A program made the translations under genes and the position numbers. DNA of 58,221 nt, from the NCBI GenBank assembly GCA_014860115.1, contig JACZKK010000067.1:1-58221 (forward strand), in the 5' to 3' direction. Below are positions 1-58,221 of the stretch, piece by piece. Every line of letters begins with the position of its first letter. Positions within the stretch are counted from its first letter, which is position 1. The notes below the pieces were generated by a model. The model saw only the letters and a list, made by a program, of their open reading frames with translations, made no database searches and was not told where the DNA came from. This DNA comes from Ignavibacteriaceae bacterium (GTDB lineage: Bacteria > Bacteroidota > Ignavibacteria > Ignavibacteriales > Ignavibacteriaceae).

Positions 1-1909
1 GTGCATTTTCAAAATCATTATTTGTAACAATCGGAGTAGTTGAGTATCTCAAATCATAACTCACTATTCCAAGGAATGAAGAATCAAGCGGTGCTGTCCA
101 GTTAAGTGTAACAGAATTTGAAGTTGGCTCAAGCGCCGCCAAATCTGTAATCTGTGCTGGTGCTGTGCTGTCAGGAGTTATGCCCATTGTCAATAATGTT
201 GTGCAATCACCCATAATATTATATTGTTCCATCAGCTGTAAACCTTCACCAGTGCTTCCGCCCCAAAGATCCATTGCGTGCATCAATCCGTTAAAGCAGA
301 CTCCACCAACCGTCTGTTTTTGCCTGGTTGTTAAAAGCATCATTGCGTGATTCTGCATATCACACGGCGGAACCCAGCTTGCATTTGTAGATGCACCATA
401 AGCAGCAATAGCTCCTCTCGGATTATTCATATCACCGGTTCGTATCCATGCTTCTTCCATACATTCGCTTAAAGTAAAATTGCCGTTCACACAAGCAACA
501 TCAATTATAAATGGATTTTTATAACCGTTCGCGAGCTGATGAATGTTTGAATTACTGTAGCCCGTAGTGCTCCAGGAAGTTCCGGATCCATGTCCAATAT
601 AATTAATAATACTTCTGCCATTGTTAAGTGCATTAGTAACCTGCGATGCCGTTGCACCCGGATCGTATATCTGATCAACCTGCGTGAAGTACATATCGTT
701 TATAAGCATATCTCTCAGCAGGTTTGCACGCTGCCAGTCAGGCGGACTTCCTTCGTTGCTTGCAACACCGATACCTTTTAAATACCACGCTGCATCAGGA
801 CCTGTGTCTGGATATTTTTCATACCTTATCAACTTCCATAAAACATAATCAAGATTTGCTGCAGATGTTGGCGAAATTCTTGAAATAAAAGCATCAGGAT
901 AAGCATCACTGCCAGCGAGTTTAATATAGCAAGGATCTGAAGGTGCGCCTTCGGACACTCCGTAAATAGTTGGAATCTGGTTTGACTCTCCAACAAGAAT
1001 TATGAAAGTTAAACCTTCAGGAGAGTTGTAAAGATTTTGAATATAATTTTTAATTGCTGTTGAACCCGTTCCTGTTTGTGTTGGGTATTCAGCTAACAAA
1101 GTAGTGAGACCTCTTTCGACTTTCCAATTGTAAAACGGTGTTATATTACCTGCAAATGCAGTTGGATAGATTATCAGCAATCTGCCAGTCTCTTCAAGTG
1201 GGACATAATCAAATTCTCCGATTCCATAATTGATGAAGAGAGTTTTATAAACTTCATCGAAATCTTTATCTACTGCTTCAAGGGGATTATTCCTGAGGAA
1301 TGGATTTACTGCCTGCAAATTATAGTCGTTGAAAACTTCAACAACTATTCTTTTACAGATTTTTAATGTTCCTTCTGCAGGGTTGTATTGCATCGGATTA
1401 AACTGAATTGTCTGTCCACGTAAGTCGCGAACTATGTAAGGAACATCCAGCAAAATATTTTGCTCAGGATACCAGTTATTGGTTGTGTAGAATTCACTAA
1501 ACTCAAACGGAACTGAGTCGGGATCAATATTCCTTGTGAAATGTCCTTTAGATGGCATTACAGGTAGAGTTTCTTTCAACTCATATTCTGCATCAATGAT
1601 TGAATAATTTGTTGAAGCAAGATCTGGAATTACTATGCTTCTCCTGTCTGCCGGAAGCTGAGGTAATCCTCTTTCCATCAGAACAATGCTGCCAGGAATT
1701 TGATATTGTGAACATTCGGTTCCATTGACATCAACAGTGCGTTCATCATAAATAGTAAGAACATATTCAACTTTTGTGCTCTGAGATGTAACGCTCAGGA
1801 TATTTGTCTTTATTCCGCCATCGTTCAGCCACTGAGCAAACGAGGCTGATGGAATAAGAAGAATGAGCAATAGACAATAGATAGCTTTTCTATTAATACA
1901 AGATTTCAT
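1..1909 (-). CDS. Gingipain-like peptidase family C25, 3' end beyond the window
   Basis: Partial gene: it starts with ATG at 1909 and stays open to the window edge, giving at least 636 residues. The N-terminus is a signal peptide (basic MKSCINRK, a hydrophobic run LLLILLIP, then ASFAQ). A propeptide-like region follows, then a C25 catalytic domain. The catalytic histidine sits in YIGHGSG (His440, codon 590-592) and the catalytic cysteine in DVACVNG (Cys473, codon 491-493). Their 33-residue spacing equals that in the Porphyromonas gingipain RgpB. An FN3-like segment begins just before the edge. The family cleaves proteins outside the cell and is exported by type IX secretion; the sorting tail would lie off-window, so that part is inference. 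It follows the second C25 gene by 29 bp, so the two are probably one transcript. Its substrate is unknown. Confidence 0.88.
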   Translation of the reverse strand, partial: MKSCINRKAIYCLLLILLIPSASFAQWLNDGGIKTNILSVTSQSTKVEYVLTIYDERTVDVNGTECSQYQIPGSIVLMERGLPQLPADRRSIVIPDLASTNYSIIDAEYELKETLPVMPSKGHFTRNIDPDSVPFEFSEFYTTNNWYPEQNILLDVPYIVRDLRGQTIQFNPMQYNPAEGTLKICKRIVVEVFNDYNLQAVNPFLRNNPLEAVDKDFDEVYKTLFINYGIGEFDYVPLEETGRLLIIYPTAFAGNITPFYNWKVERGLTTLLAEYPTQTGTGSTAIKNYIQNLYNSPEGLTFIILVGESNQIPTIYGVSEGAPSDPCYIKLAGSDAYPDAFISRISPTSAANLDYVLWKLIRYEKYPDTGPDAAWYLKGIGVASNEGSPPDWQRANLLRDMLINDMYFTQVDQIYDPGATASQVTNALNNGRSIINYIGHGSGTSWSTTGYSNSNIHQLANGYKNPFIIDVACVNGNFTLSECMEEAWIRTGDMNNPRGAIAAYGASTNASWVPPCDMQNHAMMLLTTRQKQTVGGVCFNGLMHAMDLWGGSTGEGLQLMEQYNIMGDCTTLLTMGITPDSTAPAQITDLAALEPTSNSVTLNWTAPLDSSFLGIVSYDLRYSTTPIVTNNDFENA

Positions 1910-1938
1910 TTATCTCACCTGGTTATATGTGATTAAAA

Positions 1939-4932
1939 TTATTTTACTAATATCATTTTCTTAATTGATAAAAAGTTTTTCGATTCAAGTCGATACATAT
2001 AAACTCCGCTCGAAAGTTTCGCAGCATTGAATACAACTTCATATCTGCCGGCTTTCTGTTCACTGTTTACAAGTGAGGTTACTTCCTCGCCAAGCAGGTT
2101 GTAAACTGCTAACTTCACAAATCCGTCTTCTGATATTGAATATTTAATTGTAGTTGATGGATTAAATGGATTCGGATAGTTCTGCTCGAGTGCATAAACT
2201 AACGGGATCTCAACTTCAACATTCACTTCATCTGAATATGTGAATGTTCCATTATAATCTACCTGCTTAAGGCGATAAGTGTAATTACCAGTTTCAAGCT
2301 TTGAATCCACAAATGAATATGATTTTGGTTCGGTGGTTGTTCCGAATCCTGCAACATATCCTATCTGCTCAAATGAACTGCCAGCATTCATTCTTTCAAT
2401 TTCAAATCCCTGATTATTCGTTTCGGTTGCTGTTCTCCAGATAAGTTCTACATCAATACCCTTAGATCCTGCTGTAAATGATATCAGCTCTACCGGAACA
2501 ATGTAGCCAAGAGTCAGGTTATCCCAATAAATATTATCGTTGTTAAACGAGTTTCCGACAAATTTAATTTCTATTTGTGTGTTCTGTGAACCTGAAGCCG
2601 GAGTAGTGAATGATCCGGAAATTATAGTTGGTCCAACATTTCCCGTCGCATCAGCTTGACTATAAAGAGGTGTGGTTGTGGCTCCGCCATCATAAGTAAC
2701 AGAAACCGAAACTGTTCCGCTTGGATTTGCATACCAATCAAAAAAGTAGTTAAAAGAATAATTTATTTCTTTGTTTTCTGGTAAAGGTATAACGACCGAT
2801 CTCATTTTTGTTTCACCGTTAAATGATGGTGTCCAGCTCATTCTTAATTCTGGGGGAGTTCCACCTGCACTTGCAGAACTGTTTGCAGACCAGTTTGTGA
2901 GTCCCAATGGTCCCAATATAGTCCAGTTACTTAAATCAGGAAATGGTTCAACCCACTGAAATAAATTCGGATCCTGAATTGTTGTAAATTTCCAAATAGA
3001 GCCTGGCACAGAGCAGGTATCATTCTTCCCGACAATCTGCCAACCATAAGTGGTAGAGTATTCCAATGGCTCAAAAGCCGCCAGTGATAATGATGTAATT
3101 GGTGCGCCGCTATAAACTTGAGTAAGGCTTCCAGTTTCCCCAAACCAAACTTCAATTTGTGTTGCACCTGCACCATTTGTCCATGTTGCTGTGTTGCCGG
3201 TAATTGGAATATCTGTTGCACTATTTGCAGGGTTTGGATTTGCTGGTGGATCAATGGGACAAGGTGGACCCATTTCAATAACCGGCATTGATGGATCGCC
3301 CATCAAGTTATACATTTCAAGATATCGCAGCATTGTACTTCCCTGTGTAACTCCGCCACCATAGTGATTCACCAAATAAATTTTTCCCATATCAAACATC
3401 GGAGTAACTCTTGTAAGCCCATCTTCAAACATAGCTTTGATCAATCGTCTTTCAAGAATATCATCTTCATCCCAGTATGAGTTCACGGAAGATCCGTAAA
3501 ACGTGGAAGCACCGTTATCTGTCCGCAGCCAGGTTTCACCAAAACATTCTGTAAGATGATATGAGCCGGTTACACACGCAAAAGAATAAACATACGGATA
3601 CCATGTATTTGTTAAGTCTCTTACCTGCTGCTGGCTTAAAACAGGTCCATCTGCCCAGGAATATTCTGATCCGTGTCCGGAGTAAATGGCAAAAATCTGG
3701 TTATCGTTTAAAGCGTTGATCAACTGTTGTGTTGTTGCGCCATAAGTATACGTATATAGTTTAAGATTAGTATAGCTGGCTGGTTCAAAATACTGGTTGA
3801 TAATAAAATTGTGTGTCCCTTCCGTTATCTGCCAGTTATCAGTTGAGGACATATAAATATTTTTCTTTGTTAATGTGCCGATAAGATTTTCCATATAAAG
3901 AGATTTGTTTATTGCATTCTGTAGCTCTGCAGCATTAGCAATTGAAAATCTCCCTATAAAAGCATCAGCAAAATAATCTGTGCCTTCAAGCTGAACATAA
4001 TTAAGATCCGTTTTAGGCGAGCCTTCACCCGTGCCGGTCCATGCTGGAATTTGTGCAACATCCCCAACCAGCAAAATATATTCTGGTTTAGTTGCCGGAT
4101 TATTGTATCTGGCTTGAATAAAACTTTTTATAGTAGTTGTTGTCGTTCCGGTAACTGTGGTGTTGAACATGTCAACTTCAAAACCTTTGCTGATTTTATG
4201 AGTGACAAACTGCTGCATACCGGTTTCAAAAGTCGGGTCTGTTATAATAAGATATTTTGACGCAGCCCGAAAAGATGTTCCTTCATAATTTACAAATACA
4301 CTTCCCAGATACTGATTTAATGAGGGTGATTTATCAGCTACGGGTGTGATTTGGTGGTTAAGCAAAATATCAACCGAGCCATTACTAATTGCAACCAGCT
4401 TATCCTCAACCGGATTATATCTGAAAGGATAAAGTGTAATAGTTACACCTTTTATTCCGGCAATAATAAACGGCTCCGAAACATTAACGAATGGTTGTTC
4501 CGGATTGCCAGCCGAATTGTAGTACTCATTATTAATAGTAAATGGTCTTTCATCGATAGGTCTTGACTTTTCCCACGGCATCTGGAATGGATATATTTTG
4601 TTTTTAATTATCCTCTCTGAAGCGAAAATGTTTTTTATTTCATATCCTGGCTGACTTTCTGCATTCGAAATAAAAAGATTAAATGATATTGATGGAAGTT
4701 CAGGCAAACCAACTTCCGATGTGACGCCATAATCAGGAACAGTTATTCTAAGATATTCATTACCCGCTGCAGATACTTGTTCAATCTGATAATCAGGCAG
4801 GTTAAAATTAATGTGATAGCCCTGTGCTGTTTTTGTAAGACTAACCCCATCAGGGACGAATGCAAGAGAGAAACCTGACATCGAAATTAAAGCAACAAAT
4901 AAAAGTGATAAGAAACAGTATAAGTTTTTCAT
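1939..4932 (-). CDS. Gingipain-like peptidase family C25 with T9SS sorting domain
   Basis: A 997-residue secreted cysteine protease. Residues 1-25 are a signal peptide. After a propeptide-like region the C25 domain carries YSGHGSEYSW (His420) and SFACVTG (Cys453), again 33 residues apart as in gingipains. Next come an Ig/FN3-like domain (about 590-690), a jelly-roll or adhesin-like domain (about 695-830), the VELISFTA-type module frequent in T9SS cargo, and a type A C-terminal sorting domain (about 910-997) with NYPNPFNPSTTI and SSGVYMYRLES. Known of the family: export through the outer membrane by the type IX system and attachment or release at the cell surface. A Shine-Dalgarno GGGG lies six bases before the ATG. 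It is the first gene of the pair. Gene and function class are secure; the substrate is not known. Confidence 0.93.
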   Translation of the reverse strand: MKNLYCFLSLLFVALISMSGFSLAFVPDGVSLTKTAQGYHINFNLPDYQIEQVSAAGNEYLRITVPDYGVTSEVGLPELPSISFNLFISNAESQPGYEIKNIFASERIIKNKIYPFQMPWEKSRPIDERPFTINNEYYNSAGNPEQPFVNVSEPFIIAGIKGVTITLYPFRYNPVEDKLVAISNGSVDILLNHQITPVADKSPSLNQYLGSVFVNYEGTSFRAASKYLIITDPTFETGMQQFVTHKISKGFEVDMFNTTVTGTTTTTIKSFIQARYNNPATKPEYILLVGDVAQIPAWTGTGEGSPKTDLNYVQLEGTDYFADAFIGRFSIANAAELQNAINKSLYMENLIGTLTKKNIYMSSTDNWQITEGTHNFIINQYFEPASYTNLKLYTYTYGATTQQLINALNDNQIFAIYSGHGSEYSWADGPVLSQQQVRDLTNTWYPYVYSFACVTGSYHLTECFGETWLRTDNGASTFYGSSVNSYWDEDDILERRLIKAMFEDGLTRVTPMFDMGKIYLVNHYGGGVTQGSTMLRYLEMYNLMGDPSMPVIEMGPPCPIDPPANPNPANSATDIPITGNTATWTNGAGATQIEVWFGETGSLTQVYSGAPITSLSLAAFEPLEYSTTYGWQIVGKNDTCSVPGSIWKFTTIQDPNLFQWVEPFPDLSNWTILGPLGLTNWSANSSASAGGTPPELRMSWTPSFNGETKMRSVVIPLPENKEINYSFNYFFDWYANPSGTVSVSVTYDGGATTTPLYSQADATGNVGPTIISGSFTTPASGSQNTQIEIKFVGNSFNNDNIYWDNLTLGYIVPVELISFTAGSKGIDVELIWRTATETNNQGFEIERMNAGSSFEQIGYVAGFGTTTEPKSYSFVDSKLETGNYTYRLKQVDYNGTFTYSDEVNVEVEIPLVYALEQNYPNPFNPSTTIKYSISEDGFVKLAVYNLLGEEVTSLVNSEQKAGRYEVVFNAAKLSSGVYMYRLESKNFLSIKKMILVK

Positions 4933-5294
4933 AATAACCCCAAATGAAGATTGGATAAAAAAGATGAGTAAAACATTTAATTTAAATTCGCCTATTAGAT
5001 AGTTTATCTAAAATGTGTTTGTAAAATTAAATCATTAAAACCTTATATCTCTGTTTAATCGACAATAGTTGTCTGTGATGAAATATTTTTGATGTCATCT
5101 AAAGCACCAATCACATAGATAGTGCCTGCAAATAATAACCCTAATTTAGCTGCTAACTAATGGTTTTATTAATAACAAATTTTTTTGAGAGAAATTTTTT
5201 CAAATTGATACGAATAGATGACCACCATTAAAAATATCTTTCGAGAGTCTCTTTTAATCCATGTTTATAATACTTCTTAAAAAGAGTTATAGTT
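4933..5294. other. Intergenic region upstream of the C25 protease pair
   Basis: No gene seen in 362 bp of AT-rich sequence. Reading leftward, a weak sigma-70-like pair is present: TTTACA (5020-5025) and TATCTA (4996-5001) with an 18-base spacer, about 65 bases before the protease ATG. This would be the natural place for the protease promoter, but the match is poor. The part next to 5295 lies downstream of the hybrid kinase, and I found no convincing terminator there. Confidence 0.4.
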
Positions 5295-6782
5295 TTATAC
5301 TGACTTAAGAGAGGAGGGCAAGAAAATTCTGAATGTAGTTCCGCTGCCGAATTCTGATTCAACTTCAATCTTTCCTGAGTAGGAATCAACTATGCGTTTT
5401 ACGATTGACAGACCAAGTCCTGTTCCGCTGATTGATTTAGTGAGCTCATTTTTTGCACGGAAGAATTCAGAAAATAATTTTTTCTTCTCTTCAGGTTTCA
5501 GCCCGATGCCCGTGTCTTTTATTTCAGTTATCAGGTAGTCCTCTGATTTTGAAATGGAAATCGAGACAGATCCGTTCTCTTTGTTGTACTTGATTGCGTT
5601 GCTGATGAAGTTTGTGAAGAGTCTATTAATTTCATCATAATCTGCTTTGATACAGGCAGCATCGCTTTCACAATTCAGTGAAACCGAAATTCCCTTTTTA
5701 TTAATTTCAACCTGGAATAGTTCAATTACGGACTTTATAATTTCTTCAACACAAACCTGCTTAATTTCGCGCCTTACTGTTTTCATTTCCATTCTTGAGA
5801 TATCGAGCAGGTCGTTCACCATTTTCAGCAGACCGTCAAGTCTTAACTGCGAGCGGAGAATGTAATCTTTCTGCTGTTCATTTGAAATTTTTATTTTATC
5901 ATCGGTGATCAGATTGAGGAAACCATAAACAGCAGCTATCGGTGCTTTAAGTTCGTGTGATACCATTGAAACGAACTGCGACTTGAGCTGCTCAATCTTT
6001 TTCAGTGCGGTAATGTTCCTGATTACAACAACAACTCCTGCAAGTGAATTATCGGGATGAGGAACAGGCGATGCAGTTGCTTCGACAAACAATTCTCCCT
6101 GCAGTTTCATTTCGATCTGTGAAGAATATGAGCTGGGCTGATACTCTTCCTTGCTGAGAATTTTATTGATCAGCCCGACAATTTCAGGATGAAGTCTGCC
6201 GATTATTTTTTCTTCAATATGAATTGATATAAGATCAAGAAGCTTAAGTGCTGCGGGGTTGTAAAGAACTGCTTCGCCAGCTTTATTTATTACAAGCACA
6301 CCATCGCTGATCGAGTTGATGATTGTGTTGAGTCTCGTTTTTTCAAATGCAACTTCGAGGAGACGTTCTTCCCTTTCCTTGCGCCATTTATCTGCTTCAA
6401 CATAAAGCAGTCTTGTCTGGTAGCCTTCTTTCAGATTCTGAATTAATTCTTCGGGAGGAAATGGTTTTGGAATGTAGCCCGTAGCACCAAGTCGTGTTGC
6501 TTCGACTGCAGTTTCATAGCTTGCATACGCAGTTGCGATATAGCAGACAGTGTGCGGGAATTTCTTTTTAATCTGTTTCAGAACTTCAATGCCGTCAACG
6601 TCAGGCATTTTTAAATCAATTACAGCAAGATCGAATTCTGTTTCAGTTCCAAGCTTGATGCCTTCGGTTCCGTTTTCTGCTTCCGTCACTTCATAGTCTT
6701 CCATTTCAAGCAAACGCTTTACACCGGTGCGTAATGCTCTTTCATCGTCAACAACTAGAACTTTTGGTTTGTATTCAATCAT
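5295..6782 (-). CDS. Hybrid response regulator / PAS / histidine kinase
   Basis: A 495-residue cytoplasmic signalling protein. A receiver domain (about 7-120) keeps the acid pair Asp12-Asp13, phospho-acceptor Asp56 (VIDLKMP), Thr84 and Lys106. A PAS domain (about 150-258) follows, then a HisKA domain with phospho-accepting His276 in VSHELKAP, and a HATPase domain with N, G1 and G2 boxes (NAIKYN, DTGIGL, GTGLGLSI). There are no membrane segments and no DNA-binding output. It is the last gene of the hydrogenase operon, after the single receiver, separated by a 76-bp palindromic repeat. The receiver probably takes phosphate from another kinase, perhaps the HsfB-like sensor upstream, and controls this kinase. 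That relay is inference. No target regulator is visible in the window. Confidence 0.9.
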   Translation of the reverse strand: MIEYKPKVLVVDDERALRTGVKRLLEMEDYEVTEAENGTEGIKLGTETEFDLAVIDLKMPDVDGIEVLKQIKKKFPHTVCYIATAYASYETAVEATRLGATGYIPKPFPPEELIQNLKEGYQTRLLYVEADKWRKEREERLLEVAFEKTRLNTIINSISDGVLVINKAGEAVLYNPAALKLLDLISIHIEEKIIGRLHPEIVGLINKILSKEEYQPSSYSSQIEMKLQGELFVEATASPVPHPDNSLAGVVVVIRNITALKKIEQLKSQFVSMVSHELKAPIAAVYGFLNLITDDKIKISNEQQKDYILRSQLRLDGLLKMVNDLLDISRMEMKTVRREIKQVCVEEIIKSVIELFQVEINKKGISVSLNCESDAACIKADYDEINRLFTNFISNAIKYNKENGSVSISISKSEDYLITEIKDTGIGLKPEEKKKLFSEFFRAKNELTKSISGTGLGLSIVKRIVDSYSGKIEVESEFGSGTTFRIFLPSSLKSV

Positions 6783-6794
6783 AGAATTGTTTTT

Positions 6795-6858
6795 TCTTTG
6801 AGTCTTGGTGCCTTAGTGGCAAAAAAAAGGATCGCCACAAAGTCTCAAAGACACAAAG
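6795..6858. repeat. Imperfect inverted repeat filling the gap between two signalling genes
   Basis: The left arm (6795-6820) is the imperfect complement of the right arm (834-858 of the same kilobase), with a purine-rich loop between. The arms contain GCCACAAAG, TCTCAAAG and ACACAAAG units. The right arm ends on the base before the stop codon of the receiver gene, so almost the whole gap is repeat. A related element lies at 9276-9360. Such CCACTAAG/ACACAAAG palindromes are common dispersed repeats in Bacteroidetes-like genomes (general knowledge). Confidence 0.7.
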
Positions 6859-7266
6859 TTATTTTTCTTTCAATTCAAAAAAACTCTCCAGCTTCTGAAC
6901 AAACTCATCAAGAACAACGGGCTTGTTGATAATTGCATCTGCTTTTATCCATTCCTTCTCTTCGCTCGTAGAAGCACTGAATTTAAATCCTGTTTCATAC
7001 GTTGCAGAAGTAAGAATAAATACGGGAATATGTTTTCCGTGCTCATCTCTCTTGATCCTGTAGCAAAGTATAAAGCCCGAATCGTGCTCTTCCATAATCA
7101 AGTCAACAACTGCTGCGTCCGGTTTGGATTTTCTGAATTGTTCCCATCCTTCTTTTGAACTGTTTGCAGTTATAACTTCATAGCCTTTGGATTCAATTAA
7201 AATTTTATTTTGTTCAAGAAGATCAAGGTCGTCATCGACTAATAAAATTTTCTTTTTATCTGTCAT
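6859..7266 (-). CDS. Stand-alone response regulator receiver protein
   Basis: A 135-residue single receiver domain and nothing else. Visible are the acidic triad Asp11-Asp12-Asp13, phospho-acceptor Asp55 (AVVDLIM), the LTSAT switch threonine/serine region and a conserved lysine in INKPV. An acidic and lysine-rich insert of about 15 residues precedes that last lysine, longer than in CheY-type proteins. The start codon overlaps the stop of the HsfB-like sensor kinase by 4 bp (ATGA-type coupling), so the two are very probably a kinase-regulator pair. With no output domain it must act by protein contact or pass phosphate on, for example to the hybrid kinase downstream (inference). Confidence 0.92.
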   Translation of the reverse strand: MTDKKKILLVDDDLDLLEQNKILIESKGYEVITANSSKEGWEQFRKSKPDAAVVDLIMEEHDSGFILCYRIKRDEHGKHIPVFILTSATYETGFKFSASTSEEKEWIKADAIINKPVVLDEFVQKLESFFELKEK

Positions 7267-9272
7267 AATGCTATCGCTCCTTCAAATATTTCGTTATTCT
7301 GATATGTCTGATGTTTTGGTAAAGTAATCTTAAAAGTTGTTCCTTTTCCTGTTTCGGTTGTGAAAATAATATTTCCTTTGTGCATTTTAATTATACCGTA
7401 AGAAATTGCAAGACCAAGTCCTGTTCCCTTTCCAATATTTTTTGTTGTGAAGAACGGAGTAAATACTTTATTCTGATTTTCTTTTGGTATTCCATTACCG
7501 GTATCGGAAAACTCGATAATAAAATTATTCTTGTCTGACGATATATTGATTCTAAGTTCCTTCTTCTCGCTTTCGCTCATCGCTTCGCAGGCATTTTTAA
7601 TTACATTGATGAAAACCTGTTTGAGCTGATCTTCATCGCCGGTTATTTTGTATCCGTTTTTTAAAATGTTAAACTTAAAATCAAAACTCCTGTAATCTGA
7701 ATCGAACGTAAAAGGTCGCAGTATTTCGGTGATTGATTCCGTTAAGTCAAATTCAGTTAGCTTGAGTTTTCCCTGGCGTGCAAAGTTCAAGAGATTTGAT
7801 ACAATATTTTTACATCGGTTCGCTTCTTCAACAATCAATTCAAGATCCTGAGTCTTCTGGTCTTCGTTATAAATCTTTTCGAGATCACGTTTCAGCATTG
7901 ATGCATAAAGTAAAATCGTTCCCAGCGGATTATTGATCTCGTGTGCAACACCTGCTGCAAGTTGACCAATTGATGCAAGCTTTTCAGCAACACGCAGTTG
8001 TTCCTGAGTATCACTTAAGTTGTCATAAGCATTTTTTAATTCATCAATCAAATAAGGAAGACACATTTCCTTTTCAGCAAGATCTTTTGCAATCGCAACA
8101 GCATATTCTCTGCAGGTAGCATAACCGCAGGCACCGCAGTTCAGTTCATCCTTCGGAGAGAATTTTTTTGTCTGTGCGAGTATCTCTTTAATTTTATCTT
8201 CAGTCGGATATGGTCTCCGCTGGTTATCAATTTTAAAATTCCTAACAATATTGAGCTTCCTTGCGTTGTAAAGGTTACTCTTCCATACTCTTCGGTCAAC
8301 AGTATTTAGTTTTTCATTTATGTAATTGATTACTTTCTCTCTTCGTGCATAATAGTTGAGTGTTGTGTCAATCGCAGGTCCGCTTATGCATCCTTCACAG
8401 AAAAGAATATCAGTAAACTTTGCATTAATATGATTTTGAGCAATCTCTTCAATTATCTCAAGAACTTTTTTCTTCCCCTCAACAACAATTATATCTTTTT
8501 CAAGAATATCGTCTGCAACATCTGTAGTTTTCAGCAAGCCTCCTGCGAGCGGATAAGCTTTACCCATCATCGCATAAGGACCGTCGAATTCACTCTCTCC
8601 AAGTTCATCAATAATAATTGACTGCTGCTCAAACATTTCTTTAAGTTCAGTGAAAGTAAGAACAGAATCAATTACACCGGTAACTTCAGGATCCTGTGCT
8701 TCGTGTTTTTTTGCAACACAGGGACCAATGAATACAATTTTAACATCTTCATCCTGATTCTGCCTGAGGTATCTGCCGAGTGCAATCATCGGGGAAACTA
8801 CTTTTGCGAGATTTGGAACAAGTTCAGCATAATATTTCTGAATAAAGCTGACTACCGCAGGACAAGCAGAGCTGATAATAGTCTTTTCTGTCTCGCTACT
8901 TATTACATCCATGTAATTGTTGGCGATCAGATCAGCACCGAAAGCTGTCTCAATTACCTTTGTAAAGCCAAGTTTTTTAAGTGCTGTCGGAACTTTCCTG
9001 TAATTATCCGGGAAAGAAGCAGCAAACGACGGAGCAACAATTGCAACAGCATTATTTGTTGCAAGTAGTTCGTAAGTAATATCCACCTCGGAAAAGATTT
9101 GCTTTGCATCCTGCGAACAAACTTTTACACAATGACCGCAGGCAATGCATCGCTCTTCAATTACCTGTGCCTGTGCATCGATGACTTTTATAGCTGATGC
9201 TGGACATTCTCTTACACAAGAGTAACATCTCTTACATCTGTCTGATATTGTTGTTACAATTGCCTGGTTCAT
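7263..9272 (-). CDS. [FeFe]-hydrogenase-derived iron-sulfur sensor histidine kinase (HsfB-like)
   Basis: A 669-residue fusion. Residues 1-55 hold a 2x[4Fe-4S] ferredoxin (Cys13/16/19/23 and Cys42/45/48/52). Residues about 75-310 are an [FeFe]-hydrogenase large-subunit domain. Residues about 375-405 form a four-cysteine FeS domain (Cys379/382/387/404, CGACGYATC). The C-terminal third is a HisKA domain with His444 (VAHEINNP) and a HATPase domain (NACEAM, DTGNGI, GTGLGLAI). The H-cluster motifs are altered. L1 reads SSACPA (Cys137 kept, proton-shuttle Cys replaced by Ala136), L2 PCVAKKHE is intact, and L3 reads FCEGCISGP (CxxC instead of CxxxC). It is therefore probably a redox or H2 sensor rather than an enzyme, as proposed for HsfB-type proteins. 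It lies between hydA and a coupled receiver. Confidence 0.88.
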   Translation of the reverse strand: MNQAIVTTISDRCKRCYSCVRECPASAIKVIDAQAQVIEERCIACGHCVKVCSQDAKQIFSEVDITYELLATNNAVAIVAPSFAASFPDNYRKVPTALKKLGFTKVIETAFGADLIANNYMDVISSETEKTIISSACPAVVSFIQKYYAELVPNLAKVVSPMIALGRYLRQNQDEDVKIVFIGPCVAKKHEAQDPEVTGVIDSVLTFTELKEMFEQQSIIIDELGESEFDGPYAMMGKAYPLAGGLLKTTDVADDILEKDIIVVEGKKKVLEIIEEIAQNHINAKFTDILFCEGCISGPAIDTTLNYYARREKVINYINEKLNTVDRRVWKSNLYNARKLNIVRNFKIDNQRRPYPTEDKIKEILAQTKKFSPKDELNCGACGYATCREYAVAIAKDLAEKEMCLPYLIDELKNAYDNLSDTQEQLRVAEKLASIGQLAAGVAHEINNPLGTILLYASMLKRDLEKIYNEDQKTQDLELIVEEANRCKNIVSNLLNFARQGKLKLTEFDLTESITEILRPFTFDSDYRSFDFKFNILKNGYKITGDEDQLKQVFINVIKNACEAMSESEKKELRINISSDKNNFIIEFSDTGNGIPKENQNKVFTPFFTTKNIGKGTGLGLAISYGIIKMHKGNIIFTTETGKGTTFKITLPKHQTYQNNEIFEGAIAL

Positions 9273-9275
9273 TTT

Positions 9276-9360
9276 TCTTCTTAGTGTTACTTTGTGCTCT
9301 TAGTGACCTAGTGGTGAAAAAAGAGATTTACCACTAAGACACTTAGGACACTAAGATTCA
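9276..9360. repeat. Imperfect inverted repeat filling the hydA-sensor gap
   Basis: The intergenic segment folds on itself. The left part has TTAGTGACCTAGTGGTG and the right part TACCACTAAGACACTTAG, with further CACTAAG units outside them. It is related in sequence to the repeat at 6795-6858 and occupies essentially the whole space between the hydA stop and the start of the sensor kinase. Confidence 0.7.
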
Positions 9361-9361
9361 C

Positions 9362-11089
9362 TTAGTTCCTTAAAATTTTCTTTTTATCAAAATACTCCGT
9401 ATGTAAAATTTCGTGAGCTTTGTGTGAATTTGGCTCTCCGAAAAATTCTTTATACAAAGTTTTTACCGATTCATTTTCGTGCGATCTTCTTGTCTTTGCA
9501 TTCTCATCAATCTTATAAAGCACTTTAATTCTCTTTGCAACTTTTTCTGGCTTCTGATGTATTGGCTGACCTCCACCGTTTATACATCCGCCGGGACAAG
9601 CCATCACTTCAATAAAATGATGTTTGGAAGTTCCGTTCTGAACCTGATCGAGAATTTGTCCTACATTACCAATTCCATTCACTACTGCAATACTTACATT
9701 CATATCACCAATTTTCACTGTTGCTTCCTTTACTCCAGCCATTCCGCGGATTTCTTCAAACTCAAGATGCTCAAGTTCTTTTCCCGTCAACTTGAAGTAT
9801 GCGGTACGAAGTGCAGCTTCCATAACTCCGCCGCTTGTTCCGAAAATTGCCGCAGCACCTGTCGACTCACCGAGAGGATTATCAAACTCACTGTCAGGCA
9901 GATCATTAAAATCAATTCCGGCAATCTTGAAAAATCTTACAAGCTCTCTTGTGGTCAGAACAGCGTCAACATCCGGCATTGTAGCGTGCGATAATTCCGG
10001 ACGATCTGATTCATATTTTTTCACTGTGCAAGGCATTATTGAAACTACATAAATGTCTTCCGGATTTATTCCCATCTTCTTCGCATAGTAAGATTTCAGA
10101 ACTGCTCCTTCCATTTCGTGTGGAGATTTGCAGGTTGAAACGTGAGTTAAAACTTCCGGTCTGTTCATCTCAACGTATTTTACCCATCCGGGGCAACAGC
10201 TTGTAAACATCGGTAAACTTCCGCCGTTCTGAATTCTGTGTATCAGTTCTGTAGCTTCTTCCAATATTGTAAGATCGGCGGCAAAGTTTGTGTCAAATAC
10301 TTTGTTGAATCCCAATCTTCTTAATCCTGTAACAAGCAAACCCGTAACATCGGTTCCAAGAGGCATATTAAATTCCTCGCCGAGAGAAGCACGAACAGCA
10401 GGTGCAATCTGAGCAATACAATATTTCTTTCTATCATAAATAGCACTTGCCACTTCTTTGATTGTGCTTTTTTCTCTGAGTGCTGCCGTTGGACAAACAA
10501 GAATGCACTGTCCACACAAAATGCAATCGCTTATGTTCAATCCTTTGTTGTAAGGAGTGGTAACGATTGAGGTGAAACCTCTGTTTGTAAAATCAATTGC
10601 ACCGACTTTCTGGACTTCGTGGCAAACACGAACGCATCTTCCGCAGAGAATACATTTTGCCGGATCGCGTTCCATCGAGGCACTTGAAATATCAATTGCG
10701 TGACACTTGGTTTCTCCAATATACCTGTGCTCGCGAATACCGTAACGCTCCGATAAATCCTGAAGTTCGCAGTTTTTATTTCGCACACATATCAAGCAAT
10801 CCTGCGGATGATTTTCTACAAGCAGCTCAACAATAGTTTTTCTTGCTCTGCGGACTCGCGGTGAATCTGTTTCAACAACCATTCCTTCGGCCACAGGATA
10901 AGCACACGATGGAGTTAATCCTCTGAAACCTTCTACTTCAACCGCACATATTCTGCAGGCACCTGTTGGATCTAAATTCTTTAAATGACAGAGTGTTGGT
11001 ATTGATATACCGACTGACTTTGCAGCATCAAGAATTGTCATTCCTTCTTCTGCGTTTACTTTTATTCCATTTATTGTTAACTGAACCAT
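9362..11089 (-). CDS. hydA: [FeFe] hydrogenase catalytic subunit HydA (HndD-type)
   Basis: A 575-residue cytoplasmic enzyme that reversibly forms or oxidises H2. The N-terminus is a [2Fe-2S] domain (Cys34/45/48/62), followed by the His-Cys3 cluster motif (His94, Cys98/101/107) and two [4Fe-4S] clusters (Cys146-156 and 189-199). The H-cluster domain has all canonical motifs: L1 TSCCPGW (Cys298/299), L2 MPCTVKKYE (Cys354, Lys357, Glu360) and L3 MACPGGCINGGGQP (Cys498/502). Length and domain order match HndD or HydA without the extra C-terminal [2Fe-2S] of Thermotoga HydA. With the NuoE- and NuoF-like subunits upstream it should form a trimeric NAD(P)-linked complex, likely electron-bifurcating with ferredoxin (known for close relatives, inferred here). 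Confidence 0.96.
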   Translation of the reverse strand: MVQLTINGIKVNAEEGMTILDAAKSVGISIPTLCHLKNLDPTGACRICAVEVEGFRGLTPSCAYPVAEGMVVETDSPRVRRARKTIVELLVENHPQDCLICVRNKNCELQDLSERYGIREHRYIGETKCHAIDISSASMERDPAKCILCGRCVRVCHEVQKVGAIDFTNRGFTSIVTTPYNKGLNISDCILCGQCILVCPTAALREKSTIKEVASAIYDRKKYCIAQIAPAVRASLGEEFNMPLGTDVTGLLVTGLRRLGFNKVFDTNFAADLTILEEATELIHRIQNGGSLPMFTSCCPGWVKYVEMNRPEVLTHVSTCKSPHEMEGAVLKSYYAKKMGINPEDIYVVSIMPCTVKKYESDRPELSHATMPDVDAVLTTRELVRFFKIAGIDFNDLPDSEFDNPLGESTGAAAIFGTSGGVMEAALRTAYFKLTGKELEHLEFEEIRGMAGVKEATVKIGDMNVSIAVVNGIGNVGQILDQVQNGTSKHHFIEVMACPGGCINGGGQPIHQKPEKVAKRIKVLYKIDENAKTRRSHENESVKTLYKEFFGEPNSHKAHEILHTEYFDKKKILRN

Positions 11090-11118
11090 TTATAACTCCA
11101 GAATTCTTTTTAACCGTT

Positions 11119-11197
11119 TGTCGTTCTGAGCGAAGCGAAGAATTTTTTATCAAACTTAAGTGTAAGATTCTTCGTCACTTCGTTCCTCAGAATGACA
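11119..11197. repeat. REP-like palindromic element between hydB and hydA
   Basis: The left arm TTCTGAGCGAAGCGAAGAAT and the right arm, whose complement starts TCATTCTGAGGAACGAAG, are imperfect inverted copies separated by about 20 bases. The unit resembles the TCATTCTGAG...GAAGAATC repeats scattered through Bacteroidetes-type genomes (general knowledge). It lies wholly in the 129-bp hydB-hydA gap. Confidence 0.75.
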
Positions 11198-11218
11198 CTT
11201 CCCGAAATCTTACATGAA

Positions 11219-13201
11219 TTAATTAATATTTATCGCATTGAAGCGGCAAATCTCATAACACATTCCGCATTTAATACACTTATTATCAAGTATATAGTGT
11301 GCCTGTCCTTTTTCACCAACGATTGCTTCAACAGAACATTTTTTCACACACAATCCGCAGCCGCTGCACATTTCATTGTTAATGGAGAATGTTAACAGTT
11401 CCTTGCAAACGCCTGACGAACATTTCCTATCATATAAATGTTCTTCATATTCGTGACGAAAATATCTTAATCCTGAGAGAACGGGATTTGGTGCCGATTG
11501 TCCCAATCCACACAATGAAGTATCTTTAATTACATCAGCTAATCTCTGCAGGTGAATCATTCCTTTAAATCTTTGGAGCTGATCAAGTTTGCTTCCATCA
11601 CTACCGTATCGTTTGGGAATGCGTTCAATAATTTCAAGCATTCTCTTTGTTCCTTCGCGGCAAGGAACACACTTGCCGCAACTTTCTTCCTGGATGAATG
11701 TTAAAAAATATTTGGCAACATCAACCATACAGGTCTCACCGTCCATCACAACAAATCCGCCTGAACCCATCATCGCACCGACCTGTTTCAATGATTCATA
11801 ATCCACAGAAGTATCAATTACGCTTTCTGGTAAGCATCCCCCCGATGGTCCGCCGATTTGAACAGCTTTAAATTCTTTTTTATCCGGAATTCCTCCGCCA
11901 ATCTTGAAAACAACATCACGAAGTGTAACACCCATCGGAACTTCAACTAAACCTGTATTTTTGATATTTCCACTGAGTGCAAAAACTTTTGTGCCTTTCG
12001 ATTTTTCTGTACCAATCGAAGCGAACTTTTGTGCACCCATCAGAATTATCGGAGCTACATTGGCAAAAGTTTCGACATTATTTATCACGGTCGGCTTGCC
12101 GAATAAACCCGCATCGGTTGGATATGGCGGACGAGGTTTTGGCATTCCTCGCCTTCCTTCAATTGAACCGATGAGTGCAGTTTCTTCTCCGCAAACAAAT
12201 GCACCTGCACCTTTTTTAATTTTGATGTGAAGTGAGAAACCGCTGTTAAGAATATTATCACCAAGGATTCCGTACTCTTCACATTTTGCAATTGAGTTTT
12301 GCAATCTTTCTATTGCGAGAGGATACTCAGCACGACAATAGATGTACGCTGTAGTTGCACCAATTGCATAAGCACCAATCATAATTCCTTCAATTACCCG
12401 GTACGGATCACTCTCAAGTAATGAACGATCCATAAAAGCACCGGGGTCTCCTTCATCAGCATTGCATATTAAATATTTCTGATCAGTTTTTTGTTTTGCT
12501 GCAAGCTCCCATTTTTTCCCGGTTGGAAATCCGCCGCCGCCTCTTCCTCTTAATCCAGATGCAAGAACTTCTTTAACAACTTCTTCCGGTTTCATTAATC
12601 TTAGTACTTTATCGAACGCTTTAAATCCGTCGTTAGCCAGATATGCATCAATGGAATCAGGATTCACAACACCGCAATTTGCAAGAACAATCTTCTGTTG
12701 ATGTTCAAAGAACGGAACTTGTTTTAAACTTATTACACCATTTGATTTTCCGTGGCTGCCGAGAACCTTTTCTTTGTAAACTTCCTTATCAATTAAAGTT
12801 GTTTTAATGAATCTCGGAACCTCTTTGACTGTTATTTCCTGGTAAGATATTCTGTCTTTGCCGGGAAGTTTAATATCAACGATCGGTTCAACGGCACAGT
12901 AACCGATGCAGCCGGTTCCTTCAATCGTTGCTTCGATATTTAATTTTTTCAGTTCGGACTCTATTGCTTCTTTAACTTTAGCAGCACCTGAAGCAAGACC
13001 GCAGGTTCCCATCCCAATCATAATTATCGGATGATCATGCTCTTCATACATTAATCTTTTACGAAGTGAAGTTATTTCGTACTCACATTTATCATCATTA
13101 TGGCAAAGCGGTCCCTCTGTGCAGCACTGAATAAAGTGCTCACAAGATTTATCGGTTGTGTGCCAGCATTTTTCACAGCAGAGTTGGTTAAAGTCTTTCA
13201 T
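11219..13201 (-). CDS. hydB: Hydrogenase NADH-binding flavoprotein subunit HydB (NuoF-type)
   Basis: A 660-residue diaphorase subunit. Residues 8-39 form a cysteine-rich head (Cys8/9/12/20/26/27/33/39 with His14/22/34). A thioredoxin-like [2Fe-2S] domain follows (Cys67, Cys98, Cys102; the usual fourth Cys is absent near Cys67). The NuoF core has the FMN/NAD glycine motif LRGRGGGGFPTGKKW, the GEETALIGSIEGRRG motif and a [4Fe-4S] site CGKCVPCREGT. Two C-terminal [4Fe-4S] clusters are CSGCGLCVKKC and CIKCGMCYEIC. It exchanges electrons with NAD(H) and passes them through clusters to HydA. Its start overlaps the hydC stop by 4 bp. The C-terminal ferredoxin is normal for HydB/HndC; the cysteine-rich head looks less usual. 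Confidence 0.95.
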   Translation of the reverse strand: MKDFNQLCCEKCWHTTDKSCEHFIQCCTEGPLCHNDDKCEYEITSLRKRLMYEEHDHPIIMIGMGTCGLASGAAKVKEAIESELKKLNIEATIEGTGCIGYCAVEPIVDIKLPGKDRISYQEITVKEVPRFIKTTLIDKEVYKEKVLGSHGKSNGVISLKQVPFFEHQQKIVLANCGVVNPDSIDAYLANDGFKAFDKVLRLMKPEEVVKEVLASGLRGRGGGGFPTGKKWELAAKQKTDQKYLICNADEGDPGAFMDRSLLESDPYRVIEGIMIGAYAIGATTAYIYCRAEYPLAIERLQNSIAKCEEYGILGDNILNSGFSLHIKIKKGAGAFVCGEETALIGSIEGRRGMPKPRPPYPTDAGLFGKPTVINNVETFANVAPIILMGAQKFASIGTEKSKGTKVFALSGNIKNTGLVEVPMGVTLRDVVFKIGGGIPDKKEFKAVQIGGPSGGCLPESVIDTSVDYESLKQVGAMMGSGGFVVMDGETCMVDVAKYFLTFIQEESCGKCVPCREGTKRMLEIIERIPKRYGSDGSKLDQLQRFKGMIHLQRLADVIKDTSLCGLGQSAPNPVLSGLRYFRHEYEEHLYDRKCSSGVCKELLTFSINNEMCSGCGLCVKKCSVEAIVGEKGQAHYILDNKCIKCGMCYEICRFNAININ

Positions 13202-13689
13202 TGTGAAACCTCTTCGGATTTTTCAACCTTCTCTGTTTTCTTTGCAGTTTGATACTTCTTTAGAATTTTAGGAATATCTTTTACAGAAATTCTTCCGTGA
13301 TAATCTTCGTTGACCAGGATAACCGGTGCTATCGAACAAGCACCTATACAGTTTACAACTTCGAGAGTGAATTTTTTATCGCGTGTAGTCTGACCTGCTT
13401 TAATTCCTAATTCAGTTTCCAGTGCATAAAGAATGTTAGCTGAATTTTTTACGTGACAAGCTGTTCCTCTGCAAACACGGATTACATTTTCACCAAGCGG
13501 AGTTAATCTGAATTGATTATAAAAAGTTGCTACTCCGTAAACTCTGCTCAGCGGAACATGAACAAAATCTGAAATATCTCTTAAAGCATTTTCGGGAAGG
13601 TATCCGTAAATTGACTGAATTTCCTGAAGAAGTGGAATTAAACTGCTTCTGTCTTTCAAATGATAATTTTCAAAGATCTGGTTGTGCAT
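13198..13689 (-). CDS. hydC: Hydrogenase [2Fe-2S] subunit HydC (NuoE-type)
   Basis: A 163-residue thioredoxin-like ferredoxin. The [2Fe-2S] ligands are Cys73 and Cys78 (VCRGTACH) and Cys114 and Cys118 (NCIGACSIAP), the NuoE pattern. The N-terminal helical part has the YGYLP and VYGVATFYNQF signatures of the family. The C-terminal 15 residues are Lys/Glu-rich. It is the first gene of hydC-hydB-hydA, with a Shine-Dalgarno GAGG five to six bases from the ATG, and its last codons overlap hydB. It joins the diaphorase and hydrogenase modules of the complex. Length is typical. Confidence 0.95.
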   Translation of the reverse strand: MHNQIFENYHLKDRSSLIPLLQEIQSIYGYLPENALRDISDFVHVPLSRVYGVATFYNQFRLTPLGENVIRVCRGTACHVKNSANILYALETELGIKAGQTTRDKKFTLEVVNCIGACSIAPVILVNEDYHGRISVKDIPKILKKYQTAKKTEKVEKSEEVSQ

Positions 13690-13707
13690 TTATACCTCAA
13701 TATTTGA

Positions 13708-13721
13708 TTTCGTAATCGAAA
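13708..13721. promoter_or_regulatory. Candidate operator upstream of hydC
   Basis: An inverted repeat TTTCG-TAAT-CGAAA lies 19 bases before the hydC ATG. A second inverted repeat, TTGAA-AA-TTCAA, lies at 13774-13785. Both are in the 224-bp gap between hydF and hydC, where a promoter for the hydrogenase operon would be expected. They do not match the Rex (TTGTGAA-N4-TTCACAA) or FNR (TTGAT-N4-ATCAA) sites well. Function is inference from position and symmetry only. Confidence 0.35.
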
Positions 13722-13913
13722 ATACTGATTCATTTAAGATGCCATTGACAGTTTTGGAAATGTTTGTGCTAAGTTGAAAATTCAAATCAATAAATAATAT
13801 TTAGCAATTAATTTTTCTTGCTTTTGAGAAGTGAGTTACTGAAAGATGGAAAGCTAATGTGCGTTATATCAAAGTAAAAAAATATGAATTTGGAATTCTG
13901 CTGAAAGCTAGTT

Positions 13914-15128
13914 TTACATTTTCTGCCAGACAGAAACCGCTTCCTTAAATGGAAAGAGGATGCGGGGAATTGCACCATTCAAATATGAAATCAACACACT
14001 ATAATTGATAATGGAAATATCCATTAACTTTACTTGTCTGATTCTGGATTGCATAATTTTACTGGTAATACTGCAACCATCACAATGAATTATAAGTTTG
14101 TAATCAGGGAGGTTATCTGGAAATCCGCAGCCATTAGAAAAATCAATTTGTAATTTTTTCTTTGAGTAATGTTGTATCCATTCCAGAATTTTCATTTTTC
14201 CAATTTCAAACTCTTTCAAATGATTTTCACAACCTTCTGAAATTAATACTTTATCGCCGATTTCTAATTCTTTGACTCGTTTAATTCCTTTAACAAACTC
14301 AGAAAAATTTCCTTGTTGTCTTGTTATAACAAGCGAGTAGGTAGTTAGTTTAACACTTTCGGGAATATTATCAACAACTTTTACTATAGTTTGGTTATCT
14401 GCTATTACAAGATCAGGAACATGTTTTAGTTTCTTAAGTTTGTTTGACAATTCATTTTCTTTTATGACAACACCAATTATCTCCTTGCCAAGCTCTTCCA
14501 GAACTTTTTGAACCTGCAACTCAACCACTCTTCCTTGCAGCTCATCAAAATTATCAGGGACAACCATTAACACAACATCTCCCTGTCGAACAATATCTTC
14601 AAAAAGAGGAGTTTTTTTTTCATTAGGGAGAAGATGAACTAATTTTTTCTTGAAGTTTTCAATACCTGCATTTTCTTTGCAGGATAATTCAAAGTGAGTA
14701 ACTTCAAGCGCTTCAAGTTCTATCAGCAGGTGAGTATTAATTCCGAATTCAACCTTATTGACAGCAACGAGAAACGGGGTTTTTATTTTCCTAAGTTGTG
14801 TAATTAATTCGGTTTCACTATTGTCAAGTTCTTCCCTTGCATCCAAAACCAAAACTGCAAAATCAGCGTTTGAAATTGCTTTGATAGTTTTGTTTATTGT
14901 TTTTGTGCCAAATTCGTCATCATCAATACCTGCAGTGTCGATGATGACAACCGGACCGTAAGGCAAAAGCTCAACTGCTTTGCTTACAGGTTCAGTAGTT
15001 GTTCCGGGGGTATCATTAACGGTAAAAAGTTCCTGACTGACTATGCGATTAATCAGTAAAGACTTGCCAACATTCTTCCTTCCAATTATCGCTATATGAA
15101 GCCTCTCTGTTTCCCCTGACTTGATCAT
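13914..15128 (-). CDS. hydF: [FeFe] hydrogenase H-cluster maturation GTPase HydF
   Basis: A 404-residue scaffold protein that carries the 2Fe precursor of the H-cluster and delivers it to apo-HydA. The N-terminal Era-like GTPase has G1 GRKNVGKS (16-23), G2 PGTTTEP, G3 DTAG and G4 NKVE. A dimerisation region follows, then the FeS domain with Cys300, His303 (CENH) and His348-Cys349-x2-Cys352 (HCDGC). This corresponds to the HydF CxHx(44-53)HCxxC signature, here with CxxH in the first half. It lies upstream of, and in the same direction as, the hydrogenase operon. Its partners HydE and HydG are not in the window. An Era/EngA housekeeping GTPase is excluded by the C-terminal cysteine motif. Confidence 0.93.
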   Translation of the reverse strand: MIKSGETERLHIAIIGRKNVGKSLLINRIVSQELFTVNDTPGTTTEPVSKAVELLPYGPVVIIDTAGIDDDEFGTKTINKTIKAISNADFAVLVLDAREELDNSETELITQLRKIKTPFLVAVNKVEFGINTHLLIELEALEVTHFELSCKENAGIENFKKKLVHLLPNEKKTPLFEDIVRQGDVVLMVVPDNFDELQGRVVELQVQKVLEELGKEIIGVVIKENELSNKLKKLKHVPDLVIADNQTIVKVVDNIPESVKLTTYSLVITRQQGNFSEFVKGIKRVKELEIGDKVLISEGCENHLKEFEIGKMKILEWIQHYSKKKLQIDFSNGCGFPDNLPDYKLIIHCDGCSITSKIMQSRIRQVKLMDISIINYSVLISYLNGAIPRILFPFKEAVSVWQKM

Positions 15129-15865
15129 TCAATGAATTTTAGTTAGTTCTTAATCGATGCTTTAATTATCATGTTTGACAAAAACTATTCCACCAATCTT
15201 TATCGACGAATACATTGAAAGCATCGAGATTTCATCTTCAAAATATCTTTATCACTCGCAATCTATATCACTTATAATAATTTTCTTCTCTTTTATTAGA
15301 AATCTTTCTGAAACTGTTATTAATGATGACTTTGTACGATAGGCTTCATTATTCGTTAACATATGTCGGTAATGCATTTTTAAGAATTACTAACCATTTA
15401 CACAGAAAAGTAATTGATTAGACCCCATAAAGATTTCAACTGCTTGTCTCAGTCAATTCTCCTTTCAATTTTTGATGGTTTTCCTTGCGGGGGAATGGCT
15501 TTAACCTCACTCAATCAGACAAATGTGAGAACCGGTGAATCAGGAGAAATAGAGCTTGACTAGCTAATTATGAAGAGAAGCCTGAGGCCTACAGAATCGG
15601 TCTGACTGAAAGATAAAGTATGAATTTCACCATAGCTAATTACCATACTACTTTCGATATAATAATTTTTGAGAAGTGCCAATATCGTCGGAAAATGCAC
15701 TTTTTGTCGCTGTCGTTTTCAAGAAATCGACCAACATACCAATAAAGTCGATAGTTTTGTTAATTAGCCCCCGGGTAACATTGGCTAGATCTTCCATTGG
15801 AATACTGGCGACGTCAACTTAAGTTTGTTACGTCAATACATGTTAAACTATTAAAGAGGTCCTGT
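15129..15865. other. Long gap with no recognised gene; possible RNA or decayed sequence
   Basis: About 740 bp between divergent hydF and rlpA. No ORF over 60 codons and no recognised tRNA or riboswitch. A TTG-initiated frame of 49 codons (15414-15563, plus) is open, and 15475-15615 is visibly richer in G and C than its surroundings. Two loose inverted repeats occur: AAGTGC...GCACTT (about 15675-15705) and ATCGAC...GTCGAT (about 15726-15753). It should also contain the hydF and rlpA promoters; none is convincing. It could hold a small RNA, a very short gene or gene debris. Confidence 0.35.
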
Positions 15866-16360
15866 TTGAAGTCATTAATAATCGTGTTTTTTACATTTGC
15901 AATTGGTGCATTGGTTGGCTTTACTGTGTTAAAAGGAGAGAAAAATGTAGAAAATGAGCGAATTTTAATTGAGGAATTCGTTCCAGTGACGGTAATAGAA
16001 AACACCGTTAATACTTCAGCTGTTAAATTTATTGATCGTGGAACTCTAAAGGCATCTTGGTATGGCCCCAAGTTTCACGGCAAATTCACTGCAAACGGTG
16101 AGGTTTATGATCAAATGGCGTTGACCGCAGCTCATAAAAACTTAAGCTTCGGAACACTTCTAAAGATCACAAACCCTAAAAATGGTAAATCGGTAATTGT
16201 GCGGATTAATGATAGAGGTCCATACATCGAGGGTAGGGAACTTGATCTTTCAAAAGGTGCGGCAATCGAACTTGGAATGCTGGAAAAGGGTGTTGCCAGA
16301 GTTAAAGTTCAGGAAGTTGCTCTTGGCGAGAGGAATAATCCCACAGCTATGGTTAATTAA
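15866..16360 (+). CDS. RlpA-like septal ring lytic transglycosylase family protein
   Basis: The double-psi beta-barrel of the RlpA family is clear: ASWYGPKFHGKFTANGE, LSFGTLLKITN, VIVRINDRGPY and RELDLSKGAA. RlpA proteins act in the envelope on peptidoglycan, and some cleave denuded glycan strands. I place the start at TTG 15866, which has AGAGGT five to six bases before it and gives MKSLIIVFFTFAIGALVGF as a signal anchor; an in-frame TTG at 15797 would add 23 residues without a good ribosome site. No in-frame ATG exists before the domain. There is no SPOR domain. A strong terminator follows, so the gene is probably monocistronic. Confidence 0.85.
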   Translation: MKSLIIVFFTFAIGALVGFTVLKGEKNVENERILIEEFVPVTVIENTVNTSAVKFIDRGTLKASWYGPKFHGKFTANGEVYDQMALTAAHKNLSFGTLLKITNPKNGKSVIVRINDRGPYIEGRELDLSKGAAIELGMLEKGVARVKVQEVALGERNNPTAMVN

Positions 16361-16381
16361 AATTAGTAAATCTTCCAACCC

Positions 16382-16410
16382 AGCCCGGTCTTTTCAGATC
16401 GGGCTTTTTT
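16382..16410 (+). terminator. Rho-independent terminator after the rlpA-like gene
   Basis: Stem AGCCCGGTC / GATCGGGCT (one mismatch), a six-base loop, then a run of T. It lies 22 bp after the stop codon. Confidence 0.88.
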
Positions 16411-16476
16411 ATTCCATATTATCACCGTCCATAGTTAAATTTAACTTATATAAAATAAAAACTTGAACAGATCAAA

Positions 16477-17031
16477 ATGAACAAACTAAACCTCGGCTGC
16501 GGTAAGGATATAAAAGCAGGCTATATCAATCTCGATATTGTTGATTATGGTGGAAATATGATCCACGATATCAACACATTCCCTTACCCGTTTGAAGATA
16601 ATTTCTTTGATGAGATATATGCTTCCCATGTACTTGAGCACCTGAACAATTTTCACAACACTATTACGGAACTTTCTCGAATCCTAAAACCCAATGGCAT
16701 ACTGACTGTCTATGCACCTTTCTTTCTTAATACAAAATATTTCGGCGAGCCTGATCACAAAATTCCATTCTCAATCCGCACATTTGATAACTACGAATAT
16801 ATCGGAAATCGTAAACTGAAATTTTATGAAAAATGGAAACTGAATCATCGAACCAATTATGAGGGTAAAGCACAATTTGAAGTCCTGGAAAAGAGATTTA
16901 TCACTTCGCATTTTGCAGCACTTAAGTGGATGGATTTATTTGTGAATCTCGAACCGGTGATTTATGAAAGATTTTTTGCAGGTATCTTTTCGCCGGAAGA
17001 AGTATACTTTAAATTGCGGGCAATTAAATAA
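16477..17031 (+). CDS. SAM-dependent methyltransferase (class I, type 11)
   Basis: A 184-residue protein with the Rossmann methyltransferase signature: motif I LNLGCGKD, the acidic end of beta-2 in INLDIVD, ASHVLEHL, and the post-motif LSRILKPNGILTVYAPFF. The substrate cannot be read from sequence; relatives of this size often act on sugars, lipids or small molecules in surface-polymer loci, but no such genes are adjacent. It stands between terminators and a convergent gene and is probably transcribed alone. Confidence 0.85.
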   Translation: MNKLNLGCGKDIKAGYINLDIVDYGGNMIHDINTFPYPFEDNFFDEIYASHVLEHLNNFHNTITELSRILKPNGILTVYAPFFLNTKYFGEPDHKIPFSIRTFDNYEYIGNRKLKFYEKWKLNHRTNYEGKAQFEVLEKRFITSHFAALKWMDLFVNLEPVIYERFFAGIFSPEEVYFKLRAIK

Positions 17032-17038
17032 CTATAGT

Positions 17039-17407
17039 TCAGTCTTTCTTTCTGATAACCTCGATTATTATCCAAATCCAGCCTATAAGAAAACACACTC
17101 CTCCAACCGGAGTGATCATCGCAAAAATTCTTATTCCCAATGTTGAATACAGGTAAAGTGAAAAGGAGAAAAGTATAATTCCTGTCAGAAAAAATATCGA
17201 GGGTAATTTACCTTTGATAAAATTCGTTAAAGATAAAATCAGTAGAACAATTGTGTGAATGAATTGATACAACACTCCAGTCTTGTACACTTCAAGCATT
17301 TCAGCAGAAAGTTTTTCCCGTAATCCGTGAGCACCGAAAGCACCTATTGCTACAGCAGTAAAACCCGAAACTGCGGAAATTATTATCCACACTTTTTTAT
17401 CGTTCAT
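17039..17407 (-). CDS. DUF423 family membrane protein
   Basis: About 122 residues with four predicted membrane helices and the DUF423 (YgdD) hallmarks: an N-terminal helix ending GAFGAHGLR, then YQFIHTIVLL and the final helix GGVCFLIGWIWI. The function of this widespread family is unknown. I start at the internal ATG (17407), which has GAGG seven to eight bases upstream; the alternative at 17425 adds six residues. It converges on the methyltransferase with only 7 bp between stops. Confidence 0.87.
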   Translation of the reverse strand: MNDKKVWIIISAVSGFTAVAIGAFGAHGLREKLSAEMLEVYKTGVLYQFIHTIVLLILSLTNFIKGKLPSIFFLTGIILFSFSLYLYSTLGIRIFAMITPVGGVCFLIGWIWIIIEVIRKKD

Positions 17408-17486
17408 TTCAATCCTCAATTGCATTGAATAGTTGAGTGTAATTTCTTTAAATTTGTTCGCAATTTAATCAAATAAAAAAAGAGAT

Positions 17487-17828
17487 ATGAAAACATTACA
17501 AAAACTTATTCTGCCGGTATTAATAATTGCCGCAGTTTTTTTGGTATATAAATTTTACTTTGTTAAAGGTGACAACCTGGGATCCTTTTCAGATTTTGAT
17601 CCAAACAATAACGCAGTAAAAGAAATAAGAGTTCAATTGCTGGCTGACAGAGGAATTGAAAACACTGCTGGCGGAGTTAGCTTCTATGCATCTGATAAAG
17701 CTGGTAAAGTAGTCAATATTTATGGTGAGGCCCAATTGCCAAATAAATTCGAATCAGCGGATGTTATTATTGTAAGAGGACATTTAACACAAAGCGGATT
17801 TCACGTCCACGAGATTTTGCTCGACTAA
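17487..17828 (+). CDS. CcmE-like OB-fold membrane-anchored protein
   Basis: 113 residues: an N-terminal membrane anchor (about 6-26) and a small beta domain. The pattern GKVVNIYGEAQLPNKF, then DVIIVRGHL and GFHVHEILLD matches the core of the heme chaperone CcmE (a Y-x-G-x-LP-x-F strand followed by VVxG and a terminal strand). It ends where CcmE would continue into its heme-binding His-x3-Tyr tail, so that site is missing. It lies 3 bp before uvrB and is probably cotranscribed. No other ccm genes are nearby. It could be a diverged CcmE or another OB-fold protein; the assignment rests on pattern alone. Confidence 0.6.
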   Translation: MKTLQKLILPVLIIAAVFLVYKFYFVKGDNLGSFSDFDPNNNAVKEIRVQLLADRGIENTAGGVSFYASDKAGKVVNIYGEAQLPNKFESADVIIVRGHLTQSGFHVHEILLD

Positions 17829-17831
17829 TTC

Positions 17832-19844
17832 ATGAACAAATTCAAGCTTGTTTCTAATTACAAACCAGCCGGGGATCAACCACAAGCAATTGAGCAGTTA
17901 GTTGAAAGAATTAAGGGAGGAGATAAATTCCAGACACTATTAGGGGTAACAGGCAGCGGAAAAACATTCACTATTTCAAATGTCATTGAACAATTAAATA
18001 AACCAACGCTCATAATATCTCACAACAAAACTCTGGCTGCTCAGCTTTACTCTGAGTTTAAATCTTTCTTTCCTGAAAATGCTGTCGAATTTTTTATCAG
18101 CTATTACGATTACTATCAGCCCGAAGCTTATGTAGTTAAAAGTGATCTTTACATCGAAAAAGATTTTTCAATCAATGAAGAAATTGACCGTCTCCGCTTA
18201 CGAGCAACTACTTCACTAATCGAAGGAAGAAGAGACGTAATTGTTGTAGCTAGCGTTAGCTGTATTTACGGTATCGGTGCACCGGAAGAATATGCCCGTC
18301 AAATTATATTTGTTAAAAAGGGAGAAAAGCTTGATCGTAAAAAATTTCTGCGTGAGCTTATTGATATTCATTTTGTAAGAAACGATTCTGAGTTTGGCAG
18401 AGGAACTTTCCGCGCTCGTGGAGATGTAATAGAAATCATTCCAGCTTATGAGAATGAAGAAGCAATAAGAATCGAGCTTTGGGATAATGATGTTGAAAAG
18501 ATATCTATCATTGATTCTCTTACAGGAAATGTGCTTCGTGAAGTTGAATCTGCACCAATATATCCGGCCAAATATTTTGTGACTGATCGTGAAAAGATGC
18601 AGAAGGCAATTTATAATATTGAACTTGAGCTGGCCCAAAGACTGGAAGAATTTCGCAAAGCTGAAAAATATCTTGAAGCGCAGCGTCTCGAGCAAAGAAC
18701 AAAGTTTGACATCGAAATGATGAAGGAAATTGGTTACTGCTCAGGAATTGAAAACTATTCACGACATATGGATGGAAGAGCATCCGGTTCACGACCGTTT
18801 AATTTGTTTGATTACTTCCCTGATGATTTTCTTTTAGTTATTGATGAATCTCACGTTACTTTACCACAGATAAGAGGAATGTATAACGGAGATCGAAGCC
18901 GCAAAGGAACGCTGGTCGAATATGGATTTCGTCTTCCCTCAGCACTTGACAACAGACCGATGAAGTATGAAGAATTTATAGAGATGCTTGACCAGGTAAT
19001 TTTTTTAAGTGCCACTCCGGGTGACTACGAACTCGAAATGAGTGGCGGTGTAATAGTAGAGCAGATAATTCGTCCAACAGGTTTACTCGATCCTGAAATT
19101 GAAGTTAGACCAATCAAGGGGCAGATCGATGACCTGATTGATGAAATTAGAACAAGAGTCAATAAAAAAGAAAGAATTCTGGTTACAACCTTAACCAAGA
19201 AAATGGCTGAAGATCTTGCTGATTATCTTGATAAAATTAAAATCCAAGTTCGTTATATTCACAGCGATATTGATTCGCTCGAACGAGTTGAAATACTTCG
19301 TGACTTACGTTTGGGTGAGTTTGATGTTTTAGTTGGTGTAAATCTTTTAAGAGAAGGTCTTGATCTTCCCGAAGTTTCTCTTGTTGCTATTATCGATGCA
19401 GATAAGGAAGGATTCCTAAGAAGCGCAAGATCTTTAATGCAGGTTGCGGGAAGAACTGCAAGAAATGTAAATGGCAAAGTAATTATGTACGGTGATGTGA
19501 TAACTCAATCAATGCAAAAGACAATAAGCGAGACTAATAGAAGAAGAAAACTTCAGAAAAACTATAACGCAGAGCATAACATAGTTCCCGCGACAATCTA
19601 TAAAAGTGTTGATGAAATACTCGCTTCAACTTCTCTTGCCGAGATGAGAAAAAAAGACGACAAAGAGGATTACGGATTTGCAAAAGTCGCAGAGCCTGTG
19701 CTGAAGTATATGAACAAAGAGCAAAAAGAAGATTTAATTGAACAGTTACGAGAACAGATGCGAAATGCAGCAAAAGATCTTGAGTTTGAAAAAGCTGCTT
19801 CGTTGAGAGATGAAATTTTAAGATTGGAGAAAATGGTTAAATAG
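17832..19844 (+). CDS. uvrB: Excinuclease ABC subunit B (UvrB)
   Basis: A 670-residue damage-verification helicase of nucleotide excision repair, working with UvrA and UvrC. Walker A is GVTGSGKT near residue 40, the damage-probing beta-hairpin has [10 protein letters not shown] near 95, the DEAD-like box is VIDESH, motif V/VI regions are [17 protein letters not shown] and QVAGRTARN, and the C-terminal UVR domain (about 630-668) binds UvrC. Length is standard. It starts 3 bp after the CcmE-like gene. No uvrA or uvrC is in the window, which is usual. Confidence 0.98.
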
Positions 19845-20019
19845 TCAGCCGATATTTGGGAGATACCCGACCCCACATTCCATACTTATTCCACTCTCAT
19901 AATAATCCACTTAGAATCTTCTAGCTGTAATTTCAGAATTATTTTATTTCCATTGCTTTACAAATTAAATTATTTTTATTATTATCTGAATAATATTATG
20001 CTAAAACAAAAGGCAAAAA

Positions 20020-21555
20020 ATGAAAAAAATCGATCTTAAAACACTCGAAAAAAAAATAAAAGTCCGCCCATTGCAACTACAAGACTATGATCAAATAGTA
20101 GAACTGCAAAAGCTTTGCTTCCCTGGTATGCACACCTGGAAGAAAGAACAACTAGAAAGTCAACTGGAAATTTTCCCGGCGGGACAAATTTGCATTGAAA
20201 TTAATAAAAAGATAGTAGCCTCTTCCAGCAGCCTGATTATTGACTTCGACCTATATAGTGAAAGTGACAACTGGCAGACTTTAAGTGACTCTGGTTACAT
20301 AACAAATCATGATCCTGATGCTGAAACTTTGTACGGTATTGAAATAATGGTTCATCCGGATTACAGATCAATGAAACTCGCTCGAAGACTTTATGATATA
20401 AGAAAAGAAATTGCAATAAAAAATAATCTTAGAAACATTGTTATAGGCGGTAGAATTCCGAACTATGCTAAGTATGAGAAAAAGATGAAGGCAAGAGAAT
20501 ACGTTGAAAAGGTAATTAATAAGGATATCTTCGATCCCGTGCTTACATCTCAACTAGCAAATGGATTTATTTTAAAGAGGATAATTCCTGCTTATATGAT
20601 AGGTGATGAAGAATCAGCTGGATTTGCTACCTTACTTGAATGGTCTAACATTGATTATGTACCTCCGATCGGTAAAAAAATTGTAACTTCAAAAAAAGCC
20701 CGAATTTGTGCAGTACAGTATATGCTTCGCCCAATAAAAAGTTTTGATGATTTTGCAACACAATGTCAATACTTTACAGATGTAGCATCTGGTTATAAAT
20801 GTGATTTTGTTCTCTTTCCCGAAATATTTACACTTCAATTACTTTCGTTTCTTCCAAATGAGAGACCGGGTATTGCAGTCAGGCATCTTGCTGAATTTAC
20901 ACCGCAGTATTTAGAATTATTTAATAAGTTATCTATTAAATACAATATTAATATTATTGGCGGCTCACACTTTACGAAGGAAGATGATGATCTCTTCAAC
21001 ATTGCTTATTTGTTCAGAAGAGATGGAACAATGGAAAAGCAATATAAGATTCATATTACTCCGAATGAAAGAAGATGGTGGGGCATAAAACCTGGTGATA
21101 AAGTAGAAGTGTTTGAAACCGATCGGGGAAAAATAAATATTCAGATTTGTTACGATGTTGAATTTCCCGAACTAAGTCGGATTGCGGTTTCAAAGGGGGC
21201 AGAAATAATCTTCGTTCCATTCTGCACAGATGAACGATATGGTTATTTGAGAGTAAGACAATGCGTTCAAGCCAGATGTATTGAAAATGGTGTGTATGCA
21301 GTTATGGCTGGCAATGTTGGGAATCTTCCTTTTGTTGAAAATATGGATATACAGTATGCTCAATCAGGAATATATACTCCTTCAGATTTTATGTTTTCCC
21401 GTGATGCAATTGCGGCAGAATGCACTCCAAATGTAGAAACAGTAGTCATTCACGACGTTGATGTGGAACTGTTAAAAAGACATCGTTCCCAGGGTAGTAC
21501 TTTAAACTGGTTTGACAGAAGACAGGACCTTTACGAGGTTATTCTTAAAAAGTGA
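20020..21555 (+). CDS. GNAT acetyltransferase / carbon-nitrogen hydrolase fusion
   Basis: A 511-residue two-domain protein. Residues about 14-210 are a GNAT acetyltransferase (YGIEIMVHPDYRSMKLARRLYD is the acetyl-CoA loop region). Residues about 226-511 are a nitrilase-superfamily domain with the full triad Glu268 (LFPEIF), Lys343 (KQYKIH) and Cys377 (QICYDVEFPE). The same fusion is known in Bacteroidetes and other phyla; the reaction is not established, although an amidase paired with an acyl transfer is the obvious idea. Ribosome site AGG six bases upstream. It stands alone after a 175-bp gap. Confidence 0.9.
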   Translation: MKKIDLKTLEKKIKVRPLQLQDYDQIVELQKLCFPGMHTWKKEQLESQLEIFPAGQICIEINKKIVASSSSLIIDFDLYSESDNWQTLSDSGYITNHDPDAETLYGIEIMVHPDYRSMKLARRLYDIRKEIAIKNNLRNIVIGGRIPNYAKYEKKMKAREYVEKVINKDIFDPVLTSQLANGFILKRIIPAYMIGDEESAGFATLLEWSNIDYVPPIGKKIVTSKKARICAVQYMLRPIKSFDDFATQCQYFTDVASGYKCDFVLFPEIFTLQLLSFLPNERPGIAVRHLAEFTPQYLELFNKLSIKYNINIIGGSHFTKEDDDLFNIAYLFRRDGTMEKQYKIHITPNERRWWGIKPGDKVEVFETDRGKINIQICYDVEFPELSRIAVSKGAEIIFVPFCTDERYGYLRVRQCVQARCIENGVYAVMAGNVGNLPFVENMDIQYAQSGIYTPSDFMFSRDAIAAECTPNVETVVIHDVDVELLKRHRSQGSTLNWFDRRQDLYEVILKK

Positions 21556-21606
21556 TAAGTTACAGTGTGTCAATTTTTAAAGTAGTAATTAAACCATAAA
21601 TTCTGA

Positions 21607-22521
21607 ATGCAGGATATCCTAAAAAATTATTTCGGAGTGTCGCCCGAAATACAATTAAAGCTTCTCGAATCATTAATTGTCATCCTTTTAATTATAATAA
21701 TTCAACGGCTTGTTAAGAAATTTTTGCTTGGAAAAATCGAGGACATTAAAGTCCGTTATCAATGGCAGAAGATTTCATTATATCTCTCCGTATTCTTTAT
21801 AATAATTTTTTTAATAAGCACCTGGCTGAATATATTTGGTTCTGTGGCTACATTCCTCGGATTGATTTCTGCCGGAATTGCAATTGCGTTAAAAGATCCC
21901 TTAGTCAATATGGTTGCATGGGGATTCATTTTGATCAGGCAGCCATTTAAAGTTGGTGACCGTATTCAGATTGGCAAAATTGCAGGTGATGTGATTGACA
22001 TTAGACTATTTCAATTCTCGGTAAATGAAATTGGTAATTGGGTGGATGCGGACCAAAGTACTGGAAGAATAATCCACATTCCGAATGGTATGGTTTTCAC
22101 AGAACCGCAGGCAAATTACACTGCTGGATTTGAATATATATGGAATGAGATGCCTGTTCTCTTAACTTTTGAAAGTAACTGGAAAAAAGCGAAGCAGATT
22201 TTAACTGATATCGTGAATCATCATGGAATAGTTCTGAGCACAAATGCCGAAAAGCAAATTAAGGAAGCTGCTAAAAAGTTTTTAATTTTTTATTCTAAAC
22301 TTACTCCGATTGTTTATACTTCTGTAAAAGACAGCGGAGTATTGCTAACCTTAAGATATATTTGCGATCCAAGAGAAAGAAGGTCAATTGAGGAAAAAAT
22401 TTGGGAGGATATTCTCAACCAATTTGCTAGCTGTAATGATATTGATTTCGCTTATCCGACGCAGCGGTTTTATAATAACTCTACTGAAGGCAAGAAAGAC
22501 TTAAAGCCAAAAATCAATTAA
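21607..22521 (+). CDS. Mechanosensitive ion channel, MscS family
   Basis: 304 residues with three N-terminal membrane segments (about 15-35, 55-80, 85-110) and the pore-helix region GSVATFLGLISAGIAIALKDPLVNMVAW, which I give here only by its start and end positions (about 74-101). It is followed by the MscS beta domain (IRQPFKVGDRIQIG, then GRIIHIPNGMVF). Such channels open under membrane tension to release solutes. A C-terminal mixed domain of about 100 residues completes the channel. It lies 51 bp after the GNAT-nitrilase gene, possibly cotranscribed. Confidence 0.92.
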   Translation: MQDILKNYFGVSPEIQLKLLESLIVILLIIIIQRLVKKFLLGKIEDIKVRYQWQKISLYLSVFFIIIFLISTWLNIFGSVATFLGLISAGIAIALKDPLVNMVAWGFILIRQPFKVGDRIQIGKIAGDVIDIRLFQFSVNEIGNWVDADQSTGRIIHIPNGMVFTEPQANYTAGFEYIWNEMPVLLTFESNWKKAKQILTDIVNHHGIVLSTNAEKQIKEAAKKFLIFYSKLTPIVYTSVKDSGVLLTLRYICDPRERRSIEEKIWEDILNQFASCNDIDFAYPTQRFYNNSTEGKKDLKPKIN

Positions 22522-22636
22522 TAGGAAGTGAATAAAATCTTTAAGAATGGAAGCACTGTCTTCATAATTAGGACTGAAGTCTTTGCGTTTTATAAAATCT
22601 TAAAATCTGGACACATGTTAAAATAATCTCCGGAGT

Positions 22637-24866
22637 TTATTTTATCTCCTTCAATCCTTTCGCATCCACAAAAAGAACATCCCCGATTTTATCATAGCCT
22701 TCAAAATATTCACTTCCCTCGCGTTTAAGAAATTCTTCCTGAAAACCGATAATCGTTAATCCTGCCTCAGCTGAGTACTCATTAACAAGTGATTTAAAAC
22801 TCATACCCTGTTCCATCTCAATCACCTGTATATTTTTTTCAAAAATTGGAAGTCGCCCGTATAAAACAAGCTCGTTTAATTTTGCAGTTTCTTTTTCTTT
22901 CTCTCCAACAGGACAGGTACTGAAGATTTTTATAAAAGCTTTTTCCCAATCCGGATGACCAAGAAGAATATAGCTTAGAAGTATCATCAGATTCGCGTTT
23001 TCGAAATCCCAGTTCCTCAGCCAGACATGGATACCATTTGAAAAATTTATACTTCGTGTTGATGCCCCAAGAATGCAGACATCAAAATCACCAGCCTGCA
23101 CAAGGGCGAGATTATCTACGATTTGTTCCAATCCTTCAGATTTACTTTTATCGTACTCGAATATGATCATATTATTTTCCATACCGGAAGGACTAGGCAG
23201 TTGAGCAATTTGAGCTATCGCCGAGGTAAATGATGGAGATATGATCGTATCAACATATATATTTCCTTTTATCATACTTGACCGAGAAACTAACTTCTCC
23301 AAAACTTTTTTTGCTTCTTCACTTTTTGCTTTTGAATAATATCCCTCAATCAAATGGATGTAAGTACCAAATCCAAATCTGTATGATAACCAGCTCAATA
23401 GATTTAATGCCCGGTCTCTTTCGAACGAATCCTTTGTAATGCATACAGCAGAAGGTCTCCAGTTCTTTTTAAAGTCGGATTTTTTTGATTTCTGTAAGTA
23501 AACAAAAACATTTCTACTTAACTGAAACATTGCACTCTGAAATATTGCTGCTATTCCTTGCCTGTCTTTATGATACCGGCTGATAAAAATATAAATAAGT
23601 ATGATTATGAGAATTGATAATAAAGCATACGGAGTACTTATCTGGAACATCAATAATAAGCTGACTAAAAATCCAACAAGTGAAATGTACCATCGGGATT
23701 TAAACGTTGGCCTGTAAGATGGATCAGCACCAAAGTGATATAAAAACGAAATCAAACATAGCGAGCCGTATGTAACCATAAAGAACATTGTAATTATTGT
23801 TGCAACTATATCAACATCTCCAAGTGCAACAAATACCAGTGCAATTATTCCTATTATTATCGATGCATTTCTAGGTTCATTTAGTGATCCAATACCTTTA
23901 GCAAGAAAAGCATTTGCAAAGGGAAGTGGAAAGCATCGGTCCGCACTCAATGCTTGTAATGTACGAGGTGCAACGAGAAATGATCCGATGGCAGAAGAGA
24001 TTGTAGATGCAGCAAGACCCAAAGGAACCACCAGCCATCCAAACAAAGCAATGTCGGACATAATAAGCTGTTCTGATAACAGATCCTCCGGACTTGCAGA
24101 AGTTGCCAGCTTATAAATAATAAAAAAGTAAACTACCAATCCAACAATTGTGGCTGAGATTGTTCCAAGTGGAATTGACTTGCCGGGATTTTTCAAATCA
24201 CCTGATAAACCAACACCCGCAGTCATACCAGTGAATGCCGGAAAGATTATAGCAAAAACCAGAAAAAAATTTTGCGGACGACTAAATGCATTATTAAATA
24301 CACCAACTGAATCAAGGTCACTAATTGGGCTGCCAAGAAAAAAAACATATTAATGAAATAAACAGTATTGCAACAACAGCATAAAGCGCTTTCATGCCGA
24401 TGTTGGCTCCCTTGAATATAATCACAAGTGAAAGAATTATTGTTGCCGGAATGCTTATTACCTGTCGCGGTAGATCCATTCCATAGGAAGTTTTCATCCA
24501 TTCAAAGAAAAATGAGAATGCCTCAGTGAAAGCAATAACATAAAAAGCAACACTTATTGCCTGCGAAAGGAAAAGCGCAATGCCTATTGTTGCACCAATG
24601 TTCAATCCAAAAGACCGGGAGATAATAAAGTATTCCCCGCCACCTTCAACTTTCTGATTAGTTGCGATTTCTGAGATTGCAAGTGCTGTTGGAATAGTAA
24701 CCAGATGTCCTATAATTACAATTAACAAAACACCGAAGAAGCCTAATGTGCCGACCGCAAAGCCAAAACGCAGGAACAGAATAGCACCAAGGATTGTGGA
24801 AATTGCGGTAAAGAAAACAGGTGCAGTTCCGAAACCGTTTGTGGATGAGAATTTAAACTTTTTCAT
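22637..24866 (-). pseudogene. SLC12/APC-type permease interrupted by a +1 frameshift
   Basis: Two frames together encode one protein of about 740 residues. The N-terminal part starts at ATG 24866 with the APC core FFTAISTILGAILFLRFG and five helices, and ends early at a stop at 24321. The downstream frame continues directly with FLGSPISDLDSVGVF and a further helix before the later ATG 24226, so translation from that ATG would lose sequence. The C-terminal half has the cytosolic domain of cation-chloride cotransporters (WLRNWDFENANLMILLSYIL). The shift lies in a run of eight T on the coding strand (plus 24338-24345); seven would restore the frame. It could be a true pseudogene, a phase-variable tract, slippage or an assembly error. 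Confidence 0.85.
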
Positions 24867-24933
24867 TGATTTTCAAATATGCTGATTGGAAATTTAACAG
24901 AAAAAAGTTAATACACAACTGCCATTATCATCT

Positions 24934-25812
24934 TTATAAAGACAATGAAGGAATTATGACCGGAGACTGAGCATCATTAAAATTAACATGCTCACCTCCA
25001 TAAAACACTTTTTCAAGAAACAATCCCGATGGCGGTGCAGTAAATTTAGCAATCTCATTTGATTTTGTATCCAGGTAATTCAGAATATCTTTTTCGGATT
25101 TTTTTCCTCTTCCTACTTCCACTAAAACTCCAACTATTCTCCTTACCATTTTCCAGATGAAGTGTGAACCAACAATTCGTATCAGGATTAAATCACCTTC
25201 TTCTTTCAACTGAATGTCATCTATCAAAACCTTTGTTGACTTTTCTTCGGGATCGTCATCTGAGAAAGATGAGAAATCGTGCATTCCAATAAATAGTTTT
25301 GATGCTGATTCCATTTTCTTAAAATCAAGTTTGTCTTTTATCCACCAGACATAGTTCTTTCCGAAAGCTGTTCTTCGTCTTGCTATTTGGTAGATATAAC
25401 TTCGCGATTTTGCATCTTGTCTTGCATGAAAGTTCTGTGTTGTTTTTTTGACTTCAAGAATATTGATATCGTACGGAAGAAGATCATTAAGTTTCATCCG
25501 GATTATTTCGGGTGCGAGAACAGTATTTGCATCTAGGTGTGCAACCTGGCAAATTGCGTGAACTCCGCTATCTGTTCTTCCCGAGCCCTGAAAATCAATA
25601 AAATCATCGTAAAAGATTTCTCTTGCAGCTTTCACAATAGTTCCCTGAATTGTTTTTGCATTTTCCTGCTTTTGCCATCCGGAATAGCGTGTGCCCTCAT
25701 ACTCAATAAAAAGTTTGAAGCGGGAAAATATTTTTTTGTCAGAATAACTCTTTTTCGGATTATAGCTTTTGTTTCTTTTTGCTGACCAACTATTTTTTAT
25801 CTGCTTTTTCAT
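24934..25812 (-). CDS. truA: tRNA pseudouridine synthase A (TruA)
   Basis: 292 residues. The enzyme makes pseudouridine at positions 38-40 of tRNA anticodon arms. The catalytic aspartate is in GSGRTDSGVHA; other family motifs are YEGTRYSGWQ, FHARQDAKSRSYIY, and GSHFIWKMVRRIVG. A basic tail of about 30 residues precedes the usual N-terminus (MKKQIKNSW...), with no internal ATG that would remove it. It lies 10 bp after the ArsB/NhaD-like transporter and 67 bp before the permease, all in the same direction. Confidence 0.96.
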   Translation of the reverse strand: MKKQIKNSWSAKRNKSYNPKKSYSDKKIFSRFKLFIEYEGTRYSGWQKQENAKTIQGTIVKAAREIFYDDFIDFQGSGRTDSGVHAICQVAHLDANTVLAPEIIRMKLNDLLPYDINILEVKKTTQNFHARQDAKSRSYIYQIARRRTAFGKNYVWWIKDKLDFKKMESASKLFIGMHDFSSFSDDDPEEKSTKVLIDDIQLKEEGDLILIRIVGSHFIWKMVRRIVGVLVEVGRGKKSEKDILNYLDTKSNEIAKFTAPPSGLFLEKVFYGGEHVNFNDAQSPVIIPSLSL

Positions 25813-25822
25813 ATCGGCTTAT

Positions 25823-27067
25823 CTATAATAAAGAATAATTTAATTGTAAGTAGAGAATTAAAATTGATAACAGTAGAGTAATGATGGTTATAAAAAAACC
25901 AACTTTAAAGAACTGCCAGAAACCGATTTCAATATCATATTTCTTTGCAACTTCAATCACAATAAGATTTGCAACCGCACCGATGATAGTTGCATTCCCT
26001 GCCAATGTTGCTGCAGATGCAAGTGACAACCAGAGCAAATCGCTGGATGCCGACTTCAAAATGGGAAGCATCAGTATGGTGTAAGGAACATTGCTTACTA
26101 TCTGCGAAAGAATAAGGCTGAGAGCATGCAGACTAACTATTCCTTCCAAATTATTGCTAATTGGAGTGTTATCAATAAACTGATCGAGAACTCCAACTTT
26201 TTCAATTCCTTGAACAACAATAAAAAGTCCAGCAAAAAATAAAAGTAAAACCCAATCAACTTCTTTGATAACTTTTGAGGGTTTTATCTTACCAATAATT
26301 AATATCAAAGAAGCACCGGCTAAAGCAATAAGCGGGATGGACAGATCTAATGTATGGTGAAAGAAAAATAGTATTATAATCCCAAGAAAAATCGGGACAG
26401 AAAATTTCATCGACTGAAAATTGTAATTGAATTCATTTCCTTGAAAAACGAGATGATTGCTTCTGCTAAATTCCTTTTTGAAAAATACTTTAACCATCAA
26501 TACAATTAAAATCATACCCAGAAATGAAACGGGCAGAAGATGAAACAGAAATTTTGAGTAGGATATTCCTGATTGCATTCCAATTAAAATGTTTTGGGGA
26601 TTGCCGGTGATAGTCATTGCGCTTCCAACATTTGACGCCATTATTTCAGCAATTAAGTATGGAATAGGATTAAGCTTAGCAGATCTGCAGATTTGAATTA
26701 TTACAGGAGTGAATAACAAAACGACGGCATCATTAACAAGAAATGCACTGGCAATACCGGTAACAAAAACTATGATAAATAAAAGTTGATTTCTACTTTT
26801 AGAAAGCGAAATGGTTTTTTCAGCTATGAAAGTGAAAAAGCCATCAATCTCAAGCACAGCAATAACAATCATCATTCCAAGCAAAAGTGCGATTGTGTTA
26901 AAGTCAATTGCAAGAACTGCTTCTTCAAATGTCAACACTCCAAATAATATCATTGCAACAGCACCAAAGAAAGCTGCGGAAGGACGATCAATATTTACTT
27001 TGGGAAGACGGGTATAAATTATCCCGAGAAAAGTTATGATGAATATAATTACAGCGGTGGTGGTCAT
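25823..27067 (-). CDS. ArsB/NhaD-like ion transporter (SLC13 group)
   Basis: 414 residues and about eleven predicted helices, typical of the ion-transporter superfamily containing ArsB, NhaD and P proteins. Visible signatures are LLLGMMIVIAVLE, LVNDAVVLLFTPV and NVGSAMTITGNPQNILIG, with a second half-repeat NVPYTILMLPIL and GNATIIGAVANLI. The exact substrate (arsenite, Na+/H+ or dicarboxylate) is not readable. It lies 22 bp after queD and 10 bp before truA, so it probably shares their transcript; whether it has a link to queuosine is unknown. Confidence 0.85.
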   Translation of the reverse strand: MTTTAVIIFIITFLGIIYTRLPKVNIDRPSAAFFGAVAMILFGVLTFEEAVLAIDFNTIALLLGMMIVIAVLEIDGFFTFIAEKTISLSKSRNQLLFIIVFVTGIASAFLVNDAVVLLFTPVIIQICRSAKLNPIPYLIAEIMASNVGSAMTITGNPQNILIGMQSGISYSKFLFHLLPVSFLGMILIVLMVKVFFKKEFSRSNHLVFQGNEFNYNFQSMKFSVPIFLGIIILFFFHHTLDLSIPLIALAGASLILIIGKIKPSKVIKEVDWVLLLFFAGLFIVVQGIEKVGVLDQFIDNTPISNNLEGIVSLHALSLILSQIVSNVPYTILMLPILKSASSDLLWLSLASAATLAGNATIIGAVANLIVIEVAKKYDIEIGFWQFFKVGFFITIITLLLSILILYLQLNYSLL

Positions 27068-27089
27068 TGAAAATTTTATAACGAAGTGA

Positions 27090-27506
27090 TCATCTTAATG
27101 TCAGCTTCTCTTCAGCATAATCGTGAGATGTTTCATACACTCGAACTTTTATTTCGTTTACATTTTCGGGCAACGCTGCTTTTTCAATTTCATTAAGCAT
27201 GTAAAGACAGATGTTTTCTGCTGTCGATTGAAAATCGACTAAAACTTTTTTGGAGTTCATCTTATCCAAAAACTCAAGAACAACTTTATCGTTCTTGTTT
27301 ACCATAAAAGAATGATCAAGTTTTTCAATTATCGGATTGATGATTTTCTCAACGTCATAGTAATCAATAATCATTTCGTCCTTGTTTAGTTCGCCGTCAA
27401 ACTCAACAAGCATTTTGTAGGAATGACCGTGAATGTTTTTACACTGGCCGAAATGTTCGGGGAGTCTGTGTCCCATTTCCCATCTGAATTCTTTTGCTAT
27501 TTTCAT
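27090..27506 (-). CDS. queD: 6-carboxy-tetrahydropterin synthase (QueD)
   Basis: 138 residues. The enzyme converts dihydroneopterin triphosphate to 6-carboxytetrahydropterin in preQ0/queuosine synthesis. Zinc histidines are His13 (MGHRL), His26 and His28 (HGHSY), and the catalytic Cys22 sits in FGQCKNIHG. The final HDYAEEKL matches the family. Length is standard. It lies in the same direction as queE, from which it is separated by a toxin-antitoxin pair. Confidence 0.95.
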   Translation of the reverse strand: MKIAKEFRWEMGHRLPEHFGQCKNIHGHSYKMLVEFDGELNKDEMIIDYYDVEKIINPIIEKLDHSFMVNKNDKVVLEFLDKMNSKKVLVDFQSTAENICLYMLNEIEKAALPENVNEIKVRVYETSHDYAEEKLTLR

Positions 27507-27518
27507 AATTTATTCTAA

Positions 27519-27821
27519 CTATATTTTAAGTTTTGAAGGATCTTGTCTGACATCAAATAAAGATAAAATTTTAATTATTTGATTTTCTATTGAGTAGTAG
27601 ATAGTTATTTGTTCTGTGAGGACAGAACGGTGGATATCATTTGATTTTTGAGATTTGGGAAAAATTTCAGGGAATTGTTTAATTATCCCAATTCTTTTTT
27701 CTAGCTTTTTGAAGAAATCCGATTTCTCTTTTAAGGACCAGTTTTGTTCAAGGTAATTAATAATTCCATTCAAATTATCGATAGCTTCATCAGTCCAGAC
27801 AAAACTATAAATACTGCTCAT
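27519..27821 (-). CDS. RelE/ParE-type toxin
   Basis: 100 residues with the RelE/ParE fold pattern: FVWTDEAIDNLNGIINYLEQNWS, then IKQFPEIFPKSQ, and a final strand IYYSIENQIIKILSLFDVRQDPSKL. Members either cleave mRNA on the ribosome or poison gyrase; which applies is not readable. Its start overlaps the antitoxin gene by 17 bp, the usual toxin-antitoxin order. It lies 12 bp before queD, so the pair interrupts the queE-queD transcript. Confidence 0.85.
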   Translation of the reverse strand: MSSIYSFVWTDEAIDNLNGIINYLEQNWSLKEKSDFFKKLEKRIGIIKQFPEIFPKSQKSNDIHRSVLTEQITIYYSIENQIIKILSLFDVRQDPSKLKI

Positions 27822-28035
27822 ACTTTTTTCTGACTTCTTCGTGAGGAACTACTCTACCAGCTTTGGCATCTTCAAGGCCTCTTTTAATAGAAGCTTTCTC
27901 AGCTTCAGAAATTTCATCCCACCAATCAGTATTTTTCTCTTGTTCCCTCAAAAGCTTTATTTTATAAATAATTGATTCGTCAGAAAGATTGGCAATCCAA
28001 TTTATAATCTTTAGTTTTTCATTATCTAAGTTCAT
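27805..28035 (-). CDS. Antitoxin of the addiction-module component family
   Basis: 76 residues, acidic. The C-terminal half has the pattern WWDEISEAEKASIKRGLEDAKAGR followed by HEEVRKKYEQYL, typical of small antitoxins paired with ParE/RelE toxins. It overlaps the toxin gene by 17 bp. Such antitoxins bind the toxin and often repress their own promoter, which would lie in the 67 bp between this gene and queE (inference). Confidence 0.82.
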   Translation of the reverse strand: MNLDNEKLKIINWIANLSDESIIYKIKLLREQEKNTDWWDEISEAEKASIKRGLEDAKAGRVVPHEEVRKKYEQYL

Positions 28036-28102
28036 CTCAGTATCTCCAATGAATTATTCTCAATGAAAAATATGCTTTACACATTTAAAACACAATGTTC
28101 TG

Positions 28103-28744
28103 TTAAACTCCTTTTGTTTCAGGATGCCAGATGTATTTATGCATCTGAAGCTGAAATCTCACATCCAGCTTGTCTTCCAGTATCCAGTTGACCAATTCAA
28201 CAGGCTCAAGTTTACCGAACACTACAGAGAAAAGTAATTCGCACTTTCCTTTCAGATTGTACTTTTTCAAAATATCAGTTGTCCATTCATAATCTTCACG
28301 ATTGCCGATTACAAACTTCAGTTCATCGGTTGGTTTTAAGTATTGAAGATTTTCGTAAAGATTTTTCTTTTCCATTTCACTTGATGGACATTTCAAATCC
28401 ATAATTATTTTTACACGATGATCAACATCTTTTATCGGAAGACTTCCGCCTGTTTCAATCATCACTTCATAACCAAGATCGCAAAGTCGTTTCATCAAAT
28501 CAAGACATTCATCCATTTGAACAAGTGGTTCGCCGCCGGTTAATTCAACCAGCTTGCAATTATATTTTTCTATCTCGTCGATTACCTGTTCAACTGAAAA
28601 ATCTTTTCCTTCATAAAAAGCATATTCGGTATCGCAATATGTGCAGCGGAGATTGCAATATGTTAGCCGGACAAAAACACAGGGTCTTCCGGCACTTGTG
28701 CTTTCTCCCTGGATTGAGTGATATATTTCGTTGATTTTTAGCAT
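28103..28744 (-). CDS. queE: 7-carboxy-7-deazaguanine synthase (QueE)
   Basis: 213 residues, a radical SAM enzyme that turns 6-carboxytetrahydropterin into 7-carboxy-7-deazaguanine. The [4Fe-4S]/SAM motif is Cys30-x3-Cys34-x2-Cys37 (CNLRCTYCDTEY), preceded by the substrate-binding IQGEST. A VELTGGEPL motif follows, and QMHKYIWHP closes the protein as in the family. It is the first gene of the leftward run that includes queD. No queC or queF is in the window. Confidence 0.95.
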   Translation of the reverse strand: MLKINEIYHSIQGESTSAGRPCVFVRLTYCNLRCTYCDTEYAFYEGKDFSVEQVIDEIEKYNCKLVELTGGEPLVQMDECLDLMKRLCDLGYEVMIETGGSLPIKDVDHRVKIIMDLKCPSSEMEKKNLYENLQYLKPTDELKFVIGNREDYEWTTDILKKYNLKGKCELLFSVVFGKLEPVELVNWILEDKLDVRFQLQMHKYIWHPETKGV

Positions 28745-28779
28745 GACTTTGTACTAATTATACAGAACTCTCTCTAAAT

Positions 28780-28800
28780 CTCTCTCTTAAAAAGAGAGAG
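28780..28800. repeat. Perfect hairpin CTCTCTCTT-AAA-AAGAGAGAG
   Basis: Nine-base-pair stem with a three-base loop, symmetric on both strands and not followed by a T run on the gene-bearing side. It looks like a dispersed palindromic unit rather than a terminator. Confidence 0.7.
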
Positions 28801-28872
28801 AATTGTATTCAGAAAAACATTGCAAGTTCTTGTTAACACTTTATAAGACAATCGATTTTATACTCAAATAAG

Positions 28873-28895
28873 CCCTTCTCTTTCTAAGAGAAGGG
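28873..28895. repeat. Perfect hairpin CCCTTCTCTT-TCT-AAGAGAAGGG
   Basis: Ten-base-pair stem with a three-base loop, followed by TTGGGATGAG. The arrangement (hairpin of pyrimidine/purine arms, then TTGGG-TGAG) resembles the unit at the right edge of the window (58178-58221) and common repeats in related genomes. Confidence 0.72.
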
Positions 28896-29052
28896 TTGGG
28901 ATGAGTTCGGAATTATGGCAATAACCGTATAAATTCACTCGCAAAAGTTACCCTCGCAAAGGTTGATTTCAAACCCCGTTTAGCCTATATTTGGCACTCA
29001 AATTTTGACAAAAAGAAGTTATAATTAGTTAAAAAAGAAGGATTTACATTTA

Positions 29053-29316
29053 ATGGCAACTCATAAATCGGCGAAGAAAAGAATAAGAACTAACGATAGA
29101 AAAAGAGTAATTAACCAGCAAGGTGCAACGAGGATAAAGTCCAGCGTTAAGAAAGTTTTAGCATCCGCAAACAAAGAGGAAGCAGAAAAACTTTACAAAG
29201 AAGCTGTAGGCGTTCTAGATAAAGGAACTACAAAAGGTCTTATTAAAAAGAACACTGCTTCAAGAAAGAAATCACTGATTACAAGACACCTGAACAGCTT
29301 ACAGAAAAAAGCGTAA
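29053..29316 (+). CDS. rpsT: 30S ribosomal protein S20
   Basis: 87 residues, very basic, with the family pattern MATHKSAKKRIRTNDRKR at the start and IKKNTASRKKSLITRHL near the end. It binds 16S rRNA early in 30S assembly. It is a single-gene unit with its own strong terminator, as in many bacteria. Confidence 0.97.
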   Translation: MATHKSAKKRIRTNDRKRVINQQGATRIKSSVKKVLASANKEEAEKLYKEAVGVLDKGTTKGLIKKNTASRKKSLITRHLNSLQKKA

Positions 29317-29340
29317 CTCACTCACAAATTTTCTCACACA

Positions 29341-29370
29341 AAAAAGCTCTTCTTTCGAAGAGCTTTTTTA
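29341..29370 (+). terminator. Rho-independent terminator of rpsT
   Basis: Perfect 12-bp stem AAAAAGCTCTTC / GAAGAGCTTTTT with loop TTTC and a flanking T run, 24 bp after the rpsT stop. Symmetric, so it may also serve the leftward strand. Confidence 0.93.
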
Positions 29371-29407
29371 TTGAATAATTTTCTTAATGTTCACCGATTA
29401 GTAATCA

Positions 29408-30010
29408 TTATTTATTCAAAGAATCTTCTAGCTCTGGTTTACCACCAGTTGGAGATATTTCATCCGAATCAAGAACTAATTCTCTCCAAACGTAGGAAAT
29501 ATCATTTAAAATACCTCCCATATCATTAATAATAAATTCTTCATCTATGTTTGAATTTATTAAAGACTCTAATGATTTGGTACGAGAAATTGCATTTCTC
29601 CAGTAACCAAGACACATTTTATTTTCGATAAGAACTGGATTAATGATTTGAGAATCCAAAAGCGTTCTAATTTTTCTATTCCAATCTACTTTTTGTTCTC
29701 TTGATAATAATTTAAGACCACTTACTCCATTATCGGGATAAAGATCCATTATTGCCCACATTGAATTTCTTAATTCTCCCCATTTCGCTGTTTTTTCAAC
29801 TTTCTCTTTTTTTTCTGTTATTTCGATTTGTCTTCTATTATACTCAGTTTGTGCCTGTAAGAGTTTAGTTTGCTCATCTCCAATTTTTACCTGATAAAAG
29901 GATATAATAACAGCCATAGATGAAAGCAAAAACGCTGCGATTGTTTCAAAGAAAATTTTATTATGATTTAACCAATCTCGAATTTTATTCATCCTCTTAT
30001 TAACTCTCAA
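29408..30010 (-). CDS. Membrane-anchored coiled-coil protein of unknown function
   Basis: About 200 residues. One membrane helix (about 21-42), then a charged coiled coil (about 45-75, EQTKLLQAQTEYNRRQIEI), then a soluble domain of about 120 residues with DWNRKIRTLLDSQ and YWRNAISRTKSLESL. I do not recognise the family. The frame may start at TTG 30010 (AGGA nine bases upstream) or ATG 29992 (six residues shorter, AGAGG directly adjacent). It lies downstream of the GlmU-like gene in the same direction, 58 bp away. Confidence 0.65.
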   Translation of the reverse strand: MRVNKRMNKIRDWLNHNKIFFETIAAFLLSSMAVIISFYQVKIGDEQTKLLQAQTEYNRRQIEITEKKEKVEKTAKWGELRNSMWAIMDLYPDNGVSGLKLLSREQKVDWNRKIRTLLDSQIINPVLIENKMCLGYWRNAISRTKSLESLINSNIDEEFIINDMGGILNDISYVWRELVLDSDEISPTGGKPELEDSLNK

Positions 30011-30068
30011 GATTTTTTTTCCTAATTAGATACTGACTTATTACAAGCAAAAATATTTATAATTGCCA

Positions 30069-31574
30069 TTACAGAGATTCTATAACTTCCTCCCCTTCAC
30101 TCTCCGGCACAAAATATCTCACGGGCTGTATCTTCCCCTTTTTATCTTTCACTGCACGAACTTTCTTTTTCACAAGTATGCTGTGCTCAATAAAAAGATT
30201 ATCCGCTATTTTCGAACCGAAAATGTAAGAGGTTCCTTTTATCAAAACGTTCTTTCCAATCCGAAGCGGGAATTCATCACTACCGGTCATATTAACGCTG
30301 GATTCAATCCGTGAACCGTCGCCGATGACAATGTTTCCTTTGATAATATCTCCCCAGAGGATCTGAACATCGTTACCGATTTTAAGAGTTTGTCCCGCGT
30401 AACAGGAAAGATGGACATTCTGACTTAGGGAAACATTCTTCCCGAACAAAACTTTTCCGTCAACAAAAACATTTTTTCCAAGCTGAAGGTTGAAATTCAA
30501 ATCTACATCTTTCCCGATATGAACACCTTTCCCAACTACAACATCGAGAGCAGCATATTTTTTATCTGCCATTAAAATGTTTTCAACAACTTTTTCGTGG
30601 ATGAAGAAATCGTCAGGGTCTTCTATTTCAATTATATCTTTCAGTTTTTCGTAAACATTTTTGCGGGCAATTGCTTCCATTTCTTTCAGCACAGACTTAT
30701 TGTTGAAACCCATCACCACATAATCTTTTTCAGGACTTTCAGCAGCAACAGAATAATTCTTCTCATTGAATAATGAAATCAGATCGGTGAGATAAATTTC
30801 TTTTTGAACGTTTTCGCTTTTCAGCTTGCCGATCAGTTCTTTCAGCTTGCTGTAACGGAAAGCAAACACACCGGAGTTGTACTCGTTGTTGCTAATCAAT
30901 TCTTCTTTAGTGAAAGTATATTTACTTCCCTTGTAAACTGCTTCATAAGGTTTGTCATCGGGAAGAGCCTGAATATCTTTATGCTCAATAATTTCAATTA
31001 CTTTTCCTTTGTCGCCGAGCGATCTCGTTCCTCTTGAATCAAACTCTTTTACACGGAGAATTCTTCCGTAATTATTCTGCTTCGGATCGCCGTTGTAAAT
31101 TCCGGTAAGCACAATCATATCAGATTTCGAGTCGATGAAACTTTTCCTGAAACTTTTCAGTGTTTCTGCATCGATCAACCCCATATCGCCGGGAAAAATG
31201 TAAACTATTCCATCATCAGAAAATTTCATTATGCTTTTCAATGCAACCTGGACAGCGTGTCCGGTTCCGTTCTGTTCTTCCTGGTAAGCGTAAGCTGTGC
31301 TGGATTTCTTTCCGAGAACATTCAGAACATCGAGAGCTTTTATTCCGACAACTACAACCGAGTTAATTCCTTTCACAGCTCTTGTGCAGGCATTATGCAC
31401 TCTTTCAACAGTCGGAATTCCCCAGATTGTATGAAGCATCTTTGAACGCTGGGATTTTATCCTTTTACCATGTCCCGCTGCAAGAATTATTGCCAGCTCT
31501 TTGCACTTTGGATTAAAAGATGAGGATAATTTCTTTATAGTTTTTACTATTTCTTTTTTGTCGTTGTTTTGCAT
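30069..31574 (-). CDS. GlmU-like nucleotidyltransferase with hexapeptide-repeat domain
   Basis: About 500 residues. The N-terminal half is an NTP-transferase domain (ILAAGHGKRIKSQRSKMLH, then YIFPGDMGLI and EYNSGVFAF). The C-terminal half is a left-handed beta-helix with [LIV]-G-x4 repeats (VVGKGVHIGKDVDL, LGKNVFVDGKVLFGKNV). This is the layout of GlmU (UDP-GlcNAc pyrophosphorylase / GlcN-1-P acetyltransferase), but the helix is short and lacks an obvious acetyltransferase active site, so another sugar nucleotide is possible. I use ATG 31574; TTG 31598 would add eight residues. It lies 70 bp after the O-antigen-ligase-like gene. Confidence 0.8.
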   Translation of the reverse strand: MQNNDKKEIVKTIKKLSSSFNPKCKELAIILAAGHGKRIKSQRSKMLHTIWGIPTVERVHNACTRAVKGINSVVVVGIKALDVLNVLGKKSSTAYAYQEEQNGTGHAVQVALKSIMKFSDDGIVYIFPGDMGLIDAETLKSFRKSFIDSKSDMIVLTGIYNGDPKQNNYGRILRVKEFDSRGTRSLGDKGKVIEIIEHKDIQALPDDKPYEAVYKGSKYTFTKEELISNNEYNSGVFAFRYSKLKELIGKLKSENVQKEIYLTDLISLFNEKNYSVAAESPEKDYVVMGFNNKSVLKEMEAIARKNVYEKLKDIIEIEDPDDFFIHEKVVENILMADKKYAALDVVVGKGVHIGKDVDLNFNLQLGKNVFVDGKVLFGKNVSLSQNVHLSCYAGQTLKIGNDVQILWGDIIKGNIVIGDGSRIESSVNMTGSDEFPLRIGKNVLIKGTSYIFGSKIADNLFIEHSILVKKKVRAVKDKKGKIQPVRYFVPESEGEEVIESL

Positions 31575-31644
31575 TTGCCTGCGCTTTTTAATTTTCAAAA
31601 TGATTTATGTTTCCCGGATTCAAAAATAATAAAGCCATTTTACT

Positions 31645-33708
31645 TTATTTATTTTCCACTTCTTCTTTGTGCCGGATGTAAAGTGCTATGTTTAATCCAA
31701 CAGTAAAATATATAAGTGTTGCGATTTCGTGATCCCAGAAATTCACTTCAGATAATCCGGAAATCAGGATACTGACAAAAGCAGCAAGCGCACCCAGTGA
31801 ATACGATGCAATGAATGGTGTTCCCTTGCTTGATTTGTATATTTTATAAATTTTGATAATTATCATTATAAATAGATAGCTAAGCGCCAAAAATCCAAAC
31901 AATCCAAGTGTTGCAAGGAAATGGAAATAATTATTGTGAAGATGTCCGTGAATTTCTTTATCATAAGGTCGCTTGTAATGAACATAATATTTTTCAATGC
32001 CGATATCACCAACACCGAACAAAGGATAATCTTTAAAAATCTCCCAGCCAGCACGCCAGAGAGCTAACCTTGTAAAGTTTTGCGGAAGATACAGATCGAA
32101 AAAACTAAGAAACCTGCCGCGGCTAACATAAGTACAGTACAGCTTGCCATCAGAGAACATAAAATTGGTCGGTTCAGGAAAAACTTTATCATCAGCGAGA
32201 AGTTCAAATTTTCTACTATGGTTAACTTTGAATTTATAAACTGCACCATCGCTTGTAAGAACTGCCAGCACTTCATCATCACCAAACATTCTATGAACCT
32301 GCTTAAATTCAGTCAACTGATCTTTAAGAACAATTTTATTATTCTCAAGCGCAAACACTTTTAATCCGTCTTGATTACTTACGAACAAATTTCCATCAAA
32401 AAAATAAGCCCTGTTTATACCGTTAACTTCATTTTTTGTTATCAAACCGCCTGGTAGAAAGCCATTCCTTGAAAACACTGCAATGCCTGATTTATCACTT
32501 ACGAAATAAAAGTTTGATGAATCAATAAAAAGCCATCTGTAGCCTTTAAGTTCAGGAAAACGAATAGGTTTTGATATTGAGGTAATGGATTCGTAGATAG
32601 TTAATCCGCTGTCACCATCAAGTGTGTAAAGAGTTTCATCTATTAGTTCAAAATCCTTTGTTTCCCCCGGTGGTAATATTTCATTTACTTTTCTAAGTTC
32701 CCTGCTATCTTTCTTAAAAACAAGAAACCGTGTGTCAACAAGATAGGCTAAAAATAAATCATCTGTAGCTTTAGAAAACAAAATTGCTGGTGCAGGTGTT
32801 TCAATCTGCTTTACTAAAGCAGAATCCTTGTACAATAAAATTCCGTTCTCATAATCGCTAACGATAAACATACTATCAAATTGTGAAATGGTCGTGGCTC
32901 TTCCCTCGGTGTTGAATGAATAAAGTTTATTTGCTTTTGACACTTCAAAATCGTAAACACTAACAAGGCTAATATTTTTATCGGTTAAAAAAAGAATTAT
33001 CCCAAGAATAAAAACTGGTATCAAAATAACCCATTTTCTTTTAATGATGAGGATAAGAATTATTCCAATTGCAACACCCATCCATCCTGTTCGTTTAAAT
33101 GTTGCAATTAAAGTGAACAGCGAAATTGCAAACCCGGCAAACAATAAAATCTTCGTCTTCCAACCAGTTTTTTCATTTATGATAAACGCGAATAGGAATA
33201 AAACTGTAAAGCTGATGACTTCACTTGCAGTAATGGGATGTTGAAATACGGACGGTCCGGACTGGATAATATTATACTGGTTACTAAAATAATGCTGGAC
33301 TGCTATAATTAAATAAATTATACCGGTTATTAGCGAGCCAACAATAAAAAGTATGAAAAAGTTTTTACCGCGTCTCAAATTTGTGGTTACAGCTATAGTA
33401 GTATAAACTACAGGAATTAATAAAGCTCTCTTCGTAAAGAAATGAAAAGCTTGCGCCTGGTAATCGGAAAGTATAAGTGATATTATTTCGGCAAGCATAT
33501 AAAGAGCAAATGCAAGCTCAAGTCCGGTTCTATTGAACTGGTTTTTTCTTGTAAGAAATGCTTTTATAAGTATGAAAAGAAGTGCCCCGAAATATCCGAT
33601 CTGGTTTACAAATATGGAGTTGCTGAGACTTAATATGAATATGACGAATAAAGAAAGTATTATCCAGTCGAGAATTTTATAATCTTTAGTTCCCTGAATT
33701 TCGTTCAA
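31645..33708 (-). CDS. O-antigen ligase / polymerase-like membrane protein with inserted beta-rich domain
   Basis: 687 residues. About eight membrane helices (17-245) carry the loop motif FKRTGWMG (Arg206). The Wzy/WaaL C-terminal motif FTRLALWRAGWEIFKDYPLFGVG (start and end at about 545-567) and HGHLHNNYFHFL (His588-His596) follow, then two or three helices. In the family these parts are close together. Here about 275 residues (260-535) are inserted in the periplasmic loop, with short repeated strands such as FIVSDYENGILLY, LYTLDGDSGLTIY and YFVSDKSGIAVFSR that look like beta-propeller blades. Start TTG 33708 has AGGT seven bases upstream. It probably transfers or polymerises surface glycans. 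Confidence 0.85.
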   Translation of the reverse strand: MNEIQGTKDYKILDWIILSLFVIFILSLSNSIFVNQIGYFGALLFILIKAFLTRKNQFNRTGLELAFALYMLAEIISLILSDYQAQAFHFFTKRALLIPVVYTTIAVTTNLRRGKNFFILFIVGSLITGIIYLIIAVQHYFSNQYNIIQSGPSVFQHPITASEVISFTVLFLFAFIINEKTGWKTKILLFAGFAISLFTLIATFKRTGWMGVAIGIILILIIKRKWVILIPVFILGIILFLTDKNISLVSVYDFEVSKANKLYSFNTEGRATTISQFDSMFIVSDYENGILLYKDSALVKQIETPAPAILFSKATDDLFLAYLVDTRFLVFKKDSRELRKVNEILPPGETKDFELIDETLYTLDGDSGLTIYESITSISKPIRFPELKGYRWLFIDSSNFYFVSDKSGIAVFSRNGFLPGGLITKNEVNGINRAYFFDGNLFVSNQDGLKVFALENNKIVLKDQLTEFKQVHRMFGDDEVLAVLTSDGAVYKFKVNHSRKFELLADDKVFPEPTNFMFSDGKLYCTYVSRGRFLSFFDLYLPQNFTRLALWRAGWEIFKDYPLFGVGDIGIEKYYVHYKRPYDKEIHGHLHNNYFHFLATLGLFGFLALSYLFIMIIIKIYKIYKSSKGTPFIASYSLGALAAFVSILISGLSEVNFWDHEIATLIYFTVGLNIALYIRHKEEVENK

Positions 33709-33902
33709 TAGTTATACCTGAATTGCAATTGAGATGAAAGCTTTTACTTAATAATGATGCCGGATATTTTGCTCATTTACAGTTTAAATTTAATGCTGGT
33801 ATCATCCAATTCATAATATATTAACTATGCTATATGAATAAGATTAAATAATTCAATTTTAGTGACTATCTTTTCACACAAGATTTTTAATAGTTGTATC
33901 AA
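33709..33902. promoter_or_regulatory. Divergent promoter region, ligase-like gene and ABC exporter
   Basis: About 190 bp, very AT-rich, between two genes that diverge. It must hold both promoters, but I could not pick boxes with confidence, and no operator-like symmetry stands out. Confidence 0.35.
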
Positions 33903-35732
33903 ATGAAAGTTTTCTGGCGATTCTTTAAATATCTAAAACCTTACATTAAACCGCTGGCTGCGGCAAATTTCTTTATGCTGTTATTTGTCATTTTCAGCCT
34001 GGCGTCGATCGGTCTTGTTATGCCGTTTATAGACCTTTTATTCAATCAGTCACCAGACCAAATAACCACCGAAGTAAGTTTCAGCATTCTTAATCTAAAA
34101 GAGTGGCTTTCATATCAACTTAATGAGTTTGTTCAGTCGTACTCTAAACTGCAGCTTGTTACTTATTTATGTATCCTGATAATCGTAGTGTTCCTGTTTA
34201 AAAATCTTTTTTCATATCTGCAGACGTGGTTTATGTCTTTTGTTGAACAGGGAATAATCAGAGATATCCGCCTTCAGCTTTATACTCACTTCCACAAGCT
34301 ATCACTAAGCTATTTCACCGAAGAGAAAAAGGGAATTTTAATATCGAGGATAATTAATGATGTGCAGATAATTAAAGATTCTATGATTGCAGTAATTAAC
34401 AGTTTATTCAGGGATCCGCCGCTCATTATAATTTTTTCAGCTGTGCTTTTTATTTTTAACTGGAAGCTTACATTACTCGTATTTGCATTAATCCCCGTTA
34501 CAGGATTTGTCCTTGCTAAAATTGGCAACTCACTAAAAAAGCGAAGCATTCGTTCGCAGGAAAGAATTGCTGATATCACTTCGATACTTGATGAGACTTT
34601 CGGAGCAATGAGAATTGTAAAAGCCTTTGGGATGGAAGAATATGAAATCAAAAGATTTCGTGAAGAAGAAAAAAAATATTTTCGCCTGCTAACCAGCTTG
34701 ATCAGAAGAAGAGCTCTTGCTTCTCCAATAACTGAATTCTTCGGGGTTATAACAATAACAATCATACTTTATTTTATCGGAAGCCAGATTGTTCTTGGAG
34801 AAAGCGATATGACGCCCGGTGCCTTCTTTGTCTTTCTGGGAATTTTCTTTCAGATGATGCCTTCAATAAAACTAGTCGGGCAGGTTTTTAACAGTATTCA
34901 GGAAGGAATTGCTGCATCAGAAAGAGTTTTTTCGATTCTTGATACGACTCCCAAAATAGTAGACGCTCCAGATGCAATTGATTTAAAATCCTTTAACAAG
35001 GGAATTCAATTTCATAATGTTAGTTTCAAATATGAAAAGAGCGACTTAATTCTTAATAAAATTAATCTTGAAATAAACAAAGGTGAAGTACTTGCAATAG
35101 TTGGTCCAAGCGGAGCGGGAAAATCAAGTCTTGTAGATCTTATTCCTCGGTTTTATGATGTAATAGATGGCTCAATACTTATTGATGGTATTGATATTCG
35201 GAATATCACAATCAAATCACTCCGTTCATTTATTGGTGTAGTTACACAGGAAACTATATTATTCAACGACACAGTGAAGAGTAATATTGCTTACGGATTG
35301 CAGGATTTATCTCGGGATAAGATCATAGCAGCTGCTAAAGCTGCGAATGCACATAATTTTATTGAGAACTTGAAAGATGGATATGAAACAGTTATCGGTG
35401 ATCGCGGTACAAAACTTTCCGGAGGTGAAAGGCAACGACTCTCTATTGCGCGTGCATTGTTGAAAAATCCTCCTATCTTAATTTTGGATGAAGCAACATC
35501 ATCGCTTGATACAGAATCTGAAGTGCTTGTACAGCAGGCAATTGAAAGATTAATGACTGGAAGAACCTCAATCGTTATTGCACATAGATTATCGACTGTT
35601 CAAAGCGCAAATAAAATAATTGTGCTCAGCGATGGTGAAATTGTCGAAGAAGGCACTCACGAGGTTCTTTTAGGTAAGCTCGGATTGTATCATAAACTTT
35701 ATAATATGCAGTTTAAATTCGACGAGAAATGA
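33903..35732 (+). CDS. ABC exporter, MsbA-like (membrane and ATPase domains fused)
   Basis: About 609 residues. Six membrane helices (about 15-310), with the coupling loop TSILDETFGAMRIVKAFGME, and a nucleotide-binding domain with Walker A GPSGAGKSS, the Q loop GVVTQETILFND, signature LSGGERQRLSIARAL, Walker B ILILDEATSSLD and switch His AHRLST. Lipid A flippase MsbA is the closest description, and the adjacent glycosyltransferase and ligase genes fit a surface glycolipid role; a drug exporter cannot be excluded. ATG 33903 is chosen over TTG 33894. Its end overlaps the GT2 gene by 4 bp. Confidence 0.88.
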   Translation: MKVFWRFFKYLKPYIKPLAAANFFMLLFVIFSLASIGLVMPFIDLLFNQSPDQITTEVSFSILNLKEWLSYQLNEFVQSYSKLQLVTYLCILIIVVFLFKNLFSYLQTWFMSFVEQGIIRDIRLQLYTHFHKLSLSYFTEEKKGILISRIINDVQIIKDSMIAVINSLFRDPPLIIIFSAVLFIFNWKLTLLVFALIPVTGFVLAKIGNSLKKRSIRSQERIADITSILDETFGAMRIVKAFGMEEYEIKRFREEEKKYFRLLTSLIRRRALASPITEFFGVITITIILYFIGSQIVLGESDMTPGAFFVFLGIFFQMMPSIKLVGQVFNSIQEGIAASERVFSILDTTPKIVDAPDAIDLKSFNKGIQFHNVSFKYEKSDLILNKINLEINKGEVLAIVGPSGAGKSSLVDLIPRFYDVIDGSILIDGIDIRNITIKSLRSFIGVVTQETILFNDTVKSNIAYGLQDLSRDKIIAAAKAANAHNFIENLKDGYETVIGDRGTKLSGGERQRLSIARALLKNPPILILDEATSSLDTESEVLVQQAIERLMTGRTSIVIAHRLSTVQSANKIIVLSDGEIVEEGTHEVLLGKLGLYHKLYNMQFKFDEK

Positions 35733-36583
35733 GAGTAAGCGGTTTCACAATAATACGAAACGGCATTAAGTATTTTTATCCTTTCCGTGAAGCAATTCTA
35801 AGTATACTTCCCTTATGTGATGAATTAATTGTAAACGTTGGTGACTCTGAAGATAAAACTTACGAGGCAGTAAAATCTATTGAGAGTGATAAAATCAGAA
35901 TCATCCGAAGAACCTGGGATATGACTTTGCGTGAAGGTGGAAAATTATTATCTGTTGAAACAAATGCAGCACTAAAAGAATGCACTGGCAATTGGGGTGT
36001 TTACATTCAGGCAGATGAAGTACTGCATGAAAAATATCTTGACACTGTTATGAATGCGATGCGCATTAATCTGAATCGTGACTCAGTTGAAGCATTACGA
36101 TTTAAATACAGACACTTTTACGGAAGCTATGATTATTACCAGGATAACTACAGGAATTGGTACATAAAAGAAATTAGAGTTATTAAACTGAATAGACAAA
36201 TTATTTCCTGGGGTGATGCAATGAGTTTCAGACATGAAAATACTTCACCTGTAAAACCAATCGACATAGATGCTGAAATTTATCACTATGGCTGGGTAAA
36301 ACCACCGGATACAATGATGCTGAAAAGGATTGATTTCCATAAACTTTATCATGCTGACGAAGAAATGCTTAGTATTTCTGAATCATCATTTAAGTTTGAT
36401 GATTTTGGAAATCTTAAGAAGTTTGAAGGTACTCATCCCGAAGTAATTAAAGCCAGAATTGAAGTAGCAAACTGGAAATTCGATGCTAAGCTTGATCAAC
36501 AAAATCCGGATTGGATCAGAAAAATATTAATCTTTCTTTTCCCACTTACGAAAAGAATTAAGAAAATATTAAATTTAAAATAA
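35729..36583 (+). CDS. Glycosyltransferase family 2-like protein
   Basis: 284 residues, GT-A-like. An N-terminal nucleotide-sugar binding part (ISGFTIIRNG-like start, then LPLCDELIVNVGDSEDKT) is followed by the acidic QADEVLHEKY site, equivalent to the DxD of the family. It is soluble, with a basic C-terminal helix (FLFPLTKRIKKIL) that may touch the membrane. Start overlaps the ABC exporter stop by 4 bp, so the two are translationally coupled and probably act on the same surface lipid. The sugar is unknown. Confidence 0.82.
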   Translation: MRVSGFTIIRNGIKYFYPFREAILSILPLCDELIVNVGDSEDKTYEAVKSIESDKIRIIRRTWDMTLREGGKLLSVETNAALKECTGNWGVYIQADEVLHEKYLDTVMNAMRINLNRDSVEALRFKYRHFYGSYDYYQDNYRNWYIKEIRVIKLNRQIISWGDAMSFRHENTSPVKPIDIDAEIYHYGWVKPPDTMMLKRIDFHKLYHADEEMLSISESSFKFDDFGNLKKFEGTHPEVIKARIEVANWKFDAKLDQQNPDWIRKILIFLFPLTKRIKKILNLK

Positions 36584-37615
36584 TTATTCCCTGACCGGAA
36601 TTGACGGCAGCATTACTAACCCGCATCCCTCTCTTGGCTTGATGACATCCACTACTTTTTTCTGATTCAGATCATAAATATTGATCCTGGAATTATTATC
36701 AAATCCGTCATCAAAAATCAAAAGGTTACTCAAGGCAAAAAAGTTTTTCAGACCTGCCCCGCCAAATGCATTGATAAGTGAATCTGCTTCAAGCGAATAA
36801 ATAAATAATTCAGAAGTTTCAGGATTTTTTGTTTTGATCGTTTCGTTATCAAGATTTAAAGTTGATAGAAAAAGATATTCTTCATTGTCGCTCCATTTAA
36901 GCTTATTTAAACGATGCTTCATAACCGCGATAGACTCGAGACTGTCACTGCCTGCTATTTTTAGAAACACCGAATCACTTTTGAATGAAACTCCATACTT
37001 ACCTGAAGTAGAGATAGTAGAATTTGTGGGAGGTATCAACTGTGGAAAACCGCTTTTCTCGATATCAAATGTTTTGATTTCACTGTCAACCAGTTTTCCG
37101 TAATGATCATAAACCTTTGTGTATTGATTAACATAGGATGCGATTGTTTTATCAACGGAAGTGTAAATCATTTCCAGATTTTCATCATCATTCCAGCGAG
37201 CTGTAAATTGAAGCCCGCTGCCAAGATTATCAATCTGTTTTGTTTCCGACAAATCGTGAGAAATAATGAACAACTTAAGCCTGTTGAAAAAAGGGAAATT
37301 TGCTTTCATTCCCATCTTCTCAGAAGTTAGAAAATATGATGGATGATTTTCGGACTTGTACACCAGCATAACAACATTTTCTCTCGGATGCCACCAAACA
37401 GTAGAATATTTTTTCTTAGCAAGATCGTATTTGTAAACACCAACCTTACCAAACCATTCGGTTAGGAAAAGAAAAGTATTTTTAGTGTCAGGAATTAATG
37501 TGTCGCTGCTTGAATCTTTCCCGGATTGCTTTTCGTTTTGGCCGGCATCTTTACATGCTGCGATGAGCAGGAAAAGTAGAATTAAGGATAATATTTTATA
37601 CGATAAAGATGTCAT
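36584..37615 (-). CDS. Lipoprotein with beta-propeller-like domain
   Basis: 343 residues. A lipoprotein signal (LILLFLLIAAC, acylated Cys21) and a polar linker precede a beta-rich domain with recurring hydrophobic strands (FLFLTEWFGKVGVYKYDL, LFIYSLEADSLINAF, INIYDLNQKKVVDVI), like a WD40 or TolB-type propeller. Family not recognised; probably bound to the envelope. Its stop codon directly abuts the stop of the GT2 gene (0 bp between convergent ends). Role unknown. Confidence 0.75.
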   Translation of the reverse strand: MTSLSYKILSLILLFLLIAACKDAGQNEKQSGKDSSSDTLIPDTKNTFLFLTEWFGKVGVYKYDLAKKKYSTVWWHPRENVVMLVYKSENHPSYFLTSEKMGMKANFPFFNRLKLFIISHDLSETKQIDNLGSGLQFTARWNDDENLEMIYTSVDKTIASYVNQYTKVYDHYGKLVDSEIKTFDIEKSGFPQLIPPTNSTISTSGKYGVSFKSDSVFLKIAGSDSLESIAVMKHRLNKLKWSDNEEYLFLSTLNLDNETIKTKNPETSELFIYSLEADSLINAFGGAGLKNFFALSNLLIFDDGFDNNSRINIYDLNQKKVVDVIKPREGCGLVMLPSIPVRE

Positions 37616-37664
37616 TCAGTAGTTAGTATCAATTTTAAGCTTCATTAAGTTAATGATAATAAAA

Positions 37665-38555
37665 TCACCCTCTCGGATGAAAATCTCTGTGAATCTGTTT
37701 TATATAATCTCTGTCAATGTGAGTATAAATCTGTGTTGTAGAAATATCCACGTGTCCGAGCATTTCCTGCACAGCACGTAAGTCAGCACCGCCTTCCAAC
37801 AGATGCGTTGCAAAAGAATGTCTGAATGTGTGTGGATGTACTTCTTTTTTTATTCCTGCAAGCTTTGCATTATTGCTTACAATTTTCCAAACACCCATCC
37901 GGGAGAGCTTTGTTCCCCTGCTGTTCAAAAACAAAACGTGCTGGCTTTTTGCTTTCTTCTCAAGCAATGGTCTGCTGTTTTTAAGATACTCATCAATCCA
38001 CTTTATTGCAGAAGAACCAATCGGTACAAACCTTTCCTTCGAGCCTTTTCCAAAAACTCTTATCATCTCTTCATTCAAAAAAAGATCTGATATTTTAAGA
38101 TTGATCAGCTCGGAGACCCGAAGTCCGCAGGCATAAAAAGTTTCCAGCAAAGCTTTGTCTCTAAGTCCAAGCTTTTTACTAATGTCAGGCTGGGAGAGTA
38201 TCGCCTCAATTTCATTGATGTTGAGAACATTCGGCAAGCTTTTACTTACTTTCGGAGCGGATACTTTTTCCATCGGGTTTATTTCAATGTAGCCGCTTGA
38301 AAAAAGATAACCAAAAAAACCTTTTAAAGATGAATAATATCTCGCAGAAGATCTGCTGCTTAAACCAAGCTTTGTAAGTAATCCAAAAAAATCATTCAAC
38401 AGTTTTGGCTTTATCTGCGACGGATCTTCAACTCCGGAATCTTTCAGAAAGTTAAGCAGTGAGTTTAAATCATTTTTGTATGAGGCGATTGTATTATCAG
38501 AAAGATTTCTTTCCAGCTTAAGCGTTGCGAGATATTCCCTGATAAAAATATCCAT
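37665..38555 (-). CDS. xerD: Tyrosine recombinase XerD
   Basis: 296 residues. An N-terminal SAM-like core-binding domain (about 5-85) precedes a catalytic domain with Arg in ACGLRVSEL, Lys in GKGSKERFVPIG, HTFRHSFATHLLEGGADL (His, Arg), the second His in MLGHVDISTTQIY and the tyrosine in QIYTH. It resolves chromosome dimers at dif together with XerC. The length is right for XerC/D and the motifs favour XerD. It overlaps the PgpH-like gene by 1 bp. Not linked to any integron or mobile element here. Confidence 0.93.
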   Translation of the reverse strand: MDIFIREYLATLKLERNLSDNTIASYKNDLNSLLNFLKDSGVEDPSQIKPKLLNDFFGLLTKLGLSSRSSARYYSSLKGFFGYLFSSGYIEINPMEKVSAPKVSKSLPNVLNINEIEAILSQPDISKKLGLRDKALLETFYACGLRVSELINLKISDLFLNEEMIRVFGKGSKERFVPIGSSAIKWIDEYLKNSRPLLEKKAKSQHVLFLNSRGTKLSRMGVWKIVSNNAKLAGIKKEVHPHTFRHSFATHLLEGGADLRAVQEMLGHVDISTTQIYTHIDRDYIKQIHRDFHPRG

Positions 38556-40756
38556 TACTTATTTTCTGTTTGAATCCCTTTTTCGGCTTCATCCTGTTTA
38601 GGGTATTTTATTCGTTTATGATGCTGTCCAAGAAGTATATTTAGAAATTCCTCTTTCATAATTTTAATATCTCTGAATGTTACAGGCGAATCTTCCAGCT
38701 GTTGATCCTCTGACCGGGTTTTGAAAATGCTATCAATAATGTTTTCCACTTTAACCGGATCAGGATTCTCAATTGACCTTACTGCTGACTCACAACCGTC
38801 AGCAAGCATGACTATGGTTGTTTCTTTGTTGTTCGGTTTTGGTCCTGGATATCTAAAATCATTAATATTTATTTTTTCCTCGCCATAAATCTTTTTAGCT
38901 CTTTCGTAAAAATAGCTCATTACCATTTCACCGTGATGCATCGGAATGAAATCAATAATTTCCTGCGGCAGGTTGTGTTCCTTTGCAAGGGCAATACCTT
39001 CATTAACATGCTGAACAATCATACTTACACTTTCCCCGGGTGTTAGATTTTCGTGAACGTTTTGATTATTGAGCTGGTTCTCAACAAAATTCTGCGGTGA
39101 GATGGTTTTGCCAACATCATGGTAATATGCACCAACTCTTGCAAGTAAATGATTGGCTCCGATTTTTTCTGCTGCAGCTTCTGCCATAGTGCCCATGGTT
39201 ATCGAATGATTAAAAGTTCCGGGAGCTTTTCTTGCAAGTTCTCTTAACAACGGTCTGTCGAAGTTCGATAGCTCAAGCAGAGTTAAATCTGTAGTTATCT
39301 TGAAAAATTTTTCAAAGAAAATTAATAGTCCATATGTAAGAACCGGACTTACAAGTGCATTTGTTGTAGCAAACGCCGACTCAACAAGAAGATTATCCCA
39401 TGGAGCAAATCTTTCCAGACCAAAAGCAAAGATTGAAAGAATGTAACCAAGCAAGATGAAAAGAAATGATCTGAATATTTGCGAACGGTTCTTGATATCA
39501 CGAACTGAATATACTGCGATACCGCCGGCAATTAAGTTCATTGCCATAAATGTATAATCATTACCTCTAAGGGCGCCAGTGATGAGAGTCATTATTACCG
39601 TAGAATAAAAGCCGATTCTTGAATCAAACATTATTGTAAGTATCATTGACGCGGCAGGAATGAAAATAAGATATTGAAGCGGTGCCTGCACGCGAACCTG
39701 GTTAATTAAAAACGTAACGAAAGAGACAAAGAGAATTATAATAACGAACATCAGCAGTTTTTGGTTGTTATAAAATATTCCCTTCCGAAAAAGAAACAAA
39801 TAAGTAACGAGCAGAGACAGTATTAATCCTATGTGAAAAAACTTTCCAACTGCTTGCAGTATCAAGCCGACCCGCCCGATAAGCTCTCCCTTAGATTCTT
39901 TATACGATTCTATCTTCAATCTTATTTCTTTAGAAACACGATCGTGTTTTGCGATAATTCTTTCATTCTCGTTTACAATGCCGGTGTACTTTGAAACATT
40001 ATTTTTTGCCTGAGTAGTTTCTTCCTCAGTAAGTTCGCTGCTAAAAACAACTGTCGGCAACAAAAAATGTGTTGTATATTCAAGAAGTGCAGTCTTAATA
40101 TCTTCAGGATAATCTGATCTATTAATTCTTTCGGCTATTTCATTTTTCGCCTGATCAAGAAAAATATTTCGACCGATTGGTTCTATTGTATCAAAGTTCC
40201 CTTTCCTTAATGCAATACTATCTCTTAACTGAGAACCGGAATCTATACTAAGCACACCTCTGGTATATACTGAATTAAGAGCCTCTGCGGAAGCAACGAA
40301 AAAATTTTTTAACGGAGGACCTGACGTGATAAGATTTCTTTCACGAATCCGGAGGTTTTGTAAGCTCAAAAAAGATGGCGTGCTTAGAAATGTAGGATTT
40401 TGAATTGTGTTTGATTCACTCTCAATACTTTCATCCAGGACTTTAATCAAATAGGAATTATAAGTAGTGAGTGACTCGATACTCTTTTGCTTATTTGCAC
40501 TTTCATCGATGAACACCGGAAACACACTTCTTTTTGCAGCTTCAACTTCAGCACGATAAATCTCTTCACTTTTTTTAATTGGAAAACTGAAGGGGGCTAT
40601 CAAATCATCGTAAAGCCAGATAGATCCTTCTGATACTTCAAATTCAATCGATTCACCTTTGGGAAACATAAGAACTATCAGAATGATCGTTACAAAACCC
40701 ATTACTAGTTTTGTAAATGTTCCTTTGCCGGATTTTTTATTCTCAGCAGTATCCAT
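38555..40756 (-). CDS. 7TM HD-domain phosphohydrolase (PgpH-like)
   Basis: 733 residues. One N-terminal helix, a large extracytoplasmic domain (about 40-290), about seven helices (300-500) and a cytoplasmic HDIG domain with NHSITMGTMAEAAAEKIG, YYHDVGKT, HVNEGIALA and PMHHGEMVMS. The architecture matches PgpH, which hydrolyses cyclic di-AMP in Firmicutes; here it is by family. It starts 2 bp after the HAD phosphatase stop and ends within xerD, so the three form an operon. Confidence 0.9.
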   Translation of the reverse strand: MDTAENKKSGKGTFTKLVMGFVTIILIVLMFPKGESIEFEVSEGSIWLYDDLIAPFSFPIKKSEEIYRAEVEAAKRSVFPVFIDESANKQKSIESLTTYNSYLIKVLDESIESESNTIQNPTFLSTPSFLSLQNLRIRERNLITSGPPLKNFFVASAEALNSVYTRGVLSIDSGSQLRDSIALRKGNFDTIEPIGRNIFLDQAKNEIAERINRSDYPEDIKTALLEYTTHFLLPTVVFSSELTEEETTQAKNNVSKYTGIVNENERIIAKHDRVSKEIRLKIESYKESKGELIGRVGLILQAVGKFFHIGLILSLLVTYLFLFRKGIFYNNQKLLMFVIIILFVSFVTFLINQVRVQAPLQYLIFIPAASMILTIMFDSRIGFYSTVIMTLITGALRGNDYTFMAMNLIAGGIAVYSVRDIKNRSQIFRSFLFILLGYILSIFAFGLERFAPWDNLLVESAFATTNALVSPVLTYGLLIFFEKFFKITTDLTLLELSNFDRPLLRELARKAPGTFNHSITMGTMAEAAAEKIGANHLLARVGAYYHDVGKTISPQNFVENQLNNQNVHENLTPGESVSMIVQHVNEGIALAKEHNLPQEIIDFIPMHHGEMVMSYFYERAKKIYGEEKININDFRYPGPKPNNKETTIVMLADGCESAVRSIENPDPVKVENIIDSIFKTRSEDQQLEDSPVTFRDIKIMKEEFLNILLGQHHKRIKYPKQDEAEKGIQTENK

Positions 40757-40758
40757 TT

Positions 40759-41607
40759 TCAGTCCCTCTTTGATTTAAGAACCATCTCAAAAAACTCAGC
40801 GGTGCCATCATCCCTGTTCGGATTCGTTGTGACAAAATCTGCAGCATTTATTAGTTCGGGAATTGCGTTTGCTACCGCAACTTTAAACGCTTTAGTTTGA
40901 AACATTGTAATATCATTATACCAATCACCAATTACAGCTGTTTGCGATTGTTTTATTGAAAGATGCTTTAATAGTCGCATAAGTGCTTTTCCTTTTGAAC
41001 TACCAGCTTTTCTTATTTCAAGATAATAAATATTTTCGTTTTTCTTACTGCGAAAATATGAGGTATTGCATCCAATTGAATATGGAAAGTTAAATTTCTC
41101 TTCCATTTGTTTAATGGAATTTTTAATGTCACTTGAACATACAATTTCAAGTGTTCCGGATATGTAATCCCTATAAGAATCTACACGGGTATAAAAAGCT
41201 CCATATTTACTCAGCAATGATGGAATAACTGAATTGTGCTCTGTGTAATAAATAGTGGAAGTGTGACAAAGTACAATATTAATTAGCAGGTTTTCAGAAA
41301 TTGAAATTGCTTTTTTTACTTTACCTGACCTTAAAAAGGATTCATAAAGAATTTTATTGTCGATAAAATTTTTTATCATAGCTCCGTCAAGCGAAATAAT
41401 ATATCCATTTAAGGAAAGCTCCTTTGCTATGTCTGTGACTGCTGAATCCAGCCGACCAGTTGCCAAAGAAACAATTATACCTTCATTCATCAATTTTTTT
41501 AAGAGCTTCTTACTCTCAATGCCTAACTCCCCATTATCGTTTAATAGAGTTCCGTCAATATCGGTGACAATATGCTTGATTTTTTTAAGATCCATATCTT
41601 GTTTCAA
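40759..41607 (-). CDS. Cof-type HAD-IIB family phosphatase
   Basis: 282 residues with the HAD motifs VTDIDGTLLND (nucleophile Asp), LATGR (motif II), a lysine near GSSKGKAL, and VIGDWYNDITMF (motif IV), plus a C2 cap. Members dephosphorylate sugar phosphates, pyridoxal phosphate and similar molecules. Start: TTG 41607 has GGAAAGAG five bases upstream; ATG 41595 would remove four residues but has no ribosome site. First gene of the operon with the PgpH-like protein. Confidence 0.88.
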   Translation of the reverse strand: MKQDMDLKKIKHIVTDIDGTLLNDNGELGIESKKLLKKLMNEGIIVSLATGRLDSAVTDIAKELSLNGYIISLDGAMIKNFIDNKILYESFLRSGKVKKAISISENLLINIVLCHTSTIYYTEHNSVIPSLLSKYGAFYTRVDSYRDYISGTLEIVCSSDIKNSIKQMEEKFNFPYSIGCNTSYFRSKKNENIYYLEIRKAGSSKGKALMRLLKHLSIKQSQTAVIGDWYNDITMFQTKAFKVAVANAIPELINAADFVTTNPNRDDGTAEFFEMVLKSKRD

Positions 41608-42004
41608 ATAAACTCTTTCCTAATTACTAAGCAATTGAGATTTGTTCATGTAACCAAAATTTCTTTCGAAATGTTGATTAAAATAAATTATTGAGATTTT
41701 TAAGTTGAAATTTAGCTCTTCTTATTAAGAAAGAATATACCACAAGTAATCATTAACCTATTCTTTTAGCAATAATCTTAGTATTCTATTCTTTTTTCAA
41801 TGAAATGCTATGATTATGATGCTGAAGTTTAAGTCGAATTCTTCTTTAAAAAAGGAAAATAAGTCTTCAATTCGTTGCCTTTAAAAGTGGATTTTTTACT
41901 TGAAATTGTCATATTCGTATAAAATTAGAAGTAATTGCCAAATTTTATTCGGGCATTGATATTGCTAAATACTATCTGTTTATTCATAATTTTTAATTTT
42001 TTAA
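41608..42004. other. Divergent gap between HAD phosphatase and TPR gene
   Basis: 397 bp, AT-rich, no gene seen. On the plus strand a sigma-70-like pair is present: TTTACT (41895-41900) and TATAAA (41918-41923) with a 17-base spacer, about 81 bases before the TPR gene ATG. No operator or hairpin stands out. Confidence 0.4.
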
Positions 42005-42829
42005 ATGGACTATGTAATATTATCAATGCTTTTTATAGCGATTGGATTCATGATTTTTAAGTTTAATAAAAATGGAAAAAGGGAATTCCAGCCAAAAATA
42101 TCTGATAAAAAGCGAGCTGAAATTGAGAAAAAAGCTGAAAAAGATTCTCCCGAATCATCAACTAAATCTATTCAGGAACAGCAAAAAGAAGATATTCCTA
42201 AAACCATACTGCCATCAAAAAATTTCACACTTGAGTTAAACAGGTTTAAATCATTCTACGACAATGAGAGTGTTGAACTAATTCAGTTTATGAGAAATGG
42301 AATTAAGAAAAGTAATGCTCAAAATTATAGGGGAGCTTTGGAAGATTTCAGCCATGCAGTTGAGCTGAAACCATTTGAACCTACGGTACATTATTGCAGG
42401 GGTATAGTAAAACTCATATTAAAAAATTATGAAAGTGCAATTAGTGATTTCACTGAGGCTGTAAGACTTCAGATTAATGAACAAAATGTATTTTTTTATC
42501 GTGGTCTGGCCAATTATGGAGCAAAAGATTTTGATTATGCTATTCTTGATTTTTCCAATTTTGTAAAATCAGTAAGTAATTTTGCTGAAGTGTATTTCAA
42601 TTTAGCTTTATGCTATAAGCAAAAGAGAGATTACCAAAAAGCAATTCAGTTTTTCACCGAGACTATAAATAAAAATCCACGTTACGAAGTAGCATATTTT
42701 GAAAGAGCACTGATTAAAAATAAAATAGAAGACAAAGAAGGTTGCTGCAGAGATTTAAAGAAAGCAATGGAAATGGGACATCTGGAGGCTTATCATTACA
42801 TTAAAGAATTCTGTGAGGTTCAAAACTAA
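42005..42829 (+). CDS. Membrane-anchored TPR protein
   Basis: 274 residues. One N-terminal membrane helix (about 4-20), a charged linker (25-75), then four to five tetratricopeptide repeats (about 100-265), e.g. NYRGALEDFSHAVELKP, NYESAISDFTEAVRLQ and DYQKAIQFFTETINKNP. TPR arrays hold partner proteins; the partner is not evident. It stands alone between divergent and convergent neighbours. Confidence 0.85.
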   Translation: MDYVILSMLFIAIGFMIFKFNKNGKREFQPKISDKKRAEIEKKAEKDSPESSTKSIQEQQKEDIPKTILPSKNFTLELNRFKSFYDNESVELIQFMRNGIKKSNAQNYRGALEDFSHAVELKPFEPTVHYCRGIVKLILKNYESAISDFTEAVRLQINEQNVFFYRGLANYGAKDFDYAILDFSNFVKSVSNFAEVYFNLALCYKQKRDYQKAIQFFTETINKNPRYEVAYFERALIKNKIEDKEGCCRDLKKAMEMGHLEAYHYIKEFCEVQN

Positions 42830-42844
42830 AAGAATAAATTATCG

Positions 42845-43195
42845 CTAATCAATCTTTTGTAAATCATTAAAAGCTTCCTCAACGGTTTGGCAAACGGGAA
42901 GAACCCTGTCTAACTGAGTTATTTTAATTAGTGCGTAAACCTTTTCTGAGGGTGAAGCTATTCGCATCTGCCCGCCTGTAGTATTCAATATCCTGTTAGC
43001 AACAAGAATTGCACTTAAGCCTGAACTATCGCAGCTCTCAACAGCAGATAAATCAAGTATAAACTTTTTTGCACCCTCTACTTTAAGAAGCATTGTAAAT
43101 TCACCTTTCAGCAAGCCGGAGATGTTAGTATCAAGCCGGGCTTCGTTCAATTTGAATATGGTGATATTGCTTTCTTTTTTTACTTCGAAATTCAT
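42845..43195 (-). CDS. STAS-domain anti-anti-sigma factor-like protein
   Basis: 116 residues, a single STAS domain with the phospho-serine site in ESCDSSGLSAIL. Such proteins bind anti-sigma kinases and switch sigma-factor activity when dephosphorylated. No SpoIIAB/RsbW-type kinase or partner sigma is adjacent. Last gene of the leftward run from the nucleotidyltransferase at 49311, one base after its neighbour. Confidence 0.88.
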   Translation of the reverse strand: MNFEVKKESNITIFKLNEARLDTNISGLLKGEFTMLLKVEGAKKFILDLSAVESCDSSGLSAILVANRILNTTGGQMRIASPSEKVYALIKITQLDRVLPVCQTVEEAFNDLQKID

Positions 43196-43196
43196 T

Positions 43197-46640
<3,444 letters not shown>

Positions 46641-46675
46641 TTGATATTTATTTTAATGATTTCTAAGTAAAATAT

Positions 46676-48064
46676 TTAAGAAACCCTCACGAGCCTTGCC
46701 GCAAAAGCTCCATCTGTTTTATGAATGTGCGGTAAAGTCTGTATACATCCGTTTTCATCACTCAACTCTTCAGGGAATCTTTCCCTTGCATTTTCAAATC
46801 TGAAGTTTGAATTTTCATCTAAAAACTTTTTTACTATTTCAAAATTTTCTTCCGGCTCAATTGAGCAAGTGCTGTAAACAATAACTCCTCCTACCTTCAC
46901 CAATGAAGCTGCTTTGTTGAGTAATTTTAATTGAACAGTATTCAGATTTCGTATATCAAATAAATCTTTTTTCCATTTTATATCAGGCTTCTTGGAAAGC
47001 GTTCCCGTTCCTGAACAAGGCGCATCAACAAGCACTCTGTCAAATGGTAAACTTTTATATTCAAGAGCATCGGCTTCTACTATTCTAACACAATCTACAC
47101 TAAGTCTCACCATATTTTTTTGTAATAACTTTAGACGACTTTCAAAACGATCAACTGCAACCACTTCTCCTCTCGAATGCATCAGTGCTGCAATGTATGC
47201 TGTCTTTCCACCCGGAGCTGCACACATATCGAGTACACGATGTCCTTCCCGAACATCGAGCAGTCTGCAGGCAAGACCGGCACTTTCATCCTGAATATTA
47301 AAATAACCTTTTGTATAAAGATCCCACGCTGTGATGTTAGTAAGATTCTGCAGCTTAAAAAATTCGGAAAGATAGTTACCCTGCCGGTATTTCAGATTTA
47401 CATTTTCAAGTAGAGTTTTAAATTCTTCGGGCTTAGTTTTCAGCGCATTTATTCTCAGTGTTAAATATGGTTTTTCATTGTTCGTCGCTAAAAGTTTTTC
47501 GGTATCCTCTCTTCCAAATCTTGCAAGATATCTTTTAACCATCCAGGACGGATGTGAATAATAAGCTGTAAGGTAACCGAGCAAATCTTCTGCAGGATCA
47601 GGATAACGGATTGCATTTTTGCTGCGGATAATATTTCTCAATACTGCATTAACAAGATCAGCAGGCTTTTGTCCCTGAAGTTTTTTTACGAATTCAACCA
47701 CTTCATTTACAGCAGCATAGTCAGGAACTCTGTCTAAAAAGAGAACCTGGTAAAGCGCAACACGAAGAGCATTTTTCAGATTAGGAATAGCTTTTGAAAA
47801 AGTTCCTTTGTAAAAACCATTTAGTATCCAATCGAGTCTACCCTGCCATCTTACAACTCCGTGAACAATTTCATACAACAATGCTTTATCCGGCCCGCTC
47901 ATTTCCATGCTTTTCATTTCGTTGTCAAGCATTCTCTCGAGGTAAGCATCGGTTCTATCTATTCTGTTAAGTATTTTTATTGCCAGCCCACGAACGCCTT
48001 GATATAAATCTACAATACTATGCGATTCAATTTTTACAGTTGTATTATTCGTTTCCTGATCCAC
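46676..48064 (-). CDS. rsmB: 16S rRNA (cytosine-967-C5)-methyltransferase RsmB
   Basis: 462 residues. An N-terminal NusB-like domain (about 20-160) and a C-terminal Fmu methyltransferase domain with SAM motif VLDMCAAPGGKTAYIA, the acidic motif VDRFESR, motif IV Cys in VDAPCSGTGTLSKKPD and catalytic Cys in VYSTCSIEPEEN. Start is GTG 48064, which shares its G with the stop of the upstream gene (TAG/GTG), so translation is coupled. Confidence 0.95.
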   Translation of the reverse strand: MDQETNNTTVKIESHSIVDLYQGVRGLAIKILNRIDRTDAYLERMLDNEMKSMEMSGPDKALLYEIVHGVVRWQGRLDWILNGFYKGTFSKAIPNLKNALRVALYQVLFLDRVPDYAAVNEVVEFVKKLQGQKPADLVNAVLRNIIRSKNAIRYPDPAEDLLGYLTAYYSHPSWMVKRYLARFGREDTEKLLATNNEKPYLTLRINALKTKPEEFKTLLENVNLKYRQGNYLSEFFKLQNLTNITAWDLYTKGYFNIQDESAGLACRLLDVREGHRVLDMCAAPGGKTAYIAALMHSRGEVVAVDRFESRLKLLQKNMVRLSVDCVRIVEADALEYKSLPFDRVLVDAPCSGTGTLSKKPDIKWKKDLFDIRNLNTVQLKLLNKAASLVKVGGVIVYSTCSIEPEENFEIVKKFLDENSNFRFENARERFPEELSDENGCIQTLPHIHKTDGAFAARLVRVS

Positions 48065-49311
48065 TAATAACCTCTTTTACTTCTGTCTTCTCTTGTTAAA
48101 TTAAATATGGTTTCAAACAGTGCTTCATCCTCTTTACTGAAAGTTTTCTCTCTTCTTGAAAATACTGCTGATGCGGTCTCAACTGCCTTCACAAGTTTAT
48201 ACTCTTTCATTGATTCGCTTCCTCCCCAACCATATGAAGCAATATACTTTGGAGGGAAGCCTGCACCATAAACATTGCTTGAAAATCCAACAACAGTTCC
48301 AGTATTAAACATCGTATTGATTGCTGTCTTTGAATGATCACCCATCATTAAGCCGACAAACTGTTTTCCCGAATCAATGTGTCTTCCGTTTACCTGAACT
48401 TTTATAGTTCCATAATTATTCTGAAGATCGCTGTTGTTTGTATCAGCACCGAGGTTTATCCAGCTTCCTAAATAAGAATGACCAAGAAAACCCGAATGCT
48501 GCTTATTTGTGTACGGATGAATTATTGTATCTTCAACTTCGCCGCCAACTTTGCACACCTTTCCAATGCTTACGTTGGGATAGATTGTTGCACAGCTTTT
48601 TATTTTGCTTGATTCGCCAACGTAAAATGGTCCCTGAATAACTGCATTTGGAAATATTGTTACGTTTTTCTCAATGAAGATTGGTCCGGTTGATGCTTCG
48701 AGAACAACGCCGGGTTTAAGCTCGACATCTTTGCCAATGAATATGTTTTTCTTGTTAACAAAGTTGACTCCGGGGTATTTCTTTTTTGCGGAAGACTTAC
48801 CCTTTGTCAGAAACTTAAAGTCATTTTGAATTTCTTTTCCGTTCAGATAAATAAGATCCCACAAATAGCTTGCACAATTAATTTCGGTTTCTTCTGATGG
48901 CAAATTCTTAAACAATTCTGTGTCGATGACTTCAACTTTATCTAACGATAAATCTTTAATCCTCTTTCCTGAAACTTTCGCCGCAACAACTATTCCTTTT
49001 GAAACATAAACTTTCTCTTCTCCTGACTTTGCTGATAAAATACTTTTCAGTTTTAATGGAGCGATTATTCTTCCATTAATAAAAAGATAGTCGTCATTAT
49101 CGAATTGGTTTACCTTGCACTTTGGATTTTCTGCTTTTACAAGTGACTCAAGATAATTTATACATTTGAGTGTAATTTTCTCTTTAGGGAACGCACGGAT
49201 GATTTTTTCCTTCAGAGTAGTCATTCCGCAGATTAAATCATAGACCGGTCGCGAATAGATTAGCGGTTCGAAATTAAGATATTGTTCGTCCTCAAAAATG
49301 CAGATGCGCAT
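48064..49311 (-). CDS. GlmU-family sugar nucleotidyltransferase-like protein
   Basis: 415 residues. The N-terminal part (IFEDEQYLNFEPLIYSRPVYDLICGMTTLKEKI, given here by its ends at about 4-36) is the diverged nucleotidyltransferase module of GlmU-like proteins in Bacteroidetes. The C-terminal half is a beta-helix with NKKNIFIGKDVELKPGVVL, PGVVLEAS, and GAIDYNLG-like loops, ending in a helical tail. The canonical GlmU NTP-loop is absent, so activity is unproven. First gene of the operon with rsmB, RodZ-like and ligA. Confidence 0.78.
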   Translation of the reverse strand: MRICIFEDEQYLNFEPLIYSRPVYDLICGMTTLKEKIIRAFPKEKITLKCINYLESLVKAENPKCKVNQFDNDDYLFINGRIIAPLKLKSILSAKSGEEKVYVSKGIVVAAKVSGKRIKDLSLDKVEVIDTELFKNLPSEETEINCASYLWDLIYLNGKEIQNDFKFLTKGKSSAKKKYPGVNFVNKKNIFIGKDVELKPGVVLEASTGPIFIEKNVTIFPNAVIQGPFYVGESSKIKSCATIYPNVSIGKVCKVGGEVEDTIIHPYTNKQHSGFLGHSYLGSWINLGADTNNSDLQNNYGTIKVQVNGRHIDSGKQFVGLMMGDHSKTAINTMFNTGTVVGFSSNVYGAGFPPKYIASYGWGGSESMKEYKLVKAVETASAVFSRREKTFSKEDEALFETIFNLTREDRSKRGY

Positions 49312-49353
49312 ATAAACTTCTTTTTATTTTTTAGAAATTTAACACTTTTTGAG

Positions 49354-52300
49354 TTAAGATTCCTGAGCATGTATAGGTAGAATTTCCGTCTCGGTAACGT
49401 TTGTCACTGTCGCTGTTTTCCTGGATAGATACGAATACATCGCTGGCACAACAAACAAAGTAAGAAAAGTGGAAAAGATCAAACCACCAATAACAGCAAT
49501 ACCCATCGAAACCCTGCTTTCAGAACCTGCACCAAGTGCCAAAGCAATAGGAAGAATTCCAAGAACAGTTGAAAGACTTGTCATCAAAATTGGCCGCAAG
49601 CGGGAAATTGCTGCACTGATAACAGCTTCGGTTTTTTCAAGTCCTGCAGCTTTTCTTTGATTGGCAAATTCAACAATCAGAATTCCGTTCTTTGTTACCA
49701 ATCCAATCAGCATAATAATTCCAATCTGACTGAAGATGTTCAAAGTCTGACCAAAATACCAGATTGATATCAGCGCACCAGCTAATGCCAGTGGAACAGT
49801 AAACAAAATTATAAACGGGTCCCTGAAACTTTCAAACTGAGCTGCAAGAACCAGATAAATCAACCCAAGTGCAAGAATGAAAGCAAATAATAAACTTGAT
49901 GAGCTTTCCATAAAATCTTTAGATGCTCCATCAAGAGAAGTAGCAAAAGATTCATCCAAGACCTTATCTGCAATTTCGTTCATTGTCTCTATTCCTTCGC
50001 CCAAAGTTCTGCCCGGAGCTAATCCTGCGGAAACTGTGGCAGAGACGTACCTATTAAATCTGTAGAGCTGAGGCGGGGCACTTTGTTCTTCTGTAAAAAC
50101 AACATTATCGAGCTGGATTAGTTCTCCATTGTTGTTTTTAACATAGGTTGACTTCAAATCAATCGGTGCATCTCTGTTCTCTCTGGAAAATTGACCGATG
50201 ACCTGATACTGCTTTCCGTCTTTAATAAAGAAACCGAATCTTTGTCCGCTGAATGCTGCCTGAATTGTTTGAGCAATATCAGAAGTCGAGACACCAAGTG
50301 TTCGGGCTTTCTGCCGATCAATGGATAATTTCAACTCCGGTTTATTGAATTTCAAATTGGCGTCAACGATAGTGAAGATCGGATAATTTCTTGTTTCGTC
50401 AAGAAACTTCGGAAGGAATTCTTCCAACTTTTCGAAGTTTGGTGCTTGAATTACAAACTGCACGGGTAAACCTCCGCGTCTTCCACCGCCAATTGTCTGC
50501 TGTTGAGTTGCGAATGTTCTGGCTGCGGTTAGCTTTGCAATAACAGGGGAAATATCATCTGCAATTTGCATTTGTGTTCTTTGACGTAAGTGCGGCTCCA
50601 CTAAAATGGCTCCGGCAAAACCAGAATTTACTGAACTAGATGCACCAAATCCAGGAGAAGTAACAGAAAATATTCCCTCGGTTTCTGGAATGCTGTCTCT
50701 CAAAACCTGAATAAGATTATCCATGTAGAAATCCATATACTCAAAAGTTGCCCCTTCCGGAGCAATAGCATTTATAGTTATTCTGCTTCTGTCTTCAATT
50801 GGCGCAAGTTCAGTTGGAATATTTTGGAATAAAATCCAGGTTACAACTAAAGTAATTACAATTGCCGGTAAAGTGACCCATTTACGCTGCATAAAACTCG
50901 TAAGATGGCGTTTGTATGTTTCATTAATCTTTACAAAAAACGGTTCAGTCATATTGTAGAATGCATTATGCTTTTCTCTGCGCTTTAATATCCTTGAGCT
51001 TAGCATTGGAGTTAATGTTAAAGCTACAAAAGATGAGATAATAACACTTCCCGCAATCACAATTCCGAATTCCCTGAAAAGCCTTCCCGTTAATCCCTGA
51101 AGAAAGATTACGGGCATAAAGACTGAAGCAAGTGCAACAGTAGTTGAAATAACTGCAAAGAAAATTTCTGCCGAACCTTTTCTTGCGGCTTCCATCGGTT
51201 CCATTTTGTCTTCAATCTTTACATAAATATTTTCTAGCACCACTATCGCATCATCAACCACGATACCAATCGCAAGAACAATTCCGAGCAGTGTTAAAAC
51301 ATTGATGGTGAAATCTGCAAGATACATTATAAAGAAAGCTCCGATGAGCGAAATAGGTATTGCGATAATTGGAATTACTGTTGTACGCCAATCACGAAGA
51401 AATAAAAATATTATCAGAATGACCAGAGCAAAAGCAACAATTATTGTCTGCTCAACTTCTGTTATTGATTCTTTGATATATGTTGTTACGTCAAAACCAA
51501 TTAGCGTAGTTATATCTGACGGAAGAGTTTTCTTTAATTGCTCAAGTCTTTTATAAAACTCATCTGTTATCGCAATATTATTTGCACCGGCCTGCGCAAC
51601 CAGAACAACTCCAACCATTGGAATTCCATTCCATTTTAAAATCGTTCTTTCATTTTCAGCTCCGAGCTGAGCATTACCCAAATCTCTTAAACGAACAATG
51701 CCCCCGGCATCTTCTTTTATTATTAAATCATTAAATTCATCTACGGTAGATAATCTCCCAACTGTTCTTATTGAAAGTTCAGTTTTATCGCCTTCAATTC
51801 TTCCAGAAGGAAGCTCGATGTTTTCTCTATTCAAAGCATTGCGGACATCAACAGCAGAGAGACCAAAAGCAGCAAGCCTTTCAGGCTCAAGCCACAGACG
51901 CATTGAATATTTTTTTTCACCCCAAATCTGAACACTGCTTACACCGGGGATAGTTTGGAATCTTTCTTTGAAAACATTGTTTGCCAATTCAGATAGCTGA
52001 AGTAAATTTCTGGTGTTACTCTGCACACCACAGAAAACGATTGGGAAAGCATCAGCATCGGCTTTTGCTACAATAGGAATATCTATATCTGGAGGAAGAT
52101 TAAACTGCGCACGCGAAACACGATCCCGCACATCATTAGCAGCAGCTTCGAGATCAATATCAATATCAAACTCAACTGTAATTGTACTCCTTCCATCTCT
52201 GCTTACAGAAGTCAGAGTTCTTATTCCTGCGATTCCATTAATCGATTCTTCCAGCGGCTCAGTTATCTGACTTTCAATTACATCGGCATTGGCACCGATA

Positions 52301-52452
52301 TAATTTGTCGAAACAGTAATAATCGGTGGATCTACTGATGGAAACTCTCTCACTCCAAGATATGTATACCCGATAATGCCGAATACTACTATAACGATAG
52401 ACATTACTATCGAAAGTACCGGTCTCCGGATACTTGTTGAGGATAAACTCAT
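49354..52452 (-). CDS. RND efflux permease (HAE-1 family)
   Basis: 1032 residues. Twelve membrane helices in two halves with large periplasmic loops; the proton-relay helix GIVLAIGIVVDDAIVVLENIY carries the two conserved aspartates, and the N-terminus RRPVLSIVMSIVIVVFGIIGY is typical of AcrB-like pumps. The motif GLAPGRTLGEGIETM is in the porter domain. It pumps hydrophobic compounds from the periplasm with an adaptor and an outer-membrane TolC; the adaptor is 8 bp upstream, but no TolC gene is in the window. Confidence 0.96.
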   Translation of the reverse strand: MSLSSTSIRRPVLSIVMSIVIVVFGIIGYTYLGVREFPSVDPPIITVSTNYIGANADVIESQITEPLEESINGIAGIRTLTSVSRDGRSTITVEFDIDIDLEAAANDVRDRVSRAQFNLPPDIDIPIVAKADADAFPIVFCGVQSNTRNLLQLSELANNVFKERFQTIPGVSSVQIWGEKKYSMRLWLEPERLAAFGLSAVDVRNALNRENIELPSGRIEGDKTELSIRTVGRLSTVDEFNDLIIKEDAGGIVRLRDLGNAQLGAENERTILKWNGIPMVGVVLVAQAGANNIAITDEFYKRLEQLKKTLPSDITTLIGFDVTTYIKESITEVEQTIIVAFALVILIIFLFLRDWRTTVIPIIAIPISLIGAFFIMYLADFTINVLTLLGIVLAIGIVVDDAIVVLENIYVKIEDKMEPMEAARKGSAEIFFAVISTTVALASVFMPVIFLQGLTGRLFREFGIVIAGSVIISSFVALTLTPMLSSRILKRREKHNAFYNMTEPFFVKINETYKRHLTSFMQRKWVTLPAIVITLVVTWILFQNIPTELAPIEDRSRITINAIAPEGATFEYMDFYMDNLIQVLRDSIPETEGIFSVTSPGFGASSSVNSGFAGAILVEPHLRQRTQMQIADDISPVIAKLTAARTFATQQQTIGGGRRGGLPVQFVIQAPNFEKLEEFLPKFLDETRNYPIFTIVDANLKFNKPELKLSIDRQKARTLGVSTSDIAQTIQAAFSGQRFGFFIKDGKQYQVIGQFSRENRDAPIDLKSTYVKNNNGELIQLDNVVFTEEQSAPPQLYRFNRYVSATVSAGLAPGRTLGEGIETMNEIADKVLDESFATSLDGASKDFMESSSSLLFAFILALGLIYLVLAAQFESFRDPFIILFTVPLALAGALISIWYFGQTLNIFSQIGIIMLIGLVTKNGILIVEFANQRKAAGLEKTEAVISAAISRLRPILMTSLSTVLGILPIALALGAGSESRVSMGIAVIGGLIFSTFLTLFVVPAMYSYLSRKTATVTNVTETEILPIHAQES

Positions 52453-52460
52453 AAAACCTT

Positions 52461-53531
52461 CTAGTTTAAATCTGTTATTTTAACTTTGGCACCGGGTCTA
52501 ATCTGAAGAATTCCCGAAGTTATTACTGTATCTCCCTCAGCCAAACCAGAAGTAATCTGAACCTTTGTTTCTTCGCGTAAACCCAAATCAACTTTTTGCG
52601 GAGTAGCTACACCACTTTTATACAAGTAGACAAGCTGACCTTTCAGTTCAGGAACAATTGATACAGTAGGAATTATAATGGCTTCATCAGTTTCTTTAAG
52701 ATTGAGCTCAACATTAGCAAAGGCACCGGGAAATAATCCTTTGTAAGTCTCTGTGCAAATAGCACGAAGCTTTAATGTTCTGGTAGATGGATCAATTTTG
52801 GGTTCGATCGCATAGATTTTTGCTGTATAATGAAAATCACTACCACTTAATTTGAAACCAAGTTCGTCTCCAACTTTAACTTGAGCTGCATACTTCTGAG
52901 GAATTGCAAAATCAATTTTAAGATTAGATAGACTTTGAAGACGTGCAATAATATTTGAAGTTGTAACAAAACTTCCTTCACTAACTTCACGCAACCCTAT
53001 TACGCCGCTAAAAGGTGCTCTTATTTCAGTCTTATCAATCTGTGCTTTTATCAGATCATATTCTGCTTTGCTTGCTTCAAGGTCATTTAATGTGCTCTCA
53101 TAATCTTCCTGACTTATCATTTGGTTCTCAGCAAGCTGTCTCTGCCGGGCTTCTCTGTCTTCAACAAGTTTAACTTTTGATTCTGCTTTTCTGAGTTGAG
53201 CCTGTAAATCAGCATCATTTATCTTTACCAGTAGATCGCCTTTACTGACAAAAGCACCTTCTCTAAACAAAATAGCTACAATCTTGCCGGAAGTTTCACT
53301 TCTTAATTCCACTTCTTCATTAGCAAGTATGCTTCCGGTAGTGAAAACATTATTACTAAGCTTTTCATAAGAAACTATGTGCGCGGTAACAGGTACTTCT
53401 ATGTTCATTCTTCCCGGATTTTGCATCGCCTGGCCACTATCACCAGATGAAAGTAATTTGGGCAAAAAGATTAATAGAAGAACAACCAGAATTGTCAGGA
53501 TTATTATTATTGATTTTATTCGTTTATTCAT
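52461..53531 (-). CDS. RND periplasmic adaptor protein (HlyD/AcrA family)
   Basis: 356 residues. An N-terminal membrane anchor (about 6-25), barrel-sandwich lipoyl halves (IVAILFREGAFVSKGDLLVKI and TEIRAPFSGVIGLREVSEG), a short alpha-hairpin (KVKLVEDREARQRQLAENQM region), a beta barrel and a membrane-proximal domain (VDLGLREETKVQITSGLAEGD). It links the RND pump to TolC. Eight bp before the permease start, so one operon. There is no lipobox. Confidence 0.94.
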   Translation of the reverse strand: MNKRIKSIIIILTILVVLLLIFLPKLLSSGDSGQAMQNPGRMNIEVPVTAHIVSYEKLSNNVFTTGSILANEEVELRSETSGKIVAILFREGAFVSKGDLLVKINDADLQAQLRKAESKVKLVEDREARQRQLAENQMISQEDYESTLNDLEASKAEYDLIKAQIDKTEIRAPFSGVIGLREVSEGSFVTTSNIIARLQSLSNLKIDFAIPQKYAAQVKVGDELGFKLSGSDFHYTAKIYAIEPKIDPSTRTLKLRAICTETYKGLFPGAFANVELNLKETDEAIIIPTVSIVPELKGQLVYLYKSGVATPQKVDLGLREETKVQITSGLAEGDTVITSGILQIRPGAKVKITDLN

Positions 53532-53603
53532 TTATGCACTTTTGTTTGTTGTTTCAACCCGGCGTTAACATAAATAGTTCAGATTCATTAACTTAAAAAT
53601 AGA

Positions 53604-53625
53604 AAAAGCCAGATATACTGGCTTT
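53604..53625 (-). terminator. Rho-independent terminator of the L31 gene
   Basis: On the minus strand, stem AAAGCCAG / CTGGCTTT (8 bp, loop TATAT) then a run of T, about 25 bp after the L31 stop. It separates L31 from the RND operon. Confidence 0.85.
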
Positions 53626-53648
53626 ATCATAGATCATTAAGCTCTAAA

Positions 53649-53909
53649 TTAATTTTTGCTTGTTTTTTTAACCGAATATTTTTTCTGGAATTTCTCAACA
53701 CGTCCTGCTGTATCCAAAAGCTTTTGCTTTCCGGTGAAGAAAGGATGAGAACCACTTGAAATTTCTAATTTAATAAGAGGATAAGTATTTCCATCATTCC
53801 ATTTTATGGTGTCGGATGATTTGATCGTTGATCTGGTAAGAATAGCAAAATCACACGATGTATCCTGAAAAACTACTGCTCTATATTCGGGATGAATGCC
53901 TTTTTTCAT
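53649..53909 (-). CDS. rpmE2: 50S ribosomal protein L31 type B
   Basis: 86 residues. Family signature: [21 protein letters not shown], then [24 protein letters not shown] (given in halves: [12 protein letters not shown] and [11 protein letters not shown]). It lacks the zinc CxxC pairs of type A L31, hence type B, often a zinc-independent paralogue. It is a single-gene unit with its own terminator. Confidence 0.95.
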
Positions 53910-54040
53910 CTTAAAATCCTTAATTAATTAACATTTTCTTCAAATTTGAGGGCTAAATATAGAAAGATTATAAGGAAATAAAAAGAAAGTTTTGGTCAAG
54001 AATTTGGGAAGAAATAAACCACTAAACACTTCAAACTGAG

Positions 54041-54766
54041 TTATTTTTGAGTTTTATTGACTCTCTCCACAGATTGGACCTGGTTTTTCAATTCGTTTAC
54101 TACTTTTTGCTCCTTTTCGGACAACTGAACTTGCCTGAAATTTAGTTCTTCCTTTGTAATCGACTGACCTGTGACCAGTCCGGAGCTAGTTTCTGCTGGA
54201 ACTGTTGGTTGAGGACTTTCAGTAACTGTTGTTGCACTTGATTCCGTGGCAGCCAGCTTATCTACTAACATATCCTGATGTCTTTCCATATCTTTTTCAT
54301 CCGTCAATATTTCAACACCTTCACCCTTCTCCCTGCCTGCAACCAATTTATCTTCCGAAGATTTTAATTGACCTTCGTTAGTTCTCTGATCGATAGTTGG
54401 TCTTTCTTTCTTTAACGATTTTTGTTTTGATAACTCATCTTGTTTTTTTTCTAGCTCTTCGTAATCTGCTACAGCAAAAACATCTTCTCGTACTCTCGGT
54501 TCAATAAGAAACGGATTATCCATTTCCTCTGAATTAGTATCAACCACAAAAAACATTACCACAGCAACAACCACTAATCCCAGTGAAGGAATTAATCTTG
54601 ATGGAAGGAATATATTTTCCCAGAAAGTTTTCTTTTCTTTCTTCGAAAATTTCTCCTGATTAATTCTTCTGTTTAGGTCTGCTTCAAAGTTTGCCGGAGT
54701 TTTAACTTCCTGCAAGCCTTTTAATGCATTTATTACATCCTGATATTTCTTTTCATCGTTTTCCAT
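54041..54766 (-). CDS. Putative membrane anti-sigma factor
   Basis: 241 residues. A cytoplasmic N-terminal segment (about 1-55) resembles the sigma-binding region of anti-sigma factors in length and charge; one membrane helix (about 58-78, LIPSLGLVVVAVVMFFVV); then a charged extracytoplasmic tail with a coiled-coil pattern. No zinc-binding HxxxCxxC motif is seen. It lies 9 bp after the ECF sigma factor, which is the main reason for the call. Confidence 0.6.
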   Translation of the reverse strand: MENDEKKYQDVINALKGLQEVKTPANFEADLNRRINQEKFSKKEKKTFWENIFLPSRLIPSLGLVVVAVVMFFVVDTNSEEMDNPFLIEPRVREDVFAVADYEELEKKQDELSKQKSLKKERPTIDQRTNEGQLKSSEDKLVAGREKGEGVEILTDEKDMERHQDMLVDKLAATESSATTVTESPQPTVPAETSSGLVTGQSITKEELNFRQVQLSEKEQKVVNELKNQVQSVERVNKTQK

Positions 54767-54775
54767 TTTATCAAC

Positions 54776-55360
54776 TCACTCTTTATAAATGCTTTTCAGC
54801 AATTCCTGTAGTTGTGCTCTTCCTCTGTTTATTCTTGATTTTACTGTTCCTTCATTCACTCCGAGTATTTCAGAAATCTCTTCGTAGCTCATTCCCTGAA
54901 TGTCTCGCAAGATTACGGCTTCTCTATATGTTTCTTTTACTATCAATAATGCTTTTTGAATTATTTCATCTTTAATGCCGCTGTCTGTAATAACATCCGG
55001 TCTATTGCTTTCATCCGGCAGATCATAAGTTTTATGTTCTTCACCGTAATCGTTTATCGAGAAAATATTTCTTCTCCGCTGCCTTCGGTATTCGGTTCTG
55101 GCCAGGTTGCCTGCAATTGTGTAAACCCAGGTTGAGAATTTTGCCACTGAGCTGTATGCATCTTTATACCTGTAAACCTTTATCATCGTTTCCTGAACAA
55201 TATCTGCACAACTCGCGTAATCACCAAGAAATCTGAACACAAAATTGGTCAATGGATTTTTATATCTCTGAACCAGAATATTGAAGGCATCTTCCGTGTT
55301 GTTCTTCTGGAACTCGAGAATCAGCTCTTCATCCGAAAGTTCACGGAGCTTTATATCCAT
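54776..55360 (-). CDS. ECF-type RNA polymerase sigma factor
   Basis: 194 residues with region 2 (AFNILVQRYKNPLTNFVFRFLG, split here at about 25-46, and DIVQETMIKVYR) and region 4 (MSYEEISEILGVNEGTVKSRINRGR). Regions 1.1 and 3 are absent, as in ECF factors. It is followed by a membrane protein likely to be its anti-sigma factor. The regulated genes are unknown, and no target promoter in the window was recognised. Confidence 0.93.
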   Translation of the reverse strand: MDIKLRELSDEELILEFQKNNTEDAFNILVQRYKNPLTNFVFRFLGDYASCADIVQETMIKVYRYKDAYSSVAKFSTWVYTIAGNLARTEYRRQRRRNIFSINDYGEEHKTYDLPDESNRPDVITDSGIKDEIIQKALLIVKETYREAVILRDIQGMSYEEISEILGVNEGTVKSRINRGRAQLQELLKSIYKE

Positions 55361-55451
55361 TAAGCTGCTTTTATACCTGTGTTAGTTGAAATTTGTTTCA
55401 CAAAATTAGTCACAAATTAACCAAAATGAATGCTTTCCTAAAATTGCTCCT

Positions 55452-56462
55452 TTAATTGTGAAGGATTTCAGCAATGAGAAGAGTAATGATTGTTTTATCG
55501 TCAGCCGACGTTGTTTTAACAGATACATCCGCTTTTAGCAATGCACGGAAAACTTCAACGAGTTTTTCATCGGAAAACAGTTTTCTCGCTTTAACATAAT
55601 TGGGATAATAGAAGTGATGTGTGCCGACTATTCGCGCTGCTTCCTGCACAGGAGTGTTTTTAGATTGCAGTTCTGTGATTTTTGCCAGTCCGGTGAAATA
55701 TCTTGTAAGCATTGTGATAATAAAAGTTGGTTCGGCTCCATTATTCAGTAAATTGTTTGCAACGGTGAGAGATTTAGATTTGTCTTTTAATCCGATTGCA
55801 TTCTGCAGATCAAAAATATTAAACTGCTTCAGTTCAGAAGAAACTTGCTGAATGCTTTCAATTGATATCTCTTTTTCTTTGTTCAGAAACACACAAATTT
55901 TTTCAAGCTGATCTTCGAGCATATTTCTGCTTTCACCAACAATATCAATCATCACCTGTGCGTTTTCTTCAGAAAGTTTTTTCTCTTTTTCTTCCGCTAA
56001 GCTGATCAGCCAGTCAATCAGGTTTTTTCCTTTCAACTCTTTAGCTTCAAACAAAAAGTTTTTCGTATCGAGAGTTTTATATGGTTCGCTGCTCAGATTT
56101 GTGATTGAGCCATTATGAAAGAATGCCAGCACAGTAAACTCGGCTGGCGAAGCAGCATAATCCTTAAGTGGTTTTTTGTCTTTAATTTTTTCTGCTTCTT
56201 TCACTATGATTAACTTTTTCTCCGAACCAAATGGGAATGAAGTGGCAAGTCCAAGAATATCAGTTATTGATCTGTCTTCAGAATAAATAGTCTCTTTATC
56301 GAATTCAGATATCAGCAGAGGCTTAAAAGTTTCTTCAAGAGTATGAAGGGTGGATGAAAGATTATAAGAGTCCTCACCGAAGAAATAATAAACAGGCTTG
56401 AATTTCCGTTTCTTAATTTCAGCTATTGCTTCAAGTATTGATGGTGCTTTATTCTTCGCCAT
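55452..56462 (-). CDS. holA: DNA polymerase III subunit delta (HolA)
   Basis: 336 residues. Clamp-loader wrench: an N-terminal segment with PVYYFFGEDSYNLSSTLHTL, a central domain, and a C-terminal helical collar with KYIGLKDKSKSLTVANNLLNNGAEP-like signature (positions about 210-235). It opens the beta clamp. Length is typical. Its start overlaps the end of the 40-codon MetS-like gene by 14 bp. Confidence 0.9.
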   Translation of the reverse strand: MAKNKAPSILEAIAEIKKRKFKPVYYFFGEDSYNLSSTLHTLEETFKPLLISEFDKETIYSEDRSITDILGLATSFPFGSEKKLIIVKEAEKIKDKKPLKDYAASPAEFTVLAFFHNGSITNLSSEPYKTLDTKNFLFEAKELKGKNLIDWLISLAEEKEKKLSEENAQVMIDIVGESRNMLEDQLEKICVFLNKEKEISIESIQQVSSELKQFNIFDLQNAIGLKDKSKSLTVANNLLNNGAEPTFIITMLTRYFTGLAKITELQSKNTPVQEAARIVGTHHFYYPNYVKARKLFSDEKLVEVFRALLKADVSVKTTSADDKTIITLLIAEILHN

Positions 56463-56571
56463 TTTTCAATTTCAATTTTTCATATTTCAAAGCCCGGCTA
56501 AGAAAGAATGCAAAACCTCCCCAGACTATGCCGATAACTACTATTGCTGTTATGATTGTAAAGAAACCCAT
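56449..56571 (-). CDS. MetS-like small subunit of a sodium symporter
   Basis: A 40-residue protein: MGFFTIITAIVVIGIVWGGF, then AFFLSRALKYEKLKLKNGEE. One membrane helix, with the IVWGG motif characteristic of the small subunit MetS that partners NSS-family methionine/alanine importers (MetPS). It lies 137 bp after an NSS transporter in the same direction, the order known for metPS pairs. It is too short for a normal ORF cutoff but has a start, a family motif and the right neighbour. Its last 14 bases overlap holA. Confidence 0.8.
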   Translation of the reverse strand: MGFFTIITAIVVIGIVWGGFAFFLSRALKYEKLKLKNGEE

Positions 56572-56605
56572 ACTACTTATTCTCTAAAATATTAGATATG
56601 AACTT

Positions 56606-56706
56606 GTCATCACGAGCGAAGCGAAGTGATCTCATTATTAAACTAAACTCTACAGATTGCTTCGTCGTTCCTGCCTGACGGTAGGCAGGTCACTCCTCGC
56701 AATGAC
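56606..56706. repeat. REP-like palindromic element between the symporter and MetS-like genes
   Basis: Outer arms GTCAT...ATGAC and inner GAAGCGAAG / CTTCGTCG pairs form an imperfect long inverted repeat, with a nested perfect one, CCTGCCTGACGGTAGGCAGG, inside (56670-56689). It resembles the REP element at 11119-11197 in its GAGCGAAGCGAAG core. It starts 2 bp after the symporter stop. Confidence 0.78.
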
Positions 56707-56707
56707 T

Positions 56708-58177
56708 TTAATATTTTTCAACTGATAAACGTTTCACCATTACTTTATTTAAAATAATAAACAATGACAGTATAATTGTCCATTGAAAAATAACTGTTCC
56801 GAAATTTTCTGCATGAAATGGATTCCACCATTCTGTATCCCAACTAATTGATGAAATTAACCACCAGCTGATTAAAACTACAACCTGGATCGGGACTAAA
56901 ATACCAATAACAAAATTATACCACTTACCGATTTTAACATCACTTCCATAACCATTGATTATTTCCGTTCTGAATTTATCAACACCATATCTTATTATCG
57001 AAAAGGAAATAAAAGCTCCACTGAGGATCAGTCCAACTCCCCAAACCCAATCCTGATTAGCAAGAAAGCTCAAATTCAATGCAGAAGGAATGCCGAGTAA
57101 AAATCCAATTGATGCAATAATTATGATTGCTTTCTTCCTATTGATTCCAAAATCAATTAATGTTCTTGTTGATAGTTCAACCATTGAAATAAGTGAAGTA
57201 AATGCTGCAAAGAATAATGCTAGAAAAAAAAGTGATGCAAAGAAAGTATTAATAAGATTACTCTCAGAAAGTTTTGTAAACAAGACCGGCAGATAAATGA
57301 AAGTTAAGCCAGTATTCGCGGGACCCGATTGCGTCACCTGCTGCATTGCATCCACCGAACTTAGTGCAAACACAGTTGAGAAAATTGTTATACCTGCAAT
57401 TAAAGAAACGCTGTTGTTTCCAAATCCAATCAACGCAGCATTTAGTGAAATATCTTCTTTCTTTTTCATGTAGATTGCGTAAGTGAGAATCAAACCCCAG
57501 CCGGCGCCAGTATCCCATGCATTTTGAGTAAGTGCATTCAGCCAGACTTTATAATCAAGTATAACATCGATATCCGGTGTGAAAAAATATTTTATTCCTT
57601 CAATTGCATTTGGAAGTGTAATTGCCCGCACAAATAAAATCAAAAGTATAACAAGCAGAGAAGGAACCAACAGTTTAGTTACCTTTTCAATTCCTTTGGT
57701 AATTCCTCTCATTACGACGAGTGCAACAAGAAACATCGCGGCGAAATGAAACATCAGGGGTTGATAGCTTGACGAAAAATCATTCCAATAAATTAAATGA
57801 TCAGATGTATTAAATAAGTTTCCGGAAGCAGCCGAGAAAAAGTATCTTATACACCAACCTGTAACTACCGAATAGTAAAACATAATTGCAGTTGACACAA
57901 AAACAATCCATGCACCCATCCATCCAAATTGTTTGCCAGCAGTTTTTGCAATTGCACCAACCGGACCCATTCGTGTGGATTTGCCGATTGCAAACTCAGC
58001 AATTATCAATGGAACTGACCAGATTAAAAGGAATATCACCCAGGGAATGAGAAACGAACCGCCGCCATTCTGCGCAACAACTCTTGAAAATCTCCAGATG
58101 TTGCCAGTCCCGACTGCAATTCCAATTGTAGCGATGATCAGTGCCCAGCGGGAAGAGAAAAATTCTTGTTGTTTCAC
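56708..58177 (-). CDS. Sodium-dependent transporter, NSS (LeuT-like) family
   Basis: 489 residues with twelve membrane helices. Helix 1 has the unwound sodium and substrate site TGNIWRFSRVVAQNGGGSF; GAWIVFVSTAIMFYYSVVTGWC marks helix 3 (parts only). Length and features match prokaryotic NSS amino acid importers. Start is GTG 58177; the Shine-Dalgarno GGGTGGGG upstream falls in the palindromic repeat at the window edge. The MetS-like peptide downstream supports a two-component transporter. Confidence 0.92.
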   Translation of the reverse strand: MKQQEFFSSRWALIIATIGIAVGTGNIWRFSRVVAQNGGGSFLIPWVIFLLIWSVPLIIAEFAIGKSTRMGPVGAIAKTAGKQFGWMGAWIVFVSTAIMFYYSVVTGWCIRYFFSAASGNLFNTSDHLIYWNDFSSSYQPLMFHFAAMFLVALVVMRGITKGIEKVTKLLVPSLLVILLILFVRAITLPNAIEGIKYFFTPDIDVILDYKVWLNALTQNAWDTGAGWGLILTYAIYMKKKEDISLNAALIGFGNNSVSLIAGITIFSTVFALSSVDAMQQVTQSGPANTGLTFIYLPVLFTKLSESNLINTFFASLFFLALFFAAFTSLISMVELSTRTLIDFGINRKKAIIIIASIGFLLGIPSALNLSFLANQDWVWGVGLILSGAFISFSIIRYGVDKFRTEIINGYGSDVKIGKWYNFVIGILVPIQVVVLISWWLISSISWDTEWWNPFHAENFGTVIFQWTIILSLFIILNKVMVKRLSVEKY

Positions 58178-58221
58178 ACAGCAGCCCCACCCAAACCCTC
58201 CCCAAAGGGGAGGGCTTTTAG
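58178..58221. repeat. Palindromic repeat unit at the right edge
   Basis: On the minus strand, AGCCCTCCCCTTTGGGGAGGGT followed by TTGGGTGGGG. The arms CCCTCCCC / GGGGAGGG are perfect around a three-base loop. It resembles the unit at 28873-28905 (hairpin, then TTGGG) and continues to the window edge, so its upstream limit is unknown. Confidence 0.72.

Follow-up and report, generated by a model that had tools for sequence, protein, structure and literature searches.

Ligases of the WaaL type (Pfam PF04932, Wzy_C; CAZy GT121), such as those of E. coli and C. metallidurans (7tpg/7tpj), keep their C-terminus in the cytoplasm, and the Wzy_C family also takes in polymerases and enzymes that O-glycosylate proteins. 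To our knowledge, quite how a WaaL-type enzyme recognises a very variable polymer together with a lipid acceptor is poorly understood. Residues R215, R288 and H338 are named as important for WaaL, and as shared with PglL, in the accessible portion of one report (PMC3643930). A ligase with an extra globular domain is described in WadA, a bimodular protein (GT121 with GT25) whose added domain is, as far as the available part of that account goes, an appended glycosyltransferase and not a propeller in the catalytic loop (PMC10920833). The precedent for a propeller acting on LPS is PorZ of Porphyromonas gingivalis, with two seven-fold propellers that, according to the accessible text, bind A-LPS polysaccharide (PMC8545088). 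PorZ is a separate surface protein of type IX secretion with no ligase part, and the propeller lipoproteins built of LVIVD repeats likewise stand alone. In the literature searched, mostly papers open without subscription, no ligase with an inserted propeller was recognised.

A ligase core with an inserted predicted propeller

The window, by which is meant the whole 58,221-nucleotide stretch of Ignavibacteriaceae DNA analysed, holds a gene in which both elements appear in one protein, divided as follows.

31645..33708, minus strand: whole gene for a WaaL/Wzy_C-type ligase with an inserted beta-propeller, 687 amino acids from a TTG start (Pfam, AlphaFold2)
32968..33708, minus strand: N-terminal membrane core, residues 1-247, with about nine membrane helices and R206 (AlphaFold2, alignment with WaaL)
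32116..32967, minus strand: inserted seven-bladed beta-propeller, residues 248-531 (fold predicted; limits set by comparison with a relative lacking it)
31645..32115, minus strand: C-terminal core, residues 532-687, made up of three membrane helices preceded by the catalytic segment with R547 and H591 (model, alignments)

The preliminary description had placed this reading frame correctly, on the minus strand at 31645-33708, and its assignment to a ligase-type enzyme agrees with PF04932 being the sole Pfam family found in the whole protein, in two stretches and above its cut-off (59.1 against 31.7 bits). The middle of the protein is without a Pfam match when the whole is scanned, and the insert scanned by itself gives a weak WD40-like match (E 0.028). 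BLASTP against an insertion-free Caldithrix relative (L128, 394 amino acids), whose residues 236 and 238 end and begin the segments that correspond to window residues 247 and 532, delimits an insert of 284 residues, 248-531. The repeated beta strands noticed earlier are indeed inserted, although over residues 248-531 and not 260-535, and the position after the last membrane helix that had been given to them does not hold, since in the AlphaFold2 model about nine long helices precede the insert and three more come after it (594-626, 631-654 and 660-686). That the protein is a ligase-family enzyme with a propeller is as good as certain; an assembly artefact or chimera was rejected, the same architecture being present in dozens of genomes.

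Residues R206, R547 and H591 align with R215, R288 and H338 of E. coli WaaL and are kept in 50, 53 and 53, respectively, of 53 propeller forms. Comparison by hhalign with the single E. coli WaaL sequence also pairs R547 and H591, at low probabilities (1.7 and 4.1%), and so the sequence-based assignment of a ligase core is made jointly on Pfam, on these residues and on a profile match in the PDB. That match, to the C. metallidurans ligase 7tpg (E 1.2e-6), is the only one found at E 0.01 with the profile of alignment A1, whose 24 rows are the window protein and 23 orthologues out of 29 further loci retrieved, and all 24 match Wzy_C at E 1. The pattern H[NSQ]x9Gxx[GTY], which we take to be a signature of O-antigen ligases and Wzy_C proteins, is present in 60 of 62 relatives, the two misses (L115, L121) being frames cut at a contig end, and in 18 of 20 insertion-free rows, with L138 and L143 lacking it. 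These 62 derive from 68 loci, of which 63 were translated (L122, L125, L126, L127 and L129 being omitted as partial) and L089 was then dropped for a stop inside the frame. The propeller ligase frame of L089, on the MAG chromosome contig CP053447.1, may be a pseudogene or carry a sequencing error. A further alignment, A3, has 54 rows, namely 52 proteins with start, stop and more than 640 amino acids, the window protein and L128. No NCBIfam model reaches its cut-off on the window ligase: the RfaL equivalog NF012031 scores 23.2 against 277 bits, and IctB (TIGR00947), the NCBIfam model that matches most relatives (52 of 54), 31.7 against 366.4 bits.

The likeness to WaaL lies in the register of R215, R288 and H338 and in a histidine segment ahead of the last three helices; the difference is the 284-residue propeller just before the arginine-to-histidine segment, together with a very low overall identity. 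Because three helices follow the catalytic segment, and on the premise of a cytoplasmic C-terminus as in WaaL, the insert and H591 would lie in a single periplasmic loop.

Structure prediction, suggested earlier as a check, folds the insert as a propeller, against the possibility raised at the time of a structure with none. The AlphaFold2 model (54 sequences; mean pLDDT 91, pTM 0.85) has 28 strands in residues 246-529, the first starting at 246, and these are read here as A-B-C-D repeats grouped into a predicted seven-bladed ring. By strand order blade 7 is closed by both ends of the insert, strands A and B coming from its end and C and D from its beginning. Foldseek returned 976 PDB matches at E <= 0.001, and among the 50 best listed are many propellers (BamB, beta-TrCP, WD40 proteins and designed propellers), with VIA-align giving Z up to 22.1 at an rmsd of 2.9 over 263 residues; the matches listed from both are propellers with no ligase chain and have no bearing on the membrane fold. 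PorZ shares the blade number, and its NCBIfam model (NF052228) matches 2 of 53 inserts (best E 7.5e-7); the window insert matches no NCBIfam family, PorZ included, at E 0.05. The likeness to LVIVD lipoproteins consists in 13 of 53 inserts matching the repeat family PF08309 at E 0.05, a threshold under which the window insert itself stays without a match. In a genome of the same genus the insert profile also picks up a lipoprotein-like protein that by eye resembles the LVIVD type.

Conservation over the 53 propeller forms (weighted, effective number 43) is uneven between the two faces, the loops of the top face (BC and DA) being better conserved than those of the bottom (13 against 14 loops, permutation p 0.011). 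The six best-conserved loops, B1C1, B3C3, D7A1, B2C2, D2A3 and D1A2, form a continuous arc over blades 7-1-2-3, an arc that was chosen after the data had been seen, and its part on blades 1-3 is the following.

32599..32910, minus strand: conserved arc, residues 267-370, loops of blades 1-3 (T267, G269, D285, G289, P307, D325, R327, G348, D364, D366, G368, T370)

Four other top-face loops of blades 3-6 (D3A4, B4C4, D5A6 and D4A5) are found among the five loops with the lowest conservation, and the signal is therefore one of blades 1-3 and not of the whole face; mean conservation is 0.38-0.40 for blades 1-3 and 0.26-0.29 for blades 4-6. Part of the signal may be structural, coming from residues of the kind found in propeller turns: D285-G289, D366-G368 and P307 resemble what we take to be the structural turns of the LVIVD repeat. 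Blade 7 makes both connections to the membrane core from its BC position, and the conserved loops share that face; from this reading of strand order we infer that in the modelled protein the conserved arc faces the membrane domain. Core positions specific to the propeller clade were not significantly enriched on the periplasmic side (p 0.056, in a comparison that left out the four syntenic short ligases), and a clade-specific adaptation of that side of the core is not clearly supported.

Distribution and origin of the insertion

The preliminary description had proposed a search for further carriers, and the insert does recur: in a whole-protein search a match runs through it in 54 of 97 genomes of the window's order, the window's own included and a few of the matches being cut by contig ends, with a weak match confined to the C-terminal part in 4 further genomes. 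Split copies aside, there is one strong match to the propeller ligase per genome. The size is nearly fixed, 52 of the 53 relatives with both start and stop having 674-702 amino acids and the remaining one being the 394-residue Caldithrix protein. With a profile of the insert (E 1e-6) 25 of 395 genomes of the phylum match, all in the window's order, from which 15 more genomes give no match; within the class 42 of 294 genomes match, 36 of them from the order and the remaining 6 from a single further family, f59. Contigs found with two short peptide patterns, a scan that distant forms may escape, carry names that include Ignavibacteriaceae, Ignavibacteriales, Ignavibacteria, Melioribacteraceae, Melioribacter, Ignavibacterium, Stygiobacter electus and one Caldithrix sp., and by these names the window's order would be Ignavibacteriales.

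The C-terminal core is recognised more widely. Its profile (A5, 33 of the 54 rows of A3) matches 44 of 395 phylum genomes at E 1e-15, of which 25, with open frames of 683-709 amino acids, are in the order, while the other 19, whose stop-to-stop frames have 389-662, lie beyond it. Of these 19 outside candidates, 4 do not belong to the class (open frames of 428-486 amino acids); the 15 that do, from its other families (L177-L191), were read, and all have insertion-free reading frames of 385-448 amino acids. The earlier view that the insertion is unusual among ligases is borne out by these 15. They resemble the window ligase in matching the core profile at E values down to about 2e-56, and in them and in the Caldithrix protein the segment after the insertion point is recognisable; the difference is that neither they nor the Caldithrix protein have a propeller. 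An insertion common to the whole ligase family was rejected on the same relatives.

In a tree of 52 rows, from which the insert columns had been removed, the 32 propeller rows used (of 53) fall on one side of a branch with support 96/100, a side that includes L113, L114 and L118, taken as f59, and the propeller trait requires one change (94% of 200 bootstrap trees). The tree is unrooted and by itself does not decide between gain and loss; gain is favoured by the presence of forms without the insertion in Caldithrix and in the class's other families. A single gain, ahead of the divergence of f59 from the order, is the simplest reading.

The operon slot and its neighbours

The genes around the ligase in the window are these.

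30069..31598, minus strand: nucleotidyltransferase-like protein directly downstream of the ligase, kept in some nearer relatives
33894..35732, plus strand: MsbA-like ABC transporter, divergent from the ligase (best NCBIfam model MsbA)
35729..36583, plus strand: family 2 glycosyltransferase, overlapping the end of the ABC gene
36584..37615, minus strand: lipoprotein-like protein modelled as a beta-propeller (predicted structure), kept upstream of the ABC and ligase genes in many relatives

Upstream sequence of 2.5 kb or more is present at 53 loci with a ligase reading frame. In 41 of them the gene immediately before the ligase, and co-directional with it, encodes an MsbA-like ABC protein, and in 29 of those 41 the two mechanically called frames overlap or abut. 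The exceptions are a larger gap (L066, L106), an inverted ABC gene (L120) and a broken ligase frame (L089); no ABC match was seen upstream of the ligase in 8 of the 53, nor at the Caldithrix locus. Further upstream many loci have lipoprotein-like, XerC-like and HD-domain genes. Four ABC proteins were scanned, and in all MsbA is the best NCBIfam model, at 525.6 to 561.2 bits against a cut-off of 602; the window's ABC protein, at 525.6 bits, misses this cut-off and scores 249.2 with PglK. The ABC and glycosyltransferase pair of the window (33894-36583, plus strand) is inverted relative to the common operon. Its ABC protein is about 46-51% identical to the co-directional ABC proteins of relatives, and its nearest co-located forms are that of L120 (67%), inverted too, and the pairs of ABC and family 2 glycosyltransferase in L178 and L179 (53% and 56-57%); the transporter seems to have been replaced.

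The corresponding place was examined in ten genomes of the order that lack the propeller form. Four of them (L137, L138, L141, L143) have an insertion-free Wzy_C protein of 386-394 amino acids after the ABC gene, in three (L140, L142, L145) the retained ABC gene adjoins one for a family 2 glycosyltransferase, in one (L139) the contig stops short of the slot, and in L144 and L146 no ABC match was seen there. The four short slot ligases sit far from the propeller clade on the tree, which points to a probable refilling of the slot and not to a mere loss of the propeller. In the other families of the class, 13 of the 15 stretches read also have an ABC gene of this kind close to the insertion-free ligase, and in six of them (L177, L182, L187-L190) the two genes are immediate neighbours. 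The lipoprotein-like protein has no Pfam family; its model (pLDDT 88, from an alignment of 25 of 34 matches and the window's own sequence) gives NirF- and TolB-like matches with low TM-scores. Its gene is present in the four loci with the short slot ligases as well, and an obligate pairing of propeller and lipoprotein is not supported on that account.

The genome has one gene of the Kdo-transferase type and five Wzy_C proteins in all. Elsewhere in the window a gingipain-type C25 peptidase with a propeptide and a type IX secretion sorting tail is encoded at 1939-4932 (minus strand), and at 22637-24866 (minus strand) two adjacent frames of 529 and 181 amino acids look like one permease in pieces, by eye suggesting a frameshift.

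Possible roles of the propeller

The preliminary description suggested that the insertion could bind a polymer or regulate ligation, and either may hold. The overall best explanation, for which the chances are put at about even, is that of a WaaL-type ligase whose propeller roofs the active site and holds part of the substrate. An activity as LPS O-antigen ligase, and not another of the Wzy_C activities, is probable, and handling of the glycan or acceptor by the propeller at the active site is a more tentative proposal, falling a little short of even. The MsbA-like transporter would deliver lipid A-core, and the ligase would take polysaccharide linked to Und-PP from the membrane and join it to lipid A-core or a similar surface acceptor. 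The propeller would sit in the periplasmic loop that bears the catalytic arginine and histidine, joined to it on the face of the conserved loops, where strand B of blade 7 gives way to strand C, and for that reason the conserved loops would be turned to the membrane domain and could dock there as a roof over the active site or catalytic loop. So placed it might hold an invariant ligand, either lipid A-core or the end of the lipid-linked polymer, and leave the variable blades 4-6 free or touching the variable polymer. A further reading, possible but rather unlikely, is a built-in glycan reader, a propeller face over the active site that would recognise either lipid A-core or the terminus of the O-polysaccharide and so check it before ligation.

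The strongest of the rivals has the propeller bind a protein of the LPS pathway, be it the MsbA-like transporter, the propeller lipoprotein or the Lpt bridge, with substrate handed over and no glycan bound by the propeller itself. Propellers often serve as protein-binding platforms, the transporter gene is adjacent in 41 of 53 loci and the lipoprotein upstream in many loci itself models as a propeller; against this, both the lipoprotein (in the four propeller-free loci) and an ABC gene of that type (in 13 of the 15 stretches from other families) occur near insertion-free ligases, and so neither needs the propeller, which leaves docking unlikely. That the propeller is a passenger, tolerated and only stiffening the loop, is favoured by the poor conservation of blades 4-6, yet the near-constant length (52 inserted proteins of 674-702 amino acids) and the strong conservation of one face of blades 1-3 speak against it, and it is the least probable reading, with very little weight.

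Two rivals concern the reaction rather than the propeller. Glycan might be moved to proteins, with the propeller selecting the protein acceptor, and here simple sequence comparison cannot separate WaaL from PglL according to the accessible part of PMC3643930. Of 54 rows, 34 match the model TIGR03097 (a putative O-glycosylation ligase) at E 0.001, with the window protein at 24.6 against 188.1 bits; PglL_A (PF15864), however, is unmatched in the window protein (to E 10) and in the 24 rows of A1 (to E 1), and the window transporter is nearer MsbA than PglK, though under the MsbA cut-off, which together make protein O-glycosylation improbable. A polysaccharide polymerase (Wzy) would have the identical Pfam domain, and the four other Wzy_C proteins of the genome indicate that the family is used several times; the gene nonetheless often occupies a conserved slot with MsbA-like, XerC-like and HD-domain genes, outside a variable polysaccharide cluster, and has one strong match per genome, and on these indirect grounds polymerase activity is given a still smaller chance than transfer to proteins.

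With a propeller-bearing ligase that roofs its own active site as the preferred reading, what distinguishes this family is that in one lineage an entire propeller, near-constant in size and with one conserved face, separates the catalytic segment from the membrane core, and that other relatives lack it. Where sister genomes fill that operon slot with an insertion-free ligase, they offer a natural comparison for the role of the periplasmic loop. Were the glycan reader true, it would add a new level of control to O-antigen attachment, for which the insertion-free ligases of the same slot would serve as controls.
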